A DNA stretch of 64,000 nt from Gammaproteobacteria bacterium (GTDB lineage Bacteria > Pseudomonadota > Gammaproteobacteria > Pseudomonadales > Pseudohongiellaceae), in assembly GCA_030427065.1 (NCBI GenBank), contig JAUHWU010000002.1:1-64000 (forward strand), written 5' to 3'. The first letter of the stretch is position 1. The number at the start of each line of letters is the position of its first letter. Made by a program: the position numbers and the translations under genes. Positions 1 through 64,000 of this stretch are shown here, piece by piece. The notes beneath the pieces are model-generated. The model worked only from the letters and a program-made list of their open reading frames with translations. It was not told the DNA's origin and searched no databases.

Positions 1-96
1 TATAAGCATTAAACATCAACATATAGCCTCGTAAACTTGTTTTCGTTCTCCAATGAACCAAACAACAACACCACTAACAAGCAAACGAGGAAAATA

Positions 97-918
97 ATGA
101 AAAACAACACTATTGCCATTGTAGGGGCTACCGGCAAGACCGGCGCCCGTGTTTTGAACCAATTAGCCGCGCAAGGTTATGTCACCCGCGGGCTTTCCCG
201 TCACACTGAGCCTGTCTTCGACTGGGCCAACAGAGACAGCTGGCATAGCGCCCTGGAAGGTGTGCATAGCGCTTATGTCACCTACTATCCGGATCTGGCC
301 ATACCACAAGCCGAAAGTGATATTCGCGCCTTTGTCGAACTGGCCAAAGCGTCAGGCCTGAAACACATCGTGTTGCTGTCCGGTCGCGGTGAAGAAGGCG
401 CGCAACGCGCTGAAGACGTGATTATCAACAGTGGGATTGCATGGAACATCGTGCGTGCCAGCTGGTTTATGCAGAACTTCAGCGAAAGCTTCATGCTTGA
501 TGGACTGAAGGCGGGACAACTGGTGTTGCCAGAACCCAAAGCCAAAGAGCCGTTTATAGACGTTGATGATATTGCCGATATCGCCGTTGCCGCCCTGACC
601 CGCGAAGACCTGCGTAATCAGGTGCTGGAAATCACCGGACCGGAACTGCTGTCCTTTGATCACTGTGTGCAGGCCATAGCTGAAGCCAGCAAGCGCCCCA
701 TTGGTTTTCAAACAGCGCCCATTGACGCTTATCTGGCCGCTGCCAAAGCGGATGGATTGCCTGAGGACATTGCCTGGCTGATCAATGAACTGTTTGTGAA
801 TGTGCTGGATGGCCGCAATGAATCCACCACCAATACTATTGAGAAAGTGCTGGGACGACCAGCCAGATCTTTCCAACATTATGTTGAAACCACCTTACCC
901 AGCGGCGTGTGGAGCTAG
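97..918 (+). CDS. NmrA/SDR-type NAD(P)H-binding oxidoreductase
   Basis: Atypical short-chain dehydrogenase of the NmrA / quinone oxidoreductase 2 type, 273 aa and cytoplasmic. It probably reduces quinones or senses NAD(P)H; the substrate is not visible. Residues 10-16 (GATGKTG) form the dinucleotide-binding loop after the first beta strand, and a second strand-loop (HIVLLSGRG) follows near residue 100. The usual YxxxK catalytic pair is not evident, as expected for NmrA-like proteins. An in-frame ATG lies 60 bases upstream, but the ATG at 97 is preceded by CGAGG at good spacing and begins the Rossmann fold directly, so it is preferred. It heads an apparent three-gene operon with two small membrane proteins. 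Any regulator would lie left of the window. Confidence 0.85.
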   Translation: MKNNTIAIVGATGKTGARVLNQLAAQGYVTRGLSRHTEPVFDWANRDSWHSALEGVHSAYVTYYPDLAIPQAESDIRAFVELAKASGLKHIVLLSGRGEEGAQRAEDVIINSGIAWNIVRASWFMQNFSESFMLDGLKAGQLVLPEPKAKEPFIDVDDIADIAVAALTREDLRNQVLEITGPELLSFDHCVQAIAEASKRPIGFQTAPIDAYLAAAKADGLPEDIAWLINELFVNVLDGRNESTTNTIEKVLGRPARSFQHYVETTLPSGVWS

Positions 919-956
919 TTTTTTACCAGGGCCGAGATGACTTAAGGAGTTAAGCC

Positions 957-1412
957 ATGATAATTCTACTGATTGTAATGACCGGCCTCATGGCCGGTAC
1001 CTACTTCGCGTTTTCTTTTTTCATTATGAAATCCCTTGCGCAATTGCCTGGGCTTCAGGGAGCACGGGCAATGAACAAAATTAATGATGTCATAATCAAT
1101 ACGCTGTTTTTACCGATATTTTTCGGTTCAACGCTTTGGTATGCCGGTTTGATTGTCTGGGCTTTCGCAGACTGGCAACAGACGCGTTCAGTGCTGATCA
1201 TTGCCGCAGCCATTATCTACATCGTGGGCATGTTTCTTGTTACTGTGTTCGGCAATGTCCCTCTGAATAACAGATTGATGGAAAGCGAATCCAGTGAAAC
1301 GGCCCTTAGCCACTGCTGGAATAAATACCTGCAGCAATGGACCCGGCTTAACCATCTGCGCATGCTCAGCTGTATGGCATCCTGTGCTCTGCTGGTGATC
1401 ACGCAAAGCTGA
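957..1412 (+). CDS. DUF1772 (anthrone oxygenase-like) membrane protein
   Basis: Four-helix integral membrane protein of 151 aa that matches the DUF1772 family in length and layout. It opens with a hydrophobic helix (about residues 1-22), has two central helices (about 50-75 and 80-103) and a final helix (about 130-150). The polar stretch between helices three and four carries the VPLNNRLM motif typical of the family. Fungal relatives include anthrone oxygenases; the bacterial function is unknown. AAGGAG sits eight bases before the ATG, and the gene starts 38 bp after the oxidoreductase gene, suggesting co-transcription. It may act with the upstream NAD(P)H-binding protein, but no substrate can be read from the sequence. 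Confidence 0.75.
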   Translation: MIILLIVMTGLMAGTYFAFSFFIMKSLAQLPGLQGARAMNKINDVIINTLFLPIFFGSTLWYAGLIVWAFADWQQTRSVLIIAAAIIYIVGMFLVTVFGNVPLNNRLMESESSETALSHCWNKYLQQWTRLNHLRMLSCMASCALLVITQS

Positions 1413-1460
1413 TTTTCTATCTCGCACCAATAATTACATTAAGCAAGAGGAGCACACAAT

Positions 1461-1859
1461 ATGAAAAGCGGGATTTTAAAAGGTTATTTATTACTCGCCG
1501 GCACAGTAATGATGGTGGTGGGAAGTTATATGGCTATTACAACGGCGGCCTATCTGGCAACAATGACAACACCAGACGTCCCTGCTTCCATTAATTTACT
1601 AAGTGACTTGCGAGGAATGGGTGGTGTGTTGCTGATACTGGGAGGGTATGTATTGATGAGTACCTTTCGTATTACATGGCAAAATTCGGCTTTGGTTATC
1701 TCTATTACAGTCTATGCAAGTTTTGTGATCTTCAGAAGTCTTGGCTTTGTACTTGATGGCTTCCCGGATACAGCGATCATGACTGCTTATATGATAGAAG
1801 CTATTCTCGCCATAGTGGGCGTTATATTGATAAAAAGAAATTTATCAGTATCAGGTTAA
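1461..1859 (+). CDS. DUF4345 family membrane protein
   Basis: Small integral membrane protein of 132 aa with four predicted helices (about residues 6-26, 50-68, 75-95 and 105-125). It has the LRGMGG turn after the first periplasmic segment that is typical of DUF4345 proteins. No catalytic motif is visible and the function is unknown. GAGGAG precedes the ATG. It is the last gene of the NmrA-DUF1772-DUF4345 run and converges on the TPR gene to its right. The 86-bp convergent spacer contains only a weak GAGGCA/TGCCTC hairpin that overlaps the TPR stop codon. Confidence 0.7.
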   Translation: MKSGILKGYLLLAGTVMMVVGSYMAITTAAYLATMTTPDVPASINLLSDLRGMGGVLLILGGYVLMSTFRITWQNSALVISITVYASFVIFRSLGFVLDGFPDTAIMTAYMIEAILAIVGVILIKRNLSVSG

Positions 1860-1945
1860 CTTAAGCATCCGCCGTATCATGAAGCAAAAATTCAGTGAAA
1901 GGTTTTCATTAGTTGGCAGAATAAGAAGAATAAAAGGAGGCAGAT

Positions 1946-2542
1946 TTAATTTTTTGCCTCTTCCTCTTTCTTTTTTTCCAGCACCCGCTGCAAACGCTCT
2001 TCAGCCAACTCCCAACCCGGTTCAATTATCAGCGCCTGCTTAAGCTGCTCCTCTGCCAAGTCCAGATTGCCAAGGTTGTCGTAGGTCATGCCCATGTTAT
2101 AGCGCACAAAATGCAACTGGCGAATACCCAGCTCCAGGGAATGCTCATAGTCAGCCAGAGCCATGGCGTATTCCATGTTGAGGAAATAGGCATTGCCGCG
2201 ATTCACATAAATTTCCGGGGTCTGGGGACTAATACCCATGGCTTTCTCGTAATCTGCCATGGCCGCCGTAATATTTTTGGTGGCGGCGTGAATAATCCCT
2301 CTGTTAGCGAAAGTGGCTGCACGATCGGACAGACTCAGCGTGCCGTAATCAAGGGATGAATTACAGGGCTCCAGCAGACTCCGGCTGACAAGTGGGGAAT
2401 TGTTGGTGGCGTATTCGGCATTCTCATAACAACTATTGGCCCAGGCATCGCCACCCATTACGGTCAGCGCCTGCGCCAGCAGGGGCATAGGCATAGGCAG
2501 CAGCAGGCAAACAGGCAATATGAGACAACGAATTTTTTTCAT
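1946..2542 (-). CDS. secreted TPR protein
   Basis: Exported protein of 198 aa with an N-terminal signal peptide ending near ALA at residue 26. At least three tetratricopeptide repeats span about residues 70-185; recognisable cores are TFANRGIIHAATKN, IYVNRGNAYFLNMEY and RYNMGMTYDNLGN. It ends in a charged Lys/Glu tail. TPR domains mediate protein-protein contacts, so it may scaffold the neighbouring periplasmic enzymes. Its ATG overlaps the stop of the DUF3237 gene by one base (TAATG), and it is the last gene of the tannase-DUF3237-TPR operon. No enzymatic motif is visible. Confidence 0.8.
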   Translation of the reverse strand: MKKIRCLILPVCLLLPMPMPLLAQALTVMGGDAWANSCYENAEYATNNSPLVSRSLLEPCNSSLDYGTLSLSDRAATFANRGIIHAATKNITAAMADYEKAMGISPQTPEIYVNRGNAYFLNMEYAMALADYEHSLELGIRQLHFVRYNMGMTYDNLGNLDLAEEQLKQALIIEPGWELAEERLQRVLEKKKEEEAKN

Positions 2543-3045
2543 TAGAGCACTTTGTAAATCTGCACAAACACCATGCCCGGCCGTTCCGGTTTAACGACAA
2601 GGTTACTCAGAAAAATATGCTTGTTGAGCCAGTCATATTTGCCAATGGGGGCTGTGAAACGTGGAGTGGTTCTGATGTAGGTCGCAGCTCCATCCCCTCC
2701 GGGCACGATGATGCCGTCATTGACCACATTGATTACAGCACCGTCATCGGTTCGGATCATATAGACCGCATGGACTTCCACGACACCGTCCGGGCGTACG
2801 GTCTGATAGTCGGCACCACCGGGAATTACTTCACCGCGAATATCCGGGCCCTGGAAATCACCGCCGGTAATGGGAATAGCCTGAAGAACACCTTCCGGAG
2901 ATTCCCCGTTGACGATGGCCGGGGCAAGCTCGGCCCTGACCTCAAAAACAAATTCTGCTTCCAGGTTAGGCTTATCCTGCTGGGCAAATACTGGCATGGC
3001 AAGCACTCCCGCAATTACTGTCAGAACACTTATTAAAGCACGCAT
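2542..3045 (-). CDS. secreted DUF3237 protein (copy 1)
   Basis: DUF3237 family protein of 167 aa with a cleavable signal peptide (residues 1-21, ending VFA). The family forms a small beta-barrel and usually opens with an EFVFEVRAEL-type strand, seen here at residues 31-40, and ends with a KYDWLN-type strand and a valine-rich closing strand. No biochemical activity is established for the family. A perfect AGGAGG lies eight bases before the ATG inside the end of the tannase gene, and the start overlaps that stop as TAATG, so the two are translationally coupled. A Tat-exported paralogue occurs at 14847-15491, again beside aromatic-oxidising enzymes, which suggests a shared periplasmic role. Confidence 0.85.
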   Translation of the reverse strand: MRALISVLTVIAGVLAMPVFAQQDKPNLEAEFVFEVRAELAPAIVNGESPEGVLQAIPITGGDFQGPDIRGEVIPGGADYQTVRPDGVVEVHAVYMIRTDDGAVINVVNDGIIVPGGDGAATYIRTTPRFTAPIGKYDWLNKHIFLSNLVVKPERPGMVFVQIYKVL

Positions 3046-4604
3046 TACTCGACCTCCTTACAGGAATAGTTTGCCGCTGAATTGATATCACCGCTACCAT
3101 CATAGTGGGGATAGGCTGGCCAGGCACATAATGGACGACTGGTATCAGGCATACTTCTTCCGGTTGCCGTGATTCGATCGGGGGCCGTGTCATTTTCAAC
3201 CCAATCCACAATAGCGCTTAACATATCAAAGGAATCCAGCGTCTCTTCACCACCCTGGCAATGGCCCATACCCGGCACATGAAAAAAGCGGCTCCAGTCT
3301 TTTACTGTTTCAAGACCACCATTGAACTGCGCCATTTCTTCATAATAACGAATGGTTTCATTGACCGAGAACCAGGGGTCCGCTGCGCCATGATACAAAA
3401 TCTGCTTGCCACCCTGGTCAGCAAAACTACTCATCATCACCGAGGTACTTTCGCCCATGATCAAATCAGGTCTGGTGGAGGCAAGCACAGCACTGTCAAT
3501 ATCAAATTCCAGCACGCCGGTTGAACCAGGCCCTTCAGGGGGGTTATTGGCGCTATTGAGAATGCCGCCCAGAAAACCCGGATCATCGATACCCGGGTCA
3601 TATGCAAAGCCGGGATAGACCTGAAAACCGCGCGAATCAGTGGGGCCCTGCATGGCCATGTGAATGGCCTCTGCCTTGGCTGGCGCCAGGCAATTATCGG
3701 TAGAGCCACCAATGCCGCAGGCAATCTGGCGGGGATCAAAATCACAGGCCTGGGGATTGAATAACAAGCCATCCTGCGCCCCGTCAAGGCCATCACAACG
3801 CGCCTTAAGGGAGTCAATCACCAGGCGACGTTCGCTTTCATCCAGCATGGGGCCGGCCACAGGCAAGCCCTGGGCATCCCTGGGCGCGGCCTGATTCAAC
3901 TGCACACCGACCCAGCGAATACCGATATTGGACACACTGGTGCGCATGGCGGGCGCACCGGAAACCACACCATCAAAATAGCTCGGGTAGCGCTGGGTCA
4001 TTAACATGCCTTCCCTGCCCCCGGTAGAGCAGCCAACAAAATAACTGTAGGCAATATCCTGCCCGTAATAATCGCTCACCAGCAGTTTAGCCACTTCAGT
4101 CACTTTGGGATTGGCCTTATAGTAGAAATTCAGCGTGGCTTCCTGATCCTCAAAAAAACTGCTGTCAAAGGGCCCCTTTGCCTGATGGCCGGTATCATTA
4201 CTGACTACCGCAAAGCCTTGTAAAAGTGCAGCCCGACCACCGGCGGCCTGGGCGCCTAGCGGTTCGCCAACCGTGCCATTGAGACCACCGCCACCCTGGA
4301 ATAAAAACCGGCCATTCCAGTTATCAGGCAGATTAAGGGCAAAACCAATACCATACTCCACATCATTGACACCAATGCGCCTGTCGATCATGCCTTCCAC
4401 ATGGCAGTGTGGTGGCAATTCCATACCCGGCCCATTAAACCCACCCGGCAAGGACCGATCATCGAACCACCGGGCACTGGTCACCTCCACCTGGTAACCC
4501 GCCAGGGTAAAGTTGGTTAGCGCCGCACAATCGGCCGCACTCTGGGCAAAACCGGACACCGAAAAACACAACAGAAAACCGGATAATGTTAATTTCAAAC
4601 GCAT
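3045..4604 (-). CDS. tannase/feruloyl esterase family hydrolase
   Basis: Secreted alpha/beta hydrolase of the tannase/feruloyl esterase B family, 519 aa with a signal peptide (residues 1-20). It hydrolyses esters of phenolic acids such as gallate or ferulate; the exact ester is not decidable here. The diagnostic CS-D-HC arrangement is complete: Cys192-Ser193 in GCSTGGREG, Asp409 in YHGAADPW, and His448-Cys449 in PGMGHCQGG. The two flanking cysteines are expected to form the active-site disulfide. Oxyanion-side motifs LFQGGGGLNG (about 101-110) and VVSNDTGH (about 133-140) are also present. AGGGGAA precedes the ATG. It leads an operon with the DUF3237 and TPR genes and would release phenolic acids outside the cytoplasm. 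Confidence 0.92.
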   Translation of the reverse strand: MRLKLTLSGFLLCFSVSGFAQSAADCAALTNFTLAGYQVEVTSARWFDDRSLPGGFNGPGMELPPHCHVEGMIDRRIGVNDVEYGIGFALNLPDNWNGRFLFQGGGGLNGTVGEPLGAQAAGGRAALLQGFAVVSNDTGHQAKGPFDSSFFEDQEATLNFYYKANPKVTEVAKLLVSDYYGQDIAYSYFVGCSTGGREGMLMTQRYPSYFDGVVSGAPAMRTSVSNIGIRWVGVQLNQAAPRDAQGLPVAGPMLDESERRLVIDSLKARCDGLDGAQDGLLFNPQACDFDPRQIACGIGGSTDNCLAPAKAEAIHMAMQGPTDSRGFQVYPGFAYDPGIDDPGFLGGILNSANNPPEGPGSTGVLEFDIDSAVLASTRPDLIMGESTSVMMSSFADQGGKQILYHGAADPWFSVNETIRYYEEMAQFNGGLETVKDWSRFFHVPGMGHCQGGEETLDSFDMLSAIVDWVENDTAPDRITATGRSMPDTSRPLCAWPAYPHYDGSGDINSAANYSCKEVE

Positions 4605-4649
4605 GAATAGCTTCCCCTTAAATGACTTTACCTGCTTTATTTTATAGCT

Positions 4650-4686
4650 AAAAAAAGCCGGTGGACTTACCCGCCGGCTTTTTTCT
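4650..4686 (-). terminator. Rho-independent terminator after carotenoid oxygenase gene
   Basis: On the minus strand a GC-rich stem (AAGCCGG with CCGGCTT, extended by a few imperfect pairs) is followed by seven T residues. It lies between the stop of the carotenoid oxygenase gene and the start of the tannase gene, so the two are separate transcription units. T tracts flank the stem on the other strand as well. Confidence 0.8.
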
Positions 4687-4696
4687 TTTTTGCTAG

Positions 4697-4743
4697 CCTC
4701 TTGTCTCTTGCCTCTTGCCTCTTGCCTCTTGCCACTTGTCTCT
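4697..4743. repeat. 7-bp tandem repeat (TCTCTTG/CCTCTTG)
   Basis: About six and a half head-to-tail copies of a 7-base unit (CCTCTTG, TCTCTTG, one CCACTTG) directly after the terminator stem and immediately downstream of the carotenoid oxygenase stop codon. The same unit recurs at 27961-27998 and 34401-34435, and unrelated units with the same 7-base period occur in other spacers. Confidence 0.9.
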
Positions 4744-4747
4744 GGTT

Positions 4748-6343
4748 TTAAACCTGAGGCATCTGGGATTCAGGCACCCACCAGCCATGAATCTGGCCTG
4801 TGGCCCGAATTGGCAAGTGGACAACAGCTACCGGACCATCAGACAAATGCTCTGCATCCAGGATAACCAGATCACCCCGGCCGTTTTCATTTTGCCGTGT
4901 TGCCACGCCCATCAGGTAGCCTTCCCCTTCCCTGGCATTGTCGCGCTTGGGTGCGAAACAGCATTCTGCCAGCGACGTGCCGGCACCGGCATTCCAGAAT
5001 TCGGTGGTGCGCGTGGCATTATCCATGCGCACATAACCGGCATTGGCCTGACGTGGATTTGCAGCATCCTTGTCTCGGGTGCCGAGAAAGCCATAACGGT
5101 AGGACGCCGTGTTGTAACGGTCATCCTGACGCGGCAACGCACCCATGTAGTCATAGAGTCTTTCAATGTCATAACCGGACACATTGCGGTTGTTCATGTC
5201 CGCTGACAGGCGGGTGATATAACTGGTACCCCGAACCGGGTCCCACTGTTTGCCACCCTGCATGGGCATGAAGGGGAATGGATTGGATTCGGACATTTCC
5301 ACGTCCACATAAACCCGACCACCGTCTTCAAAGGCGCCCATCACGTGCGTGGCACTGCGAGTGGGACCAGTAAACCAGCGCATATCAGAGCCATCGCCAT
5401 CTCGACGTACCACACCGAAATGAGTACGTTCGGAATCATTCCAGGCCCAGTGAATACCACCTTCCTGAATCTGCTGACGATCTATCACCATGGGAATGAC
5501 ATAGAGAATTATGTAATTTTCTGTGACCGCGAAATCATGCAACATGCCCACATAGGGCACTTTCACCATGGCATTCCACACCAGCTCGCCCTGTGGCGTG
5601 TATTCGAAAAGGCTGACATCGTCACTGCCAAAACCGGTGGCCTCGTAACCAAACGCCACCATATTCCCGGTTTGGGAATCTATCTTGGGATGGGCGGTAA
5701 AGGTCTGACTGGGCAGGGTATCGTCAAAGGTATAATTCGGGATCACCGTTTCCAGTGTTATTAAATCCAGGGCTGCCGGGGGACTGTCTTCTTTCAATGA
5801 CAGCAGATAGCCCTTGTGATTGATGATGTGGGTATTGGCGGTACTGCGACTCAGACCGGCTACACTGGGATCATCCATATAGGGATTACGGTACATGGGG
5901 AAAAGAATTTTTCCGGCTTCGTTCTGGGCTTTCCAGCGATCATTTTTGACATAACGGGTCTTGTAGTCCACCCGGCCGTCCTTGATACGGAACATGCCAA
6001 CGTGACCTTCCCCATCAAAGGGAATGTTGCGCGGATTCATCGGATACTGGGCATCGGGCCCTACCCGGTAAAACGCGCCGTTTAAATCATCAGGAATCTT
6101 GCCGGTTACCTGGCAGTCATGGACATCGGATTCAAGACGAAACAGTTGCGGTGTCTGGAATTCAGGTGGGGTTGGACGTGCCGCCCCGCTTCCCGGAGGC
6201 TGAGCCTGGGCATTGGCTGACAGTGAAGCGCCAGCGACAGCGCCGGCCAGACCCACCGCTGTACCAAGGAACTTTCTGCGATCAAACGTATGCCTGTCGC
6301 TGCTGTTTTCTGTTTTATCGTCGGATTTTATGTCTTTAGCCAT
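4748..6343 (-). CDS. carotenoid oxygenase family protein (lignostilbene dioxygenase-like), Tat signal
   Basis: Non-haem Fe(II) dioxygenase of the RPE65/carotenoid cleavage family that splits C=C bonds in carotenoids or stilbenes. Counting from the ATG at 6349 (533 aa), the four iron-binding histidines are at His220 (TAHPK), His271 (LHDF), His335 (THVMGA) and His521 (IHGWW). N-terminal family motifs are also clear: YRVGPDAQ and FDGEGHVGMF. An N-terminal twin-arginine signal (DRRKFLGTAVGLAG, about residues 23-37) implies export of the folded metalloenzyme. The ATG at 6343 has better spacing to GGGAA than the one at 6349. The neighbouring phenolic genes favour a lignostilbene-type substrate over a carotenoid; this is inference. 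It lies downstream of the CDRACL-type gene and ends in its own terminator. Confidence 0.9.
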   Translation of the reverse strand: MAKDIKSDDKTENSSDRHTFDRRKFLGTAVGLAGAVAGASLSANAQAQPPGSGAARPTPPEFQTPQLFRLESDVHDCQVTGKIPDDLNGAFYRVGPDAQYPMNPRNIPFDGEGHVGMFRIKDGRVDYKTRYVKNDRWKAQNEAGKILFPMYRNPYMDDPSVAGLSRSTANTHIINHKGYLLSLKEDSPPAALDLITLETVIPNYTFDDTLPSQTFTAHPKIDSQTGNMVAFGYEATGFGSDDVSLFEYTPQGELVWNAMVKVPYVGMLHDFAVTENYIILYVIPMVIDRQQIQEGGIHWAWNDSERTHFGVVRRDGDGSDMRWFTGPTRSATHVMGAFEDGGRVYVDVEMSESNPFPFMPMQGGKQWDPVRGTSYITRLSADMNNRNVSGYDIERLYDYMGALPRQDDRYNTASYRYGFLGTRDKDAANPRQANAGYVRMDNATRTTEFWNAGAGTSLAECCFAPKRDNAREGEGYLMGVATRQNENGRGDLVILDAEHLSDGPVAVVHLPIRATGQIHGWWVPESQMPQV

Positions 6344-6427
6344 TTTCATTTCCCGTGAAATATCAATTTTTATAATCTGGTTGTAATTCTATCACTATGC
6401 CTGCGGTTTGTTGTATCCGCGCCTGGC

Positions 6428-7426
6428 CTACAGCAATCCCGGTAAATCCGGTGGTAGCCAGGGGGATCCCATGCCATAGGGCACGGAAACGAATACTGCC
6501 TCAATCTGGCGAATTTTACCGTCGTCAATCCTGAACAGTTCCAGCAAATAGAATGAGTGAGGATAACGTATCGGTGAGCTGACTTCCCTGCCATCGCTCA
6601 AGGTATATTTATCCAGACTGCCCGAATGATCTATGAAGCCTGAAGCCAGTACCAGACCGCGTTCTTCGTCCACCAGCGGAAAACGCCGTGCGCGCAACCT
6701 GTCATCATAGCGGTAGTTGCCCTGGTGAAATTGCTCCTCGCATCCCAGCGCTCCCACGGCGGTAAATTCAACTGCAGCATTATTGGTAGTCTTGGTGCCG
6801 TTTTCCACACGATTACAGTCTTCATGGAATTGCGTAAAGAGGGTGCCATCATTCAATTGCAGGGTATCAAAATAGCCATTGGCGATGGAAATCAGACGGT
6901 CTCTTGAGCGCCTTCTGGGCTCTGGCAGAATCTCATAAAACAGTGGCTTGTGCTCCAGTACCGGTTCAGGCCAGATAATACTCTTGGGCTCGGTTTCAGT
7001 GCGCAGGACAACGGTTTCCACCTCGGCAATTCGACCCTGTACCGCTTTCAGGCGCATGGAAAAAAGCGAGGAAAAATGAGGTTCATCTACAACACCGAAG
7101 TAGCCGACCTGGCCGGATTCGACGTCTGCAACCCGCAGATCATAATCGCCCATGCCCGTGATGGTTCGCCACAAACCATCGCCTATTCGCAGCGGCACAT
7201 TGTTTTCGGTAAACATCACCTCATCGGACCAGGTAACCAGGGACGGGTCTTTTGCCTTCAGGCCCGCCAGGTATTGATCCGCCAGATCAAACAAACAGGC
7301 CCGATCACAATCAATATTGGCAACAGCGTTCGGGTAGTCCTGCTGGGAGAAACACTGAAAAGACAGAATCATCAGCAAGCAAGCGGACAAACAATGACAT
7401 GTATTGTTCAGAAGAAGTCTGGGCAT
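6428..7426 (-). CDS. secreted CDRACL-type protein, copy 1 (unknown function)
   Basis: I do not recognise a named family with certainty. The 332-aa protein has an N-terminal signal peptide ending near residue 27 (QCFSQ), followed by the signature NIDCDRACLFDLADQYL. It seems to contain two NTF2/SnoaL-like halves: an N-terminal half with a KDPSLV-type helix-strand, and a C-terminal half ending with FPLVDEERGLVLASGFI and a final KIRQIEAVF strand. The same landmarks occur in order in the 307-aa protein at 13900-14823, so the two are paralogues. Both sit next to Tat or secreted enzymes of phenolic metabolism. It is the first gene before the carotenoid oxygenase gene, 79 bp away. A binding or isomerase-like role is possible but unproven. 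Confidence 0.7.
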   Translation of the reverse strand: MPRLLLNNTCHCLSACLLMILSFQCFSQQDYPNAVANIDCDRACLFDLADQYLAGLKAKDPSLVTWSDEVMFTENNVPLRIGDGLWRTITGMGDYDLRVADVESGQVGYFGVVDEPHFSSLFSMRLKAVQGRIAEVETVVLRTETEPKSIIWPEPVLEHKPLFYEILPEPRRRSRDRLISIANGYFDTLQLNDGTLFTQFHEDCNRVENGTKTTNNAAVEFTAVGALGCEEQFHQGNYRYDDRLRARRFPLVDEERGLVLASGFIDHSGSLDKYTLSDGREVSSPIRYPHSFYLLELFRIDDGKIRQIEAVFVSVPYGMGSPWLPPDLPGLL

Positions 7427-7555
7427 AAAGCAACAACCGGATTCGAATAAAAATATTATTATAGTTAGTGCGTAATAAAGACTATCAAGTTAATCAATAT
7501 TAACTGAGTAACGCAATAGTGAAGCTTTATCAAAGCCCCTGCTACAATAGCCGGT

Positions 7556-8445
7556 ATGAAACATAAACTTCCCTGACTGGCACTGCTTTTGCAGATACCT
7601 GCCTCACTGCAGGCCACAGCCAATACCGAAGTCGATACCAATGTCAGCTATGGCTTCAAAGACAATATCTCCAATGCGGTCAGTTCAAGGGATATTTTTG
7701 AAGATCAGTTTATTGCTGCCAATGTAAATATCGGGAAGTTATGGGTACCGGATACGGGAAAATCGGTAGTCCTGGGTGGTCATCTTGGCACTGAAAACTA
7801 CAATGATACTAATGGTCTGGACAGATACAGCTATGGCGACTCATTAAGCTATATTCAGCGTCTTGGCCTGGGCGCCTATACACCAAGGCTTAGCATCGGA
7901 TTCAGTGCAGATAAGCGGGATTTCCAAACCAACTCCCGTGACGGCTGGCTCTATCGAACCAATATAGGCCTGGAAAAACATTTCCTGCCCCAGTTGCATG
8001 CAAAACTGGAGTTAACGGCAGAAAGAAGAACAGCTGATGCCGGCAAAGCAGTCCCCTATTTTGACTTTGCGCCTGGCGACGTCTTTAACCAGAGCAATAA
8101 TGAACTTGCTGCCAGCATGGACTATTCGCTGGAAAATAATTCAGTTATTTCCGTGCGCTACCTCTACCGCGACGGCGAGGTTTATGCCAGCACCAATCCG
8201 GGATCGGAATTTTTTTAGGATTTTCTAAAGCCATTGCCAAGAATTTTCAACTCTGCAACAGTTGTGGGCGATATGCGGTCTATCTCATCGATGCCTCCAG
8301 CCATAGTTCTATGCTGGACTGGAACTGGGCACTTGGCAAGGATACTTCCATTCGCGCCAACTATGAGCGACGCGTCGCCAATGCTAATGGTGGTTTTACC
8401 TACACCGGTAACAATTTCACCGTTCAATTGAATAGAAGGCTTTAA
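7556..8445 (+). pseudogene. outer-membrane beta-barrel protein, decayed (in-frame TGA and frameshift)
   Basis: The reconstructed product is about 295 aa, an outer-membrane barrel rich in alternating aromatic/hydrophobic strands. The reading frame from ATG 7556 encodes a signal-like start (MKHKLP) that is cut by TGA at 7574-7576. It then continues in frame with LALLLQIPASLQA, an apparent signal-peptide core, and the barrel body to 8218. There a run of seven T (8210-8216) precedes a TAG. The missing C-terminal barrel strands continue in the -1 frame to the stop at 8443-8445 (DWNWALGKDTSIRANYERR, then NFTVQLNRRL). One extra T in the run would restore the frame. It lies upstream of a damaged cupredoxin gene and an intact cyclase, all in one direction. 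An assembly error cannot be excluded, but the stop codon and the frameshift are independent lesions. Confidence 0.75.
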
Positions 8446-8459
8446 AAAAGACCGCCGAA

Positions 8460-9234
8460 ATGAATGACCCATTGAACAAGAATACAAAACAACACCTTGA
8501 ATCCTTTTGTAATAGGTTGCTTGATAGGTTGCTTGATAGATTATTGAATATTTTATTTAACATAAATACAGACAAACTTTTTTCAGTACGCCAGGTCCCA
8601 GTATCTTTTTTTATTTATATTCTTTTTACAGGCAATGCCGTCAGCGCCGGCACACTGGAAGTATTATTCACTGACAGTGATGGCAACCCGGTCAGTGACG
8701 CTGTCATAGAAATCATTTCGCCACAGATTGCACTGCCGGATGACTGGGACTTTGCCGGGGGAAATGGATCAACTCGACAGGGAGTTCATCGATAATGTAG
8801 TCACTATTGTGGCTGGAAGTTATGTCAGTTTTCCCAACAGTGATGATATTCAGCATCATGTCTATTCTTTTTCCGACAATAATAGTTTTGAGCTCCCGCT
8901 TTATTCTAGCACAGACACCGATCCGGTATTATTTGATGTGCCTGGCGTTACTGTTGTGGGATGCAATATTCATGACTGGATGCTCGGCTATATCTACGTT
9001 GGTGAAAGTCACCTCATGGGTAAAAGTGATGCCGCTGGCAGCGCACGTATAACAGGGCTTGATGCTGGAGATTACACCTTCAAAATATGGCACGAACGCG
9101 CCAGACGACGTGACCAGTTCAGCACCTATAATGCTTCAGTGAGTGCTGAAGCAACGACTCGGGTTGAAATTGACCTGGGTCGTGACCGTCGTATCCGGCG
9201 TGCACCGACAGGGACAGGCAAGAGTTACCATTAA
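8460..9234 (+). pseudogene. cupredoxin-like exported protein, frameshifted in a G run
   Basis: The product resembles the methylamine-utilisation/plastocyanin-like exported proteins. It has a long signal region (hydrophobic VSFFIYILFTGNAVSA at about residues 47-62) and a carboxypeptidase-regulatory-like beta segment (TLEVLFTDSDGNPVSDA). A cupredoxin fold follows with QHHVYSF and GCNIHDWMLGY. The His, Cys-x2-His and Met of these motifs fit a type-1 copper site. The first frame (8460-8795) runs off after DDWDFAGG. The second frame takes over at about 8758 (GEMDQLDREFIDNVV) and runs to the stop at 9232-9234. The join is a run of five G at 8757-8761; with four G the protein would be one frame of about 257 aa. 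A 12-bp tandem repeat lies in the signal region. It may be a true lesion or a sequencing error. Confidence 0.75.
8514..8549 (+). repeat. 12-bp in-frame tandem repeat in cupredoxin signal region
   Basis: Two exact copies of AGGTTGCTTGAT and a third degenerate copy. Because the unit is a multiple of three it encodes repeated DRLL residues without shifting frame. It lengthens the N-terminal region ahead of the hydrophobic signal core. Confidence 0.8.
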
Positions 9235-9303
9235 ACGATTTGCATATTAGGCAAATATTAGTGGTCTATCGCTTTCTGTTTAAGTTATCGGCCGGGAAAA
9301 GCT

Positions 9304-11253
9304 ATGTCTTTCTCCCATTTTTCCAATCTCTTCAGGTTCCGCAGTTTCAGGTCGCAGGTAATTACCCTTCTTGCCATTCTTTTGTTACTGGAACTGGGCA
9401 CTGTTTTTCTTTCGGTTAACAGAACAACCTACAACAATACCCGCGCCGTTATTGATGACAATCTTGATATTGGCCTGGAAGTTTTTACACAGCTGATCAA
9501 CGAGCGTGAAACCAATTTCAAAGTCACGTTCAGAGCACTGGCGCGCGACTTTGCGTTTCGGGAAACCTACGATACCCGGGATTATGGCACCATACTTTCT
9601 GCTGGCGAAAACCTGTTGTTGCGAACCACCAATGCCGACTTGCTGATGGTGGTGGATTACGACTACCTGATGCTCGCTGATACTCTGAGGCGCCTTCCCC
9701 CGGAAAGCGAATTTCCCTGGCCGTATTTGCTGGAGGTCGCTGAGGAAGATGACAACTATGAAGCCAGCTCATTTATCCTGATAGATGATATTGCCTATCA
9801 GGTCGTCGCGGTGCCCATACTCACGCCGCTTGTGGATGGCTGGATTATTGTTGGGCAGCGGCTTGATACTGACTATGTGACGTCACTTAAGGAAATAATC
9901 TCCTCGGATGTTTCCATTATCCGACTCAATGAAAAAGGTCAGGCAAGTCCCCTTGCCACTACCCTGCCAGACCATCAGGCAGGTGAACTTGCCCTGGAAT
10001 ATAACGCCTACTCTGCTGCAGATGCATCGACCGGCATGCTGGATCTTGAAGGTGAAGATTTTGTTGCGCTTGCAACGCCGCTGCTTGATAACAACCAACT
10101 TGCACTAAGCGCACTGGTTCAACAATCGCTGCCCAAGGCACTTACTCCCTACCGTGAACTGGAGCAACGACTGATCATCCTGTTCGCGCTTGGTCTTGGT
10201 CTGTCCCTGTTTCTCGCCATAATTCTGGGGCGCTCCGTTAGCAAACCGGTCATGAGTCTGGTCACCCGTGTGGGCAAGATTGAGCGTGGAGACTATGGCA
10301 GCAGCGGTAACAGCAAGCGCCTGGATGAAATCGGCAGACTGGAAAACTCGGTCAACGAAATGGCTATCGGACTGGCTGAAAAAGAGAAAGTCAGGGACAT
10401 CCTTGGTAAAGTGGTCTCCAGGGAAATTGCTGCGGAACTGATGTCAGGCAAGGTCAATCTTGGTGGTGAAACGCGCACCGCGACCATCCTTTTTTCCGAT
10501 ATTCGGGATTCTACAAGCTTGTGTGAAAGTCAGGCACCGGAAGCAATCCTGGGTTTTTTAAATCATTATCTGTCTGAAGTGAGTGCCGCCATTGAGGAGC
10601 ACAAAGGTGTCGTAGACAAATATATTGGCGACGCGGTGATGGCCCTGTTTGGTGCGCCTGTGAGCAGTGAGCACGATGTAAACAATGCCTTGCTGGCCGC
10701 GCTTGCCATGCGATCCAGGGTTGAACATCTGAATATGGCCTGTCGCAGCTCGGGAACGCCTGAGCTCAAGACCGGTATCGGGATACATACCGGTGAAGTG
10801 GTGGCAGGAAATCTCGGGTCTTTGAACCGGATGAATTACACCGTGATCGGAGACACCGTTAATCTGGCGTCCCGTCTGGAATCCCTGACCAAGCAATATG
10901 AAGTCAGTACTATTGTCAGCGAGGAAACCAGAAATCTGGGAGCCGATTTTATCTACCGGGAACTGGATCTGGTGCGTGTCAAAGGCAAAAGCAAGCCCGT
11001 GCGGATCTATGAACTGCTGGGTCTGGCAGGACAGCTATCTCATTCTGAATTAAACGAAATCAGCTATTTTGAACAAGGCCTGGCCGCATATAGAAGCTGC
11101 AATTGGCAGCAGGCCGAAAAAATATTTAATGACCTGGCCAGCAAGCATCCTGCAACGAGACTTTATTCGCTTTATCTGGATCGCGTAAAAACCTGCTATT
11201 TCAATCCACCTGATAAAGACTGGGATGGGGTTTTTACCTTTCAAGGCAAATAA
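9304..11253 (+). CDS. membrane-bound class III adenylate/guanylate cyclase with extracytoplasmic sensor and HAMP
   Basis: Makes a cyclic nucleotide (probably cAMP) in response to an extracytoplasmic signal; 649 aa. TM1 lies at about residues 17-38, followed by a periplasmic dCache-like sensor of about 245 residues. TM2 is at about 288-313, a HAMP linker at about 314-366, and the class III catalytic domain at about 385-570. LFSDIRDSTS supplies the first metal-binding aspartate and VDKYIGDAVMALFG the second aspartate with the base-recognising lysine. VIGDTVNLASRLE carries the transition-state asparagine and arginine, so the enzyme looks active. A short TPR-like tail (GLAAYRSCNWQQAEKIF) ends the protein. 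It lies 70 bp after the broken cupredoxin gene. The barrel and cupredoxin may have delivered or sensed copper or a redox ligand for this receptor; that is inference. Confidence 0.93.
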   Translation: MSFSHFSNLFRFRSFRSQVITLLAILLLLELGTVFLSVNRTTYNNTRAVIDDNLDIGLEVFTQLINERETNFKVTFRALARDFAFRETYDTRDYGTILSAGENLLLRTTNADLLMVVDYDYLMLADTLRRLPPESEFPWPYLLEVAEEDDNYEASSFILIDDIAYQVVAVPILTPLVDGWIIVGQRLDTDYVTSLKEIISSDVSIIRLNEKGQASPLATTLPDHQAGELALEYNAYSAADASTGMLDLEGEDFVALATPLLDNNQLALSALVQQSLPKALTPYRELEQRLIILFALGLGLSLFLAIILGRSVSKPVMSLVTRVGKIERGDYGSSGNSKRLDEIGRLENSVNEMAIGLAEKEKVRDILGKVVSREIAAELMSGKVNLGGETRTATILFSDIRDSTSLCESQAPEAILGFLNHYLSEVSAAIEEHKGVVDKYIGDAVMALFGAPVSSEHDVNNALLAALAMRSRVEHLNMACRSSGTPELKTGIGIHTGEVVAGNLGSLNRMNYTVIGDTVNLASRLESLTKQYEVSTIVSEETRNLGADFIYRELDLVRVKGKSKPVRIYELLGLAGQLSHSELNEISYFEQGLAAYRSCNWQQAEKIFNDLASKHPATRLYSLYLDRVKTCYFNPPDKDWDGVFTFQGK

Positions 11254-11277
11254 ATCCTTTTACTTATTAAAGCCAAT

Positions 11278-11311
11278 AAAAAAGGGTATCAGCATGACTG
11301 ATACCCTTTTT
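11278..11311. terminator. bidirectional Rho-independent terminator
   Basis: A perfect 9-bp stem (GGGTATCAG with CTGATACCC) with a 5-base loop, flanked by A6 on the left and T5 on the right. It lies between the convergent cyclase and ligB genes and can serve both. Confidence 0.92.
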
Positions 11312-11336
11312 CTTGATCCCTGAATACCTGAAGTAT

Positions 11337-12179
11337 CTAGTACTGGTTTTCCAGTACCATAACACCCGCACCGGTATTTGAGATTGGCGCATGATAGTGC
11401 TTGTGGATGAGCTTCGCATCCTTCTGCAGTGCACCACGCATGACCAGCCACATGATGGTTTCAATGCCTTCTGTGCCTGTTCTGCGCATAATTTCACTGT
11501 TGGAGAACTGGGTAAACCACTCCGGATTATCGACCATCTGGTTCATGGTTTCGATGTCGAAATCCACATCAATAAGACCTGCTCTTTCACCCTGTAACTG
11601 ATGCGACATGCCGCCAGTACCAAAAATAACAACGCGGGTATCTTCCGGATAGGACTCAATCGCCTTGCCCAGTGCGTGACCCAGTTTCAGGCAACGTGCA
11701 GCCGTGGGCACAGGATGCTGAACCACGTTCACGGCCAGAGGGATGGTCTTGACCGGCCATTCCTGCAAAGTACCGTACAGGGCACGCAGTGGATTAACGA
11801 AACCGTGATCCACCAGCATTTCCTGACAGGTACAGATATCAAATTCCTGTTCTATCAATGACTCGGCGATATGCCAGGACAATTGTGCATCACCGGGAAA
11901 AGGTGCCTGCGGCTTCAGTCCCCAGCCTTCATCGGCATTTTCATAGATATCAGCACAGCCCAGTGCAAAAGTAGGCATCTTGTCGAGGAAGAAGTTAAGA
12001 CCATGATCGTTATAGACCACAATCACAACGTCAGGGTTGGCTTTTTTCAACCATTCCTTGGCCGGCTCATAGCCGTCGAAGAAACGCTTCCAGTAAGGTT
12101 CCTGCTGGAGGCCATGCTCAATCGCATTACCTACTGCCGGGATGTGTGAGGACGTCAGTCCACCAATAATTTTAGCCAT
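11337..12179 (-). CDS. ligB: protocatechuate 4,5-dioxygenase beta subunit
   Basis: Catalytic subunit of the class III extradiol dioxygenase LigAB, which opens protocatechuate between C4 and C5 to 4-carboxy-2-hydroxymuconate semialdehyde with Fe(II). The 280-aa length fits LigB. His12 (SSHIP) and His59 (NDHG) match the two iron-binding histidines. The histidine of GGMSHQ matches the catalytic base, and the glutamate near EGIETIMW or NSEIM supplies the third ligand. The start at 12179 is chosen because MAKIIGGLTSSHIP aligns with the family N-terminus and CGGAGG lies upstream; it overlaps the end of ligA by eight bases. A longer in-frame start exists but lies within ligA. The gene ends before a strong terminator. 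Confidence 0.95.
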   Translation of the reverse strand: MAKIIGGLTSSHIPAVGNAIEHGLQQEPYWKRFFDGYEPAKEWLKKANPDVVIVVYNDHGLNFFLDKMPTFALGCADIYENADEGWGLKPQAPFPGDAQLSWHIAESLIEQEFDICTCQEMLVDHGFVNPLRALYGTLQEWPVKTIPLAVNVVQHPVPTAARCLKLGHALGKAIESYPEDTRVVIFGTGGMSHQLQGERAGLIDVDFDIETMNQMVDNPEWFTQFSNSEIMRRTGTEGIETIMWLVMRGALQKDAKLIHKHYHAPISNTGAGVMVLENQY

Positions 12180-12573
12180 TCCAGTAACCTCCGGCTTTTT
12201 CAAGTTTTTCAATCAGGCCGTCAGCTCTTTGAAGCAGTTTGTCCTGGAATTCTTTTGTGGTAATACCCTGAAACGCCGCACCGGCATCCTGTACTGAGGT
12301 ACCCCGGGGGATGGCCATCTTGGCCATGTAATAGATGTTGCAACCCAGCCTCAGCATTCTCAGGAAGTCTTTCTGTACCACGCACTCTTTGAAATCACCA
12401 GTGACACCAAACTTGTCACAGTAGGCAGCAGGATCGCTTTCAAATTCGTCACGGCACTCTTCCTTGTTGAAGGTAAAGAGCATCTTGTTGATGTTGTAGG
12501 AGGCGTGGGCAGTTTTACCATCAAATACATAGGTGCCCGGAATATCTTCGTAATCGTGCTTTTTCCAAACCAT
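12172..12573 (-). CDS. ligA: protocatechuate 4,5-dioxygenase alpha subunit
   Basis: Small subunit of the LigAB dioxygenase, 133 aa, close to the family length. It is helical and caps the LigB active site. Family landmarks are PGTYVFDG at the start, the central KDFLRMLRLGCNIYYMAKM helix and a C-terminal EKLEKAGGYWNG segment. It overlaps ligB by eight bases (ATGGCTAA), indicating translational coupling and one-to-one synthesis. An intrinsic terminator at 12637-12655 separates the pair from the upstream operon, so ligAB should have its own promoter in the A/T-rich stretch at about 12580-12630. No regulator gene lies next to it, and no ligC, ligI, ligJ or ligK homologue is in the window. Confidence 0.95.
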   Translation of the reverse strand: MVWKKHDYEDIPGTYVFDGKTAHASYNINKMLFTFNKEECRDEFESDPAAYCDKFGVTGDFKECVVQKDFLRMLRLGCNIYYMAKMAIPRGTSVQDAGAAFQGITTKEFQDKLLQRADGLIEKLEKAGGYWNG

Positions 12574-12636
12574 AAGGGGATACCCTGTTTTTTTTAAAAA
12601 ATTCTTTTTTTATTGAATATCAATATGTTAAGCGAT

Positions 12637-12655
12637 AAAAAACCGCCTTGGCGGT
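12637..12655 (-). terminator. intrinsic terminator upstream of ligA
   Basis: On the minus strand ACCGCC-AA-GGCGGT is followed by six T residues. It ends the six-gene flavocytochrome operon before ligA. Confidence 0.8.
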
Positions 12656-12773
12656 CATTTGGAGGCGACCATTATAGTAAAACAATCGCCCTTCGTCCTG
12701 ATTTAAAACAAGTTTATTTTTACTGCTTGTAAATGACTGGCAGGTAACTGCTTGCTAAACAATTTCAGCGGGC

Positions 12774-13850
12774 TTACTCACCTATTTGCAGGCTGGCATC
12801 GCCCGGTGTTCGGGAAAACATCGCGGCTGCTTCAATTTCACAGTCGTAGCCATACAAGGGGGTGTCATCTGCCACGCGGAAAAGTTGATGACTGTCAGAA
12901 TAGGCTGAGGTCAGGTAAATCGGGTCTTTCAGGGTATATTCATAGGTCAGGACCTGGCCATCATCGCTCACACTAAAGCGTTCCACCAGCGTTTTCCTGG
13001 CGCTGGATGGCATGTCATTGCCACCGCCCAGCTTCTGGGTTGCTGATCCCAGTCCCCAGCGTGACGGGATATAGCCCCCGCTTTCAAGCACCAGCGTTGC
13101 TCCATCCATGGTTGCCCTGACGACACCAAACAGCCCGTCAAGGCGTGGTCTGACCGGCTGGCCATTGAGAGGCACACGACGTGTTATTTCCCAGGCTTCG
13201 TTATATAACACGGCGGTATTATCGTCGAAGCTCAGGTCAAACAAATATGGCGCATTGAACATATCGGGGAAATTCATCGGTTCACAGGAATTGGCCGGTG
13301 AAAGCTTGGGGTCATAGTCTTCCCATGCCTGCCGCCCTCTTTCATTCAATGGCAGCAGCATCCCGGTACCAAACCCGCCCCGTGAACTCCAGCGTCCGGC
13401 CAGCTTTTCCATGCCGCTGTATGAAGCCAGCACATCGCTGTCTACGCTTTCATATTCAGCTCGCTCTGAAAAACTGAAGCGCGTACCATCTTCAGTAATA
13501 AAAAAAGAGGAATTTATAAACCGGTAACCCGGTTCGCGATTGGGGTTCCCAATGATAGTAATGCTCTGGCCGGGAACAAAAGACTCTGCGTTAACCCCCA
13601 TACGACGCATACCGGAAGTTGCCATCGACTCTACTTCCCAACGCTGCACTTCATCGCCCTGGGCCACACCATCGATATAACTGATGCCATCAACAATCAA
13701 TGAGGAATGCGGGCTTCGCAGTTTGAAGTCAACCACAGTCCCGCGAACCTCAATCTGGCTTTGCATATCAAAATGGGCAACAAAGGAATGATGTGCCTGG
13801 GCTGTAGTGCACAGCAGTATAAGTAATAACCCGATCAAACCCGATTTCAT
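12774..13850 (-). CDS. exported DUF6152-type protein
   Basis: Secreted protein of 358 aa with a signal peptide ending AQA at residue 19. The DUF6152 hallmark AHHSFVAHFD follows at once, with the IEVRGTVVDFKLRSPHS strand pair. A conserved larger C-terminal part follows (GRWSSRGGFG, RPRLDGLFGVVRATM, VERFSVSDDGQVLTYEYTLKDP). Function is unknown, though such proteins commonly accompany secreted oxidoreductases. AAAAGGGG precedes the ATG. It is the last gene of the operon running from the flavocytochrome (17977) to the terminator at 12637, 49 bp after the second CDRACL-type gene. Confidence 0.75.
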   Translation of the reverse strand: MKSGLIGLLLILLCTTAQAHHSFVAHFDMQSQIEVRGTVVDFKLRSPHSSLIVDGISYIDGVAQGDEVQRWEVESMATSGMRRMGVNAESFVPGQSITIIGNPNREPGYRFINSSFFITEDGTRFSFSERAEYESVDSDVLASYSGMEKLAGRWSSRGGFGTGMLLPLNERGRQAWEDYDPKLSPANSCEPMNFPDMFNAPYLFDLSFDDNTAVLYNEAWEITRRVPLNGQPVRPRLDGLFGVVRATMDGATLVLESGGYIPSRWGLGSATQKLGGGNDMPSSARKTLVERFSVSDDGQVLTYEYTLKDPIYLTSAYSDSHQLFRVADDTPLYGYDCEIEAAAMFSRTPGDASLQIGE

Positions 13851-13899
13851 TGTCTTGCCCCTTTTATTTGTTCAGACAGTATAAATTTCGCACCACAGT

Positions 13900-14823
13900 T
13901 TACCAGCCACCGGCACCGGGACCATAATCCGCCGGCCAGTTTCCACTGACCTCGTCGGGCAGGTTATACAGCACCGCATGAATTTCCTGCAACAAGCCAT
14001 TTTTCACCTGAAAGAATTCACCGACGAGACGATCATTGGACGTCGCAACGCTCTGGCTTTCCATGCCGCTCTTCAGACCAAAACGAACGACAGACAAAAC
14101 AATGCCGCGTTCCTCATCAACTACGGGATAACGCCGGTCCCATAAATTACGTCCAATAAAGCGTCCCGTATCAAAGCCATCGGGCGCTGAACGAAAACTG
14201 CCATCAGGAAATTTACCGGTAGTCTGCAGGCCATTTTCGAAACGGTCTGCATCAAATAACAAATCAGCCGGATGATACTCATCCGTGCCATTGGTCTGAA
14301 ATGCACGCCAGTAGCTTTCCGCGGCTGCAATAAGTCCGTAATAGGAATCACGGTCAGCTACCCGAATGCTGTTGGTGAGGTTTTTTGACAATGGATAATC
14401 CACCAGACGTTCCGGCCCCCACAAGCGATCAGCATCCCCCTGGTTTGCACGAATTATTTCAACTTCTGTAATAGCATTACTGGCCACCTTAAGACGCACC
14501 ATGACCATGGTGTAGCTACCATCGGAATTTCTGACCACAGCTTCTGTTGCTACATCACCAAGACGGGGATTGACAATATCCCAGCGATACTCCGTTTCCT
14601 GCGCCTCATTCCAGAAGGCCTGGTTTAAGTTGACGATCCTGTTGTTATCAGTAATTTTGACATCATTTGCCAGTGGAACAGCGGCTGGATTATTCGCATA
14701 AAGCGCCTCCAGGTAGCTATCCATAAAACCTGACAGACAGGCTCGATCACAACCGATCTGTCCATTCGCCGTGCCGACAAAGCCCGCTAAAACAAATACC
14801 AATCCAAAAAGACTTTTTTTCAT
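13900..14823 (-). CDS. secreted CDRACL-type protein, copy 2 (unknown function)
   Basis: Paralogue of the 6428-7426 protein, 307 aa with a signal peptide ending at about residue 21 (ANG). It shares in order the CDRACLSGFMDSYLEAL signature, a LANDVKITDNNR segment (SDEVMFTENNV in copy 1) and the central ITEVEIIRAN strand. It also has a second helical start (DSYYGLIAAAESYWRAFQ), RRYPVVDEERGIVLS and a closing LQEIHAVLYNLP strand. The repeat of helix-strand order suggests two NTF2-like halves. AGGGGA precedes the ATG. It sits between the Tat-exported DUF3237 gene and the DUF6152 gene. No catalytic residues can be assigned with confidence. Confidence 0.7.
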   Translation of the reverse strand: MKKSLFGLVFVLAGFVGTANGQIGCDRACLSGFMDSYLEALYANNPAAVPLANDVKITDNNRIVNLNQAFWNEAQETEYRWDIVNPRLGDVATEAVVRNSDGSYTMVMVRLKVASNAITEVEIIRANQGDADRLWGPERLVDYPLSKNLTNSIRVADRDSYYGLIAAAESYWRAFQTNGTDEYHPADLLFDADRFENGLQTTGKFPDGSFRSAPDGFDTGRFIGRNLWDRRYPVVDEERGIVLSVVRFGLKSGMESQSVATSNDRLVGEFFQVKNGLLQEIHAVLYNLPDEVSGNWPADYGPGAGGW

Positions 14824-14846
14824 TTTTTTCCCCTCACACCAACAGG

Positions 14847-15491
14847 CTATAGAAGCGCGTAATAACGCAGAATATTCCCGGCTTCCTTTCTGCGACCAAT
14901 ACCTATAATGACATGACGCATCAACCAGTCATGCTTGCCCTGCTCTACTTCAAAAGTAGGAAAGGCCCTAAGATAATAATCCTCTTCAGGAACTATCGGT
15001 CCATTATCAAAAATCCAGGCCTGAATTTTGGCAATGGTGTCTGGATGGCGGCCCCACAAGTAACCGTTGTTACGTAACAGAATCAGGGTACCGTCATCTT
15101 CCTGCAACATATAGCGTGCATCAAAAGCCAGTACGCCATCAGGCCGGAATAAGGCCCAGTCACCGCCGCTGTCAGGAAGTGCCTGACCATTCAGATATGG
15201 CCCGCTCACCTTGCCGCTGTCCAGATAGACAGCGCCTCGACCAGCACCGGTGGGCATATTGGGAATGTTGTGCACACGGGTGAAATCAAGATCAATTTCA
15301 AAAACGAATTCAAGCTTCGGGTTGTCGAAGGTTGAAGCTCCATCAAACGGGCTGGACCAGGATTCTCCAGCCGCCGTCCCTGATCCGCCTACAGGAGAAT
15401 CAGCCTCCTGTGCTTTGGACACTGCCGGTGCTGCGGCCATGGCTGCCAGTCCAAGTTTGCTCATATCGTTAATAAAATCCCGCCTATCCAT
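14847..15491 (-). CDS. Tat-exported DUF3237 protein (copy 2)
   Basis: DUF3237 family protein, 214 aa, paralogous to the protein at 2542-3045. It starts with a twin-arginine-type leader (MDRRDFINDMSKLGLAAMAAAPAV). The family fold runs from LEFVFEIDLDF (about 59-69) through DWALFRPDGVLAFDARY to KHDWLMRHVIIGIGRR. The first copy uses a Sec-type signal instead, so the two reach the periplasm by different routes. GAGGGGAA precedes the ATG. Neighbours are a Tat-exported small protein upstream and a CDRACL-type protein downstream. The DUF3237 plus CDRACL pairing therefore occurs twice in this window, which points to a common role around exported oxidoreductases. Confidence 0.85.
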   Translation of the reverse strand: MDRRDFINDMSKLGLAAMAAAPAVSKAQEADSPVGGSGTAAGESWSSPFDGASTFDNPKLEFVFEIDLDFTRVHNIPNMPTGAGRGAVYLDSGKVSGPYLNGQALPDSGGDWALFRPDGVLAFDARYMLQEDDGTLILLRNNGYLWGRHPDTIAKIQAWIFDNGPIVPEEDYYLRAFPTFEVEQGKHDWLMRHVIIGIGRRKEAGNILRYYALL

Positions 15492-15517
15492 TGTCTGTCT
15501 TCCCCTCTATGTTTAAC

Positions 15518-16081
15518 TCAGGCAATCAGCCAGCTAAATAATGACCGGGAGCCCGGGCTTATTGGTCTTGTAAGCGTTTTGCTGAATTGAGCCTGCAATA
15601 AATTTTTATCTGCCGTTTCAGGAATCTGAAGATACTCCACGGCCAGTTCGCCAGACCAGTTTTTCTTTTCCGGCTGATGAACCGCGTGTTGTAATTCCAG
15701 CATCACATGTCTGCGTTGCTCGGCAGCCAGTCCGCTGATTATCAGGTAATCTGCCCAATTGGTTAAACCCATTAACGGCATCCCGTTATCACCCGGCATT
15801 GCCTGAAGACTGTTACGCCACTGGCGTACCGGATCATCTGTGAGCGCAACAGGATGAATACCGGCTGCAGACAGGGTATCGGCAAATATGCGTGAATGAA
15901 TCTCATTGTCCCGATACAGGACAATTCCCTGGCGTTGTTGCAAATCCCCAAACGTTGACGCCAGCATTTCTGTATTGGCTGCCAGATAACCAGGCAGGGA
16001 ACCCAGTGCTACCAGAGAGCCGGTGCCCTTGATAAATCGTCTGCGCCCGGTCCCTTCAGGGAAGGTGTATTCATCATTCAT
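15518..16081 (-). CDS. Tat-exported protein of unknown function in flavocytochrome operon
   Basis: I do not recognise this 187-aa protein. It begins with a clear twin-arginine signal (GRRRFIKGTGSLVALG, about residues 11-26). The mature part starts with a possible alpha/beta unit (GIVLYRDNEIHSRIFADTL, then AAGIHPVALTDD). It contains NWADYLIISGLAAEQRR and ends with SLFSWLIA. No cofactor motif, cysteine pair or catalytic triad is visible. The start lies two bases after the stop of the cytochrome c gene, so it is probably co-translated. The position right after a flavoprotein and its cytochrome suggests an accessory or third subunit of that complex; this is inference. Confidence 0.65.
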   Translation of the reverse strand: MNDEYTFPEGTGRRRFIKGTGSLVALGSLPGYLAANTEMLASTFGDLQQRQGIVLYRDNEIHSRIFADTLSAAGIHPVALTDDPVRQWRNSLQAMPGDNGMPLMGLTNWADYLIISGLAAEQRRHVMLELQHAVHQPEKKNWSGELAVEYLQIPETADKNLLQAQFSKTLTRPISPGSRSLFSWLIA

Positions 16082-16083
16082 GG

Positions 16084-16416
16084 TTATTGCTTCTCTGTCA
16101 GGTAAGTACTTATTGTCTGCAGTTGTTTATCACTTACTTCCGCACGGCTAATGGGAAACATGACACCAAAGCCATTGCGCACAACATTTTCAATAAAGGG
16201 ACCCTGCAGGTCTGTACGATTTTCAAGCAACGCCAGTTCAGCAGACATGCGCCGTCCCAGGATGCCGGTTCCCATACCACCGGGACGATGGCACATGCCA
16301 CATTTTTCCTGAAACAGGCCAGCCCCGCCCTGTTTTTGCAGATTAACCCAGTCATCCTGAGCCAGCGCAGTCGTTGCAAGAAGCCATAATGGGAATAAAC
16401 AAAGGATATATTTCAT
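16084..16416 (-). CDS. periplasmic c-type cytochrome, partner of the flavoprotein
   Basis: Single-haem class I cytochrome c, 110 aa with a signal peptide ending ALA at residue 19. The haem site is CGMCH, and the Met of NGFGVMFPI is a plausible sixth ligand. The preferred start (16416) lies five bases after the stop of the flavoprotein gene; a longer frame extends into that gene but lacks a sensible N-terminus. In 4-cresol dehydrogenase and related alkylphenol flavocytochromes a small cytochrome of this kind accepts electrons from the FAD subunit. The adjacent placement here supports the same role. Confidence 0.88.
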   Translation of the reverse strand: MKYILCLFPLWLLATTALAQDDWVNLQKQGGAGLFQEKCGMCHRPGGMGTGILGRRMSAELALLENRTDLQGPFIENVVRNGFGVMFPISRAEVSDKQLQTISTYLTEKQ

Positions 16417-16420
16417 CGCC

Positions 16421-17977
16421 CTATCCCCTCTGATTTTGGTAAGTGGCAGGCCAGATGCCGCTCTTGCCGGGTGAGAGAATGCCATTGGGATCCAGTGTGT
16501 TCTTGATGCGCTCATTCAGTCGTCGCAAGGCGTGATTATTAAAATCATAGGTATCAGCAATCAGGTCCATGTATTCGATGTGCGCCCGGTATTCACCATA
16601 GCGTTGCTCGCTGGCATCGCTGACCAGGGAACGGAAGAAGCGATCCACCCTGTCTACCATGTCGGGATCATCCTTGTTGAACAATACCTGGTTTACATTG
16701 GTGATATGTCTTTCTGCCAGGGCAAAGGATCCGTGGTAGTCCATACCGAATTCGTTGTAGCGATCAAAGGTGCGCCTGAACTGCGCCAGCGCAGTAGCAC
16801 CGGACTGTGGCAAGGCTGGTGAGAAGCCAACATGGGCACCGCGCCCGCCATGCCAGGAGGCATTTTGTAATGGAAAGGTAATCGGGACTCCCGCATGCGG
16901 CTGCAGCTCTCTGGGATCGCCCTCTCGCCAGATACCCTGTTTCATCTCATAGGACGTCCTGGTGGCAAAAATACTTTTGACCTTTTCCGCCATGGCCGTG
17001 GTCACCTCTTCATGACCGTAAAAGCGCAGATTGATACTCCACCAGCCGAGCCCGAACTGTGCCCTGATGGCATCGATAACACTGTCAGGCAAGGCTCCGG
17101 GACCATCGTACCAGTCAGTCCTGTTGGTAAGCACAGCGGCCGCTCTTAACCAGTTGCCGATGGAAGGAGACTGCTGAAGTAATCCGGAACGACGCATGGG
17201 CGCCAGGGTATCAATAGCCCAGCCCAGGTCATCAGCCTTGTCCAGCTCCATGTCGAGGTTAACGATAGTTTCCGGTTTTGGCATCAGCCACATGCCGGCC
17301 TTGGTGACGATGCCAAAGTTGGATTGTATAAACATCTGATCCCAGCCCGGGCCAAAACCATAGGGATGCATATTCCAGCTCGGGGAGTCTGCCATGGCTC
17401 CCATGCCTGTGCGCACAAGATCGCCATCCGGCAACACCACTTCCAACCCGCACAGCCGCGCCGCATGATCACCATAGGGGGTATAACCAACACCACGGTC
17501 AAGGGCATTGCCTACCACCGAACCCCAGGCATTGCCCGGAGGTGATATCCAGTAGGGAATATCATTTTCTTCCACATAGTCAAACAGATCATAGAATCCC
17601 ACCCCCGGTTCCAGCAGAACTGTGCCATTCTCAAGATCCATCTTTATTTTTTTCATGCGGGACATATCCAGCACTATGGAGCCCGACATCACTGGCGCGG
17701 CACTGCCATAGCCAAAGTTCTTACCCCGACTGATAGGCCACAGAGGAATTTTGAATTCGTTGGCAATACGTACAATGGCCTGCACGTCTTCTGTGGTCCG
17801 GGGAGCCACGGCTGCGCCGCCTACATGGGCTGCCTGATCAAAGCCAAAATGATCCAGATAGGTATCGCGATCCTGATCAGTAGCAAATACCCAGTCTTCA
17901 CCAACCACAGAGCGAAAATCCTGCAGAGCGCGGTCGAAAGATCTGGCATTTACACCGGGCGGAAGTACAAGTTGCAT
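16421..17977 (-). CDS. VAO/4-cresol dehydrogenase family flavoprotein subunit
   Basis: FAD-dependent oxidase or dehydrogenase of the vanillyl-alcohol oxidase family, 518 aa. It hydroxylates or oxidises the benzylic carbon of 4-alkylphenols such as 4-cresol, 4-ethylphenol or eugenol; which one is not decidable. The PP-loop FAD domain shows VAPRTTEDVQAIV and WPISRGKNFGYG (about 80-107). WISPPGNAWGSVVGNALDRG and YTPYGDHAARLCGLEVVLPDG are typical of the family. The C-terminus is NTLDPNGILSPGKSGIWP. AGGAG precedes the ATG. No export signal is seen, although its electron acceptor is an exported cytochrome; known relatives are exported by piggy-back or have unclear location. It is the first gene of a six-gene operon. 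Confidence 0.9.
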   Translation of the reverse strand: MQLVLPPGVNARSFDRALQDFRSVVGEDWVFATDQDRDTYLDHFGFDQAAHVGGAAVAPRTTEDVQAIVRIANEFKIPLWPISRGKNFGYGSAAPVMSGSIVLDMSRMKKIKMDLENGTVLLEPGVGFYDLFDYVEENDIPYWISPPGNAWGSVVGNALDRGVGYTPYGDHAARLCGLEVVLPDGDLVRTGMGAMADSPSWNMHPYGFGPGWDQMFIQSNFGIVTKAGMWLMPKPETIVNLDMELDKADDLGWAIDTLAPMRRSGLLQQSPSIGNWLRAAAVLTNRTDWYDGPGALPDSVIDAIRAQFGLGWWSINLRFYGHEEVTTAMAEKVKSIFATRTSYEMKQGIWREGDPRELQPHAGVPITFPLQNASWHGGRGAHVGFSPALPQSGATALAQFRRTFDRYNEFGMDYHGSFALAERHITNVNQVLFNKDDPDMVDRVDRFFRSLVSDASEQRYGEYRAHIEYMDLIADTYDFNNHALRRLNERIKNTLDPNGILSPGKSGIWPATYQNQRG

Positions 17978-18403
17978 AAAGCGGACTCCTAAACGTATTT
18001 ACCTTTGCATGCAGGGAATTGCTAATTTTTCGCTGGTTTTAATTATCAGGTTATTTTTATTATCAAGTTGAACGGGGAAGAATAAACACACCGGTCAACA
18101 AAGTCTATTTAGCCACCTATGTCTTGTTCTGATTCGAATGGGCATCAGGACCTGCGAGCCTGTTAAGCCCCGGGGTGAAAAACACGAACTACTAATCTGT
18201 TGCCACCAGAACCACATCAGGATTTATTGCCCGAGATGGGGAAATAGCGATGTCTTGCGTTTGTTATCTATCATATTTCAGTGGCTTGGGCTTATTTTGC
18301 ACAACTGTGAAACCCTTGTGATTTTATTTTTCAAACCTACCATTTTTCATCTGGAATAGTACACTTGTGCCCAAATAAAGAATAAATATTCAGGGAGTGG
18401 CAC
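17978..18403. other. divergent promoter region, no gene
   Basis: The 426-bp spacer between the flavoprotein gene (minus) and the alpha/beta hydrolase gene (plus) must hold both promoters. It is A/T-rich on both flanks. A 73-codon frame at 18138-18359 has no family resemblance or ribosome site and is not called. I see no strong operator palindrome. Confidence 0.5.
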
Positions 18404-19429
18404 ATGGGGATTTCAGTTTCGTTTGCAAGGCAAATGAGTATTTTATTGGTCGGACTGCTGAGCACCCACCTGGCTCTGGCAGGGGGAGAAGCCGGAATTA
18501 TCAGTCTGCGCGATCAGGGACATTTTTATGTGGGCGGAAAAAATACTCCACCGGCAGAAAATGGTTCGGTGCAGGTTTATAACCAGATGTATGTTGGTTA
18601 CCAGTTGCCTGCAAACAATACCCACAAGTACCCCCTTATTCTCGTTCATGGCGGCGGCGGTCAGGCGTCTGACTGGTTCAGCACCCCTGATGGACGCGAC
18701 GGTTGGCGTGATTATTTTCTTGCTGCCGGTTTTGATGTCTATTGGGTTGATCGTCCCGGTTATGGTCGCTCTCCAACGAATATCCGCTATGGCGAGCTAT
18801 CGGAAAGTGCCAACTCAAGTATTATCAATTTCCTGGCTCGCTCCGAACACTGGCCTGGTGATTCGCAGGACCCCGATGACCCTGCCATTGTGGAATGGCT
18901 TTCAAGCTCACCACCGGGACCTTACGCTGGCGATTCTGTAGCTGCAGCCGATATCAGTGAATTACTGGAACGTATTGGACCAGCGATTCTTGTTACCCAT
19001 TCCGCCGGTGCCGCCAGCGGCTGGTTGGCCACAGACCTGAATGCTGACAAGGTAGCCGGTGTCATCGCCTTTGAACCCGGTGCCAGCAATATGACCAGTA
19101 GCATTCGTGAAGGACTGACTTTTTTACCCGCCCTGCCTGGCGATTTCGAACCATATAAAGATGCAGAAGGCTGCGAAATGCAGCCCCCGAACAGTCCTTC
19201 CAGGCTTGCTAATTTCGCAGAGGTTCCTGTTCACCTGGTAGGCTCGGAACTGGGTTTGATTGCGGGACTTCCCTGCGCTGTCAAGGTTTTTGAACAGGCG
19301 GGTGTTAATGTTGATTACACCTATCTGCCAGATCTCGGCTTTTTGGGTAATGGACATTTCATGATGGCTGAAAAAAATAATGGTGAACTTGCCCGGATAT
19401 TTATTGATCTGGCCGCGAGTATTCCCTGA
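18404..19429 (+). CDS. secreted alpha/beta hydrolase
   Basis: Exported alpha/beta hydrolase of 341 aa with a signal peptide (about residues 1-26, ending ALA). The oxyanion loop is LVHGGGGQASDW and the nucleophile elbow is THSAGAASG (nucleophile Ser). The terminal histidine is probably in GNGHFMMAE. A tyrosine-rich cap region (DRPGYGRSPTN, about 120-130) precedes the elbow. GGGAG lies ahead of the ATG. It stands alone downstream of the divergent region facing the flavocytochrome operon. Resemblance is to the broad group of ester hydrolases acting on small aromatic esters, but no substrate can be assigned. Confidence 0.85.
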   Translation: MGISVSFARQMSILLVGLLSTHLALAGGEAGIISLRDQGHFYVGGKNTPPAENGSVQVYNQMYVGYQLPANNTHKYPLILVHGGGGQASDWFSTPDGRDGWRDYFLAAGFDVYWVDRPGYGRSPTNIRYGELSESANSSIINFLARSEHWPGDSQDPDDPAIVEWLSSSPPGPYAGDSVAAADISELLERIGPAILVTHSAGAASGWLATDLNADKVAGVIAFEPGASNMTSSIREGLTFLPALPGDFEPYKDAEGCEMQPPNSPSRLANFAEVPVHLVGSELGLIAGLPCAVKVFEQAGVNVDYTYLPDLGFLGNGHFMMAEKNNGELARIFIDLAASIP

Positions 19430-19538
19430 TTTTTTTTTCGAACTGAAATTATTACTGTAAATTATTTATTCTTCGCTATTTCTTTGCCGGTATTAGCGGG
19501 ACGCAATAAAGAACCATGACAGCGGAGTTGGCAGACAG

Positions 19539-20669
19539 ATGCACAAACTTTTCGGCAGAGCAGATACTGAACTGAAATTAAAAGCAGGCTGCATTGCTGT
19601 GACCTTCCTGCTGCTAAGTGCAAGCTATTCTCTTGTGCAGGCTGATCATGCCGGTGAAGGCGCTGCAGATACCGCGATGACCCGTCTGAATAGTGAAATG
19701 GTCGCTGCTGCCAATGCGTTGTTGGACACCGTCGCCGATGGGCCAGGCGGTATAGAAAACGCTGTTGGCTACAACAGGCAGGAACTGCTTCACCTGGACA
19801 TGGAAGATGAAGCCCGCAAGAACTACGTTTACTGGCCCTATTTGCGCAAAGGGCTTCCTCTGGACTTTATGTCGGCACAGCAAAAGATACTTACCCATAA
19901 ACTTCTGCACACGGCCTTAAGTGCCAAGGGTTACCTGACGACTATCCAGGTCATGCAACTGGAAAAAATTCTCTCGGATAATGAAGTCATTGGCTTCCCG
20001 CGCGGTCCGGAAAATTACACCCTGGCCATATTCGGCATACCCTCAATGGACAAGCAGTGGGGCTGGCGCTTTGAAGGCCATCATCTGTCGCTTAATTTTG
20101 CCGTCGGCAATGGAGAGGTCAGTGTCACGCCCACTTTTTTTGGGGCTTCGCCTGCCGAAATAAGAACCGGCACCCTGGCCGGCTTTCGAAGCCAGGATTA
20201 TGTACATAATGCGGGTCTCGACCTCATGAATACCTTAACTCAGGCACAGAAAAACATTGCCATAGAAGATGGCAACCCACCCGGTGACATACTTGCAGGC
20301 ACTCTCAATCGCCCCCGTGAAAGCTGGGAGCAATGGAAATCATTACCCGCTACAGGAATCGCAATCAGCAGCCTGAATGCTCAACAAAAACAACTGGCAC
20401 AGCACATCATTGATGAAGTCGTCACAGTTTACCGCCCTGAAATATCGCGTTCCTATCTTGCGCAGATAGACGTCAACACGCTGCGCTTTACCTGGCTGGG
20501 CAGCACTCAGGAGGGCGCCCCCCATTACTGGCGCCTGGATGGCCCGGATTTCTTTTTCGAATATGATCTGGTGCAGGGTAATGGCAATCATGTCCACACC
20601 GTGTGGCGCAGCAAGGAGGGTGACTTTGGTGCAGATCTGCTTATGCAGCATCGCCGGGAAAGCCATTAA
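19539..20669 (+). CDS. exported DUF3500 protein
   Basis: DUF3500 family protein, 376 aa with an N-terminal export signal (hydrophobic stretch at about residues 16-34, ending VQADH). Family landmarks are YWPYLRKGLPL, QWGWRFEGHHLSLNF (about 168-182), the VTPTFFGASPAE segment, and a C-terminal HYWRLDGPDFFFEYD followed by NHVHTVWRSKEGDFG. The conserved histidines and acidic residues suggest metal or ligand binding, but the family has no established reaction. It follows the hydrolase gene by 109 bp in the same direction and may share its transcript. Confidence 0.82.
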   Translation: MHKLFGRADTELKLKAGCIAVTFLLLSASYSLVQADHAGEGAADTAMTRLNSEMVAAANALLDTVADGPGGIENAVGYNRQELLHLDMEDEARKNYVYWPYLRKGLPLDFMSAQQKILTHKLLHTALSAKGYLTTIQVMQLEKILSDNEVIGFPRGPENYTLAIFGIPSMDKQWGWRFEGHHLSLNFAVGNGEVSVTPTFFGASPAEIRTGTLAGFRSQDYVHNAGLDLMNTLTQAQKNIAIEDGNPPGDILAGTLNRPRESWEQWKSLPATGIAISSLNAQQKQLAQHIIDEVVTVYRPEISRSYLAQIDVNTLRFTWLGSTQEGAPHYWRLDGPDFFFEYDLVQGNGNHVHTVWRSKEGDFGADLLMQHRRESH

Positions 20670-20953
20670 ATTCCGTCTCCCCGCGTGTGTTCTTTTATCT
20701 TGAGCCAGTATGCTGCCGGTGGTTTTTTTGTAAAACAGCTCTATTGTCAGCCCGACTCACATTTTCTGAATTATTTTATGACTGATCCGGTCTTGAAGTG
20801 GTACGAGCAACCCTGAAATGTCAGGTAAGGTTATCTTTAACGCTGCAAATTGCTTTAAACTTGCTTTGCCGGTCATTTGTAAAATGCCTCACTGCCCCGA
20901 TAATAGCTGCAATGCACAGTGGTGAGCACAACTGAAGCACGAGCTTTAAGAAC

Positions 20954-22504
20954 ATGCCTGAACGCAGCCTGATTAAAGTCAACCGCCAGGAAAAAATTCT
21001 CCCTGCTGGCCGCTATTTGCTGACACTGGGCCTGGTGTTCCAGTGTCTGTTTGTTCCTGAAAAAGGCTTTAGCCAAAACAATGCCCGACTTGATCAGCTG
21101 ATTTTTGACCCGGTTGCACTGGATCCCCAAACGCGACAGGAAATATACACTCCCCTTCCAGCGCATCATTTACCCGGACTGGAAACCACCAACAGGCTTT
21201 CAACTCACAATGAAGAGGACCCACAACAAAGCTTTGAACCTGCCTCAACATCCATTCCTGCGATCACCTTCAATATCGAACAATATGAGGAGCAGTTGGA
21301 TGCAATAGAAGGCGATGCCGGTCCCTTTGCCACAGATTTATATGAAACCCTGCTGGATCTGGGTAATCAATATCAGCAACTGGGAGATCATGAAACGGCC
21401 ATTGAAACCTTTGAACGCGCCGAATATGTCAGCCGTATCAACCATGGCCTGTTTCATCCGGAGCAAGTGGCCAGTATTGAGGGTTTAATCGAAAGCTATA
21501 TGGCCATTGGTGATCTTGGCAATGCCAATGCGAAACAGCGTTACCTGATTTACCTGAGTGAGCAGTATTTCGGTGAAAACAATCTCAATGCCTTGCCTTC
21601 CATTATTGAACTTGCCGATCAGAACATGGCTAATTTTGAACGGGTAATGAATATGCCGATTCAACCTACTATCAGCTTTAGCAGCTCAGTGGGCGCGGGT
21701 TCAGCTAGTTCACGCCAGCCTACCCCACGGCAGATGGCGTTTGGCAGCCTTTACCAGGCTCAGCAAAACTACGTTCGTGCAATTTCGACCTTAATGCAGA
21801 ACAAGCAATATTTTGATCCGGTCCTGCTTGATCTTGAATATCGCTATATAGAAACCCTGTTTCTGCAAGCCTATCGCTCAGCCATTATTCAAGAACCGGA
21901 TTATTACCTTAGCGAAAAAGCTTCGCGCACCGGTTCACGTATCAGAAATAATAACAGGCGCAATTCTGTAAGTTATCTGCGCGGAGTATATGCTTTTGAA
22001 CGTATGCTGATTTATGTGCGCAATAATCCCCAGGCGGACCCCCTTATTCTGGTGAATACGCTGATGAATTATGGCGACTGGAATTTGATGTTTGGACGCA
22101 CCAGAACCGCAGTGGAAAAATACACCGAAGCCAGCCAGGAAGCACACAAACGTAATATACCGGCACAGGAAATTGAAAATGTTTTTCGCCCCACGATGCA
22201 TGTGCATCTGCCGGTGCTCACAGCCAAACCCAACTCGCGGGATAAATTTGGCATCCCTGCTAATGAAATACTTGCCCATGAAGGCTATATTGATATTGCC
22301 TTCACGGTTTCGCGTTACGGACGTGCCGGTAGCATAACCACAATGGATAAATCAGAAAATGTAACCAAAAATATTGAACGCCGCCTGAAAAAGTACCTGC
22401 GCAACTCGCCTTTTCGTCCACGCCTGCAAAAAGATGGTTCTGTTGATTCAGAACGCGTGACTGTACGTTATTATTTCGGCTATGCGAATAATCAGAATAT
22501 TTAG
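20954..22504 (+). CDS. TPR protein with TonB-like C-terminal domain
   Basis: Exported or envelope-anchored protein of 516 aa. A hydrophobic segment lies at about residues 21-36. Tetratricopeptide repeats occupy about residues 110-220 (YETLLDLGNQYQQLGDHETAIETFERAEYV is one complete unit), with further helical repeats to about 410. The last 75 residues (YIDIAFTVSRYGRAGSI, then NSPFRPRL and VTVRYYFGY) have the strand pattern of TonB C-terminal domains found in non-transport proteins. No ribosome site of quality is seen, so the start is less certain. It converges on pobA with only two bases between the stops. Confidence 0.75.
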   Translation: MPERSLIKVNRQEKILPAGRYLLTLGLVFQCLFVPEKGFSQNNARLDQLIFDPVALDPQTRQEIYTPLPAHHLPGLETTNRLSTHNEEDPQQSFEPASTSIPAITFNIEQYEEQLDAIEGDAGPFATDLYETLLDLGNQYQQLGDHETAIETFERAEYVSRINHGLFHPEQVASIEGLIESYMAIGDLGNANAKQRYLIYLSEQYFGENNLNALPSIIELADQNMANFERVMNMPIQPTISFSSSVGAGSASSRQPTPRQMAFGSLYQAQQNYVRAISTLMQNKQYFDPVLLDLEYRYIETLFLQAYRSAIIQEPDYYLSEKASRTGSRIRNNNRRNSVSYLRGVYAFERMLIYVRNNPQADPLILVNTLMNYGDWNLMFGRTRTAVEKYTEASQEAHKRNIPAQEIENVFRPTMHVHLPVLTAKPNSRDKFGIPANEILAHEGYIDIAFTVSRYGRAGSITTMDKSENVTKNIERRLKKYLRNSPFRPRLQKDGSVDSERVTVRYYFGYANNQNI

Positions 22505-22506
22505 GC

Positions 22507-23706
<1,200 letters not shown>

Positions 23707-23752
23707 TTATATAGTTAATCTGGAAAGCCTGTGCCCTGCGTTATTCTGCCTG

Positions 23753-24661
23753 CTACTCAGATTGCATGGCAGCCAGTCGTTGTTCTTCAAGGCGAAGATT
23801 CATGGCCTGTTCGTTAATGGCTATTTCGTATAGATACCCTTCAGGGTCAATAAAAGGATTCACGCTCTGGCCAATCAAAGGATATTTTTCTTCCAGTTTG
23901 TACATGGAAGGGTGAGATCCCAGCGGTATATCCGCAGCCAGAGCCCGGAGTGCGGCGTAGCTCGATCTATATTTATCAACGATATCCGGACGTTCAGGAT
24001 TATTCCAAAGCTGGTAATAGGGATTCACCCCGACACTGCAAATAATGACTACTTTGTAATCCTGCCCTGCATCAGTCACTGTCAGTTCCCAGGACGTACA
24101 GCCATCGCTATGACCCGGGGTTAAATGCGCAGTCAGCACCTCATCACCGAGATTGATTGTATCTCCGCCAATAATGACTTTGTCTATGGGATGGGCTTTG
24201 CCTCCTGGCCGCATATGGGCGAGCCCCGGTACCTGCTCTGCAACAGCAATAACGTTTGCGCCACTGAGCGCTTTAGCCCGGGCATCCCCTTCCATATGAT
24301 CGCTATGTTCATGACTGCCAATAATGATTTCGATATCCTCAAAATCAAAACCCAGTTGTTCAACAGAGTGTTTAATGGTCGGGACAGTTCGCTCAAAATC
24401 GGAATTCACCAGTATGTGACCTGCGTCCGTAGTAATCAGGAATGACGCCAGTGACTGCGTACCTACATAATAAATATTATCGATTATTCTATGGGGTGGG
24501 AATTGAGCATCCAGTTGCCCTTCCGAGCCGATATTACGACGAAAAAGCTCGTCAGGCATGAGAAGAGGCAAACTTTCCTGGGCAAAGACACAGGTGGTGA
24601 GAAAGGCACTGGCCAGTGAGACTGAAACCGCCAATAAAAAAGATTTGCAGTGATTAATCAT
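23753..24661 (-). CDS. exported subclass B3-like metallo-beta-lactamase-fold hydrolase
   Basis: Zinc hydrolase of the metallo-beta-lactamase fold, 302 aa from the ATG at 24661, which opens a signal peptide (MINHCKSFLLAVSVSL). An in-frame upstream start would add 24 residues with no signal character. The Zn ligands are HEHSDH (both metal sites), the His of LTPGHSDGCTSW and the His of PLGSHPSMY, which is the B3 arrangement including the third histidine. B3-like proteins include true carbapenemases and many lactonase or esterase relatives, so resistance should not be assumed. The glycosyltransferase gene upstream is 215 bp away in the same direction. Confidence 0.85.
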   Translation of the reverse strand: MINHCKSFLLAVSVSLASAFLTTCVFAQESLPLLMPDELFRRNIGSEGQLDAQFPPHRIIDNIYYVGTQSLASFLITTDAGHILVNSDFERTVPTIKHSVEQLGFDFEDIEIIIGSHEHSDHMEGDARAKALSGANVIAVAEQVPGLAHMRPGGKAHPIDKVIIGGDTINLGDEVLTAHLTPGHSDGCTSWELTVTDAGQDYKVVIICSVGVNPYYQLWNNPERPDIVDKYRSSYAALRALAADIPLGSHPSMYKLEEKYPLIGQSVNPFIDPEGYLYEIAINEQAMNLRLEEQRLAAMQSE

Positions 24662-24876
24662 TATTTCTGCTTTTTCTGACACGCTGCCCCCTGAATTATT
24701 GAAGAAGTATAACAATGACCACTGGTAGCGCAAATACAGAAATATTGCTGAAGAACAACATCACTGACGAGCAAAAAAACCACTGAATGGTTTGATAGTG
24801 ACTACATAATAATGCTGGCAAAGACGCTCTTTTTTTGAACGGTGCTTAAACGGTGCGCGTTATTAATCTGCCTTTG

Positions 24877-27375
24877 CTAATGCAGCAAGGGTAAATAGCG
24901 CCTGCCTATGGCATCCCACCCCAGTGAGTCCACGAACAGTGTGGCCTGTTCAACCAGCTTATTGGCTTCTTCCGGGTTCAATAATAACCTTTCAATTGCA
25001 TCAGCGATGGCATCAAAGTCATCTATGATCAAGGCTTCTTTGCCATTTTCCACCGGGATTCCCTCTATGCCCTTTGCCGTGCTGATAACCGGCACGCCGG
25101 CAGCAAAATAATCCAGAATTTTCATACGCGTACCACCGCCATCCTGGAGAGGGACAACGGCCAGATCTGCTGCAGGAATAACCTCGGCAAGATTGTCGAC
25201 ACTGCCGGCAAAAATAATGTTCGGATGAAGTGGAAAATCAGGCGGCTTGCTACCAATGGCCAGTACGGTGACATGGATATTACGCTGTTCAAGACGCGGC
25301 AGAATTTCGCTGGCCATGACCTGCATTGATTCCAGATTGGGAGAGTAGCTATAGGTGCCATGATAAACCAGCACCGGAGCCTTCCAGGGCAGACGATAGC
25401 GTTCGCGTATATTTATCGGTGTAGTGGTACGAAAAGCCTGCAGATCAACGCCGTGCGGGATGGTATGAATTTTTTCCGGATCAATGCCATCGGCAATCAT
25501 CCTGTTCCTGTCATTTTCTGACACTGCAATAATATTATCAGCCTCGTGACACATGGCCAGTTCCAGATTCTTCAGTGTCTGTACATTTTTGGCTGTAATG
25601 TCCGGCACCTGATTACGGATACGTTCGTATTCCACATTATGCTGAACCAGCAGAATTTTTCCTTCAAACAACGAGCGGGCAAAACGACAGGGACGAACAT
25701 AGGCCGGAAATTCTGCCTGATAGGCGCCAATGGGTTTGCGACTGGTAAGATAAATTGCCCTGACGATATAACTCATGTCAGTTACCGGCATGTAGAGAAA
25801 GCTGTTGCTATAGGGAAATCCCAGTTTCAGCAATTTCATAAAGGCGACACTTCTGGGCTGACACATGAATCGCAGGAAGAAAGGATAACGATGTCTTTTC
25901 ATCTCCCCGTTAATGAACTGAAAATACTCTATTCTGCTGTCAGTCATTAACCAGACATCCCTGCCGGTTCGGGATAGCGCTTCCGCAGTCCTGATAATTT
26001 TCACTGCGGCACCATGGTCAACCGGAAACAGGTCGGCACGGGTCACCATCAGCACATCAGGCGTAGAGTCGGGTCGCCTGGGACAGAAATAACGTTTGAA
26101 AATACTGCCCAGAATAATCTTCAGATTGGAGCTACCCTGCTCCTCGAAGTCTTCAATTGCCTGTTCGGATTCTGTATCAATGCCTTCCGATTCAACAATG
26201 GCGGGTTCGGCAAAAGGCTCATCATCCAGAGCAAAACGCTTGCTTTTTAACGGTGCAGAAAGATAGTCAAGCAACGGCTGGCAGGCCTGCTGATAATTCA
26301 ATCGTTCTGCCTTGAGCTTTTCCACACCAGCTTTTTTAGCGTCCAATAATCCGGGCTCGTGAAACAGCTTGCCAACCAGTGCTTCAAGCTCAGGAGGATT
26401 ATCAATGATCCAGCCTGCGTCATACTGTTTTATCAGGCCAGCCAGTGGAATCCAGCTGTTGATAATAATGGGTAAACCACTTTCCAGGTATTCCATGGCA
26501 CGGTAAGAATGGCTGAACTCCCGCTCCGGGTTGCGCTCGCCCAGCTCCAGGCCAATGTGGCATTGCTGAAGCTTCGCCTGCATATCTGCGTAGCCCAGCA
26601 ACAAGGATTGCACATGTTGATTGCTTCCCCCTTTTTCCTGAGGCTCCTGTGTGACCAGGCCCGGATAAATACCGGTGTACTCTGCAAATACCAGGTCCTG
26701 GTTTTGCCCTGTGAGTTTCTCCAGAGTATCCCGGTAATTGGAAAAATTACGCCATGGCCAGTCAACACCGGCATTTACGAGTGTTAATGGCGACAGCGAA
26801 GTTACAAGCGGTGACAGTAATGATCGGGTGGCGATGGGTACAATGGAAATGGGAATCTGTTTGCGGCAGTCAATGCCTGCCTGTAATAACAGCGGCAACA
26901 AAAGATCTGCCTGGCGTTGGTTGCCCGCCAGTACATGATCAACTTTTGACAGATGCTGGATAATTGTCCTGGCTTGTTGCGGAACACTGTGAGGCTTCTG
27001 AAACATTATCTCCAGCAGACGCGGGGCAATAAAATCAAGTACCACGGGAGTATCAGATACCGGCACGTGCTCCAGCAGATACCAGTAGGCCACAATAATA
27101 GAATCGAATTCTTCCCGGGATATGAAACTGTGTAATTGTTCCGCAGATTTGTAGCTGCTCGACAGTTGTTGTGTTTCAGCGCTCTGGCTAACAGTACTTT
27201 CTTGATGCGTACTGTCAGCGCTGGCATCCTCTGCGTCAGGCTTGAAGGCAAGCTGACAGACCTGATGGCCTGCTTTCTCCAAAACTTCACGTATCCCCTG
27301 CGCCCTGACCTGATTTCCAGTGGCGACTTTGCTGGTATCCAGAGGGGGCTCGAGGGTTAAATAGAGTAACTTCAT
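24877..27375 (-). CDS. two-domain GT4-type glycosyltransferase
   Basis: Large glycosyltransferase of 832 aa with two GT-B modules in tandem. The N-terminal one (about residues 1-390) starts MKLLYLTLEPPLDTSKV and contains SHSYRAMEYLESGLPIIIN. The C-terminal one (about 440-832) has HGAAVKIIRTAEALSR and ENDRNRMIADG, then HTIPHGVDLQAF. It ends with GGTRMKILDYFAAGVPVIST, the nucleotide-sugar-binding EX7E-like region of GT4. The start at 27375 has AGGCGG upstream; a longer frame extends 74 codons into the divergent promoter region. No other polysaccharide genes are adjacent, so the acceptor is unknown. It is divergent from the DUF3301 gene. Confidence 0.82.
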   Translation of the reverse strand: MKLLYLTLEPPLDTSKVATGNQVRAQGIREVLEKAGHQVCQLAFKPDAEDASADSTHQESTVSQSAETQQLSSSYKSAEQLHSFISREEFDSIIVAYWYLLEHVPVSDTPVVLDFIAPRLLEIMFQKPHSVPQQARTIIQHLSKVDHVLAGNQRQADLLLPLLLQAGIDCRKQIPISIVPIATRSLLSPLVTSLSPLTLVNAGVDWPWRNFSNYRDTLEKLTGQNQDLVFAEYTGIYPGLVTQEPQEKGGSNQHVQSLLLGYADMQAKLQQCHIGLELGERNPEREFSHSYRAMEYLESGLPIIINSWIPLAGLIKQYDAGWIIDNPPELEALVGKLFHEPGLLDAKKAGVEKLKAERLNYQQACQPLLDYLSAPLKSKRFALDDEPFAEPAIVESEGIDTESEQAIEDFEEQGSSNLKIILGSIFKRYFCPRRPDSTPDVLMVTRADLFPVDHGAAVKIIRTAEALSRTGRDVWLMTDSRIEYFQFINGEMKRHRYPFFLRFMCQPRSVAFMKLLKLGFPYSNSFLYMPVTDMSYIVRAIYLTSRKPIGAYQAEFPAYVRPCRFARSLFEGKILLVQHNVEYERIRNQVPDITAKNVQTLKNLELAMCHEADNIIAVSENDRNRMIADGIDPEKIHTIPHGVDLQAFRTTTPINIRERYRLPWKAPVLVYHGTYSYSPNLESMQVMASEILPRLEQRNIHVTVLAIGSKPPDFPLHPNIIFAGSVDNLAEVIPAADLAVVPLQDGGGTRMKILDYFAAGVPVISTAKGIEGIPVENGKEALIIDDFDAIADAIERLLLNPEEANKLVEQATLFVDSLGWDAIGRRYLPLLH

Positions 27376-27506
27376 TGAAAACGCCGCCTGAAAACAAGCG
27401 GGCATGATGCTGTTCTGGCAATTCACTGTCAAGGGACAAAGCCGGATTCTCAGACCGGGAAAATTCAGCAGTATGCCTGCAGGCTTCCTGCCTCTATAAT
27501 CCCTCC

Positions 27507-27836
27507 ATGTTATCCCTCTTTGACCTGATACTGATCTTCCTTTTGATCGGTGTAATCTATTACTGGTGGCGCAGTAGTGAGCAACATGCCGTAGCACTTT
27601 CTTCTGCCAGGAAATACTGTCAGCAGAGAGACATCCAGTTGCTGGACGACACCCTGGCTTTCAATAAATACGCCTTCACCAAAGCCGCTAACAATCGCAA
27701 ATACCTGTCACGCATCTATGTATTTGATTTCTGCCAGGACGGCCAGGACCGACACAAAGGCGAAATAGTCCTGAGCGGATATTCTGTGATTCGCGTGATG
27801 CTGGAAACAGAGCAACTTGAAATCACGCAGTACTGA
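27507..27836 (+). CDS. DUF3301 membrane-anchored protein
   Basis: Small protein of 109 aa with one N-terminal transmembrane helix (about residues 3-20, DLILIFLLIGVIYYW) and a cytoplasmic domain. It is typical of gammaproteobacterial DUF3301: SARKYCQQRDIQLLDDTLA and YVFDFCQDGQDRHKGEIVLSG are family hallmarks. No function is established. It is monocistronic, divergent from the glycosyltransferase gene, and directly followed by a heptad repeat and REP-like hairpins. Confidence 0.85.
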   Translation: MLSLFDLILIFLLIGVIYYWWRSSEQHAVALSSARKYCQQRDIQLLDDTLAFNKYAFTKAANNRKYLSRIYVFDFCQDGQDRHKGEIVLSGYSVIRVMLETEQLEITQY

Positions 27837-27843
27837 CTAGTTG

Positions 27844-27876
27844 CAAGTTACAAGTTACAAGTTACAAGTTACAAGT
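27844..27876. repeat. 7-bp tandem repeat (CAAGTTA)
   Basis: Four exact CAAGTTA units and a partial fifth, starting eight bases after the DUF3301 stop codon. The period matches the other spacer repeats but the unit sequence differs. Confidence 0.92.
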
Positions 27877-27931
27877 AGGCGACCCAAGGTCGCCATGTCG
27901 GATGCGTCCCTGCGGTCCTTATCCGACCTAC
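27875..27931. repeat. REP-like double hairpin
   Basis: GTAGG at the left end and CCTAC at the right end enclose two palindromes. The first is a perfect GGCGACC-CAA-GGTCGCC stem (27878-27894). The second is a GTCGGAT/ATCCGAC stem (27897-27903 with 27921-27927). The GTAGG plus GTCGGATGCG ... TTATCCGACCTAC pattern resembles enterobacterial REP/BIME units. It lies downstream of DUF3301 and may also act as a terminator or mRNA stabiliser. Confidence 0.8.
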
Positions 27932-27940
27932 AAAACCATT

Positions 27941-28075
27941 AAAGCCTGAGAGGGGGGTTGCTTGCCTCTTGTCTCTTGCCTATTTGTCTATTTGTCTCCT
28001 ATCCCCCGCCGTCTCCGGGCACCGCCCACCTTTATCCTTTATCTTTTTATCCTTTTTCTTTTATTCCCACGCTTC
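27941..28075. repeat. dispersed ~110-bp spacer repeat, copy B
   Basis: This stretch starts AAAGCCTGAGAGGGGGGTTG, passes through CTTGCCT/CTTGTCT heptads (27961-27981), then a CCGTCTCCGGGCACCGCCCA block and a TTTATCC/TTTATCT pyrimidine tract. The same blocks in the same order occur at 34381-34500. It is non-coding and immediately precedes the promoter of the TPP riboswitch. Confidence 0.8.
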
Positions 28076-28078
28076 CTC

Positions 28079-28107
28079 TTGCGACTCGCGTCTCCCCCTG
28101 TTATAGT
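28079..28107 (+). promoter_or_regulatory. sigma-70-like promoter for the TPP riboswitch transcript
   Basis: TTGCGA (28079-28084) and TATAGT (28102-28107) are separated by exactly 17 bases. A start near 28114 would place the riboswitch aptamer at the very 5' end of the transcript, which is the usual arrangement. The -35 hexamer sits at the edge of the pyrimidine repeat tract. Confidence 0.65.
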
Positions 28108-28111
28108 AATG

Positions 28112-28193
28112 CCCTTCCTAAGGGGTGGCTTCGCAGCCTGAGATCAAACCCTTTGAACCTGACCCGGTTAATACTGGCGGAGGGATAGGTAGC
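28112..28193 (+). promoter_or_regulatory. TPP (thi-box) riboswitch
   Basis: The conserved thi-box core is present in order: GGGGTG (28122-28127), CTGAGA (28138-28143), ACCCTTTGAACCTGA (28148-28162), GGTTAATACTGGCG (28166-28179) and GGAGGGATAGG. These form the pyrimidine-sensor and pyrophosphate-sensor arms. Thiamine pyrophosphate binding normally represses the downstream gene. The only downstream gene is a TonB-dependent receptor, predicting a role in uptake of thiamine or a precursor. Confidence 0.95.
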
Positions 28194-28253
28194 AGCAAAC
28201 ATCAACCTGTTTGTTTCTTTTTCTATTTTTTCCTGCGCCATTTTTCCAGTTTT

Positions 28254-28285
28254 CTCCGGGTCGTGATTTGCTAATTATCCCGGAG
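28254..28285 (+). promoter_or_regulatory. putative RBS-sequestering hairpin (riboswitch expression platform)
   Basis: A perfect 7-bp stem pairs CTCCGGG (28254-28260) with CCCGGAG (28279-28285), with an 18-base loop. The right arm contains the only Shine-Dalgarno-like sequence (CGGAG) before the receptor ATG. Formation of the stem would block translation initiation, fitting translational control by the riboswitch upstream. A weaker AAACA/TGTTT stem followed by pyrimidines lies at about 28197-28230. Confidence 0.65.
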
Positions 28286-28290
28286 TGATG

Positions 28291-30351
28291 ATGTTTTTAA
28301 ATCGACAAGCACTGGCATTTTTTCCCTGCTTTATTTTCCCAATGGCTTCACTGGCGCAACCTGCGCTGGAAGAAATCGTGGTCACTGCAGATTACCGACT
28401 TAATCTGGTTGATGACATCCCCGCCAGTATTACCGTTATTGATGCAGACACCATGTCGCGAAGAAATGCGCAGCACCTTGAAGACATCCTGCTCAATGCA
28501 CCCAATGTAAATTTTGCCTCCGGTGGGTCACGTGCCCGCTTTATCCAGATACGCGGAATCGGTGAACGTGGCCAGTTTTCCGAACCCCTCAACTCCTCGG
28601 TTGGCATGCTCATTGATGGTGTCGATTTTTCAGGTATTGGAAACGCGGCGATGCTTTATGACATGGAACAGGTAGAGATCTTGTTAGGGCCCCAGGGCAC
28701 CCGGTACGGCTCCAATGCCCTGGCAGGATTAATTAACCTGCAAACCCGCGCCCCCACCAGTGAGTTCAGCGCAGGAATGCAGTTGCAGGGAGCCAATGCC
28801 GGGGAACAGGGACTGGCAGGATATATATCCGGTCCTGCAACTGATGACCTTTTCTATCGCTTGTCTGTACAACAGCTGGATAGTGACGGGTTTAGCCAGA
28901 ACCTGTTCCTGAACCGCCCTACCAATGAGCGCGAAGAAACCACACTCAGAGCGAAGTTCCGCTGGTTGATGACGGACACCGAGCAACTGGACTTCACTAC
29001 CGCCATGATTGACCTTGATAATGGCTATGATGCCTTTTCACTGGATAATACAAGAGACACCCTGTCTGACGAACCCGGTTTTGACCGGCAGGATTCCAAG
29101 CTGGCCAGTATTAATTTCTCCAGTAGCCGTTTTGATAATTTCTCTCTTGAAATCATCGGTGGTTATGCCCTGTCAGATATTGCCTATGGTTATGATGAAG
29201 ACTGGGTCTATGCCGGTTTCCATCCATTTGAATACTCGTCTACTGACCAGTACTTTCGTGACCGTGAAACAGTGAGTGGTGAAATACGCCTGTTGTCATC
29301 AGAGTCCGGCGCCTTATTGGATGGCAGGACACAATGGGTTGCTGGTATTTATTCCCTGCATCAGGATGTCGATCTTGACCGCAATTACTCTTTCCTTGAT
29401 GACATTTATTCCAGCCGTTTCATTATCGATCGCCTGGCTGTTTATGCAGAAACCAACACTGCTCTTTCTGACAACTGGTCACTGGATATCGGATTGCGCG
29501 GTGAACGTTTCAGTGCTGAATTCATGGACACCAATGGCCTGTTATTTTCCCCTGATGACAATCTGTTTGGCGGCAAATTTAGCCTGAACTACCAACTGCC
29601 GGGTGATGGCCTGGCTTATGTGAGTGCCTCTCGTGGATACAAAAGTGGCGGATTTAATACCGATGGCAGTCTGGATGCAGACCTGCGTGAATTTGATTCA
29701 GAAGCCCTGTGGAATTATGAGGCCGGCCTCAAAAAATCCTTTCTGGAAAATCGACTGAATTTAAGGTTCGCACTTTTCTACATGGATCGAACAGATGTTC
29801 AGATCAGCAGTTCCACTGTAAGAATGCGCGTTGATGGCAGTTCAGAATTTATAGACTTCATTGGCAATGCCGCCGCAGGAACCAATCGCGGCGCTGAACT
29901 TGACCTGCAATGGTTAGCAGCTGATTCCCTTACCTTTTATGGCTCACTCGGCTTACTGGATTCACGTTATGAAAATTTCATTAATTCAGCCGGCGCCAAC
30001 CTTGACGGTCGCGAACAGGCGCATGCACCGGGCTACCAGTTTACTCTCGGTTCAAGATTTGAAATCAGTCCTGCCCTGTCAGTGGATATTAATCTTCAAG
30101 GGCGTGACAGCTTCTACTTTTCGGACAGCCATAATGAACAGTCCGGCGACTATGTACTGATTAATGCCAGTGTGCGTTATAGCCTGGACAAGCTGAGCCT
30201 GAATCTGTGGGCAAGAAATCTTGCTGATGAAGATTATCTGGTGCGCGGCTTTTATTTTGGTAATGACCCCAGAGACAACTACACTGCCAAAGGCTATACA
30301 CAACTGGGTGAACCGGCGCGCTACGGCCTGACTCTTAATTTTGATTTCTAG
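28291..30351 (+). CDS. TonB-dependent receptor under TPP riboswitch control
   Basis: Outer-membrane receptor of 686 aa with a signal peptide ending SLA-QP. EEIVVTADYR just after it is a plausible TonB box. A plug domain follows (SITVIDADTMSRR, QHLEDILLNAPNVNFASGGSRARFIQIRGIGERGQF), and then a 22-strand-type barrel ending with a terminal Phe (LTLNFDF). Barrel landmarks include YVSASRGYKSGGFN. Two adjacent ATGs exist; the second has correct spacing to CGGAG. The TPP riboswitch upstream predicts induction by thiamine starvation, so the ligand is probably thiamine, TPP or a pyrimidine precursor. Similar TPP-controlled receptors have been predicted from comparative genomics in gammaproteobacteria. 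No inner-membrane thiamine transporter follows it here. Confidence 0.93.
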   Translation: MFLNRQALAFFPCFIFPMASLAQPALEEIVVTADYRLNLVDDIPASITVIDADTMSRRNAQHLEDILLNAPNVNFASGGSRARFIQIRGIGERGQFSEPLNSSVGMLIDGVDFSGIGNAAMLYDMEQVEILLGPQGTRYGSNALAGLINLQTRAPTSEFSAGMQLQGANAGEQGLAGYISGPATDDLFYRLSVQQLDSDGFSQNLFLNRPTNEREETTLRAKFRWLMTDTEQLDFTTAMIDLDNGYDAFSLDNTRDTLSDEPGFDRQDSKLASINFSSSRFDNFSLEIIGGYALSDIAYGYDEDWVYAGFHPFEYSSTDQYFRDRETVSGEIRLLSSESGALLDGRTQWVAGIYSLHQDVDLDRNYSFLDDIYSSRFIIDRLAVYAETNTALSDNWSLDIGLRGERFSAEFMDTNGLLFSPDDNLFGGKFSLNYQLPGDGLAYVSASRGYKSGGFNTDGSLDADLREFDSEALWNYEAGLKKSFLENRLNLRFALFYMDRTDVQISSSTVRMRVDGSSEFIDFIGNAAAGTNRGAELDLQWLAADSLTFYGSLGLLDSRYENFINSAGANLDGREQAHAPGYQFTLGSRFEISPALSVDINLQGRDSFYFSDSHNEQSGDYVLINASVRYSLDKLSLNLWARNLADEDYLVRGFYFGNDPRDNYTAKGYTQLGEPARYGLTLNFDF

Positions 30352-30413
30352 CCTGCACTTTGACGCAGTATTGATTGGAACAGCAAGTTGTTTGCAAACA
30401 CGGAGAATGTTGG

Positions 30414-30452
30414 GGATTGGGGTTGTGGGATGTGGGTTGTGGGTTGTGGGAT
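30414..30452. repeat. 7-bp tandem repeat (GGTTGTG)
   Basis: Five and a half units of GGTTGTG with GGATTGG and GGATGTG variants, in the 198-bp convergent spacer between the TonB receptor and the aminotransferase gene. Same 7-base period as other spacer repeats. Confidence 0.88.
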
Positions 30453-30549
30453 AAAAGCTTGCTGCGCTGACGATCAGACGCAGCAACTGTTTTTTTGAAC
30501 GAACTGAGTTATCCGGATTACTGCTGTTCAGTCTGGACAAGAGTGCAGG

Positions 30550-31740
30550 TTAAAGAACCTTGGCAATGCTTTGGGCCAGGTAATCAATATTGGCCTTATT
30601 AATACCGGCCACATTGATGCGCGATGAACCCACCAGATAAATACTGTAGTCATTAACCAGAGTCGCGACCTTTTCCTTTGACAATCCCAGGAAAGAAAAC
30701 AGGCCTTTTTCATTCTGAATGAATGAAAAATCTTTCTCTACGCCAATTTCCTTCAGCTTCTCTACCAGCATGCGTCGCAAACCATTGATACGGTCACGCA
30801 TTTCGGTGAGCTCATCATTCCATACCCTGGTCAGCTCAGCATCATCCAGAATCATGGCGACCAGAAAAGCCCCATGGGCTGGCGGTACAGAATAAATTTC
30901 ACGTGCTGTGGCCACTACCTGAGAGGCAACGGCCCGGCTTGTTTCACTGTTTTCAGTGATGATAGTGACTGCGCCAACACGATCACGGTATAGACCAAAG
31001 TTTTTCGAATAGGAGCTGGCGATAATCAGCTCTGGCAGTTTTTCTGCCATCAGACGCATGCCGTAGGCATCTTCGTCCAGACCATCACCCAAGCCCTGGT
31101 AGGCCACATCAATAAATGGCGTAAAACCGTTTTTCAGGGAAAGGTCGGTCACAGCCTGCCATTGCTCAGCGTTCAGATCAGCACCACAAGGATTATGACA
31201 ACAGCCATGTAAAAGAACCAGATCGCCCTTGGTGGCTCTCTGCAAGGAGTCCATCATGGCATCAAAGTCCAGACTATGGGTTGCATAGTTATAGTAGGGA
31301 TACAACTCAAGAGTCAGACCGCTGGATGAAAGCAACGGTACGTGATTGGCCCAGCTTGGATCACTGACATATATCTTGCTGCCAGGAGCATTGTTATTAA
31401 TAAATTCTGCAGCCAGGCGCAATGAGCCGGAACCACCGGGGGCAAGCGTACAATTACTGCGACCATCCCGCAGCACCGGGTGAGCGTTACCGAGTAATAA
31501 TTCGCTGGTGTATTTTAAATAAAGTTCAGGGCCCGCTTGCGCGATATAGGCCTTGGAATCTTCATCATCACATTTTTGACGTTCAGCAGTTTTCACTGCT
31601 TTCATGACTGGACAGTTTCCACTCTCATCCTTATAGACGCCAACACCCAGATCAATCTTGTCGGGATTGGTATCTTTTTTGTAGGCTGCAGACAGTCCGA
31701 GAATGGGATCAGGTGGTCGTGCTTCAATTGATTCAAACAT
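30550..31740 (-). CDS. aromatic/aspartate aminotransferase (class I PLP)
   Basis: Class I aminotransferase of 396 aa, the AspC/TyrB length, moving amino groups between aspartate or aromatic amino acids and 2-oxo acids. It opens with PPDPILGLSAAYKKD and DLGVGVYKDESG, signatures of this subgroup. The LAPGGSGSLRLAAEF motif binds the PLP phosphate, and HGCCHNPCGADL replaces the usual HACCHNPTG. The PLP lysine lies in SSYSKNFGLYRDRVG. The C-terminal arginine that binds the substrate carboxylate is in SSRINVAGI. Position and sequence cannot separate TyrB from AspC. It is monocistronic; its promoter lies in the spacer that also carries the inverted-repeat element. Confidence 0.9.
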   Translation of the reverse strand: MFESIEARPPDPILGLSAAYKKDTNPDKIDLGVGVYKDESGNCPVMKAVKTAERQKCDDEDSKAYIAQAGPELYLKYTSELLLGNAHPVLRDGRSNCTLAPGGSGSLRLAAEFINNNAPGSKIYVSDPSWANHVPLLSSSGLTLELYPYYNYATHSLDFDAMMDSLQRATKGDLVLLHGCCHNPCGADLNAEQWQAVTDLSLKNGFTPFIDVAYQGLGDGLDEDAYGMRLMAEKLPELIIASSYSKNFGLYRDRVGAVTIITENSETSRAVASQVVATAREIYSVPPAHGAFLVAMILDDAELTRVWNDELTEMRDRINGLRRMLVEKLKEIGVEKDFSFIQNEKGLFSFLGLSKEKVATLVNDYSIYLVGSSRINVAGINKANIDYLAQSIAKVL

Positions 31741-31846
31741 AGCAATGCCCGTGGGTAAAAATGTGAATATGGAATATAAAAACGGGCAGATTATATCAGG
31801 AAGTATTTTGCCATGCTTTGAAAAAAGACAGGAAAAAACCAGGGGG

Positions 31847-32103
31847 CCTGTGAACAGTTATGAACAGCTTCAGGCTTACAGAGTATTTCGTGATCAAGGC
31901 GCGTTGTCGAAGGCATGTCGAGAACCTGTCGAGAAGACGCAACGCGGAGCACGGAATACTCTGCAAGCCCCGCAGGGCGAGGTCAGGAGCACATACTCGC
32001 GGCCTAGCAATCCTCGCAAGGGACAACCAGCCCTGCCCTGAGACTTGCGCCTTGCGAATGCATGCGCCTGATCACGCTGAAACTATTCATAACTGTTCAG
32101 AGG
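31847..32103. mobile_element. 257-bp MITE-like element with 27-bp terminal inverted repeats
   Basis: The left end (31847-31873) and right end (32077-32103) are inverted copies matching at 24 of 27 positions; both contain GAACAGTTATGAA. Inside lies a long imperfect hairpin pairing GAGTATTTCGTG and GCGCGTTGTC (31881-31908) with GACGCAACGCG and CACGGAATACTC (about 31936-31962). No transposase or credible open frame is present and no clear target-site duplication is seen, so this would be a non-autonomous element. The right end reaches into the 3' end of the SGNH hydrolase gene and supplies its last codons and stop. Confidence 0.75.
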
Positions 32104-32743
32104 TTCCCTCAATAGCACCGAGTTTTTTCAATTCACCGGCTATAGTTCCGGCTATTTCTGTATAGCCTGCTTCATTGGGATGCACTGTATCGGATTTCAG
32201 GGCCGGTTTTGAGAGTACATCGGCAATCAGATCAGGTATAAGTTCAACCCCTGTGTCTCGGGCGACGTTCTCATAGACTTCGTTTCCACTGAGAAAAATA
32301 CCCGGACTTGGCACTCCCAGCAGCAGGACCTGAATACCTCGCTGCTGCGCCATGCTGATCATGGCTTTGAGATTATCTTCAAGTTGGACTACTGGTCTTT
32401 TGCGCAGCAAATCATTACCACCGTGGCAAAGGATTAACAGCTCAGGCCGATACTGCTCCAGCAAGGCGGCTAGCCGCTGACGACCAGCATTGCTTTCTTC
32501 GCCAGATATACCGGCGTTTATCACACTGCGATTAATAAGGCGGGAGAGTTGCGCAGGATAACTGCCCTGCTCGGAGGCACCATTACCCGCCGTGAGACTG
32601 TCACCAAAGGCAAGAATTGTGGCGCTGCCGGACAGAGGCTGCAGAGGAGGCTCGCTGCTGCAGGCAATGAGAAAGACCAGTGCATGGAAGAAGAACAAAC
32701 ACTTCAGCAAAGTGGTTCTGAACTCAATTGTCGGCTTTTTCAT
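32087..32743 (-). CDS. SGNH/GDSL-type lipoprotein hydrolase (TesA-like)
   Basis: Arylesterase or lysophospholipase-type hydrolase of the SGNH superfamily, 218 aa. The signal peptide ends in a lipobox (FLIAC), so the mature enzyme is probably an envelope lipoprotein. Block I is AFGDSLTAGNG with the catalytic Ser, block II carries NAGISGEES, block III is HGGNDLL, and block V is DTVHPNEAGY with the Asp-His pair. The start at 32743 is chosen because AAGGA lies upstream; it overlaps the DUF2452 gene by 20 bp. The C-terminal residues TSEQL and the stop codon are encoded by the right terminal repeat of the 257-bp element, suggesting the original 3' end was replaced. Confidence 0.87.
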   Translation of the reverse strand: MKKPTIEFRTTLLKCLFFFHALVFLIACSSEPPLQPLSGSATILAFGDSLTAGNGASEQGSYPAQLSRLINRSVINAGISGEESNAGRQRLAALLEQYRPELLILCHGGNDLLRKRPVVQLEDNLKAMISMAQQRGIQVLLLGVPSPGIFLSGNEVYENVARDTGVELIPDLIADVLSKPALKSDTVHPNEAGYTEIAGTIAGELKKLGAIEGTSEQL

Positions 32744-33293
32744 ATTGGAGCAATCCTTTGGCTTCATGGTAGTTCAGGGAATTAATCCCCGAGAGTTCCA
32801 TGGAAAGCCCCAGCGATTTACCCAGAATATAAGCCAGTATCCGGCTATTGTAACCAAGCGCTTCTTCAAAAACCGGTAGTACATCAGCAAGCGACTCTGC
32901 ATTCTCAAGCGTCAGCTGCAACTTTTCCTGCTCGCGCTCAATATGCTGCATGAAAACCTCATCATTAGCCATGGCAGGGGCCAGAGCCATGGACCAGGTT
33001 CTGTCGTCATGTAATACACATTCGCCGATATAACGCCCCCTGTATGGCGTATGCCATTCATCCGGACTCACCATTAGGAGTTTATAGCGGCCATCAGTCT
33101 GATAAAGATAATAGCGCCTGCCAGGCAGCGGATTAAAGCGGATGTCGCTTTTCAGCACAAACATGGAAGTGAACAGTTCCATCTGTACCTGGTCTATTTT
33201 TTTCGGGGGTAACAGGCGATCAAGACGATGCCTGTCCAGCCCCTGCAGTATCGGGACCAGACCTTTACCTTGTGGGTTGGGATTTTCAGGCAT
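32724..33293 (-). CDS. DUF2452-like protein
   Basis: Cytoplasmic protein of 189 aa that resembles DUF2452 proteins (NPNPQGKGLVPILQ at the start, then QVQMELFTSMFVLKSDIRFNPLPGRRYYLY). It has DEWHTPYRGRYIGECVLHDDRTW in the middle and a helical C-terminus (about 115-185). No enzymatic motif is apparent and the function is unknown. It overlaps the SGNH lipoprotein gene, so the two are likely co-transcribed. It is divergent from the BASS transporter gene. Confidence 0.7.
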   Translation of the reverse strand: MPENPNPQGKGLVPILQGLDRHRLDRLLPPKKIDQVQMELFTSMFVLKSDIRFNPLPGRRYYLYQTDGRYKLLMVSPDEWHTPYRGRYIGECVLHDDRTWSMALAPAMANDEVFMQHIEREQEKLQLTLENAESLADVLPVFEEALGYNSRILAYILGKSLGLSMELSGINSLNYHEAKGLLQYEKADN

Positions 33294-33411
33294 GAGTGAA
33301 ATTATACTTTATCTGTTTCAGTAATTCGTAATGGGCAACAGTGTTAGTTGCATGTTGTACGTAAGGATTCCCCTTCTGTATCATGCATCGAGTTGTCTAC
33401 AGGGGGTAACC

Positions 33412-34308
33412 ATGGATCCACAGGTTCTATTTCAGACCATTATCATTCCTTTTGGCCTTTTCCTCATCATGATGGGTCTTGGGCTGACTTTGTCTATAGA
33501 CGATATTCTGCGCGTCATAATTATGCCCAAGGCGGTGCTGATCGGGCTGACTGGCCAGTTAATACTGTTACCTGCAGTTGCTTTTTTACTGGCTTTTTCC
33601 CTCAATACTGCACCGGTTATTGCCATCGGCCTGGTCTTGCTCTCGGCCTGCCCCGGGGGAATTACCTCCAATGCCTATGTCTTTGCCAGTCGCGGAGACA
33701 TCGCCCTCTCCGTCACGCTGACCACCATAGCCAGCCTGTTTACCGTTTTCACCATGCCGCTGATTGTCTGGATAGGACTCACTGTCTTTGCAGATAGCAG
33801 TGATATCGTGGATGTGCCGGTCAGTGGCATGATGCGAAGCCTGGCACAGCTCACTATTCTGCCAATCATTATTGGCATGGTGATTCGTAAATTCAAACCG
33901 GACTTCGCTGTAAAAATGGTAGAACCCGTTCGCAAAATGGCCATTGCCATTTTGATTATGGTGATCATTACCAACACCTGGTTCAGTATTGAGACTCTGA
34001 AACTGTATATTGTTCAGGCCGGTATTGCTGCGTTATTGTTAAATGTGATCTGCATGTCCATGGGCTATGGCATGTCAAAACTGGCCAGGCTCAATACCGA
34101 CCAGACAATTTCAATAACTTATGAAGTAGGCCTGCAAAATCTGTCCCTGGCCCTGGTACTTGCCAACACCATCCTCGGCATGCCCGATTATGCCGCAGTG
34201 ACCTTGATTTATGGATTCTTTATGAAATTTACTGCACTGAGTTTTATGGCTTATGCTAAGAAGTTAAAAGGTATTGCGGAAACCGGAAAGGAGGCTGCTC
34301 CGGCTTAA
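33412..34308 (+). CDS. bile acid:sodium symporter (BASS) family transporter
   Basis: Integral membrane transporter of 298 aa with about nine to ten hydrophobic helices. It belongs to the BASS/SBF family of sodium-coupled organic anion importers. Family motifs are LSACPGGITSNAYVFASRGDIALSV (about 79-103), containing the unwound helix that binds Na+, and TYEVGLQNLSLALVLA (about 237-252), the second crossover. The start at 33412 follows AGGGGG closely; an earlier in-frame start lacks a ribosome site. Substrates in bacteria range from bile acids to pantothenate or pyruvate, and none can be fixed here. It converges on purE. Confidence 0.88.
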   Translation: MDPQVLFQTIIIPFGLFLIMMGLGLTLSIDDILRVIIMPKAVLIGLTGQLILLPAVAFLLAFSLNTAPVIAIGLVLLSACPGGITSNAYVFASRGDIALSVTLTTIASLFTVFTMPLIVWIGLTVFADSSDIVDVPVSGMMRSLAQLTILPIIIGMVIRKFKPDFAVKMVEPVRKMAIAILIMVIITNTWFSIETLKLYIVQAGIAALLLNVICMSMGYGMSKLARLNTDQTISITYEVGLQNLSLALVLANTILGMPDYAAVTLIYGFFMKFTALSFMAYAKKLKGIAETGKEAAPA

Positions 34309-34342
34309 AAGTCTAAAAAGGTAGGATAAAAAAAAAGAGAAA

Positions 34343-34372
34343 GGAAAAAGGAAAAAGGATAAAGGATAAAGG
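34343..34372. repeat. 7-bp tandem repeat (GGAAAAA/GGATAAA)
   Basis: Four units with period 7 downstream of the BASS gene. The stretch 34345-34366 is nearly the reverse complement of the TTTATCC tract at 34470-34489, so the whole spacer repeat could fold into a long hairpin between two convergent genes. Confidence 0.85.
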
Positions 34373-34380
34373 TGACCAGT

Positions 34381-34503
34381 GAAGCCTGAAATAGTGGTTG
34401 CTTGTCTCTTGTCTCTTGTCTCTTGTCTCTTGCGTCTTATTTTCCCTGCCGCCTCCCTGCACCGCCCATCTTTATCCTTTTTCTTTTATCTTGCCTCTTG
34501 AGG
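34381..34503. repeat. dispersed ~110-bp spacer repeat, copy C, with TCTCTTG heptads
   Basis: Starts GAAGCCTGAAATAGTGGTTG, then five CTTGTCT/CTTGCGT heptads (34401-34435). A CTGCCGCCTCCCTGCACCGC block and a TTTATCC pyrimidine tract follow. It is collinear with 27941-28075 and shares its heptad with 4697-4743. It lies in the convergent spacer between the BASS gene and purE. Confidence 0.85.
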
Positions 34504-35001
34504 CTATTCCAGCCCCTCATTCATTTCTTTAACTTTCTGTTTAAGCTCTTCCTTGTAAACAGAAAGCCTGGCTGCCACCTCTTCATCAAACGCGCCGATT
34601 ATTTCTGCCGCCAGTATGCCGGCATTTTTGGCACCGTTAAGTGCCACCGTCGCTACCGGCACACCATTGGGCATTTGCAGAATGGACAAGACCGAATCCC
34701 AGCCATCAATTGAATTGCTGGATTTGATAGGTACCCCGATGACCGGCAATGTTGTCAGCGAAGCAACCATGCCTGGTAAATGCGCGGCGCCACCGGCCCC
34801 TGCGATAATCACACGCAAGCCTTTGCCTGCAGCCGATTTCGCATAGTCCACCATTGCTTCCGGTGTTCGATGGGCAGAGACAACGGCAATTTCCGATTCA
34901 ATACCGAATTGTGTTAATGCATCGGCCGCCTTTTTCATGACGTCCAGGTCGGAGCTGCTGCCCATAATAATGCCAACCTTGTGCTGCTGTGCTGTGCTCA
35001 T
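34504..35001 (-). CDS. purE: N5-carboxyaminoimidazole ribonucleotide mutase
   Basis: Class I PurE, 165 aa, converts N5-CAIR to CAIR in purine synthesis in the cytoplasm. [12 protein letters not shown] (about 14-25) binds the substrate phosphate. SAHRTPE (about 43-49) carries the catalytic histidine. [14 protein letters not shown] and LPVIGVPI complete the active site. The length matches the bacterial octameric enzyme. Its ATG overlaps the purK stop by four bases (ATGA), the usual purK-purE coupling though in the order K then E. Confidence 0.96.
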
Positions 35002-36137
35002 GAAATCACCTTTATCACTTTCTTTACTTCTTCCACTTTACGTTTTAATTCATCTGCATTTTGGTCAACTATGGTGACATGACCCATTTTTCTTTGCGGG
35101 CGGGTTTCTTTCTTGCCATATAAAAAGATACTGGCTCCTTCGATGGCCAGTAATGCATCCAGACCTTCGTACTTTGCCGGACCAGTATAGCCTGCTTCAC
35201 CAAGCAGATTTACCATGGCAGAGGGCAGAATAATATCGGTGGCACCAAGGGGCAAACCGAGAATGGCGCGCAGATGCTGCTCATATTGAGAGGTAATATT
35301 GGCATTGATAGTCTGATGCCCACTGTTGTGAGGGCGCGGAGCAACTTCATTGACCAACACGTCACCATCACGTGTAACGAACATTTCAACTGCCAGCAGC
35401 CCTACCAGACCCAAACTTTCAATGACCTGGCGGGCGATGCTCTCTGCTTTTTCTTCAATTTGGCGAGACACTTCGCTGGGCGCAAAAAGATAATCCACAA
35501 GATTATGTTCCGGATGAAAGACACACTCTACTGCAGGAAAAACTGACACCTCCCCCTTGCTGTTTCTGGCAGCGATTACAGAAATCTCACAGGCGAAATC
35601 AACCAGGGTTTCCAGCAATCCGGGCGCATCAAAGCCTTTTTCTATATCCTTTTCGTCTTTTATACGCTGAACACCACCACCATCATAGCCACCAGTACCC
35701 AGTTTGTTAAAGGCCGGCAGAAAATCCATATGCTGGCTGATGGCGTCCCGGTCATCCACCAGAACAAAATCTGCGGTCGGAATGCCATGTTCCCGATAAA
35801 ACATTTTCTGGCGTCGCTTGTCCTTGATGATGTCGATAATGGCGGGTTGTGGATAGACAGTCAGACCTTCTGCTTCCAGCTTCTTCAGAGCTTCCACGTT
35901 CACATTTTCAATCTCGATAGTGAGCATATCGACGCTTTTGCCGAAAGCATAAACGGTATCGAAATCGGTTATATCTCCTGACGTAAAAGTACTGGCAAGA
36001 AGACTGCAGGGCGCATTGGGGTCCTTATCGAGGACGCAGGAATGAAGATCGAAATTGGTACAGGCCTGAATCAGCATACGACCAAGCTGGCCGCCACCGA
36101 GAATACCGAGTTTGAAATCCTGATAGAACGCTTTCAT
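34998..36137 (-). CDS. purK: N5-carboxyaminoimidazole ribonucleotide synthase
   Basis: ATP-grasp ligase of 379 aa that makes N5-CAIR from AIR, bicarbonate and ATP, feeding Pur[13 protein letters not shown] (about 11-22) is the N-terminal motif. [14 protein letters not shown] is the phosphate-binding loop, and [13 protein letters not shown] and [15 protein letters not shown] are ATP-grasp and Mg-binding segments. It overlaps purE by four bases. A short 97-bp upstream gap from the propeller-like gene contains no obvious palindrome of the PurR type that I could verify. Confidence 0.96.
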
Positions 36138-36234
36138 AGGGTCTCTAAGAGAGTCTTTTCTTGACGAAAGCGGCGCATCATATCATCCCGCGCACTGGAA
36201 GAAAACAACTAAAAGTCATTGATTCTATTGCATT

Positions 36235-37215
36235 TTATGGGGTTATTTCAGGAAGCTCGGCAAGTTCAATGCGAAACAGGTCTCGCTGCTCATTGCTTAG
36301 CAACAGGGTATTGTCATCATCCCAGACAACCGTTTCGACCTGACGCAGTACGGCTGTATCCAGGGGATAGTGCTTTGAGCTTGAGGATAACCAGTGATCG
36401 CCCTCTTTCGGTCGATCAAAAAGCCAGAGCGCTTCATAGGAGATAACAGCCAGAGTCTGACCGTCCGGTGACAATTCTGCACCGGTCACAGCCAGCATGT
36501 TTTCATTGCTGTCTACCAGCGTGAGCAAATTGTCACGCTCGGTGTAGTCAGTATCAAGGCGATATAAATTAGCCCCCGGTTCCATTCTCAGACCGCTTGG
36601 CGTGCGGTGTTTGGTAATAAGATAAAGTTTGCCATCAGCACTGAACAGGGCCTCGCTGTCAAAATGCTTATTGCCTGTACCGGGAAATTCCATTTGTTCC
36701 GGATAACTCACCGGTAAATGCTTGATGGCTGCAGACTGGGTCGAGGCGGTCGGATCTATTTCACTCAGCATATAAATACCGAGGTTTCGCCGCATATTAA
36801 AATTATTTCCGGTGTCAGCTACATAGATATGATTGTCATCGGCAGTCATCGATTCCCAATCGATATTTTCGCTGTAGAGCACATTAAAGCCCTGCCACTG
36901 TTTTTTTCCGGCTTCCTCTTTTTCACCGTAATAGCTAAAACGCGAATAGGTGGGAATGATGTTCTGCCCTTTGCCATTGATAGCGAAAATCTTTGCCTCG
37001 GCACCGCTGTCATTAACTACCCAGTAGGTATCCGGATAAGAGCGGCTTTTTACCATACCACTGATTTCACTCAGCGGTGCGGATGTTATTCTGGCAACAA
37101 TCGTTGGTGCAAAACCTGTCGCTGCCAAGCTATTGGAAACGATAAAGGTTATAGCACCAACAACTGTCAGCAGGAACAAGACATGCCTGTTACGCTTTTC
37201 AGACAAGGGCTTCAT
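36235..37215 (-). CDS. exported beta-propeller-like protein
   Basis: Secreted or membrane-tethered protein of 326 aa. The N-terminal hydrophobic segment (about residues 12-32) is a signal or anchor. The rest is a series of beta-sheet repeats: DTYWVVNDSGAEAKIFAIN, DWESMTADDNHIYVADTGNN, KHFDSEALFSADGKLYLIT, VTGAELSPDGQTLAVISY and VETVVWDDDNTLLLSNE. They resemble the blades of six-bladed propellers and esterase-like phytase families. The repeated acidic motifs may bind metal. No catalytic assignment is possible. The ATG at 37215 is preferred over a preceding TTG. It sits downstream of the PQQ dehydrogenase gene across a 12-bp repeat. Confidence 0.72.
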   Translation of the reverse strand: MKPLSEKRNRHVLFLLTVVGAITFIVSNSLAATGFAPTIVARITSAPLSEISGMVKSRSYPDTYWVVNDSGAEAKIFAINGKGQNIIPTYSRFSYYGEKEEAGKKQWQGFNVLYSENIDWESMTADDNHIYVADTGNNFNMRRNLGIYMLSEIDPTASTQSAAIKHLPVSYPEQMEFPGTGNKHFDSEALFSADGKLYLITKHRTPSGLRMEPGANLYRLDTDYTERDNLLTLVDSNENMLAVTGAELSPDGQTLAVISYEALWLFDRPKEGDHWLSSSSKHYPLDTAVLRQVETVVWDDDNTLLLSNEQRDLFRIELAELPEITP

Positions 37216-37254
37216 CAATATGATCTAAACGAATGAATCAGCCTGTTTATGTAA

Positions 37255-37314
37255 CTATACATGCTGCTATTCATGCATTTATTCGTGCAGCTATTCATGC
37301 AGCTATTCATGCAG
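37255..37314 (-). repeat. 12-bp tandem repeat with serial stop codons
   Basis: On the minus strand five units, CTGCATGAATAG twice, then CTGCACGAATAA, ATGCATGAATAG and CAGCATGTATAG, follow one another. The first unit encodes the final LHE and stop of the PQQ dehydrogenase; every later unit carries another in-frame stop. The array extends downstream of the gene toward the propeller-like gene. Confidence 0.92.
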
Positions 37315-39486
37315 TTCTGCCGCGTCCTCTGCCGGCTCTGCTGCCGGGGCAGGGGCTGGTGCCGGGGCCGCAGGACGACCACCACCAAACGGATTCGGTG
37401 GTGCATTCTTTGCCTCGTTGGCCAGGCTCACCACATAGGCGCGCACGGCGTTGGCATCTTCAGGGGTCAGGTAGTCTGCAAATGACACCATTCCGTTGTT
37501 CTGTAGTGCACCGTCTATGACGATGGCATTGAACAAGGCCGCATTATTGAGTGCTGCTGCCACTTTGAGGTCAGGGAAAAGGCTGCTTACCCTGCCATTA
37601 TTACCATGGCAGCTCGCACAATGTTCGTTGTAGTGTGTCTCACCCTGTGCCAGTAATTCCGGACTACCAAAATTTTCCGGGGGATTCAGTTCGGGCGGGG
37701 TATAGCTGATCATTTCCGGCAAGGTCGCCGTTCCGCCAATTTTATATACCAGCAGGCGTGCGTAATTCGGTGCCCAGTAGCCACCTCCACGACGGCTCTG
37801 CCCTGCCACTACAGCAATATACTGCTCACCATCAACTTCATAACTCGCCGCGCCGCCAACAATGCCGGACTGCGTATCCGTGGTCCAGATCTTTTCCCCG
37901 GTATCTGCGCGAAAGGCAGAAAAGGTAGAATCCGAGGTGCCCTGAAACACCAGGTTACCGGCCGTAGTCAGCACGCCAGCGCGGGAGCCGCCCTGTCGCT
38001 GCTCCCATACAGGTTCTTTGGCAACCGGGTCCCAGGCCAACAGATAGGAACCTGCCCCTTCCAGTTCCGGTGCCGGGTCCTGTGGCCGTTTGCCAACATT
38101 GATCGAGAGCAGTTGATTACCCATCTTGGCACCGGCTTCGGCCACCAGCGGAAAACTGCCGTAATTAGTCGGAATATACATGTACCCGGTATCCGGATTG
38201 AATGCCATGGGATGCCAGCTGTGAGCGCCTCCTGCAGAGGGCACGACATGGAAACCACGGTCACCAAAGGCGCCATAATTAGCGTCCGGGTTGATAATAG
38301 GTCTGAAATTTTCGTCGAAGCCGAGCATCCAGTTCGCAGTAGGCACAAACAGGTCGGCAGACAGAACTTCACCGGTGGCAACGTCAATTACATAGAAAAC
38401 ACCATTCTTCGGTGCCTGCATTACAACATGTCGCTCAATACCATCAATGACCAGATCTGCAGTCACCAATTGCTGGGTATTGTCAAAATCCCAGCTGTCT
38501 TCAGGTGTTGCCTGGTAATGCCAGCGATATTCCCCGGTGGACGCATCCAGCGCGACAATAGACGCGGTAAAAAGATTGTCACCGCCACCTGGCGAGCGAA
38601 TTTCTGCCGGCCAGGGTGCGCCGTTACCAGTACCAATAATGACCTGATCGGTTTCAGGATCATAAGTAATGGCATCCCAGGGGGTTCCGCCGCCACCGGT
38701 TTCCCACCAGTCGCCATTCCAGGTTTCTGCCGCCCATTCAAGCTCTGGCTGCTCAAAACCAAGTTCCGGATTACCCGGAACCGCCCACCAGCGCCATAAT
38801 TCCTCACCGTTGCTGGCATCATAAGCCGCCATATATCCACGCATGTGGAATTCAGAGCCGGCTTCACCGATAAAGATACGGCCATTGGCAATACGTGGCG
38901 CGCCGGTAATGGAAAGCTGTTTCTCACGATCAGTTGCCTGGACTTCCCAGGCCAACTCTCCGGTTGCTGCATCAACGGCGACCAGGCGCCCGTCAAGGGT
39001 ACCCCAGATCACCATGCCATCCCAGGTCGCTACGCCGCGATTGACAATACCGCAGCAAAGATTGACGGCCCATTCACCAGGTACCTTGGGGTCATATTTC
39101 CATAATTGCTCGCCACTTTTGGCATCAAAGGCATACACCTTGCTCCAGGGGGCAGAGACAAAAATCCGTCCATCAGCTACTACTGGCGTTGTTTCATAGC
39201 TACCACCACGTTCCGCCAGATCACCAAACCAGGCCAGTTCGAGCTGATCAATATTATCGGCTGTTATCTGATCCAGAGGACTGTAGCGTTGTTCACTGTA
39301 GTTATTCCCGTATGACGGCCACTGATTCTCATTATCCGCAAGCGATGAAGTCGTTGCGTTGGCCACAGGTGCAGGCGCAGAAGAGGTCATGCCTTCCTGC
39401 GCGGTATTTTCCGCAGGCTCACTGCATCCTGCCAGCACGGCAAGTATGGTTAAGCAAATAGAGTTGATGTTAAACAGCTTTCGCAT
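37303..39486 (-). CDS. PQQ-dependent quinohemoprotein dehydrogenase, lipoprotein with C-terminal cytochrome c
   Basis: Periplasmic quinohemoprotein alcohol dehydrogenase-type enzyme, 727 aa, oxidising alcohols or aldehydes with PQQ and passing electrons to a fused haem. The start at 39486 has AGGGGAA upstream and opens a lipoprotein signal (LAVLAGCSEP), so it is membrane-anchored. The PQQ propeller spans about residues 55-570 with tryptophan-docking repeats and the vicinal Cys-Cys (NLCCGIVNRG) that stacks on PQQ. An acidic NGAPWPAEIRSPGGGDNLF region fits Ca binding. The C-terminal haem domain has CASCHG. An Ala/Pro-rich tail (APAPAPAPAAEPAED) ends in a repeat array. No pqq synthesis genes are nearby. 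The dihaem cytochrome gene upstream is a likely electron acceptor. Confidence 0.93.
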   Translation of the reverse strand: MRKLFNINSICLTILAVLAGCSEPAENTAQEGMTSSAPAPVANATTSSLADNENQWPSYGNNYSEQRYSPLDQITADNIDQLELAWFGDLAERGGSYETTPVVADGRIFVSAPWSKVYAFDAKSGEQLWKYDPKVPGEWAVNLCCGIVNRGVATWDGMVIWGTLDGRLVAVDAATGELAWEVQATDREKQLSITGAPRIANGRIFIGEAGSEFHMRGYMAAYDASNGEELWRWWAVPGNPELGFEQPELEWAAETWNGDWWETGGGGTPWDAITYDPETDQVIIGTGNGAPWPAEIRSPGGGDNLFTASIVALDASTGEYRWHYQATPEDSWDFDNTQQLVTADLVIDGIERHVVMQAPKNGVFYVIDVATGEVLSADLFVPTANWMLGFDENFRPIINPDANYGAFGDRGFHVVPSAGGAHSWHPMAFNPDTGYMYIPTNYGSFPLVAEAGAKMGNQLLSINVGKRPQDPAPELEGAGSYLLAWDPVAKEPVWEQRQGGSRAGVLTTAGNLVFQGTSDSTFSAFRADTGEKIWTTDTQSGIVGGAASYEVDGEQYIAVVAGQSRRGGGYWAPNYARLLVYKIGGTATLPEMISYTPPELNPPENFGSPELLAQGETHYNEHCASCHGNNGRVSSLFPDLKVAAALNNAALFNAIVIDGALQNNGMVSFADYLTPEDANAVRAYVVSLANEAKNAPPNPFGGGRPAAPAPAPAPAAEPAEDAAELHE

Positions 39487-39755
39487 GGATGGGTTCCCCT
39501 GAATTGTCGAGCGATATCCTGATTCGACCTGCAATAGTACAGGGCAGAGAACGCCAAGTGCAAACAGTTCATGAGATCAGGCTAATGGTGGAACCACCAA
39601 ACCTTGCCGGTGATTGGGCTTTGATAACCGGCTTGAAATCACTGGCCTGTTCTGAACAAGGGGACAACTGCTGAGTGCATGGTTTATGTAGTAACAGATT
39701 GGATAAGCAGTTTTTTACATAAACAAAAAGACTGCAGAAAGCTGTCTTTGGTAAG

Positions 39756-40505
39756 CTAATAGCCTATGGATTGATTGTAGATATACACCGACAGCGCCTT
39801 GATGGTTGCTGCATTTAATGTCTGTGACCAGGCTGGACAGGATTCTGTTCGGCCATTGGCGATAACATCATAGACTTCATCACGTCCTGACCCAAACAGC
39901 CATATATCATCGGATAAATCAGGCCCACCGAAATCTTTATACCCGGTACCATCATCACCGTGGCATTCTGCACATAGCGGACTCAGGCCAGCCACTCTTT
40001 GTACCGCATTAGTGTCGTGGTCATCCCCGCTTATGCTGTATACATAATCGACCAGATCATTTAATTGCTGCTCGCTAAAGCCAAGTTCTGAATAAGCGGG
40101 CATTTGAGAAAAACGGGTATCCGGGCAGGCACCATAGCGTTTGATTTCATCCGGGCACTGGGTGTTGCGCACACCATATAAAATAGTCTGCATAATTTTA
40201 AACACTGCTTCGGACTGCGTCATTTCAAAGCCGGTTACCCCCCAGATCCAGTCATAATCCACCAGATTTGGTACGCCGCTTTGACCGGCAAGATTTTCGC
40301 CATGACAGGCCGCACAATGATTAATGACGGCTCCTTTTGCCAGACTTTCCATATGTCCTTTAAGTTCGGCATCCGCGGCGATCATGTCCGGTGAAGCTAC
40401 CAGCAAAGCCTCATCCAGGTCTCTTTGCGCAAACGCCGCTTGAGAGACAAGAATCAGAAGGAGAGATAAAAGAAAACATCTGCCTGAAGAAATGTTCAGT
40501 TGCAT
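39756..40505 (-). CDS. exported dihaem cytochrome c
   Basis: Periplasmic cytochrome of 249 aa with a signal peptide ending AFA at residue 26. It has two haem sites, HCAACHGENLAG (about 57-68) and LCAECHGDDGTGY. The second half carries GGPDLSDDIWLFG, a pattern shared with the CcoP subunit of cbb3 oxidases, and Met ligands are available in SQMPAYSELGF. It lacks the CcoP transmembrane anchor. It lies 269 bp upstream of the PQQ dehydrogenase gene in the same direction and probably carries electrons from it to a terminal oxidase. A perfect FNR/Anr-type site 84 bp upstream of the start suggests oxygen-dependent control. Confidence 0.88.
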   Translation of the reverse strand: MQLNISSGRCFLLSLLLILVSQAAFAQRDLDEALLVASPDMIAADAELKGHMESLAKGAVINHCAACHGENLAGQSGVPNLVDYDWIWGVTGFEMTQSEAVFKIMQTILYGVRNTQCPDEIKRYGACPDTRFSQMPAYSELGFSEQQLNDLVDYVYSISGDDHDTNAVQRVAGLSPLCAECHGDDGTGYKDFGGPDLSDDIWLFGSGRDEVYDVIANGRTESCPAWSQTLNAATIKALSVYIYNQSIGY

Positions 40506-40588
40506 GCCTTGCTCCCGAAAAGAACAAATGATGGAGGCGTTAATTTAAGTGATAGACAGACTTTGACAAAGCGCTAACTTTGAAGTGT

Positions 40589-40602
40589 TTGATTCGCATC
40601 AA
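40589..40602. promoter_or_regulatory. FNR/Anr-type binding site
   Basis: TTGATTCGCATCAA is a perfect match to the TTGAT-N4-ATCAA consensus. It is centred about 90 bp upstream of the dihaem cytochrome start codon, in the 219-bp spacer between that gene and the TetR gene. The exact promoter position is not clear, so activation versus repression cannot be told. Confidence 0.72.
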
Positions 40603-40724
40603 TAGCAGGAAAGAGAATCCTGAAAATAGTTAAACGGACAGGCTATGAAAGAATAGACAGTTACTAATCAGAAGCTTTTTACCCGCTGGATGGACTGGCT
40701 GGAAACCACTCACCCAATTTGAGA

Positions 40725-41354
40725 TCAGGCTTTTAATCCCCTGAGCACAAAATCGATATGGGTTTGGGCATAGGCCTCAATATCCAGCGGAGAGTGCGAT
40801 TCAAACTGCAGACGCCAGATAGCACTTATCATGGCCGGCGCCATCAGTATCTGGGTAAACTCCACAGGAAAATTATCCCTGAATTCACCACTTGCGATAC
40901 CTTTTCTGATGATGCTTTGAATCAGCTGCTGGTTAGTGCTGACGATTTCCCGAAAAAAGAAATCCGCCATGTCCGGAAAATGGGAAACCTCTCCCATGAT
41001 CATGGCAAGCAGTTGTGGCATCCTGTCCTGATGCAGACCAAGATACATACGCTGAAAATGAATCGTCAGTAAGTCAGTGGCGCTTCCCTTGAATTCAGCA
41101 GCATGGATTTGTGCTGCATCACGCATGGGGAAAAGATTCTTTCTGACCACTTCCTTAAAAAGACTTTCCTTGCTATCGAAATAAAGGTAAATAGTGCCCT
41201 TTCCAATGCCTGCCCTGATGGCGACATCATCCAGCTTGGTAGCAGTAAAACCCTGCATGGCGAACTCTTCGAATCCGGCATCGATAATAGTATTGCGGCG
41301 AACTTCTTTTTGCAGCTCGCGCTTGCTTGGAACATGAGATACCAGTGCTTGCAA
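40725..41354 (-). CDS. TetR family repressor of the adjacent RND efflux genes
   Basis: TetR-type regulator of 209 aa. The N-terminal helix-turn-helix (about residues 20-65) includes IIDAGFEEFAMQGF and AIRAGIGKGTIYLYFDSKESLF, the classic recognition helix. The C-terminal ligand domain is helical. No ATG fits; translation probably begins at TTG with AAAGG upstream. The gene is divergent from the efflux adaptor gene, and two palindromes lie in the 95-bp intergenic region, so it probably represses both itself and the pump. The ligand is unknown; the phenolic context makes an aromatic compound plausible. Confidence 0.88.
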   Translation of the reverse strand: MQALVSHVPSKRELQKEVRRNTIIDAGFEEFAMQGFTATKLDDVAIRAGIGKGTIYLYFDSKESLFKEVVRKNLFPMRDAAQIHAAEFKGSATDLLTIHFQRMYLGLHQDRMPQLLAMIMGEVSHFPDMADFFFREIVSTNQQLIQSIIRKGIASGEFRDNFPVEFTQILMAPAMISAIWRLQFESHSPLDIEAYAQTHIDFVLRGLKA

Positions 41355-41375
41355 AAGTTAACCTTTAAATATCCC

Positions 41376-41391
41376 TTGACAATTTGGTCAA
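41376..41391. promoter_or_regulatory. inverted repeat overlapping -35, candidate operator
   Basis: TTGACAATTTGGTCAA has TTGAC/GTCAA arms separated by six bases. The left arm includes a consensus -35 hexamer (TTGACA). It lies between the divergent tetR and RND adaptor genes. Confidence 0.55.
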
Positions 41392-41403
41392 AAATTATAA
41401 AAC

Positions 41404-41421
41404 TGACTGACCAGTCAGTCA
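41404..41421. promoter_or_regulatory. TetR-type operator palindrome
   Basis: TGACTGACCAGTCAGTCA has two perfect 8-base arms (TGACTGAC and GTCAGTCA) around a CA centre. It lies 29 bp before the adaptor start, where binding would block transcription of the pump. Confidence 0.8.
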
Positions 41422-41449
41422 ATGAATAATCTTTTGAGCCGGAGGCTCG

Positions 41450-42694
41450 ATGAACTCCTCAGATCATAACGCATTAAAACCCAAAAAACCCCTGTGGTTT
41501 TTCGTCAGTATTGCCATTCTTGGACTTGGAGTAGCCAGTTATATTTTGCTCAAGGCACTTAAACCAGTGCCTGAACAGCGAGATCAGGCAGCTCTTGTGC
41601 CTCAAGTACAAACCAGTGCTCTCGAATACAGAGCAACACCACTTGTCATTCAGGGCAATGGCATAATCACGCCAAGAGCAGATATCTCACTGTCTTCCCA
41701 GGTAAATGGAGAGGTCATTCAGTTGCATGACAACATGGTAAGTGGCGGAGCGTTTAAAAAGGGAGAATTAATGGTGCAGATTGATCCACGCACCTTTGAA
41801 GCCAATCTTGCTGAAGCCGAAGCTAACCAGAAAGCCAATCGCAGTAATCTCGACTTTATCAACAAGCAATTAACACGCCTTCAATCCCTGTTTAATGACG
41901 GCTTTGTCGGGGAAGAAAGTCTGGATGAGGTTATTAGTCGCAGGGACCAGACCCTGGCTACTATCGCCCGCCAGGAAGCCATTATCCAGATGCGCAAACT
42001 GGAACTGGAAAGAACACGAATTACCGCCCCTTTTGATGGCATCGTCTATGAAGAAAGTATCGATCTGGGTGATATCGTATCTCCCGGCCGCGAGCTGGCC
42101 CGTTTTTATGCCAGCGATGAACTGGAGGTCATCGTCGCCTTGAACGCAGATGATTCGGTATTTATTCCTGATCTCTGGCAAGAAAATAATACCCAAAAAC
42201 GAAATGCCTGGGTCAGCGTAAATCATGGTGGGAGAACCTATCAGTGGCCCGGTTATGTTCACCGCGTCGAGTCCGATATCGATCGGGTTACACGAACTGT
42301 CGATGTCGTGGTTCGTATTCCATCGCCGTTTAGCCAGGGCGAACTGTTGGGCAACAGGGTTACTGACGTCCCGATTGAAGCCCCTCCTCTGCTCGTTGGC
42401 ATGTATGCCAACATAGGCATTGAAGGCATGGCTTTACCCGGTCACTTCGTGATTCCGGTCAGTGCGCTGCGCCAGAATAATACTATCTGGACAGCAAGGT
42501 CTGAAGGCACCTTGCAGGTCGCACCGGTTGAGTTTGTCCGCCAGGAAGACGATCTGGCTGTATTGATGGCGCCTGATTTAGCCGAAGGCACACCAATTAT
42601 TATCAGTGATATCGCCCTTATGACAGACGGCATGCGTATCCAGGCAGAACCTGCCAGCTTACCGACCTCCGGCGTCCAGGGAGCAATTCAATAA
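41450..42694 (+). CDS. RND efflux periplasmic adaptor (membrane fusion protein)
   Basis: Periplasmic adaptor of 414 aa anchored by an N-terminal transmembrane helix (about residues 16-36). The lipoyl/barrel-sandwich halves are SSQVNGEVIQLHDNMVSGGAFKKGELMVQIDP and RITAPFDGIVYEESIDLGDIVSPG. They flank a coiled-coil hairpin (about 125-185; AEANQKANRSNLDF onward). A beta-barrel and membrane-proximal domain follow. GGAGG precedes the ATG. The gene overlaps the permease start by one base (TAATG). With the permease and an outer-membrane channel encoded elsewhere it would expel drugs or aromatic compounds. Confidence 0.92.
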   Translation: MNSSDHNALKPKKPLWFFVSIAILGLGVASYILLKALKPVPEQRDQAALVPQVQTSALEYRATPLVIQGNGIITPRADISLSSQVNGEVIQLHDNMVSGGAFKKGELMVQIDPRTFEANLAEAEANQKANRSNLDFINKQLTRLQSLFNDGFVGEESLDEVISRRDQTLATIARQEAIIQMRKLELERTRITAPFDGIVYEESIDLGDIVSPGRELARFYASDELEVIVALNADDSVFIPDLWQENNTQKRNAWVSVNHGGRTYQWPGYVHRVESDIDRVTRTVDVVVRIPSPFSQGELLGNRVTDVPIEAPPLLVGMYANIGIEGMALPGHFVIPVSALRQNNTIWTARSEGTLQVAPVEFVRQEDDLAVLMAPDLAEGTPIIISDIALMTDGMRIQAEPASLPTSGVQGAIQ

Positions 42695-45600
42695 TGAATG
42701 GAATAATAGCCTGGATGGCTCGTAATGGTGTCGCTTCCAATCTTCTGATGGTATTTATGTTGGTGGCTGGTGCGACCAGCTTTTTTCAGATCACTGTTAA
42801 ACTATTTCCGGAGGTCAATCTCGACCAGATCACTATTCGAGTGGTATATCCCGGCGCCTCTCCCACTGAAGTAGAAGAATCCATCATTCGCCGGATTGAA
42901 GAAAAGGTGGAAAGTGTCGAGGAAATACAGGATATCACTGCGGTTGCAGCAGAAGGCATGGGCACAGTTACTGTCGAACTGGTCCGTGGCGCCGATACCC
43001 AGCTGCGCATGGATGAAATAAAGTCTGAAGTAGATCAGATTGTCACCTTTCCGGTTGATGCAGAAGAACCTCAGGTAAGTCTTCTGAGTAATTCACAGCG
43101 GGCCATGCAAGTCGTGGTGGCCGGCAAGACCAGTGAGCGTGAATTAAAAGAACTGGCCAACCGCATTAAAGACGAACTGACTTTCAAGCAGGGTATTTCT
43201 ATCGTCAATATATCCGGCACCCGTGATTATGAAATCTCCATCGAGGCTTCCAATGATGCCTTGCGCAGCCAGGGCCTGACGCTGACAGATATTTCCACCG
43301 CAGTGCGCCAGGAAAGCCTTGAACTGCCCGGCGGTGAGCTGGAAACAGCCAGCGAAGAAATGGTGTTACGAACGCTGGGAAGAAACTACAACCAGCGCGA
43401 TTTTGAAGAAATTGTTCTGCGTACCGGAGAAAACGGCGGCCGTGTTGTGCTTGGTGATGTGGCAACTGTCATGGATGGCTTTACTGACAATGACCTGGTC
43501 AATTTGTATGACGGTATTCCTGCCGCAATGATCAACGTCATGCGTGTTGGTGACGAACAGATTCTGGAAATTGCCGATACCGTTGAGCGCTATCTGGTGG
43601 AGGAATTACGCCCCACCCTGCCTGAGGGGGTGTTTGCCGTCGTCGGTAGAAACGAAGCCTCAGTGATCAAGGATAGACTCAGCATTCTGATTGAAAACGG
43701 CATCATGGGGCTCATCCTGGTTATTTTAACGCTGACCGTATTTCTTGAATTCAGAGTCGCTGTATGGACCAGTCTGGGCATCATGATTTCCTTTATCGGG
43801 GTTTTTGCCCTGATGCGCATCTTTGGTACCTCCATCAATGTCTTGTCCTCCATTGGCTTTCTGCTCGCCATCGGCATCGTGGTGGATGACGCCATTGTCG
43901 TGGGTGAAAATATCTTCGCCCGCCAGGAAACCGGTATTCATCCATTACGGGCTGCCATTGAAGGTGCCCAGCGAATTTCCATTCCCGTCATCTTCGCTGT
44001 GGCTACCACCATTGCCGCATTCAGTTCCTTACTGACTTTACCTGGCACGCTGGGTGGTCTGTTGGGCGACATTCCTGCGGTAGTGATTGGTGTATTGTTC
44101 CTTTCCGTAGCGGAAGCACTCCTGGTATTACCCTTTCATCTGTCTCATCCACCCAGAAAAGAAAAAACCTACAATCGGGTAACCCAGGCTCTGGACAACC
44201 TGCACAAGAAAGTAGCGCGCGGCTTTAAATGGTTTGTCAATGGCCCTCTGCATAGATCTCTTGAATTTGTTACCCATCATCCATGGGTGGCCATTTCTTT
44301 TTCCATCAGCCTGTTATTTATTACTGCCGGCATCATGGCTGGCGGTTATGTGAAGTTCACCTTCTTTCCGGAAATTGAGGGCGATAGTGTGATCGCCAGT
44401 ATTGAACTGCCATCCGGCGCAACTGTAGAGAGAACCCAGGCCGTGGTTGATCGTCTGGAAGCCGAAGCCATTCGTCTGGGCGAGGAATACAATGCTCTGT
44501 CCGACAATGGCGAGGCAATAAAATCAATGAACATCCTGGTAGGTGCCCAGGACAGCGGTCAGGCCAGCCCGCTTGGTTCTTCCGCTGGTGGTGAAAGCGC
44601 CAATGTGGCAACCATCGTGCTGGAAATGATCGCGCCGGAACAGCGCGATTTTGCGTCCAGTGAATTTGAAGACCGCTGGCGCGAAGCAGTAGGCCTGGTA
44701 CCGGAAGCGCGTAAACTGACTTATTCCTCTGAACAAATGAGTTTCGGGGATCCGGTCCGCGTGGAACTGACGGCTGCCAGTGATGAAACGTTGTCGTCTG
44801 TCGTTGGCGAAGTGGAAACCGCACTGCGCCAGCTAAGTGGAGTATTCGATGTAAAAAATGACAGGGATACCGGCAAACGTGAAATCACTTTCACTCTAAA
44901 ACCGGAAGCGCGCACCTATGGCCTTACCCTGCAGTCACTTGCCTTCCAGATAAGGGCTGCGTTCTTTGGCGATGAATCATTACGGGTACAACGTGGCCGG
45001 GAAGATGTCAGAGTCTACATCCGCCTGCCCGCTGAAGAACGCAACTCGGTCGATGATCTGCAATCCTACCGGATAAGAACGCCTGAGGGCTTTGTGCCAC
45101 TGGGCGAAGTCGCAGAACTGGTTGAGGGCACCAGCCCTACGACCATTCAACGCAGAAATGGTCGTCGCATCATTGCGGTAACTGCCAATGTGGACACCGC
45201 CACTATTACCAGTAATGAAGTGAATGCCTATATCACCTCCACACTGATGCCGGGCATTCAGCAAAACTACCCGGACCTGACCTATGATTTTGGTGGTGAG
45301 CAACGTGAGCAAGCCAGAACGGGACCGGCAATTGTCATGAACTTCTTCTATGCACTTGTTGCTATCTACGCCATGCTGGCAATTGCCTTTAAATCCTATA
45401 CCCAGCCGCTCATTGTAATGATGGTAATACCATTTGGTGTTTTTGGCGCCATCATGGGGCACTTGATCATGGGCATGAATCTCTCACTACTCAGCATTTT
45501 TGGCATTATCGGTCTTTCAGGGGTAATTATTAATGGTGCCCTGGTGATGATCGATTTTATCAACGAAGAAGTCCGCAACGGCATGGAGTATCACAAGGCT

Positions 45601-45870
45601 ATTGTCGAAGGGGCGAAAAACCGGTTTCGGCCGATTTTCCTCACCTCCCTGACCACTTTTCTGGGAGTAGCACCGCTTGTCTTTGAAACCAGTGTGCAGG
45701 CTCAGTTCCTGATTCCGGTGGCTCTGAGTCTGGGCTTTGGGGTGCTTTTTGGAACTGCGATTCTGCTTGGACTTGTGCCGGCCATGATGTCACTGCTCAA
45801 GGCGCCGAAACTGGAAATGGAACTGGATCACAGCGGACAACCCGTCGGGGATTATTATCAGGAAGCGTGA
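42694..45870 (+). CDS. RND superfamily efflux permease
   Basis: Inner-membrane proton-driven pump of 1058 aa with the RND duplication: TM1 at the N-terminus, a large periplasmic loop, TM2-6, and a second half of the same order. The proton relay is the Asp pair of IGIVVDDAIVVGENI in TM4. GFLLAIGIVVDDAIV and GLSGVIINGALVMIDFINEEVRNG are typical of the hydrophobe/amphiphile exporters. The periplasmic region starts LFPEVNLDQITIRVVYPGASPTEVEESI. It ends with a soluble tail after TM12. It is translationally coupled to the adaptor and ends before a strong hairpin terminator. No tolC-type gene is adjacent. Confidence 0.94.
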   Translation: MNGIIAWMARNGVASNLLMVFMLVAGATSFFQITVKLFPEVNLDQITIRVVYPGASPTEVEESIIRRIEEKVESVEEIQDITAVAAEGMGTVTVELVRGADTQLRMDEIKSEVDQIVTFPVDAEEPQVSLLSNSQRAMQVVVAGKTSERELKELANRIKDELTFKQGISIVNISGTRDYEISIEASNDALRSQGLTLTDISTAVRQESLELPGGELETASEEMVLRTLGRNYNQRDFEEIVLRTGENGGRVVLGDVATVMDGFTDNDLVNLYDGIPAAMINVMRVGDEQILEIADTVERYLVEELRPTLPEGVFAVVGRNEASVIKDRLSILIENGIMGLILVILTLTVFLEFRVAVWTSLGIMISFIGVFALMRIFGTSINVLSSIGFLLAIGIVVDDAIVVGENIFARQETGIHPLRAAIEGAQRISIPVIFAVATTIAAFSSLLTLPGTLGGLLGDIPAVVIGVLFLSVAEALLVLPFHLSHPPRKEKTYNRVTQALDNLHKKVARGFKWFVNGPLHRSLEFVTHHPWVAISFSISLLFITAGIMAGGYVKFTFFPEIEGDSVIASIELPSGATVERTQAVVDRLEAEAIRLGEEYNALSDNGEAIKSMNILVGAQDSGQASPLGSSAGGESANVATIVLEMIAPEQRDFASSEFEDRWREAVGLVPEARKLTYSSEQMSFGDPVRVELTAASDETLSSVVGEVETALRQLSGVFDVKNDRDTGKREITFTLKPEARTYGLTLQSLAFQIRAAFFGDESLRVQRGREDVRVYIRLPAEERNSVDDLQSYRIRTPEGFVPLGEVAELVEGTSPTTIQRRNGRRIIAVTANVDTATITSNEVNAYITSTLMPGIQQNYPDLTYDFGGEQREQARTGPAIVMNFFYALVAIYAMLAIAFKSYTQPLIVMMVIPFGVFGAIMGHLIMGMNLSLLSIFGIIGLSGVIINGALVMIDFINEEVRNGMEYHKAIVEGAKNRFRPIFLTSLTTFLGVAPLVFETSVQAQFLIPVALSLGFGVLFGTAILLGLVPAMMSLLKAPKLEMELDHSGQPVGDYYQEA

Positions 45871-45878
45871 TCCATGCT

Positions 45879-45917
45879 TTGGTACCAGGTTTATTCTGAG
45901 CCTGGTACCAATAAAAA
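45879..45917. terminator. bidirectional terminator between RND permease and DLH genes
   Basis: A perfect 11-bp stem pairs TTGGTACCAGG (45879-45889) with CCTGGTACCAA (45901-45911), followed by TAAAAAA. It lies between two convergent genes. Confidence 0.8.
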
Positions 45918-45918
45918 A

Positions 45919-46656
45919 TCACTTCAACAGGTTATCAAGAAATACCAGAACTTTCGCCCAGGCGTCCTCACTGGCTGCCTCGTTATAACGATCCGCAGCA
46001 GGAAAGTTCTGGAAAGCATGACCGGCATTATCATATTGATGAAACTCGTACTGGATCCCTGCAGCATCCAGGGCTTTAGCGTAGTCTTTCACATCTTGGG
46101 GAGAAGGATTGCTGTCATCATTCCCGAAAAAACCGATAACCGGGCACGCTATATTCGCGGCCAGGTCTATTGGCGCTATCGCTCCCTCACCGAGGCCCTT
46201 TTTAATATTGCCGCCATAAAAGACAGCCAGCGCACGAAAGCGACTGATATAACATGCCGCAAGCCAGGCTACGCGACCGCCCCAGCAGTGCCCTGCCATG
46301 GCTATTCTGTTTTCATCAACTTCAGGTTGCCGGGCCAGTACCTCGAAAGCGGCCGAAATATCCGCAAGCATCCAGTCATCCCGGCTTTGAGCTTTTTTCG
46401 TTTCCATGGACTCGGATTTAGCCCACCAGTGAAAAATAAATGGCACCGCTACTGCGTAGCCATGGGCGGCGAAACGCCGTGCTGTCGTCAGGGTAAAGGT
46501 ATCGTTTTCAAGGCCGGCATGTCCGACAGGAATATGCTGGGCCAGAACAATACCCGGTAGCGGAGTGTTGCTGTTGCCCGGGGGCTTGAACAGGAAGACA
46601 TCCATATCACTGCCTTCAACCTCAACGGTAACTATGTCGTAATCAGGAGCAGGCAT
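45919..46656 (-). CDS. dienelactone hydrolase family protein
   Basis: Cytoplasmic alpha/beta hydrolase of 245 aa in the dienelactone hydrolase family, which opens lactones formed after ortho cleavage of catechols to maleylacetate-type products. The triad is complete: Cys124 in GHCWGGR, Asp in FGNDDSNPS, and His in NAGHAF. GIVLAQHIPVGHAG replaces the usual EIFGLN oxyanion region, so the substrate may differ from chlorinated dienelactones. The ATG overlaps the stop of the 2-hydroxyacid dehydrogenase gene (TAATG). It is the last gene of the intradiol dioxygenase operon. Confidence 0.9.
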   Translation of the reverse strand: MPAPDYDIVTVEVEGSDMDVFLFKPPGNSNTPLPGIVLAQHIPVGHAGLENDTFTLTTARRFAAHGYAVAVPFIFHWWAKSESMETKKAQSRDDWMLADISAAFEVLARQPEVDENRIAMAGHCWGGRVAWLAACYISRFRALAVFYGGNIKKGLGEGAIAPIDLAANIACPVIGFFGNDDSNPSPQDVKDYAKALDAAGIQYEFHQYDNAGHAFQNFPAADRYNEAASEDAWAKVLVFLDNLLK

Positions 46657-47663
46657 TACTCTATATCCGTCTTGTCCACTTCATTAACCAGTAACTGGCC
46701 ATTCACCATACGATTCAGGTTTTCAATAAAGAGATCATCGCTGCGTTCCAGCATGCCACTGCCGGCATTGGAACAATGAGGCGTCATACTGACCTGGGGA
46801 TGATCCCAGATCCAGGAATCTTTCGGCAAAGGCTCGTCAACAAATACGTCAAGAATTGCATGGCCCGGTCGCCCCGCATCCAAAGCCTGACGTAAATCTT
46901 CTTCAACGACGAGATCTCCACGCGCTACGTTGACCAGGACAGCGTTCTCTTTCATTAACCCCAGGAATTTTTGATCCACCAGATTACGGGTAGCCTGATT
47001 GGAGGCACAGGCGAGAACCACGACATCTGCCTCGCTTAGCGCATCATCCATGGTTTCGAGACTTAACACACGATCAGCAAGTTTCTCATCCTTCTTGCTT
47101 CTTCTTACTGCAGTAATCTCGACACCAAAAGCTTTGGCGCGTCTGGCAATTTGTTGTCCGATATTGCCAAAACCAATGATTAACCAGCGCGTATGGTATA
47201 TTTCGCGAAAAGGACGGTATTTCCACACGCTCTGTTTCTGCTTATCCGCAAAATCCGTTAAATTTTGAAAGCAGGAAAGTACTTGCGCCATCACATATTC
47301 AGCTATGGCAATGGCCTGAGAATGGTTATTACTTATTCTGACCCCAGACGCCAACAAATCCAGATAGGGTCCCTTATCCAAACCGGTATTAATGGTATGC
47401 AACCATTTGACGTTATGATATTCCTGCATCAACGCAAAATAGTCTTTAAATAAAGGCGATTTGAGCAACTCCGAATGAACCCAGAAAAAATCCGGATGGA
47501 TTTGCTGTCGTGATACCGGACTTCCATCATGGGAAAGCTGCCCTTCTTCATCAATCAAATAGATATCAAGATCAGGGGCAGCTTTCTTTATCCTGTCCTT
47601 TAGCCTTTCATAGGAAGGTTTAAAATAAAGCGCCTGCAATTTATGCTGATGTAATTCAAACAC
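46656..47663 (-). CDS. D-isomer-specific 2-hydroxyacid dehydrogenase
   Basis: NAD(P)-dependent dehydrogenase of 335 aa of the D-2-hydroxyacid family. The Rossmann motif GFGNIGQQIARRAKAFG lies at about residues 170-190. The catalytic Arg is in VLVNVARGDLVVEEDL, Glu in DVFVDEPLP and His in MTPHCSN. The usual role is reduction of 2-oxoacids or oxidation of D-hydroxyacids. It lies 16 bp after the intradiol dioxygenase gene and overlaps the dienelactone hydrolase gene by one base. In typical hydroxyquinol operons a maleylacetate reductase occupies this place, so this enzyme may act on a pathway intermediate; that is inference. Confidence 0.9.
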   Translation of the reverse strand: MFELHQHKLQALYFKPSYERLKDRIKKAAPDLDIYLIDEEGQLSHDGSPVSRQQIHPDFFWVHSELLKSPLFKDYFALMQEYHNVKWLHTINTGLDKGPYLDLLASGVRISNNHSQAIAIAEYVMAQVLSCFQNLTDFADKQKQSVWKYRPFREIYHTRWLIIGFGNIGQQIARRAKAFGVEITAVRRSKKDEKLADRVLSLETMDDALSEADVVVLACASNQATRNLVDQKFLGLMKENAVLVNVARGDLVVEEDLRQALDAGRPGHAILDVFVDEPLPKDSWIWDHPQVSMTPHCSNAGSGMLERSDDLFIENLNRMVNGQLLVNEVDKTDIE

Positions 47664-47679
47664 GCGTATTGGTTTTTAC

Positions 47680-48540
47680 TCAGGGAAGAACGAAAGTGTA
47701 ATCAAGGGTATAAAAAGGCTTGTCCACACCTTTCTCTGCAATTTCAGCAGGATCTGTATGCTCCACAAGATCCACTCTGAAATCTTTTACAGAGAAAATG
47801 GTGTCTGAATCCACATACGGAGAGCGATTGAAATACATCATGGTCGTGAATTCATCATGACCATCTGCATGAATCTTGAAATGAATATGAGCCGCACGAT
47901 AGCCATGACGCCCAAGCTGATCGAGCATAGTGCCAGTTGGTCCGGATAATGGAACCGGATAATCTCCGGGCGCTACCGTGGCCACATCAAACTCACCATT
48001 GTTATCCGTGGTAAAGCGTCCATAGAAATTCCATTCGGGCAAATTCTCCCTCTGTACAAAATAATAACCTTCACCATTGGGCTGCCAAATATCGACTTTG
48101 GCACCGGCAACAGGATTACCATTGGCATCGACAACATTGAAATGAATAAATAAAGGATCATCAACGTCTTCAATTTTTCCGATCAGCTCTCCTGACGATC
48201 TCTCGGGCAGGCCCGGAATATAGAGTGGCCCTTCCACATTCATCTCTGTAGTGGTGGTGTTGTTTGCATCTTCAAGCAGAATCGCAATTTCGGAAATACC
48301 CAAACAATCTGACATCAGATGAACTTCACCCATAGGGAAATCCTGATTGGGTTGTGCCAGATTAAAAATAAATTGCCGACCAATTTCCAACTCTTCAGTA
48401 GTCAGGTTTACTTCCTTTTGAAATGCATGCAAGTGCCTAATCAGACTAGAATAAATCTCATGTAAACGCGGATTCTTTTTGCCGCCATCGCCATGATTAA
48501 TAACGGCTTCAGTGATATTTTCCAAATTGATTGCAGACAT
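47680..48540 (-). CDS. intradiol ring-cleavage dioxygenase (catechol/hydroxyquinol 1,2-dioxygenase type)
   Basis: Fe(III) dioxygenase of 286 aa that cleaves a catechol-type ring between the hydroxyls. The N-terminal helical linker domain (about 1-100) is characteristic of catechol and hydroxyquinol 1,2-dioxygenases. EGPLYIPG starts the catalytic beta domain. Iron ligands are a Tyr at about 159-160 (GEGYYF), Tyr194 (PGDYPVP), His218 and His220 (RAAHIHFKI). Length and the LYIPG motif fit hydroxyquinol 1,2-dioxygenase somewhat better than CatA, but this is not proved. It heads an operon with a hydroxyacid dehydrogenase and dienelactone hydrolase; no LysR regulator is adjacent. Confidence 0.9.
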   Translation of the reverse strand: MSAINLENITEAVINHGDGGKKNPRLHEIYSSLIRHLHAFQKEVNLTTEELEIGRQFIFNLAQPNQDFPMGEVHLMSDCLGISEIAILLEDANNTTTTEMNVEGPLYIPGLPERSSGELIGKIEDVDDPLFIHFNVVDANGNPVAGAKVDIWQPNGEGYYFVQRENLPEWNFYGRFTTDNNGEFDVATVAPGDYPVPLSGPTGTMLDQLGRHGYRAAHIHFKIHADGHDEFTTMMYFNRSPYVDSDTIFSVKDFRVDLVEHTDPAEIAEKGVDKPFYTLDYTFVLP

Positions 48541-48731
48541 GGTCTGATTCCCCTTCTAATTAAAATAATTATTCTTGTTTGCGTTTAACTTATCTTTTTT
48601 TATTTTTACATTCTTACTTTCTTACATTTTATTCGTTATTGCCATAGCAAACAGCCATCGACGGATAAAAAGCATAATACCGCGTCACGGGAAATTATCC
48701 ATAGCAGCAATGCACTGAAATTTAATACCCG

Positions 48732-49478
48732 TCAATGGCAAGTCAGTAATCCCATCCCCGCTATCAGCTTATCAGCCTCGACATTATCCATTTTATTCAC
48801 TATCAAAGAGGCGCACAGGTTCAAGGCCTGCAAGGTTACCGCAGATTCTTTCTGTAATAGAGACAGTGCTGGCCCTCCTCCCGCTATAATATCCCGAGCC
48901 ACGTCCGGACTGACAGCCCCAACCTGAGGCAGAAGGTCAAAATCATGCAAGGAATGCAGGGCCGAAAGTAATTTCGGACCTACCATCTGTGGCGCTATTT
49001 TTTCCGGGTTCGCGCGCCGGATAATGGATAAAACCGTTTCCATCAAAAAGGGTAAGACAACACAGCCACGCCTGAACAGACAAACCGCATTATGTACATT
49101 TTTCCTGGCTTCCAGCTTACCGCCCCCTGCCCTGGCCTGCTGTACCCAGACTTCCTGACCAAAGGCACAACTTCCCGGGCAATCCAGGGTCATGGACGCA
49201 TCCAGCACATAAATATCCGCATCCAGCCAGATCGCCTGATCAAAGCCCTGATTATTGATAGCCTCGCTGATCAGTACCAGGCGCGCATAATCTGTTGCAA
49301 CGGGGCCCTTACCGGTTTTCTCCATATACCAGTCGGGCACAAGATCAAATATTTCGTCACCAACAAAGCAACGCTGATAACCCCGCACATCACACCACAC
49401 TCGAACAGAATCAAGGCAGCGCTGGATCCATGGCTCAATATCATGGTTTCGAAATGATTGTATGACCAGGGTATTCAT
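48732..49478 (-). CDS. GT8-like glycosyltransferase or nucleotide-diphospho-sugar transferase fold protein
   Basis: Cytoplasmic protein of 248 aa with a GT-A-like layout. It starts NTLVIQSFRNHDIEPWIQRCLDSVR, and the metal-binding triad is WLDADIYVLDA (about 93-103), a DxD motif. Downstream AVCLFRRGCVVLPFLMETV and GPKLLSALHSLHDFDLLPQVGAVSP resemble acceptor-site segments of small GT8/GT32 proteins. No other sugar genes are adjacent, so the donor and acceptor are unknown. It lies downstream of sseA in the same direction, 77 bp away. Confidence 0.6.
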   Translation of the reverse strand: MNTLVIQSFRNHDIEPWIQRCLDSVRVWCDVRGYQRCFVGDEIFDLVPDWYMEKTGKGPVATDYARLVLISEAINNQGFDQAIWLDADIYVLDASMTLDCPGSCAFGQEVWVQQARAGGGKLEARKNVHNAVCLFRRGCVVLPFLMETVLSIIRRANPEKIAPQMVGPKLLSALHSLHDFDLLPQVGAVSPDVARDIIAGGGPALSLLQKESAVTLQALNLCASLIVNKMDNVEADKLIAGMGLLTCH

Positions 49479-49554
49479 TTGTATCCCCGCAAGGTGGTTT
49501 TAACAATACGAAAACTCACGCGAAAAAAAGCCTGTATTATTTCCTTTACAGTAT

Positions 49555-50400
49555 TCAAACGCCATCACCAGTGGCTATCGGCCGCTTGTCATCAGTTATC
49601 CATTCACTCCAGGAGCCGGGATAGAGCGCTACGTCGTCGATTCCCGCCACCTTCAAAGCGAGGATATTATGTGCCGCAGTAACTCCTGAACCACAGTAGC
49701 AAACTATGGGTTTACTGGACTCCAGGGCCTGCCTGAATTTTTCTCTTAATTCGGCGGGCGTGCGGAAGCAGCCTGAAGCATCCAGGTTTGCGCTGAAAGG
49801 AGAACATGCGGCGCCCGGTATATGACCTGCAACAGGATCCAGTGGCTCAACATCCCCTTTAAAGCGCGGCAGTTCCCTGGCATCAAGCAATGCCTGCTTA
49901 CTGTCATCCACTGCACCTGCTTCAATAATACGCACCAGAGAAGGCAACATGCCATAGTCTGTATTAGCTGGCTGAGGAGATTCAGGAATGTCAGCAGTGA
50001 TCGACTTTCCTTCACGCTGCCAGCCCTGCCAACCCCCGTCCAGCAGCGCAACGTTTTCGTGGCCAATCCAGCGTAGCATCCACCACATGCGTGCCGCCAT
50101 CGCACCACCGACATCGTCGTATACAACGACCTGGATCTGCGGTTCTATGCCAAGCGCACTGACACTGTTGATCCAGGTATTTTTATCAGGCAATGGATGG
50201 CGGCCTGTTTTCCCCGCTATATGAGGCGAGCTTAATGTCTTGTCGAGATTTACGTAATATGCCCCGGGAATATGCGCCTCATCATAGGCACGTTGTCCGG
50301 CCTGGGCATCGGCCAGGGAAAAACGACAATCCACAATGCGCCAGTCAGGATTCTCCAAATTGGCAGAAAGATCACCGACACTTACCAGAGTATTCGACAT
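49555..50400 (-). CDS. sseA: 3-mercaptopyruvate/thiosulfate sulfurtransferase
   Basis: Two-domain rhodanese of 281 aa. Both halves carry rhodanese motifs (DCRFSLADAQAG with AHIPGAYYVNLD; LLDARELPRF with GHIPGAACSPF). The active-site loop in the C-terminal domain is Cys236-Gly-Ser-Gly-Val-Thr, the sequence typical of 3-mercaptopyruvate sulfurtransferase rather than the CRKGVT of thiosulfate enzymes. It transfers sulfur from 3-mercaptopyruvate to thiols or cyanide. It is divergent from the small charged secreted protein gene. Confidence 0.92.
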   Translation of the reverse strand: MSNTLVSVGDLSANLENPDWRIVDCRFSLADAQAGQRAYDEAHIPGAYYVNLDKTLSSPHIAGKTGRHPLPDKNTWINSVSALGIEPQIQVVVYDDVGGAMAARMWWMLRWIGHENVALLDGGWQGWQREGKSITADIPESPQPANTDYGMLPSLVRIIEAGAVDDSKQALLDARELPRFKGDVEPLDPVAGHIPGAACSPFSANLDASGCFRTPAELREKFRQALESSKPIVCYCGSGVTAAHNILALKVAGIDDVALYPGSWSEWITDDKRPIATGDGV

Positions 50401-50518
50401 ACCACTTCCTCACTCTATTTCTGCTAAAAAAAATGTTTTCAAATTAAACCCGCCTTCTGTCAACGGGATTTCGATTACAGCGTTTAAGGTAATAACGTTA
50501 ACAGAGATGGAGTACACC

Positions 50519-50911
50519 ATGAAGAACACAAACAAAAAGAATTTCGTTACAAAGCTATTGTTGGCTGGCACTGGCAGTTTATTAATATCAGGATTTCTGT
50601 CCTCCCCGCTACTTGCCCAGGATGATGAGCGTGAGGGACGTCGGGCAGAAAACCGCGAGCAAATGGCTCAACGTCATGCTGAATTCATGGAGAACAATCC
50701 TGATATTGCAGCCAGACGTGAAGAACACAGGGAGCGCCGTCAGGAATTCAGGGAAAACAACCCTGAAGAAGCCGCTGAGCGTCGTGAGGAACGCAGGGAA
50801 AGATTTCAAAATGGTGAGCGTCCACGCGGGCCAGGCGTTCCCGGCTTTAGAGGCCCAGGATCCCATGACAGGCGTGGCCAGGATGGAGATGTCAGCGGAC
50901 CTGAGGTCTAG
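50519..50911 (+). CDS. small secreted Arg/Glu-rich protein, unknown function
   Basis: Exported protein of 130 aa with a long signal peptide ending LLAQ at about residue 31. The mature part is extremely charged and almost lacks hydrophobic residues. It contains a doubled motif: MENNPDIAARREEHRERRQEF and then RENNPEEAAERREERRERF, two related helical units of about 22 residues. The tail is Gly/Pro-rich (PRGPGVPGFRGPGSHD). The start at 50519 has GGAG at ideal spacing. No family is recognised. It resembles periplasmic helical binding proteins in composition only. It ends 19 bp before a strong terminator and is divergent from sseA. Confidence 0.7.
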   Translation: MKNTNKKNFVTKLLLAGTGSLLISGFLSSPLLAQDDEREGRRAENREQMAQRHAEFMENNPDIAARREEHRERRQEFRENNPEEAAERREERRERFQNGERPRGPGVPGFRGPGSHDRRGQDGDVSGPEV

Positions 50912-50929
50912 GACACTTTTGCAATAATC

Positions 50930-50957
50930 AAAAAGGGGCGAATTATCGCCCCTTTTT
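50930..50957. terminator. bidirectional Rho-independent terminator
   Basis: AGGGGCGA and TCGCCCCT form a perfect stem around a 4-base loop, with A5 on the left and T5 on the right. It serves both the charged secreted protein gene and the convergent ankyrin gene. Confidence 0.92.
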
Positions 50958-50974
50958 GATACTGTCATACGCTA

Positions 50975-52741
50975 TCAGTCCACACCAGAGGGCTGGCAAT
51001 AATCAGGGCCTTCTGCCTGGCCGAATTGTAATGACACTTCAAGACACTCAGTCTCTTCAACTTGCAGGCCTGTCGTAGATGTCAGACTCTCAACCTGATG
51101 CCCGGTTTGTAATTGCCTGGCCTCCGCAATTCGCTTTGGGGTAACGGCTCTTGGATCCATATTCACATAGGAACAGGTAAAGCCCCTGAGTGTGCACTCA
51201 GAAGTCGTATGAGCAATTCCTCGTGCTTCCATTTCTCTTGCCATCAACTCTACAGCGGGCTCATTTAAAACAATGGCATTGTTGGGACGAAAAGTACCCA
51301 CGCCGATCGCATAATCAATTGGCATTAACGGTTCAATACTCGCACCAAATGCGCCATCATTTTTCTTACCCAGATCATAATCCCCAAGGTCCGCCCCCTT
51401 CTGAATAAGATATTCTATGATGGGAACATCCCCCAGGTTTCCTGCAGCCATTAGCGGGGTAATGCCGTAATCATCATGCCAGTTCACTTCCAGGTCATAG
51501 TCTTCAATCAGCAGTTTGATCAAATCCAGTCTTTCACTATAGGGATGTTGGAAATGATATCCATGGATGAAGCCGGTACCCGTCGCGGCGCCCAGTGCCG
51601 TCTCATTATCACTGGACTTAATAAGGGGATCTGCGCCGTACTCCAGCAACAGGCGTGTTAATTCCAGATCGCCAGCAAAGGCGGATCGCATTATGGGCGT
51701 AGCAAAAACAATTCGAGGTGAGCCACCACGCATTCGCGCCCTGGGCGTATCATTAACCAGTTGATTGGGATCAGCCCCGGCATCCAGTAGTTTTTTGACC
51801 AGGGGTAATGGATCATCGGTAACTACCCAGGGAAAATTTGGCGCAGTTTCCATATTACGGCGATCTACGGCCCAAAACAGTGGATTAAAGCCACGTGCAT
51901 CTGCCTGATTAACATCTGATCCCCGGTCAATTAACAGAGAAGCCAGTTCATAATGACCATTGAATATCGCCAGGCCCAGCGCATTTTTCCCATCGGCGGT
52001 AAGGGCATCTATCTGCGCCCCCGAATCCAGAAGTAATTCTGCTGTATCCAGATACCCGTCTCGGGCAGCAAAATGAATAGCTGTTAATTCGCCACTGGCA
52101 TGTTGAATGGAACCAGTTTCATGCGCCAATCTGTCTCGGGGGGGCGAACCTTCAAATCCTCTGGCGGTATCCGGTGGCACAAAAACAGTTCGTGCATTCA
52201 CATCCGCACCATGCTCTAGCAGGAGTTTTGCGACACTGGTATGCCCTTCGGCAACCGCCCACATTAATGGGGTGGTACGTCCCCACTCTTCACGCGCATT
52301 CACTTCAGCGCCATTATCAAGAAGCACTTCCACTGCTTTGGGTATGCCTGTTCTTGCGGCAAGCATCAATGGGGTATCAGCGGTAATAGTCACTCTGGCA
52401 TTAGGGTCAGCGCCGGCGTCCAGTAGCAATTCCAGCATAGCAGCACTGCCATTAATAGCGGCAACTTGCAAAGGCGTGGCTCCTGTCCTGTTAGCTGAGT
52501 TCACATCCGCACCATTACGAATCAATAGCCGCGCTGATTGCACATCGTCCCATTGCGCAGCCCAAAGCAATGCAGTTGCACCATCAATTTGAGGTTCATT
52601 GACATCAAGGCCCTGTCTGACAAGAGCCTGTACCTGAGAAAAATCTCCTGCCTTCATCGCGTCGGCAATTTGCGCACTTTGTGCAGCGGGCACCATGACG
52701 ATGGATAAAAACAGAGAGAGGATCAGTTGGTTGGTTCTCAT
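50975..52741 (-). CDS. exported ankyrin-repeat protein
   Basis: Exported protein of 588 aa with a signal peptide ending AQSAQ at about residue 24. Roughly ten ankyrin repeats follow; clear ones include DGATALLWAAQWDDVQSARLL, TGATPLQVAAINGSAAMLELLL, WGRTTPLMWAVAEGHTSVAKLL and YGITPLMAAGNLGDVPIIEYL. The last 90 residues are not repeats and contain three cysteines (SECTLRGFTCSY, ETECLEV). Ankyrin repeats mediate protein binding, so in this operon it may organise the periplasmic DUF1592/DUF1552 and cytochrome partners. It is the last gene of the four-gene operon and is closed by the terminator at 50930-50957. Confidence 0.87.
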   Translation of the reverse strand: MRTNQLILSLFLSIVMVPAAQSAQIADAMKAGDFSQVQALVRQGLDVNEPQIDGATALLWAAQWDDVQSARLLIRNGADVNSANRTGATPLQVAAINGSAAMLELLLDAGADPNARVTITADTPLMLAARTGIPKAVEVLLDNGAEVNAREEWGRTTPLMWAVAEGHTSVAKLLLEHGADVNARTVFVPPDTARGFEGSPPRDRLAHETGSIQHASGELTAIHFAARDGYLDTAELLLDSGAQIDALTADGKNALGLAIFNGHYELASLLIDRGSDVNQADARGFNPLFWAVDRRNMETAPNFPWVVTDDPLPLVKKLLDAGADPNQLVNDTPRARMRGGSPRIVFATPIMRSAFAGDLELTRLLLEYGADPLIKSSDNETALGAATGTGFIHGYHFQHPYSERLDLIKLLIEDYDLEVNWHDDYGITPLMAAGNLGDVPIIEYLIQKGADLGDYDLGKKNDGAFGASIEPLMPIDYAIGVGTFRPNNAIVLNEPAVELMAREMEARGIAHTTSECTLRGFTCSYVNMDPRAVTPKRIAEARQLQTGHQVESLTSTTGLQVEETECLEVSLQFGQAEGPDYCQPSGVD

Positions 52742-52786
52742 AAGAAGTCTCCGGGTACTTTAAAGCCCTGGTTTAATCTGAAATTT

Positions 52787-53359
52787 TTATTCAAAAAGAT
52801 TTATGCCTCTGGCCCTGCCCAGCCATTCAGCCAGACGCTCAAGCTCTTCATCGTTTAACTGGGCACCCCGCTCTCGCTCACTGACAAGTAGTACACGCCA
52901 ACCCTCGGGGCTGCGTCTGCTACTCATTATAGGATCCAGGGAATGGCAGGAAATGCAGCGGACTTCCATGAAAATTCTGGCATCGGCGTTGTTAAAAAAT
53001 TCAGTAATCTCCGGGGGCACGTAATCTCTCGGAAAAGGGATCGAATCCGGCCCAAAATTACTGCTCAGATAGCTTATTAGAACTGCTTTCTCTTCACTAC
53101 TGATAGTTACCTGACTATCGCCCTCATGTTTTTCTGCCAGCATTGCTTCCCACTCAGCGGAATCAAGTGCAAAGAAGGCATAATCGTCAATACCATGACA
53201 GGATGTGCAGTTGTCCAGCAGTATGTTCCTGATTGGCCCTTCAGGTAATGGGACATCCGGCCAGGTAGGTGGCCTTATCTGGGCAACCAGCTGATTGCAA
53301 AAAAGTAGTGCAAGCAAAACCAGCATTAATCCGAAATTCTTGTTTGAGCTATCACCCAT
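52787..53359 (-). CDS. exported dihaem c-type cytochrome-like protein
   Basis: Exported protein of 190 aa with a signal peptide ending LVAQ at about residue 27. There are two haem-binding sites, NCTSCHGIDDYAFF (about 50-63) and RCISCHSLDPIM (about 133-144). Each is followed by a tryptophan-containing helix (SAEWEAML, PEGWRVLL) of the kind found in small cytochrome domains linked to DUF1592-type proteins. It lies between the DUF1552 gene (33 bp) and the ankyrin gene (45 bp). It probably relays electrons for the operon. Confidence 0.85.
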   Translation of the reverse strand: MGDSSNKNFGLMLVLLALLFCNQLVAQIRPPTWPDVPLPEGPIRNILLDNCTSCHGIDDYAFFALDSAEWEAMLAEKHEGDSQVTISSEEKAVLISYLSSNFGPDSIPFPRDYVPPEITEFFNNADARIFMEVRCISCHSLDPIMSSRRSPEGWRVLLVSERERGAQLNDEELERLAEWLGRARGINLFE

Positions 53360-53392
53360 CAGACTTTACTCCTGTCTTTAAGCTCAGAAATC

Positions 53393-54733
53393 CTAAGCAA
53401 TTGGCAAAAGATGGGTACTCCCACCAATACTGCTTCTTTCAATACCATACAGATGCAGTATGCTGAGCAGCATATTGGCATGTTTTTCAGTATTGTCCGG
53501 AAACAAGATATGACGATTGCCCTTAAACGTCCCATCGATCTTGCCAACCAGAGTAACCGGAATTTTTTCATGGGCATGACGGTGTGAGTTTCCCATATTG
53601 CTTCCCATGTACAACAGAGAGTTATCCAGTATATTACCGTCACCCTCAGGAATATTTTTTAGTTTCTCCAGAAACTCGGCAACAATACTGTAATGGTATC
53701 GATTCATCTTGGCATAGTTGGCGATATTGTCGGGTTTGTCCCCATGATGGGAAGAACCGTGCCATGCGCCGCTTGAACCTGACTGCGGATAGCTAAAGCC
53801 ACTCAAATCGCGCCCCATCATCATGGTGGCAGAACGGGTTATATCCCCCTCGAAAGCAAGGGCGATAAGTTCATACATCAGTCTGAAGTGCAGATCCTTA
53901 TCCTGAGGTATACCAAAAGGGACTTCCTCGCTGGGCTCTTCCACTGAGTTATTAAGGGCAATCTGGATGCGTCGTTCCAGCTCACGGATATTGTCCAGAT
54001 AGTTATCGACCCGTACTTTATCCCCTGCGCCAAGTTCATGTTTAAGTTCAGGGATTTTTGCTGCCACAGAATCAAGAATAGAGGCATCCAGCATGCGACC
54101 ACGCCGTCTTTCCTCAACACTTCCCCCTGTGCCGAACAGTCTTTCAAACGCGACTCGGGGATTTATTTCAGTAGGCAGTGGCTGGGTAGGAGAAATCCAT
54201 GACATGGAATTTGTATAGGCACAGTTATAGCCCCAATTGCAGTTGCCATAATTACCTGCATCCTCCACCCCGAGTTGTAATGAGGAGAGGATGGTGTCGC
54301 GCCCATATTCTTCTGCAATGAGCTGGTCTATTGTTACACCAAGAAAAGGGCTGACAGCATTACGCCGCGGACGGGCGCCGGAAAATATCGCTGCGCCCCT
54401 GGCATGGTTGCCGCCCGGCTCCTCTTCTGTAGAAAAACATTCCGGAATATCCAGACCACTGATCAAGGTGACATATTCGCGCAGGTTTTCCAGTGGTTTG
54501 GTGATGTAGGAAAATTCAAAGTCCGAACCTACTGTAGTGGGACTCCAGTATCCCGGAGCAACACCATGAGGATGCCAGACGCCTATAAAACGTCTTGCCG
54601 GTGCAGCAGATGCCGCTTTAGCCATTGAGGTCATGGCTGGCAACATCGCGTCAAGAAACGGAAGCCCTACGGTTACACCAGCCGATTTAAGAAATGTTCT
54701 ACGTGGCAGCGATTTCCTGGTAATAAATTTCAT
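53393..54733 (-). CDS. Tat-exported DUF1552 protein
   Basis: DUF1552 family protein of 446 aa with a twin-arginine leader (LPRRTFLKSAGVTVGLPFLDAMLP, about residues 9-32). Family motifs are FIGVWHPHGVAPGYW (about 49-63), SGLDIPEC, NHARGAAIFSGARPRRN and SWISPTQPLPTEINPRVAFERLFG, with GSNMGNSHRHAHEKIPVTLVG near the C-terminus. The conserved histidines suggest metal binding, and distant resemblance to sulfatase/phosphatase folds has been noted for related DUF1501-type proteins. No reaction is established. AGGAG precedes the ATG. It follows the DUF1592-type gene by 42 bp, the usual pairing. Confidence 0.9.
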   Translation of the reverse strand: MKFITRKSLPRRTFLKSAGVTVGLPFLDAMLPAMTSMAKAASAAPARRFIGVWHPHGVAPGYWSPTTVGSDFEFSYITKPLENLREYVTLISGLDIPECFSTEEEPGGNHARGAAIFSGARPRRNAVSPFLGVTIDQLIAEEYGRDTILSSLQLGVEDAGNYGNCNWGYNCAYTNSMSWISPTQPLPTEINPRVAFERLFGTGGSVEERRRGRMLDASILDSVAAKIPELKHELGAGDKVRVDNYLDNIRELERRIQIALNNSVEEPSEEVPFGIPQDKDLHFRLMYELIALAFEGDITRSATMMMGRDLSGFSYPQSGSSGAWHGSSHHGDKPDNIANYAKMNRYHYSIVAEFLEKLKNIPEGDGNILDNSLLYMGSNMGNSHRHAHEKIPVTLVGKIDGTFKGNRHILFPDNTEKHANMLLSILHLYGIERSSIGGSTHLLPIA

Positions 54734-54775
54734 ACTGAGCTCCTTAACGGAATATGAGTAATATGGCTGCTGCTT

Positions 54776-57172
54776 TTAATAAGCTGCCAGTTCCTCAACA
54801 TTTTCACTGACTTTCATACGCATTTGAAATTGGGGACTATTGACTACACCCAAAACCAGCGCTGAAAAACGATAATCGTCTTTTTCTGAATCTTTCACTA
54901 TTTTTCTGACGGCAGGCATATCAGAGTATTCAACTCCCCTGCCGACCCCATAAGTCATCAGTTTTTCTACAGCAAAACGCACAAACTGGGGTGAATATTT
55001 AAGCAGCACTTCCCGCAAGCCAACAGGTCCATTGACTGGCGTCCCATCCCAAAGTACTACTTCTGAGTCAATCGGTGTCGATTTACCGCCAAATTGTCGC
55101 GGATGCCCGGCATGAGTCCGGTACTTGCCATCAGCATCGAAATTCTCCAGGGCGAAACCAATACCGTCCATAATGGCATGGCAGGTTGCACAGGGCTCGT
55201 TCTCACGATGCAAAGTAAGCTGGTCGCGCAAGGTTGTTATCTGCTCTTCACCGGTCTCTTCCAGCGCAGGGACATTGGCAGGTGGCGCAGGTGGTGGTGT
55301 ACCTAACAGGTTTTCCAGTACCCATACTCCGCGTTTGACCGGGGAAGTACGGAAGTTTTCTGCCCAGGTCAGGGCCAGAAAACTGCCCTGGCCCAAAATC
55401 CCCCGGCGGTATTCAAATTCGTCACCCAGTTCCACACGGCGAAAATGTGCGCCATAAACGTTTGGCATTCCATAATGCTTGGCCAGCCTTTCGTTGATAA
55501 AAGTGTAATCGGCATCAAGCAGAGTAAGAATACTGCGATCCTCCCGCATAATGCTTTCAAACAACAGTTCTGTTTCCTCCTGGAAACTGTGTCGCAGTTC
55601 GGCATCCCAGTTTGGGTAGTAAATACCGTCAGGAGCTGTCGTGGGCAGATTTCTCAGGTAAAACCATTGCTGGCCAAAGTTTTTAACCAAAGCATCTGCC
55701 CTGGGATCATCCAGCATACGCAAAACCTGCTCCTCAAGAATTTCTGGCTCACTAAGGCGGCCGCTGGCGGCAAGATCAATCAGGGCTTCATCGGGGATAC
55801 TGCTCCAAAGAAAAAATGAAAGCCGGGATGCAAGTTCAAGATCAGTAATGGGATAGACATCCCCATCATTCAATTCGGCGGGTTCATGCTCTCGTCTGAC
55901 CAGAAATTCCGGGTCAGCTAACAAACGACGCAGGGCAAGCTCGATACCATCCTCGAAACTGCCTCCACTGCGACCCTGCGCATAAAAAGTCATCATGGGA
56001 CTGATATCTTCTGAATTGACCGGACGTCGAAAAGCCTGCTTCGCCAGTTTTGAGATAATACGGGTAGCACACTCCGGTTCCTCGTCCGCATTGGCCGGGG
56101 AACAGATAAAGATTTTTTCCTGGCTGACCGAGTTCTCGGGACGTTCGGCGTTAAAGGGGCCCTGTACTTTCATCATGCCGATGGCCGGATGATTGTGAAC
56201 TTGTGGTATGGGATCGTTCTCAACCGACTTTCGGTCATATTGCTGAATCAAACCAATATCCGGCCGGTAGTTGGTCGCCAGGAAGGTAGCCCCCACTAAA
56301 CGCGTACCTGCCTTGACCGGAACCGTCACATCCAGAGAACCGTCCTGACCGCCGCCCATACCCGAGAACACACCGACTCCCGTATATTCAAACAGGTGAA
56401 CGCGCTCGCCATCTATACTCAGTTCAAGTTTTTCTCCTGGTATAAAGCTCCCCATGCCGAAATTCTGCATGGAAAAACTGTACTCCCCATCTGCCGGAAA
56501 ATTATGTTCAACGGCAATACCGCCACGGGTATTCAGGGGCATCCCGTCCAACTGCATGTTCTGGGAATTATCCGCTTCCACGATATAGGTCATTTCGTTG
56601 GGCGAGCTCCAGAAACCTACTGCCATTCTGGCAATCTGGGCAGCGGCTTTGGTATAGGCCTCCAATAAGGTGGGTGATATTGTTAATGAGCCTGCCTGAT
56701 TGTCAAAACCGCGGGCGGAAGAGTCAGCAGGTAAATAGAGCGAAGGATTAATTCGTATACCGGTCAATTCCTCAATAACATTGGCGTATTCACTTTGGTT
56801 TAATCGATGCAATGTTTTGGTGCCGGGATTAATATCGGCGGCGCTGTCTATTTTATTTTCAAGCCACTCTGTTAGCGCCAGGTAATTTCTCTCACTGGGA
56901 CGATCCTGTCCCGGGGGCGGCATCATGCCGGCTCTCATTTTTCTAATGGCTTTTTCCCAGTGTTCGGGATTGCGGGGAATCTCATCAGTCAGGATAGTTT
57001 CAAGATCCAGGCTGCCGGCATAATCTTCGAAATTGTGGCAGCCCACACAATATTCTTCAATTTGGGTGATTTGTCTTCGATCTGTACGGGATTGAGGAAG
57101 TACATTGGTGGAATACAGGAATAATAGTGCCCCTGCAGAAAGCAGTAGTGTTTGGGCTTTAATAAATTTCAT
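54776..57172 (-). CDS. exported DUF1587/1592/1588/1585 multidomain cytochrome-type protein
   Basis: Large exported protein of 798 aa with a signal peptide ending LPQ at about residue 27. The domain order is typical of the planctomycete-type PSD family. An N-terminal haem site is CVGCHNFEDYAGSLDLE (Cys42, Cys45, His46). DUF1587 has LHRLNQSEYANVIEELTGI and a carbohydrate-binding-like beta domain follows. DUF1595 and DUF1592 come next (ELASRLSFFLWSSIPDE, QQWFYLRNL). DUF1588 has RGVWVLENLLGTPPPAPP with a second haem site CATCHAIMDGIGFALENFD. DUF1585 ends the protein (YGVGRGVEYSDMPAVRKIV). Substrate and activity are unknown. It heads the four-gene operon and is divergent from a TetR gene across two palindromes. 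Confidence 0.92.
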   Translation of the reverse strand: MKFIKAQTLLLSAGALLFLYSTNVLPQSRTDRRQITQIEEYCVGCHNFEDYAGSLDLETILTDEIPRNPEHWEKAIRKMRAGMMPPPGQDRPSERNYLALTEWLENKIDSAADINPGTKTLHRLNQSEYANVIEELTGIRINPSLYLPADSSARGFDNQAGSLTISPTLLEAYTKAAAQIARMAVGFWSSPNEMTYIVEADNSQNMQLDGMPLNTRGGIAVEHNFPADGEYSFSMQNFGMGSFIPGEKLELSIDGERVHLFEYTGVGVFSGMGGGQDGSLDVTVPVKAGTRLVGATFLATNYRPDIGLIQQYDRKSVENDPIPQVHNHPAIGMMKVQGPFNAERPENSVSQEKIFICSPANADEEPECATRIISKLAKQAFRRPVNSEDISPMMTFYAQGRSGGSFEDGIELALRRLLADPEFLVRREHEPAELNDGDVYPITDLELASRLSFFLWSSIPDEALIDLAASGRLSEPEILEEQVLRMLDDPRADALVKNFGQQWFYLRNLPTTAPDGIYYPNWDAELRHSFQEETELLFESIMREDRSILTLLDADYTFINERLAKHYGMPNVYGAHFRRVELGDEFEYRRGILGQGSFLALTWAENFRTSPVKRGVWVLENLLGTPPPAPPANVPALEETGEEQITTLRDQLTLHRENEPCATCHAIMDGIGFALENFDADGKYRTHAGHPRQFGGKSTPIDSEVVLWDGTPVNGPVGLREVLLKYSPQFVRFAVEKLMTYGVGRGVEYSDMPAVRKIVKDSEKDDYRFSALVLGVVNSPQFQMRMKVSENVEELAAY

Positions 57173-57349
57173 TATTCCCCCCGGAAAATGTAATCAGCCA
57201 GCTTGGCGCCTGTCTTTATATGCCAGGTATTATTTTTTTATTTCTATAGAGTTTTGGCATTTATTATTAGCTAAATTCAAGCGTTGCGTTTTATCGATGC
57301 AAGTAATAAGAGCGTTACTGAGTACTTGCTTATTATTATGAACGATTGT

Positions 57350-57371
57350 TTACTAAACAACTGTTTAGTAA
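57350..57371. promoter_or_regulatory. TetR-type operator palindrome
   Basis: Perfect 10-base arms TTACTAAACA and TGTTTAGTAA surround an AC centre. It lies in the 257-bp divergent region, 179 bp from the DUF1592-type start and about 60 bp before the TetR start codon. Size and symmetry fit a TetR dimer site. Confidence 0.8.
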
Positions 57372-57392
57372 TCTACATTTACTACCACAACA

Positions 57393-57410
57393 GGTCAATA
57401 CAAATTGACC
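57393..57410. promoter_or_regulatory. second inverted repeat before tetR, candidate operator
   Basis: GGTCAATACAAATTGACC has GGTCAA/TTGACC arms around six bases, 20 bp before the TTG start of the TetR gene, where it could block transcription or be an autoregulatory site. Confidence 0.55.
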
Positions 57411-57429
57411 AAAAATACGGAGCAGATAG

Positions 57430-58071
57430 TTGTCTCAAGCCATCACTACAGAGAAAAGGGCCAGGGTAGCCGAGGTTACAAAGGAAACGATCCTGGTTAC
57501 CGCTTTTTCGCTTTTTGCTGACAGGGGATTTAGCGGAACATCCATGCGCGATATCGCTCTGGCTGTCAAAATTACTCCTGCTGCGCTGTACTATCACTTC
57601 CCCAACAAAAAAGCGCTGCACAAGGCCACTCTAACCTATGCATACAAAGGGCGCTCGACTCCTGCTGTGTCAATGTTATTGGCAAATACGGCAAACAACA
57701 GCCCGCTTGAAACACTGGAACGCTTTATCTTAAGGCTCTGTGAACGGTTCAATGATGACAAGGAGTTCATGCGAATTGTGCAATGGAACCTGTTGGATGC
57801 AGAGCATGATGACAGTATCCGTAATATCCTCATCCATGAGGTTTACCAATCCCACTTTTCCTCACTGGAAACTTTTCTTGAACAAATAGCACCAGAGAAA
57901 AATTGCAACCAGCTAGCTACTTTCATTTTTGGCATGGTAATGCAGAATTATTTCACGCTACCTATCAGAAGATGTATTAAAGGTCACAAACCACAGGAAG
58001 AAAAACCTGGGGAAGTAACGCAGTTAATCATGGACTTGCTCAAAAACGGCCTGGTATCCGATATATCCTGA
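57430..58071 (+). CDS. TetR family regulator
   Basis: TetR-type regulator of 213 aa. The DNA-binding domain (about residues 15-60) reads TILVTAFSLFADRGFSGTSMRDIALAVKITPAALYYHFPNKKAL when joined across its helices, a canonical helix-turn-helix. The C-terminal helical domain (about 75-205) would hold the ligand pocket. Translation begins at TTG; no in-frame ATG lies before the DNA-binding domain. It is divergent from the DUF1592-DUF1552-cytochrome-ankyrin operon and is its likely repressor, acting on the palindromes at 57350 and 57393. The ligand may be that operon's substrate. Confidence 0.88.
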   Translation: MSQAITTEKRARVAEVTKETILVTAFSLFADRGFSGTSMRDIALAVKITPAALYYHFPNKKALHKATLTYAYKGRSTPAVSMLLANTANNSPLETLERFILRLCERFNDDKEFMRIVQWNLLDAEHDDSIRNILIHEVYQSHFSSLETFLEQIAPEKNCNQLATFIFGMVMQNYFTLPIRRCIKGHKPQEEKPGEVTQLIMDLLKNGLVSDIS

Positions 58072-58093
58072 ACAGATTCGTCGCCCCCTGCCT

Positions 58094-59881
58094 TCATTCA
58101 TTATGGAATTTATTAGTCAGCCAGACTGTCTGATAGGGTTTGAGTATGAGGCTTGTCTGCCCTACTTCCAGCTCCTGCTTGCTCAGCAGATCCTGCCAGC
58201 TTTCAGTAATCACCAGATTTAACGAGCTTAACAAAACTTCTCTGGGTTGGGCGGTAATATTATTCAAACAGAAAATACTCTGATCGCGTTTGAGGCTTTG
58301 ACGCCAGAAAGCAAACACTTCGTCGCCGATATGCAGGGTGAACATAATGGCGTTGGGATGAAAAGCCTTTTGCTGTTTACGAATCTTTATCAGGCGTTTC
58401 AGCTCATTAAAAATCCGGCGGTGATGAGTGTCATCCCGCAAGCGCGATTCCAGCTCATCTACATCCCAGTTATGGCGATTAAGCGCCCGGTTATTATTGG
58501 TATGACTAAATTTTTCATAATCATTTTCTGTGCCAAGCAGACTGTGAATATAAAATGCCGGAACCCCCTCAACAGCCAGCATGATGGCATGAATGCAGAT
58601 AAACCTGGCTTCCTGAAACCCGTCATCAGGATTATTCAGTGTGCCCTTAAGCGCATCAAATAAGCTGATATTTATTTCATAGGGCTTCGCCTCACCATTT
58701 TCGAGGGTACGCCATGACACCCTGCCGCCATTATTTTCCATGAGTCCCATAAGATGGCCCAACTCATCCTCCTCAATCAACCCTTCCAGCGGGCGCAGGC
58801 CAATGCCGTCATGTGAGGCAATAAAATTAAAGAAAGTTGTCCCTTTTTGTGCAGGCGGCATACTCATCATCCAGCTTTTCAGCGCATGACAGTTACCGGT
58901 CACCAGCGTGTTCAATAACAGCGGCGGAAGTGAAAAGTTATAGACAAGATGTGCTTCGTTGGCATTGCCAAAATAGGAAATATTTTCCACATTGGGGATA
59001 TTGGTTTCCGTAATGATAATTGCCCCGGGGCTATGATATTCCACCAGCGTTCTGATCAAGCGGACAATTTCATGGGTCTGGTTTAGGTTGAGACAACTGC
59101 TGCCTTCTTCTTTCCAAAGAAATGCCACGGCATCCAGACGAAATATCTTTACGCCTCTCTCCAGATAAAGACGAATGATCTTCACCATCTCAAGAAGCAC
59201 GGCAGGATTTCTGAAGTTCAGGTCAGGCTGATCATGACTAAATGTGCACCAGATATGCTTGACGCCATCGAGAGTCTGTACTTCCCGGAGTATGGGAGTG
59301 GTTCTCGGACGAACCACATTGGACACATCTAAATCCTGGTCCACTGCCAGAAAATAATCCTTCCCCGGACGTTTGTTCATTTTCAGTTGTTCAAACCAGC
59401 GTCCCATTGCCGAACAATGATTGATGACCAGATCAGACATTAAACTGAATTTTTTCGATATCCTGCCTATGTGCCCCCAGTCGCCGTAACTTTCATTAAC
59501 CTGGGTGTAATCAATAACGGCAAAGCCATCGTCAGAGCTGAAGGGAAAGAACGGCAAAATATGTACCCAGGAGATTACATCCTTCAGATGCCTGTCCAGG
59601 AAGCGGCTGAGTGTAACGAGGGGCCTCTCGTCGTCCTTAAGAAAGGAATTGGCATAGGTAATGACGGCAATATCTGTTTCGTTCCAGTTATTTTTGTGCC
59701 AACGGGGTTTTGCACACTCATTGTCCAGGCCCATTTTTTTTAGCAACTGCTCGGTGAGTTTTACCGTATCCAGTTGCGGATAGATAAGTGACAGATGCCC
59801 GATCACTCTATGCTGCAATTCCTTTTGCAACTGTTGCTTTCGTTCTTTCCCTTGCTGTTCTTTTTTTCTGGATTTAGTCAT
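58094..59881 (-). CDS. GH13_18 glycoside phosphorylase, probably glucosylglycerate phosphorylase
   Basis: GH13 subfamily 18 phosphorylase of 595 aa, the sucrose phosphorylase / glucosylglycerate phosphorylase group. The nucleophile is Asp250 (FRLDAVAF), the acid/base is Glu292 (ITETNIPN) and the transition-state stabiliser is Asp358 (SHDGIG). HILPFFPFSSDDGFAVIDY is the subfamily hallmark near residue 108. It is longer than sucrose phosphorylases (about 500) and closer to glucosylglycerate enzymes, with an extra basic N-terminus. The neighbouring GpgS and phosphatase genes make glucosylglycerate the likely substrate: phosphorolysis would give glucose-1-phosphate and glycerate. Sucrose cannot be excluded from sequence alone. 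Confidence 0.85.
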   Translation of the reverse strand: MTKSRKKEQQGKERKQQLQKELQHRVIGHLSLIYPQLDTVKLTEQLLKKMGLDNECAKPRWHKNNWNETDIAVITYANSFLKDDERPLVTLSRFLDRHLKDVISWVHILPFFPFSSDDGFAVIDYTQVNESYGDWGHIGRISKKFSLMSDLVINHCSAMGRWFEQLKMNKRPGKDYFLAVDQDLDVSNVVRPRTTPILREVQTLDGVKHIWCTFSHDQPDLNFRNPAVLLEMVKIIRLYLERGVKIFRLDAVAFLWKEEGSSCLNLNQTHEIVRLIRTLVEYHSPGAIIITETNIPNVENISYFGNANEAHLVYNFSLPPLLLNTLVTGNCHALKSWMMSMPPAQKGTTFFNFIASHDGIGLRPLEGLIEEDELGHLMGLMENNGGRVSWRTLENGEAKPYEINISLFDALKGTLNNPDDGFQEARFICIHAIMLAVEGVPAFYIHSLLGTENDYEKFSHTNNNRALNRHNWDVDELESRLRDDTHHRRIFNELKRLIKIRKQQKAFHPNAIMFTLHIGDEVFAFWRQSLKRDQSIFCLNNITAQPREVLLSSLNLVITESWQDLLSKQELEVGQTSLILKPYQTVWLTNKFHNE

Positions 59882-59948
59882 AACCCTTTTTTACTGCCTG
59901 TTTTGAATAAAGCCTTGTACTGACGGCATAATCAACTGATCCGGAACT

Positions 59949-61169
59949 TTACTGGTACTGCTTTAAATCCTGCTCTACCGCAGCCACAAAATTATCACCC
60001 AATTCAGGCAGTGCACTATTTACGCGTGTCCAGCTTGGAATAAACGGGGTTTCCTGGGGATTTTCGAGAAAGTAATGCCCTGCTTTCATTATATTTTCAG
60101 CAAACAATTCCACCGCTTTTTCTTCATTATGTATATCCAGGGTAAGACCATTGATCATGGCATCGCTGTGATAGGAGTCGACCATGTCCAGTGCCATACG
60201 ATAATAAGTCGCTTTGAGAGTACGAAAGGTTTCCAGTGAAAGAACCACGCCGGTAGTTGCCAGCTTGCGGAAAATTGCTTTGCTGATATCAATGGACATG
60301 CGGGACAGACCACCAGTTTCATCATCATAGGAGACATCCTGATGCTTGTGGTCATAGATATCAGCAATATCTACCTGGCACAGGTGGTTATTTGAGTAGT
60401 TGCGATATGTCTCGGAAAGTACGCCGATTTCCAGACCCCAGTCACTTGGAATGCGAATACCTTGCAGCACATCCACTCGCATGGAAAACTCACCTGCCAG
60501 GGGATAACGGTAGCTGTCCATATATTCAAGATAGTCATGCATACCAATAATTTTTTTCAAGGCCCTGAGCAGAGGCGTGACCAGGAGTCGGCAAACACGC
60601 CCATTGATAGTGCCATTTGCCACGCGGGCATAGTAGCCCTTACAGAATTCGTAGCTGAATGCAGGATTGGCGACCGGATAAATAAGTCTGGCAAGCATGT
60701 CACGGCTATAGGTAACAATGTCGCAGTCATGCAAGGCGATCGCTTCGGCCTTTCCCTGGTTTAACAGGTAGCCCATGCAATACCAGACATTTCGCCCTTT
60801 ACCCATCTGCTTGGGTTCAAGCCCCAGCTTCGACAATTCACCATCCAGCGCTTTGAGTCTGGGTCCATCATTCCACAACACGACGTGCTCCTGGGGCAAC
60901 ACCTTGAAAAACTCCAGGGCTTTCTTGTACTGTGACTCATCAGCCCGATCGAGACCAATGACAATCTGGGTCAGGTAGGGAACCCTGGCAAGCTCAGCAA
61001 CAATATTATCCATGGCCGGTCCTTCAAGCTCTGAGTACAGACAAGGCAGAATCAGTGCCATAGGCCGGGTCTTCGCGAACTGCACAAGTTCTGCCTCTAA
61101 TGCTTCTACAGGCCTGTCGCTAAGATTATGCAGCGTCGTGATGACACCGTCTTGATGAAAATCTCCCAT
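59949..61169 (-). CDS. gpgS: glucosyl-3-phosphoglycerate synthase (GT81)
   Basis: Retaining glycosyltransferase of 406 aa, family GT81, which joins glucose from an NDP-glucose to 3-phosphoglycerate, the first step to the osmolyte glucosylglycerate. The GT-A metal motif is Asp148-x-Asp150 in LHDCDIVTY. GLDRADESQ, the nucleotide-binding MGKGRNVWYCMGYLL and SDWGLEIGVLSE (catalytic-side acidic region) match the family. It is translationally coupled to the HAD phosphatase upstream (TAATG) and precedes the phosphorylase gene by 67 bp. Mannosyl-3-phosphoglycerate synthases belong to GT55 and look different, supporting the glucosyl assignment. Confidence 0.92.
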   Translation of the reverse strand: MGDFHQDGVITTLHNLSDRPVEALEAELVQFAKTRPMALILPCLYSELEGPAMDNIVAELARVPYLTQIVIGLDRADESQYKKALEFFKVLPQEHVVLWNDGPRLKALDGELSKLGLEPKQMGKGRNVWYCMGYLLNQGKAEAIALHDCDIVTYSRDMLARLIYPVANPAFSYEFCKGYYARVANGTINGRVCRLLVTPLLRALKKIIGMHDYLEYMDSYRYPLAGEFSMRVDVLQGIRIPSDWGLEIGVLSETYRNYSNNHLCQVDIADIYDHKHQDVSYDDETGGLSRMSIDISKAIFRKLATTGVVLSLETFRTLKATYYRMALDMVDSYHSDAMINGLTLDIHNEEKAVELFAENIMKAGHYFLENPQETPFIPSWTRVNSALPELGDNFVAAVEQDLKQYQ

Positions 61170-61981
61170 TATTGTGTCCCTTGTTTTTTATTTAATAATT
61201 CAAGTAAAGCTTCATTCCATCCAACCGGTCCATAGCCAGTGGTGTGAATCACATTTTCCTGTGCTAATGCAGGAAAAGCTTTTACCGGCGACTTGATCAG
61301 TATTGGAAATTCTGCGAGTTCAAGCATGGAAATATCATTTTCACTGTCACCCAGTGCGATCACCTTGCAAGAGTGGCCGGTTTTTTCATGATAATAATCT
61401 TTCAGCCAGCTGACTGCCTTTCCCTTATCGCACCCGGCGGAAACGTGAACAAAGCGCCCGCCCTGCTGGGTATCCAGTCCCAGCTTATTCAGGATTTGCT
61501 GAAACTCCTTTAAATGCTCCGCGCTGTCCTGCCACTTTAACGGCTCGCCAAACTCTCTGTGCATGGCTTTTGCAGCGCTGTCTTCATCCAGGCCTGTTAC
61601 GTCCATCAGATCAGACAAGGACATGTCATTGAAACCGGTAAAACGAAACTTTTTACCCTCATCAGAACGTTTTATTTTGCCAAGAATTGCCAGAATATCA
61701 GCACGATTCATACCAAAGACTATGCGTCTGTAGTTATGCTCATCAGGCCCATCACAGGGGAGATACACTGCAGCACCATTTTCTGCGATAAAGGGATCCT
61801 GCAGGTCCAATACCTTTCTTAATGGCAGCATTTCAGCGGCGGTTTTACTGCTGCACAGAATCAGGGGGATATGCCTTGATTTAAGCAGGTTCAGCGCTTC
61901 CTGTGCCGCATGCCAGGCATAAGTATGGTGATCCAGCAAGGTACCATCCAGGTCAGATACGACGATATATTCCTGCTTCAT
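61169..61981 (-). CDS. HAD phosphatase, glucosyl/mannosyl-3-phosphoglycerate phosphatase
   Basis: HAD superfamily IIB phosphatase of 270 aa (MpgP/GpgP group). It would remove the phosphate from glucosyl-3-phosphoglycerate made by the adjacent GpgS. Motif I is Asp10-x-Asp12 (SDLDGTLLD), motif II is LILCSSKTAAEM, and motif IV is IALGDSENDISML. FIAENGAAVYLP is the conserved cap-side segment. First gene of the glucosylglycerate operon; its stop overlaps the GpgS start by one base. The enzyme is cytoplasmic and Mg-dependent by family knowledge. Confidence 0.9.
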   Translation of the reverse strand: MKQEYIVVSDLDGTLLDHHTYAWHAAQEALNLLKSRHIPLILCSSKTAAEMLPLRKVLDLQDPFIAENGAAVYLPCDGPDEHNYRRIVFGMNRADILAILGKIKRSDEGKKFRFTGFNDMSLSDLMDVTGLDEDSAAKAMHREFGEPLKWQDSAEHLKEFQQILNKLGLDTQQGGRFVHVSAGCDKGKAVSWLKDYYHEKTGHSCKVIALGDSENDISMLELAEFPILIKSPVKAFPALAQENVIHTTGYGPVGWNEALLELLNKKQGTQ

Positions 61982-62336
61982 CTTTTATTTTGACCTTGAA
62001 AAAACTATATTGGCTGCTGGTTTGAGACGGTTATTGTTGCTAAACATTTAATCACTCTTGCTTTCATTATTCTTGTCAGGCCAGATACTGCAAGATTGAT
62101 TCCGCTTCATCATGGTCGGAAATGGCCGGATTGAGCCTTGATGCCTCAATCAGTGTTACAAAATGGTGCGCACTTTGCCAGCATGCCTGAAATCAGTGCT
62201 TCATGTGTGATAATTATGTAGAGCAGTTGCCCCCTGACCTGCTTTAAATCATAAAATCACATAATCATTTAATCAGCACAGGGCAATAAACGCCCCTGGG
62301 CCAACACCTTAAACTAACAACAGGCAAACAATAACC
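61982..62336. other. spacer with promoters; possible tiny gene remnant
   Basis: A 355-bp divergent region between the glucosylglycerate operon and the flavin reductase gene. On the minus strand 62204-62076 a 42-codon frame reads MKH, stop, then FQACWQSAHHF and ISDHDEAESILQYLA before its terminal stop. It has protein-like composition but an early in-frame TGA, so it is at best a broken small gene. No clear terminator or operator was seen. Confidence 0.35.
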
Positions 62337-62939
62337 ATGTATATAGACACTTCAACCCTCAGCAATAAGGAAATGTATAAATTTCTCATCGGTGGGATTG
62401 CACCGCGCCCTATTGCCTGGGCGGGGACCCGTAGCAAGGATGGTATCAACAATCTGGCCCCCTTTTCCTTTTACAATGCTTTCAGCTCCACTCCCCCCAT
62501 CGTGGGCTTTTCTGCTATTCCCAGGCTCGACGGAAGTAACAAAGATACCCTGCAAAACATAATCGACACCGGGTGTTTTACCCTGAGTACTGTCAGTCAT
62601 AAGCTGGTACAGCAGGCAAGCAAATCCGCTGCCCTGCTGGAACCGCAGGAAGATGAGTTTGAGTATGCGGAACTTGAGCCGGCGCAGGCACAAAATATCA
62701 ATGCACCTTATGTGAAAGATGCCTTGCTGGTGTTCGAGTGCACGCTGAACCAGATTGTCAGCTTTGGCAATCAGGAAGGCGCCGGCAACCTCATTCTGGG
62801 AGAAATCAAATTCATCAATATAGATGACTCCATCTATAACGATGGTTATGTAGACATTGCCAAACTGGACCCTGTCGGTCGCCTGGCCGGCAACTGGTAT
62901 TCCACCATTCGCGACCGTTTTGAATTAACCAGAGGTTAA
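62337..62939 (+). CDS. flavin reductase-like FMN-binding protein
   Basis: FMN-binding split-barrel protein of 200 aa in the flavin reductase-like family. GGIAPRPIAWAGTRSKDGINNLAPFSFYNAFSS, when split over its strands, is the family hallmark (about residues 19-51). FTLSTVSHKLVQQASKSAA follows, with a closing DPVGRLAGNWYST segment. Members either reduce free flavin for a partner monooxygenase or act as ester-reducing or oxidising enzymes. No two-component monooxygenase is adjacent. The stop is four bases before the BON-domain gene, so they form an operon. Confidence 0.88.
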   Translation: MYIDTSTLSNKEMYKFLIGGIAPRPIAWAGTRSKDGINNLAPFSFYNAFSSTPPIVGFSAIPRLDGSNKDTLQNIIDTGCFTLSTVSHKLVQQASKSAALLEPQEDEFEYAELEPAQAQNINAPYVKDALLVFECTLNQIVSFGNQEGAGNLILGEIKFINIDDSIYNDGYVDIAKLDPVGRLAGNWYSTIRDRFELTRG

Positions 62940-62942
62940 GCC

Positions 62943-63449
62943 ATGAGAATCCTGCTGTCACTGCTACTCGCCACATCTTGTTTAATCCCCCTGTGTCAGG
63001 CACAGGACAATCCGCAAATTGATGATGCCGCAATTACCAGTCAACTGAACAAGGCAATCCGTAATGACACGCAGCTTGATGGTGCCGACATTCTGGTAGT
63101 AAGTGTTAATGGTTATGTCATGCTTGCCGGTCAGGCCTTGAGTCAGGAGCAAAAACAGCAGGCTTCACTGACCACTGCCTTTGCCAGCAATAATATCCGG
63201 CGCCTGATGAATGAGCTTGAAATCGTAGAGGCTCTTGATTCCAGTTTTGAGGCCAGTGACCGGGCAATTCTGGATCAGATAATTGAGGTCATACCCGCCA
63301 TGTCACCAGCCACAGTCCCGGTAATTCATAATGGTGTCGTGCATTTATTGGGACAGGTGACCCGCAGTGAAGGCGACGAAGTCGCCAACGCTGTAAGCCG
63401 CATGAGTGGTGTAAAAAATATTCGGCTCAGCTACGAATATATTCAATAA
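62943..63449 (+). CDS. periplasmic BON-domain protein
   Basis: Exported protein of 168 aa with a signal peptide ending CQAQ at about residue 21. Two BON domains follow: about residues 25-100 (ITSQLNKAIRNDTQLDGADILVVSVNGYVMLAG) and about 105-168 (ILDQIIEVIPAMSPATVPVIHNGVVHLLGQVTRSEGD). The VVSVNGYVMLAG and VVHLLGQVTRSEG strands are typical. BON domains bind phospholipid membranes and occur in OsmY-like and DolP-like stress proteins. It is the second gene after the flavin reductase and ends before a terminator. Confidence 0.87.
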   Translation: MRILLSLLLATSCLIPLCQAQDNPQIDDAAITSQLNKAIRNDTQLDGADILVVSVNGYVMLAGQALSQEQKQQASLTTAFASNNIRRLMNELEIVEALDSSFEASDRAILDQIIEVIPAMSPATVPVIHNGVVHLLGQVTRSEGDEVANAVSRMSGVKNIRLSYEYIQ

Positions 63450-63495
63450 TTTAAAGTCAGGAAAAATTTCAAGTCATAAAGTTAAAATTGTAGGT

Positions 63496-63527
63496 AAAAA
63501 AAAAGGGTCGCAATAGCGACCCTTTTT
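63496..63527. terminator. bidirectional Rho-independent terminator
   Basis: GGGTCGC and GCGACCC form a perfect stem around AATA, flanked by a long A tract on the left and T5 on the right. It separates the BON gene from the convergent partial gene. Confidence 0.9.
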
Positions 63528-63544
63528 ATTGAAGACGATTGCTC

Positions 63545-64000
63545 CTAGTAATCCAGAGGCGTGTCTCTTATCTGGAACTGAACCATCTTGCCGGTCGTTC
63601 CTTTACCACCTTCTGTGTGCCAGATCAGATGAGTACCGTAGTTGGCCCAGATACTGCGACCTTTCCAGCCCAGATCAGGATCGTCAACACGGGCATCCAG
63701 ACCCCGGCTGTAGAAACCCAGTGGATAAGGCACTCGCATATAGGTCCAGTCGCCACTTTCAGGATCAAGGGCAATCAGGGAATCAGACCATGAACCATTA
63801 ATGATCGGGGTATCCTTGCCCAGCCCGGTTATATCATGCTGGTCTACCCAACCAAAATAATGGAAGTCGGCAGGCACATCGGTATTGCCAATTTTAGGGC
63901 CCGGTGTTTCATAAAGCGTCCAGCCAGCCTCACAATGAGTCCCCATCTCAGTGCCTGGGCCATTGAGTACCGGGCAGGCGCTACGATCAAGGTAAGCCCA
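63545..64000 (-). CDS. secreted propeller/lyase-like protein, C-terminal part (runs off window)
   Basis: The open frame continues to the right edge, so the N-terminus is missing; about 151 codons are visible. Visible motifs are RSACPVLNGPGTEMGTHCE, IINGSWSDSLIALDPESGDW, VDDPDLGWKGRSIWANYGTH and a C-terminal GGKGTTGKMVQFQIR. The pattern resembles the C-terminal blades of streptogramin-lyase-like (Vgb) or carboxypeptidase-regulatory-like secreted proteins that accompany cytochrome and PQQ enzymes. That is a tentative assignment from pattern only. Confidence 0.55.
   Translation of the reverse strand, partial: WAYLDRSACPVLNGPGTEMGTHCEAGWTLYETPGPKIGNTDVPADFHYFGWVDQHDITGLGKDTPIINGSWSDSLIALDPESGDWTYMRVPYPLGFYSRGLDARVDDPDLGWKGRSIWANYGTHLIWHTEGGKGTTGKMVQFQIRDTPLDY

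Follow-up and report, generated by a model that had tools for sequence, protein, structure and literature searches.

A very probably TetR-controlled DUF1592–DUF1552–cytochrome–ankyrin operon belongs to a group of about 17 related sets in a gammaproteobacterial genome

Between positions 57172 and 50975 of the window, by which we mean the whole 64,000-nucleotide stretch analysed, four genes lie collinear on the minus strand in the order DUF1592, DUF1552, cytochrome and ankyrin, with a divergent TetR gene opposite. The features are as follows.

50931–50956, minus strand: hairpin, then a T run on the operon strand, the likely operon terminator (sequence analysis)
50975–52741, minus strand: ankyrin-repeat protein, 588 aa, exported as judged by eye (Pfam)
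52787–53359, minus strand: dihaem cytochrome, 190 aa, exported as judged by eye, two CxxCH motifs (Pfam run, motif conservation)
53393–54733, minus strand: DUF1552/HXXSHH protein, 446 aa (Pfam, conservation, model)
53744–53761, minus strand: HGSSHH motif, DUF1552 residues 325–330, proposed replacement of the DxxxH metal-ligand motif (motif conservation)
54776–57172, minus strand: DUF1592-type protein, 798 aa (open reading frame list, Pfam, model)
55178–55192, minus strand: second haem motif of the DUF1592 protein, CATCH, residues 661–665, invariant in relatives
56144–56602, minus strand: predicted beta-sandwich, CBM35/CBM36/CBM6-like, residues about 191–343 of the DUF1592 protein (model match, Z about 9)
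57035–57049, minus strand: first haem motif of the DUF1592 protein, CVGCH, residues 42–46, invariant in 24 relatives
57350–57371, no strand: putative operator, palindrome TTACTAAACA-AC-TGTTTAGTAA, perfect 10-2-10 bp (palindrome search, conservation)
57370–57398, minus strand: predicted operon promoter, -35 TTGACC (57398–57393), 17-bp spacer, -10 TAGATT (57375–57370), conserved at loci L089, L093 and L094
57430–58071, plus strand: TetR-family regulator, 213 aa, TTG start (open reading frame list, Pfam TetR_N)

An earlier sequence-only reading of this DNA had described the same five open reading frames, and all were found where it placed them and in that order. Its view of the four genes as one operon also held: the gaps between them are 42, 33 and 45 bp, the arrangement is kept across relatives, and the four-gene operon is retained in six of six congeneric genomes and in a sister genus. 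The terminator proposed to close the unit corresponds to the hairpin and T run listed above, which a simple terminator scan missed. Export of all four products had been claimed as well, and export-like N-terminal signals were seen by eye on each of them; the ankyrin protein has a hydrophobic N-terminus ahead of its repeats (Pfam), and the DUF1552 protein carries a twin-arginine signal (R11, R12), both arginines being invariant in 26 sequences. The predicted haem sites were likewise recovered, as two CxxCH motifs each in the DUF1592 protein and the 190-aa cytochrome.

The DUF1592 protein consists of an N-terminal CxxCH domain, PSD3, a CBM-like sandwich, PSD5, PSD4 (DUF1592), PSCyt3 and PSD2, and all five PSD and PSCyt domains score above the Pfam cut-offs. 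In its structural model (pLDDT 82, pTM 0.84), the sandwich best matches CBM35, CBM36 and CBM6 (Z about 9, rmsd about 3, about 105 residues). As other sandwich proteins score only slightly lower, carbohydrate binding is suggested at most. The helical part of the model received no fold assignment because beta-sandwich hits took up the match list. Searching the PDB by sequence turned up no relative of either the DUF1592 or the DUF1552 protein.

The DUF1552 protein scores 254.7 bits against HXXSHH/DUF1552 (Pfam) and contains the HXXSHH motif. Its model (pLDDT 80, pTM 0.85) matches the alkaline phosphatase superfamily, with a nucleotide pyrophosphatase/phosphodiesterase in front (Z 16.4 over 240 residues, rmsd 3.4), sulfatases tied just behind and a Foldseek E-value of 4.5e-6, and the protein is thus predicted to have an alkaline-phosphatase/sulfatase fold. 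Since the metal ligands were mapped by their order along the chain, and a profile comparison of DUF1552 with 16 sulfatases gave no alignment, we offer a rebuilt metal site as a hypothesis: the nucleophile position looks occupied by the invariant H110, the DxxxH pair could have become H325xxSH329 within the family's eponymous motif, the Asp-His pair could have become N379-M380, of which M380 is invariant, and the last histidine of the site may be H408.

Both CxxCH motifs of the 190-aa cytochrome are invariant in relatives. The protein shows weak similarity to the haem domain of quinohemoprotein amine dehydrogenase; membership of that family was rejected on scores of 23.7 against 25.2 bits (Pfam) and 22.9 against 274 (NCBIfam). 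The ankyrin gene has about 20 homologues in the genome.

The unit had been read as standing alone, but it is actually one of about 17 related sets in this genome, which gave 17 matches each for PSD2/DUF1585 and HXXSHH/DUF1552, the DUF1552 genes nearly always accompanied by DUF1592 and ankyrin genes. HXXSHH copies number 12–17 per genome in this genus, 10–21 in the sister genus, 3–5 in another genus and mostly 0–3 elsewhere. Genomes of aquatic and soil bacteria contain tens of PSCyt/PSD domain copies each. We surveyed companion genes at 70 DUF1552 loci from two genera and one further genome: an ankyrin gene was present at 66, an exported metallo-beta-lactamase (MBL)-fold gene at 21 and the dihaem cytochrome at 16, and the latter two never occurred together (0/70; P 0.001 on the assumption of independent loci, which these loci are not). 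In a tree of 75 DUF1552 proteins, all cytochrome-bearing operons, including an Acidobacteria gp5 operon, fell into one clade (100/100), and the MBL-fold gene marks operons other than those of this clade. The window protein sits in a terminal group of congeneric genomes. Most DUF1552 copies of the window genome (G000) group with copies from the congeneric genome G005 or the sister genus, indicating that the set is old and not a recent burst. In the window genome, 9 of 11 strong MBL-fold homologues, by comparison of positions, lie beside these operons; the proteins match the quinoprotein-relay hydrolase models TIGR04558/04559 below cut-off. Recurrent neighbours are haem-bearing PQQ alcohol dehydrogenases, DUF6152 proteins, TonB receptors, xylose-isomerase-like proteins and flavin enzymes, and in the sister genus cytochrome-type operons adjoin genes for proteins resembling flavin-dependent halogenases, for one resembling an aromatic hydroxylase, and long open reading frames resembling TonB receptors. 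A PDxSGxW-type neighbour family (26/74 loci) was dropped as a clue because it has about 56 matches in the genome. Of the companions named in the sequence-only reading, the ankyrin is thus a near-constant part of the module, whereas TetR and the dihaem cytochrome are clade-specific extras.

A distant form of the pair occurs in cultured Sphingobium. Searching 72,556 plasmids with the DUF1592 protein matched 16 records, 12 of them from Sphingobium. The DUF1552 protein of plasmid pMSHV from S. herbicidovorans has orthologues of 87–93% identity in 11 Tom strains of Sphingobium, with no other match exceeding 60%, and among Sphingobium plasmids, of which the collection holds at least 69 records, the distant pair is limited to S. 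herbicidovorans MH and these 11 strains. The Tom isolates and S. herbicidovorans MH degrade alpha-tomatine (PMC10653915, whose main text names no cytochrome and no DUF). On pMSHV, genes for TetR, a TonB receptor, AraC and two unknown proteins precede, in this order, the DUF1592–DUF1552 pair; after it come cytochrome c, cytochrome b and SDR genes and then HsaC-like, HsaA-like, Rieske and flavin-monooxygenase-like ones. On pTomTYG64a, a TonB receptor gene and unknowns precede DUF1592 and DUF1552, cytochrome c' and cytochrome b561 follow them, and the other strand then encodes acyl-CoA dehydrogenases, of which one is nearest IpdE2, along with a (2Fe-2S) protein and a CoA ligase. Although the steroid family assignments in these clusters lie below NCBIfam cut-offs, the arrangement suggests that the Sphingobium pair feeds electrons via dedicated cytochromes in steroid-type catabolism. 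For the window operon a steroid substrate is only a lead, because the Sphingobium DUF1592 proteins are short and distant (551–565 aa, one CxxCH, about 28% identical, without the N-terminal haem and sandwich regions) and steroid genes are not seen near this genus's operons: no HsaA-, HsaC- or Rieske-like gene was found at E 1e-15 in the window or in the examined loci of this and the sister genus.

A carbohydrate-directed redox module, in which the pair would oxidize sugars or uronates or exchange electrons with oxidative polysaccharide enzymes, is in our estimate improbable. A role of this kind has been put forward for Verrucomicrobia PSCyt genes and for Cbp2D of Cellvibrio. The modelled DUF1592 sandwich resembles CBM35, CBM36 and CBM6, but other sandwich folds score nearly as high; the DUF1552 model has a sulfatase-like fold, and Verrucomicrobia encode PSCyt genes with CBM domains near sulfatases (PMC5615132). 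In Cellvibrio, Cbp2D combines DUF1587 with two cytochrome domains (PMC8981238), and a DUF1592 protein with CBM2 was found in a straw metasecretome (PMC6004670), yet the window genome has no LPMO_10 match, and a role as LPMO electron donor of the Cbp2D type found no support for that reason. Xylose-isomerase-like neighbours fit a carbohydrate role, whereas glycoside hydrolases were not seen among the recurrent neighbours and the Sphingobium clusters look steroid-type.

Periplasmic defence against peroxide or other oxidants, with the dihaem proteins acting as peroxidase and the ankyrin as an AnkB-like helper, seems very unlikely. Dihaem proteins are frequently peroxidases, but AnkB-type ankyrins are small and the protein here has 588 residues. 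Among the operon genes no catalase or peroxidase family was matched (Pfam), and an AnkB-type catalase helper was discarded as the operon lacks a catalase partner gene. Although the exported ankyrins AnkB and Cj1386 do assist haem catalases (reviewed in PMC10294975), 17 diversified copies with uptake and catabolic neighbours fit a range of substrates better than a single oxidant.

Control of the operon by the divergent TetR gene, whose product scores 57.2 bits for TetR_N (Pfam), had been proposed from the palindrome that faces it. This 22-bp palindrome is perfect; the -10 element of the operon promoter runs into it, within an intergenic region of 257 bp between the DUF1592 and TetR genes. A palindrome with 10-bp arms arose in 0.4% of simulated intergenic stretches of the same composition, and the 3.42-Mb genome contains a single copy of the motif. 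TetR orthologues were found in three of the six congeneric genomes, namely the window genome, G004 (locus L089; 61% identical to the window protein) and G005 (locus L094; 50%). Over 32 fixed promoter and operator positions, the window has 0 mismatches, L089 2 and L094 7, and L093, a second operon copy in the G005 genome without an adjacent tetR, has 1. By comparison, L091 in genome G002, a close relative that shares the upstream neighbour but has no TetR gene in between, has 9/32, and all other DUF1592 genes tested have 14–17/32, which is background. The combination of TTGACC-N17-TAGATT and palindrome is missing in two of the TetR-less genomes and decayed in the third, and when the six genomes were scanned, the core motif was matched exactly only at these operon promoters in G000, G004 and G005. 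An operator-like site with two mismatches (G000:C260:1159) precedes an aminotransferase gene and is probably due to chance. The TetR gene and its site have thus been gained or lost together, and this is good evidence for control: a TetR_N regulator, a palindrome at the divergent promoter and conservation of the operator with the regulator in relatives together indicate that TetR very probably controls the operon, binding being deduced from the promoter/operator footprint. For G005 there is good evidence from the same comparison that control would also act in trans, at the second copy L093. Both DUF1592 copies of G005 break at one and the same assembly point, and a single contig may therefore represent what lies downstream of each.

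The suggestion that such a repressor is a typical part of the system did not hold, as none of the other paralogous operons examined has a TetR orthologue; TetR is a rare add-on to the DUF1592/DUF1552 system. Between the window genome and G004, the operon proteins are 89–97% identical and TetR 61%, which implies that the regulator, and perhaps its ligand with it, changes fast. The earlier suggestion that a repressor of its own points to a specific inducer is a reasonable supposition. That TetR mainly regulates itself or other neighbours, with the operon expressed independently, might be argued from close relatives that retain the operon without TetR and from the flavin reductase gene after the TetR gene in G004 and the TonB receptor adjoining it in G005, but it is hardly probable given that the operator overlaps the operon's own promoter, is conserved together with it, also at the copy without an adjacent tetR, and has disappeared or degenerated in genomes that lack TetR.

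Overall, we favour a model in which TetR represses, at this locus, a periplasmic oxidoreductase module that handles a single imported organic compound, and consider this about an even call. In the absence of ligand, a TetR dimer on 57350–57371 would cover the end of the -10 element and the start site and block the operon, and TetR would be released by a small molecule, probably the substrate or something chemically close to it. Together, the dihaem protein DUF1592 and its constant partner DUF1552 would oxidize an organic molecule in the periplasm, and electrons would leave via the 190-aa dihaem cytochrome, whose haem motifs and clade linkage were observed, toward the respiratory chain; as the operon holds no membrane cytochrome or quinone-linked partner, this exit is a guess. 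The near-constant ankyrin may bind or organize the partners or help mature the haem enzyme, for which AnkB and Cj1386 offer a precedent, and the about 17 such modules of the genome presumably serve different substrates. We counted in favour of the redox module the redox and uptake neighbours (haem-bearing PQQ dehydrogenases, TonB receptors, flavin enzymes and exported MBL-fold hydrolases) as well as the footprint, the operon retention, the invariant haem motifs and the cytochrome pairing in Sphingobium. Against it we counted the missing alignment of DUF1552 with sulfatase profiles, the distance of the Sphingobium proteins, the steroid-type genes that were not found near this genus's operons in the loci examined, the exit of electrons without a partner in the operon, and the three of six congeneric genomes that keep the operon without TetR. 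Our literature search found no reaction for any PSCyt/PSD or DUF1552 member. More speculatively, and with rather little confidence, we propose that DUF1592–DUF1552 could be a new two-protein periplasmic oxidoreductase, formed by a dihaem protein and an alkaline-phosphatase-fold partner whose histidine-rich metal site was remade for redox or metal chemistry; paralogues would have diversified for steroid-like or other natural products, with the exported ankyrin as scaffold and an exchangeable slot for a cytochrome or an MBL-fold hydrolase.

The candidate repressor and operator mean that one unit could be switched on and its inducer screened, the DUF1552 fold may account for the HXXSHH motif, after which the family is named, as part of a metal site that was rebuilt, a clear core with interchangeable accessory genes has emerged, and cultured Sphingobium strains carry the pair, which can be deleted there, in steroid-type clusters. 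Together, these make an old mystery function directly testable. A literature search for DUF1592 together with DUF1552 gave no match, and as far as our searches show, the following are new: the triad that the ankyrin forms with the pair, the accessory slot with its exchangeable genes, the unit of TetR and operator with its gain or loss, the predicted DUF1552 fold, in which the metal site is possibly a rebuilt one, and the connection with Sphingobium strains that degrade tomatine.

Several known systems share features with this locus. The DUF1552 model has the overall fold of the alkaline phosphatase superfamily (NPPs, sulfatases), but H, N and M appear to stand in for the usual aspartate ligands and the nucleophile. 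AnkB and Cj1386 (PMC10294975) also pair an ankyrin gene with a haem enzyme, and AnkB is periplasmic; here, the ankyrin has 588 residues, there is no catalase and the partner is DUF1592/DUF1552. Cbp2D of Cellvibrio japonicus (PMC8981238) has in common DUF1587, two c-type cytochrome domains, a redox role and a carbohydrate context, but is one multidomain protein, linked to LPMOs, that also contains YceI-like quinone-binding and CBM domains. The Sphingobium modules on pMSHV and pTomTYG64a show the same collinear pair followed by dedicated cytochromes, and on pMSHV genes for a TonB receptor and a TetR-family protein lie close by, whereas their DUF1592 is short, the ankyrin is missing and steroid-type genes lie alongside. 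The planctomycete-specific cytochrome (PSCyt/PSD) pairs, whose domains were first described in planctomycetes, are known as multiple and unexplained gene pairs in Planctomycetes and Verrucomicrobia (PMC2754498, PMC5615132), in agreement with the earlier description of the DUF1592/DUF1552 pair as widespread but uncharacterized. They share the domain set, the exported partner family, the many copies per genome and the unexplained function; the sets described here differ in an exported ankyrin that is nearly always present, an accessory slot for a cytochrome or an MBL-fold protein, and, in the window's unit, a TetR with a footprinted operator.

A second inverted repeat in the window, GGTCAAT-N-ATTGACC-like and spanning 57381-57398, overlaps the operon promoter at its -35 element; neither L089 nor L094, the two other congeneric loci with a TetR gene, conserves this repeat. 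In the L094 operon, AGAAACCACTA is repeated in tandem about eight times within the 5' leader, between the operator and the start codon:

L094, about 8750-8900: AGAAACCACTA tandem repeats, upstream of the DUF1592 gene

The window region 58094-61169 holds a GH13 gene, amylosucrase- or sucrose-phosphorylase-like, with a glycosyltransferase-like gene next to it, upstream, and together these genes possibly serve glucosylglycerate metabolism. The GH13 gene also adjoins DUF1592 in the congeneric locus L091, where no TetR gene lies between them. At 50513-50911, a convergent gene encodes a small exported protein with many Glu/Arg repeats; L137 (4658-5113) and L139 (13216-13593) encode proteins resembling it, likewise beside the operon. 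In L092 (2757-13424), the DUF1592 and ankyrin genes are tandemly duplicated and flank a single DUF1552-cytochrome pair, and in three sister-genus loci (L146, L148 and L151) Trp-halogenase-family genes adjoin the cytochrome-type operon.

In the genome that contains the window, an exported PDxSGxW-type protein family without Pfam assignment gave ∼56 matches genome-wide, its genes often lying close to DUF6152 genes. On contig C260 of the same genome (L226, about 1260-1360), a short arginine-rich leader-like ORF, possibly an attenuation leader, precedes an acetylornithine-aminotransferase-like gene.

The Sphingobium plasmid AP027328.1 carries a second DUF1592-DUF1552 pair (L230, 16448-21187). Its neighbours are genes of hydroxypyruvate/glycerate metabolism and an IclR regulator, so that its gene context differs from the steroid-type one of the same plasmid.
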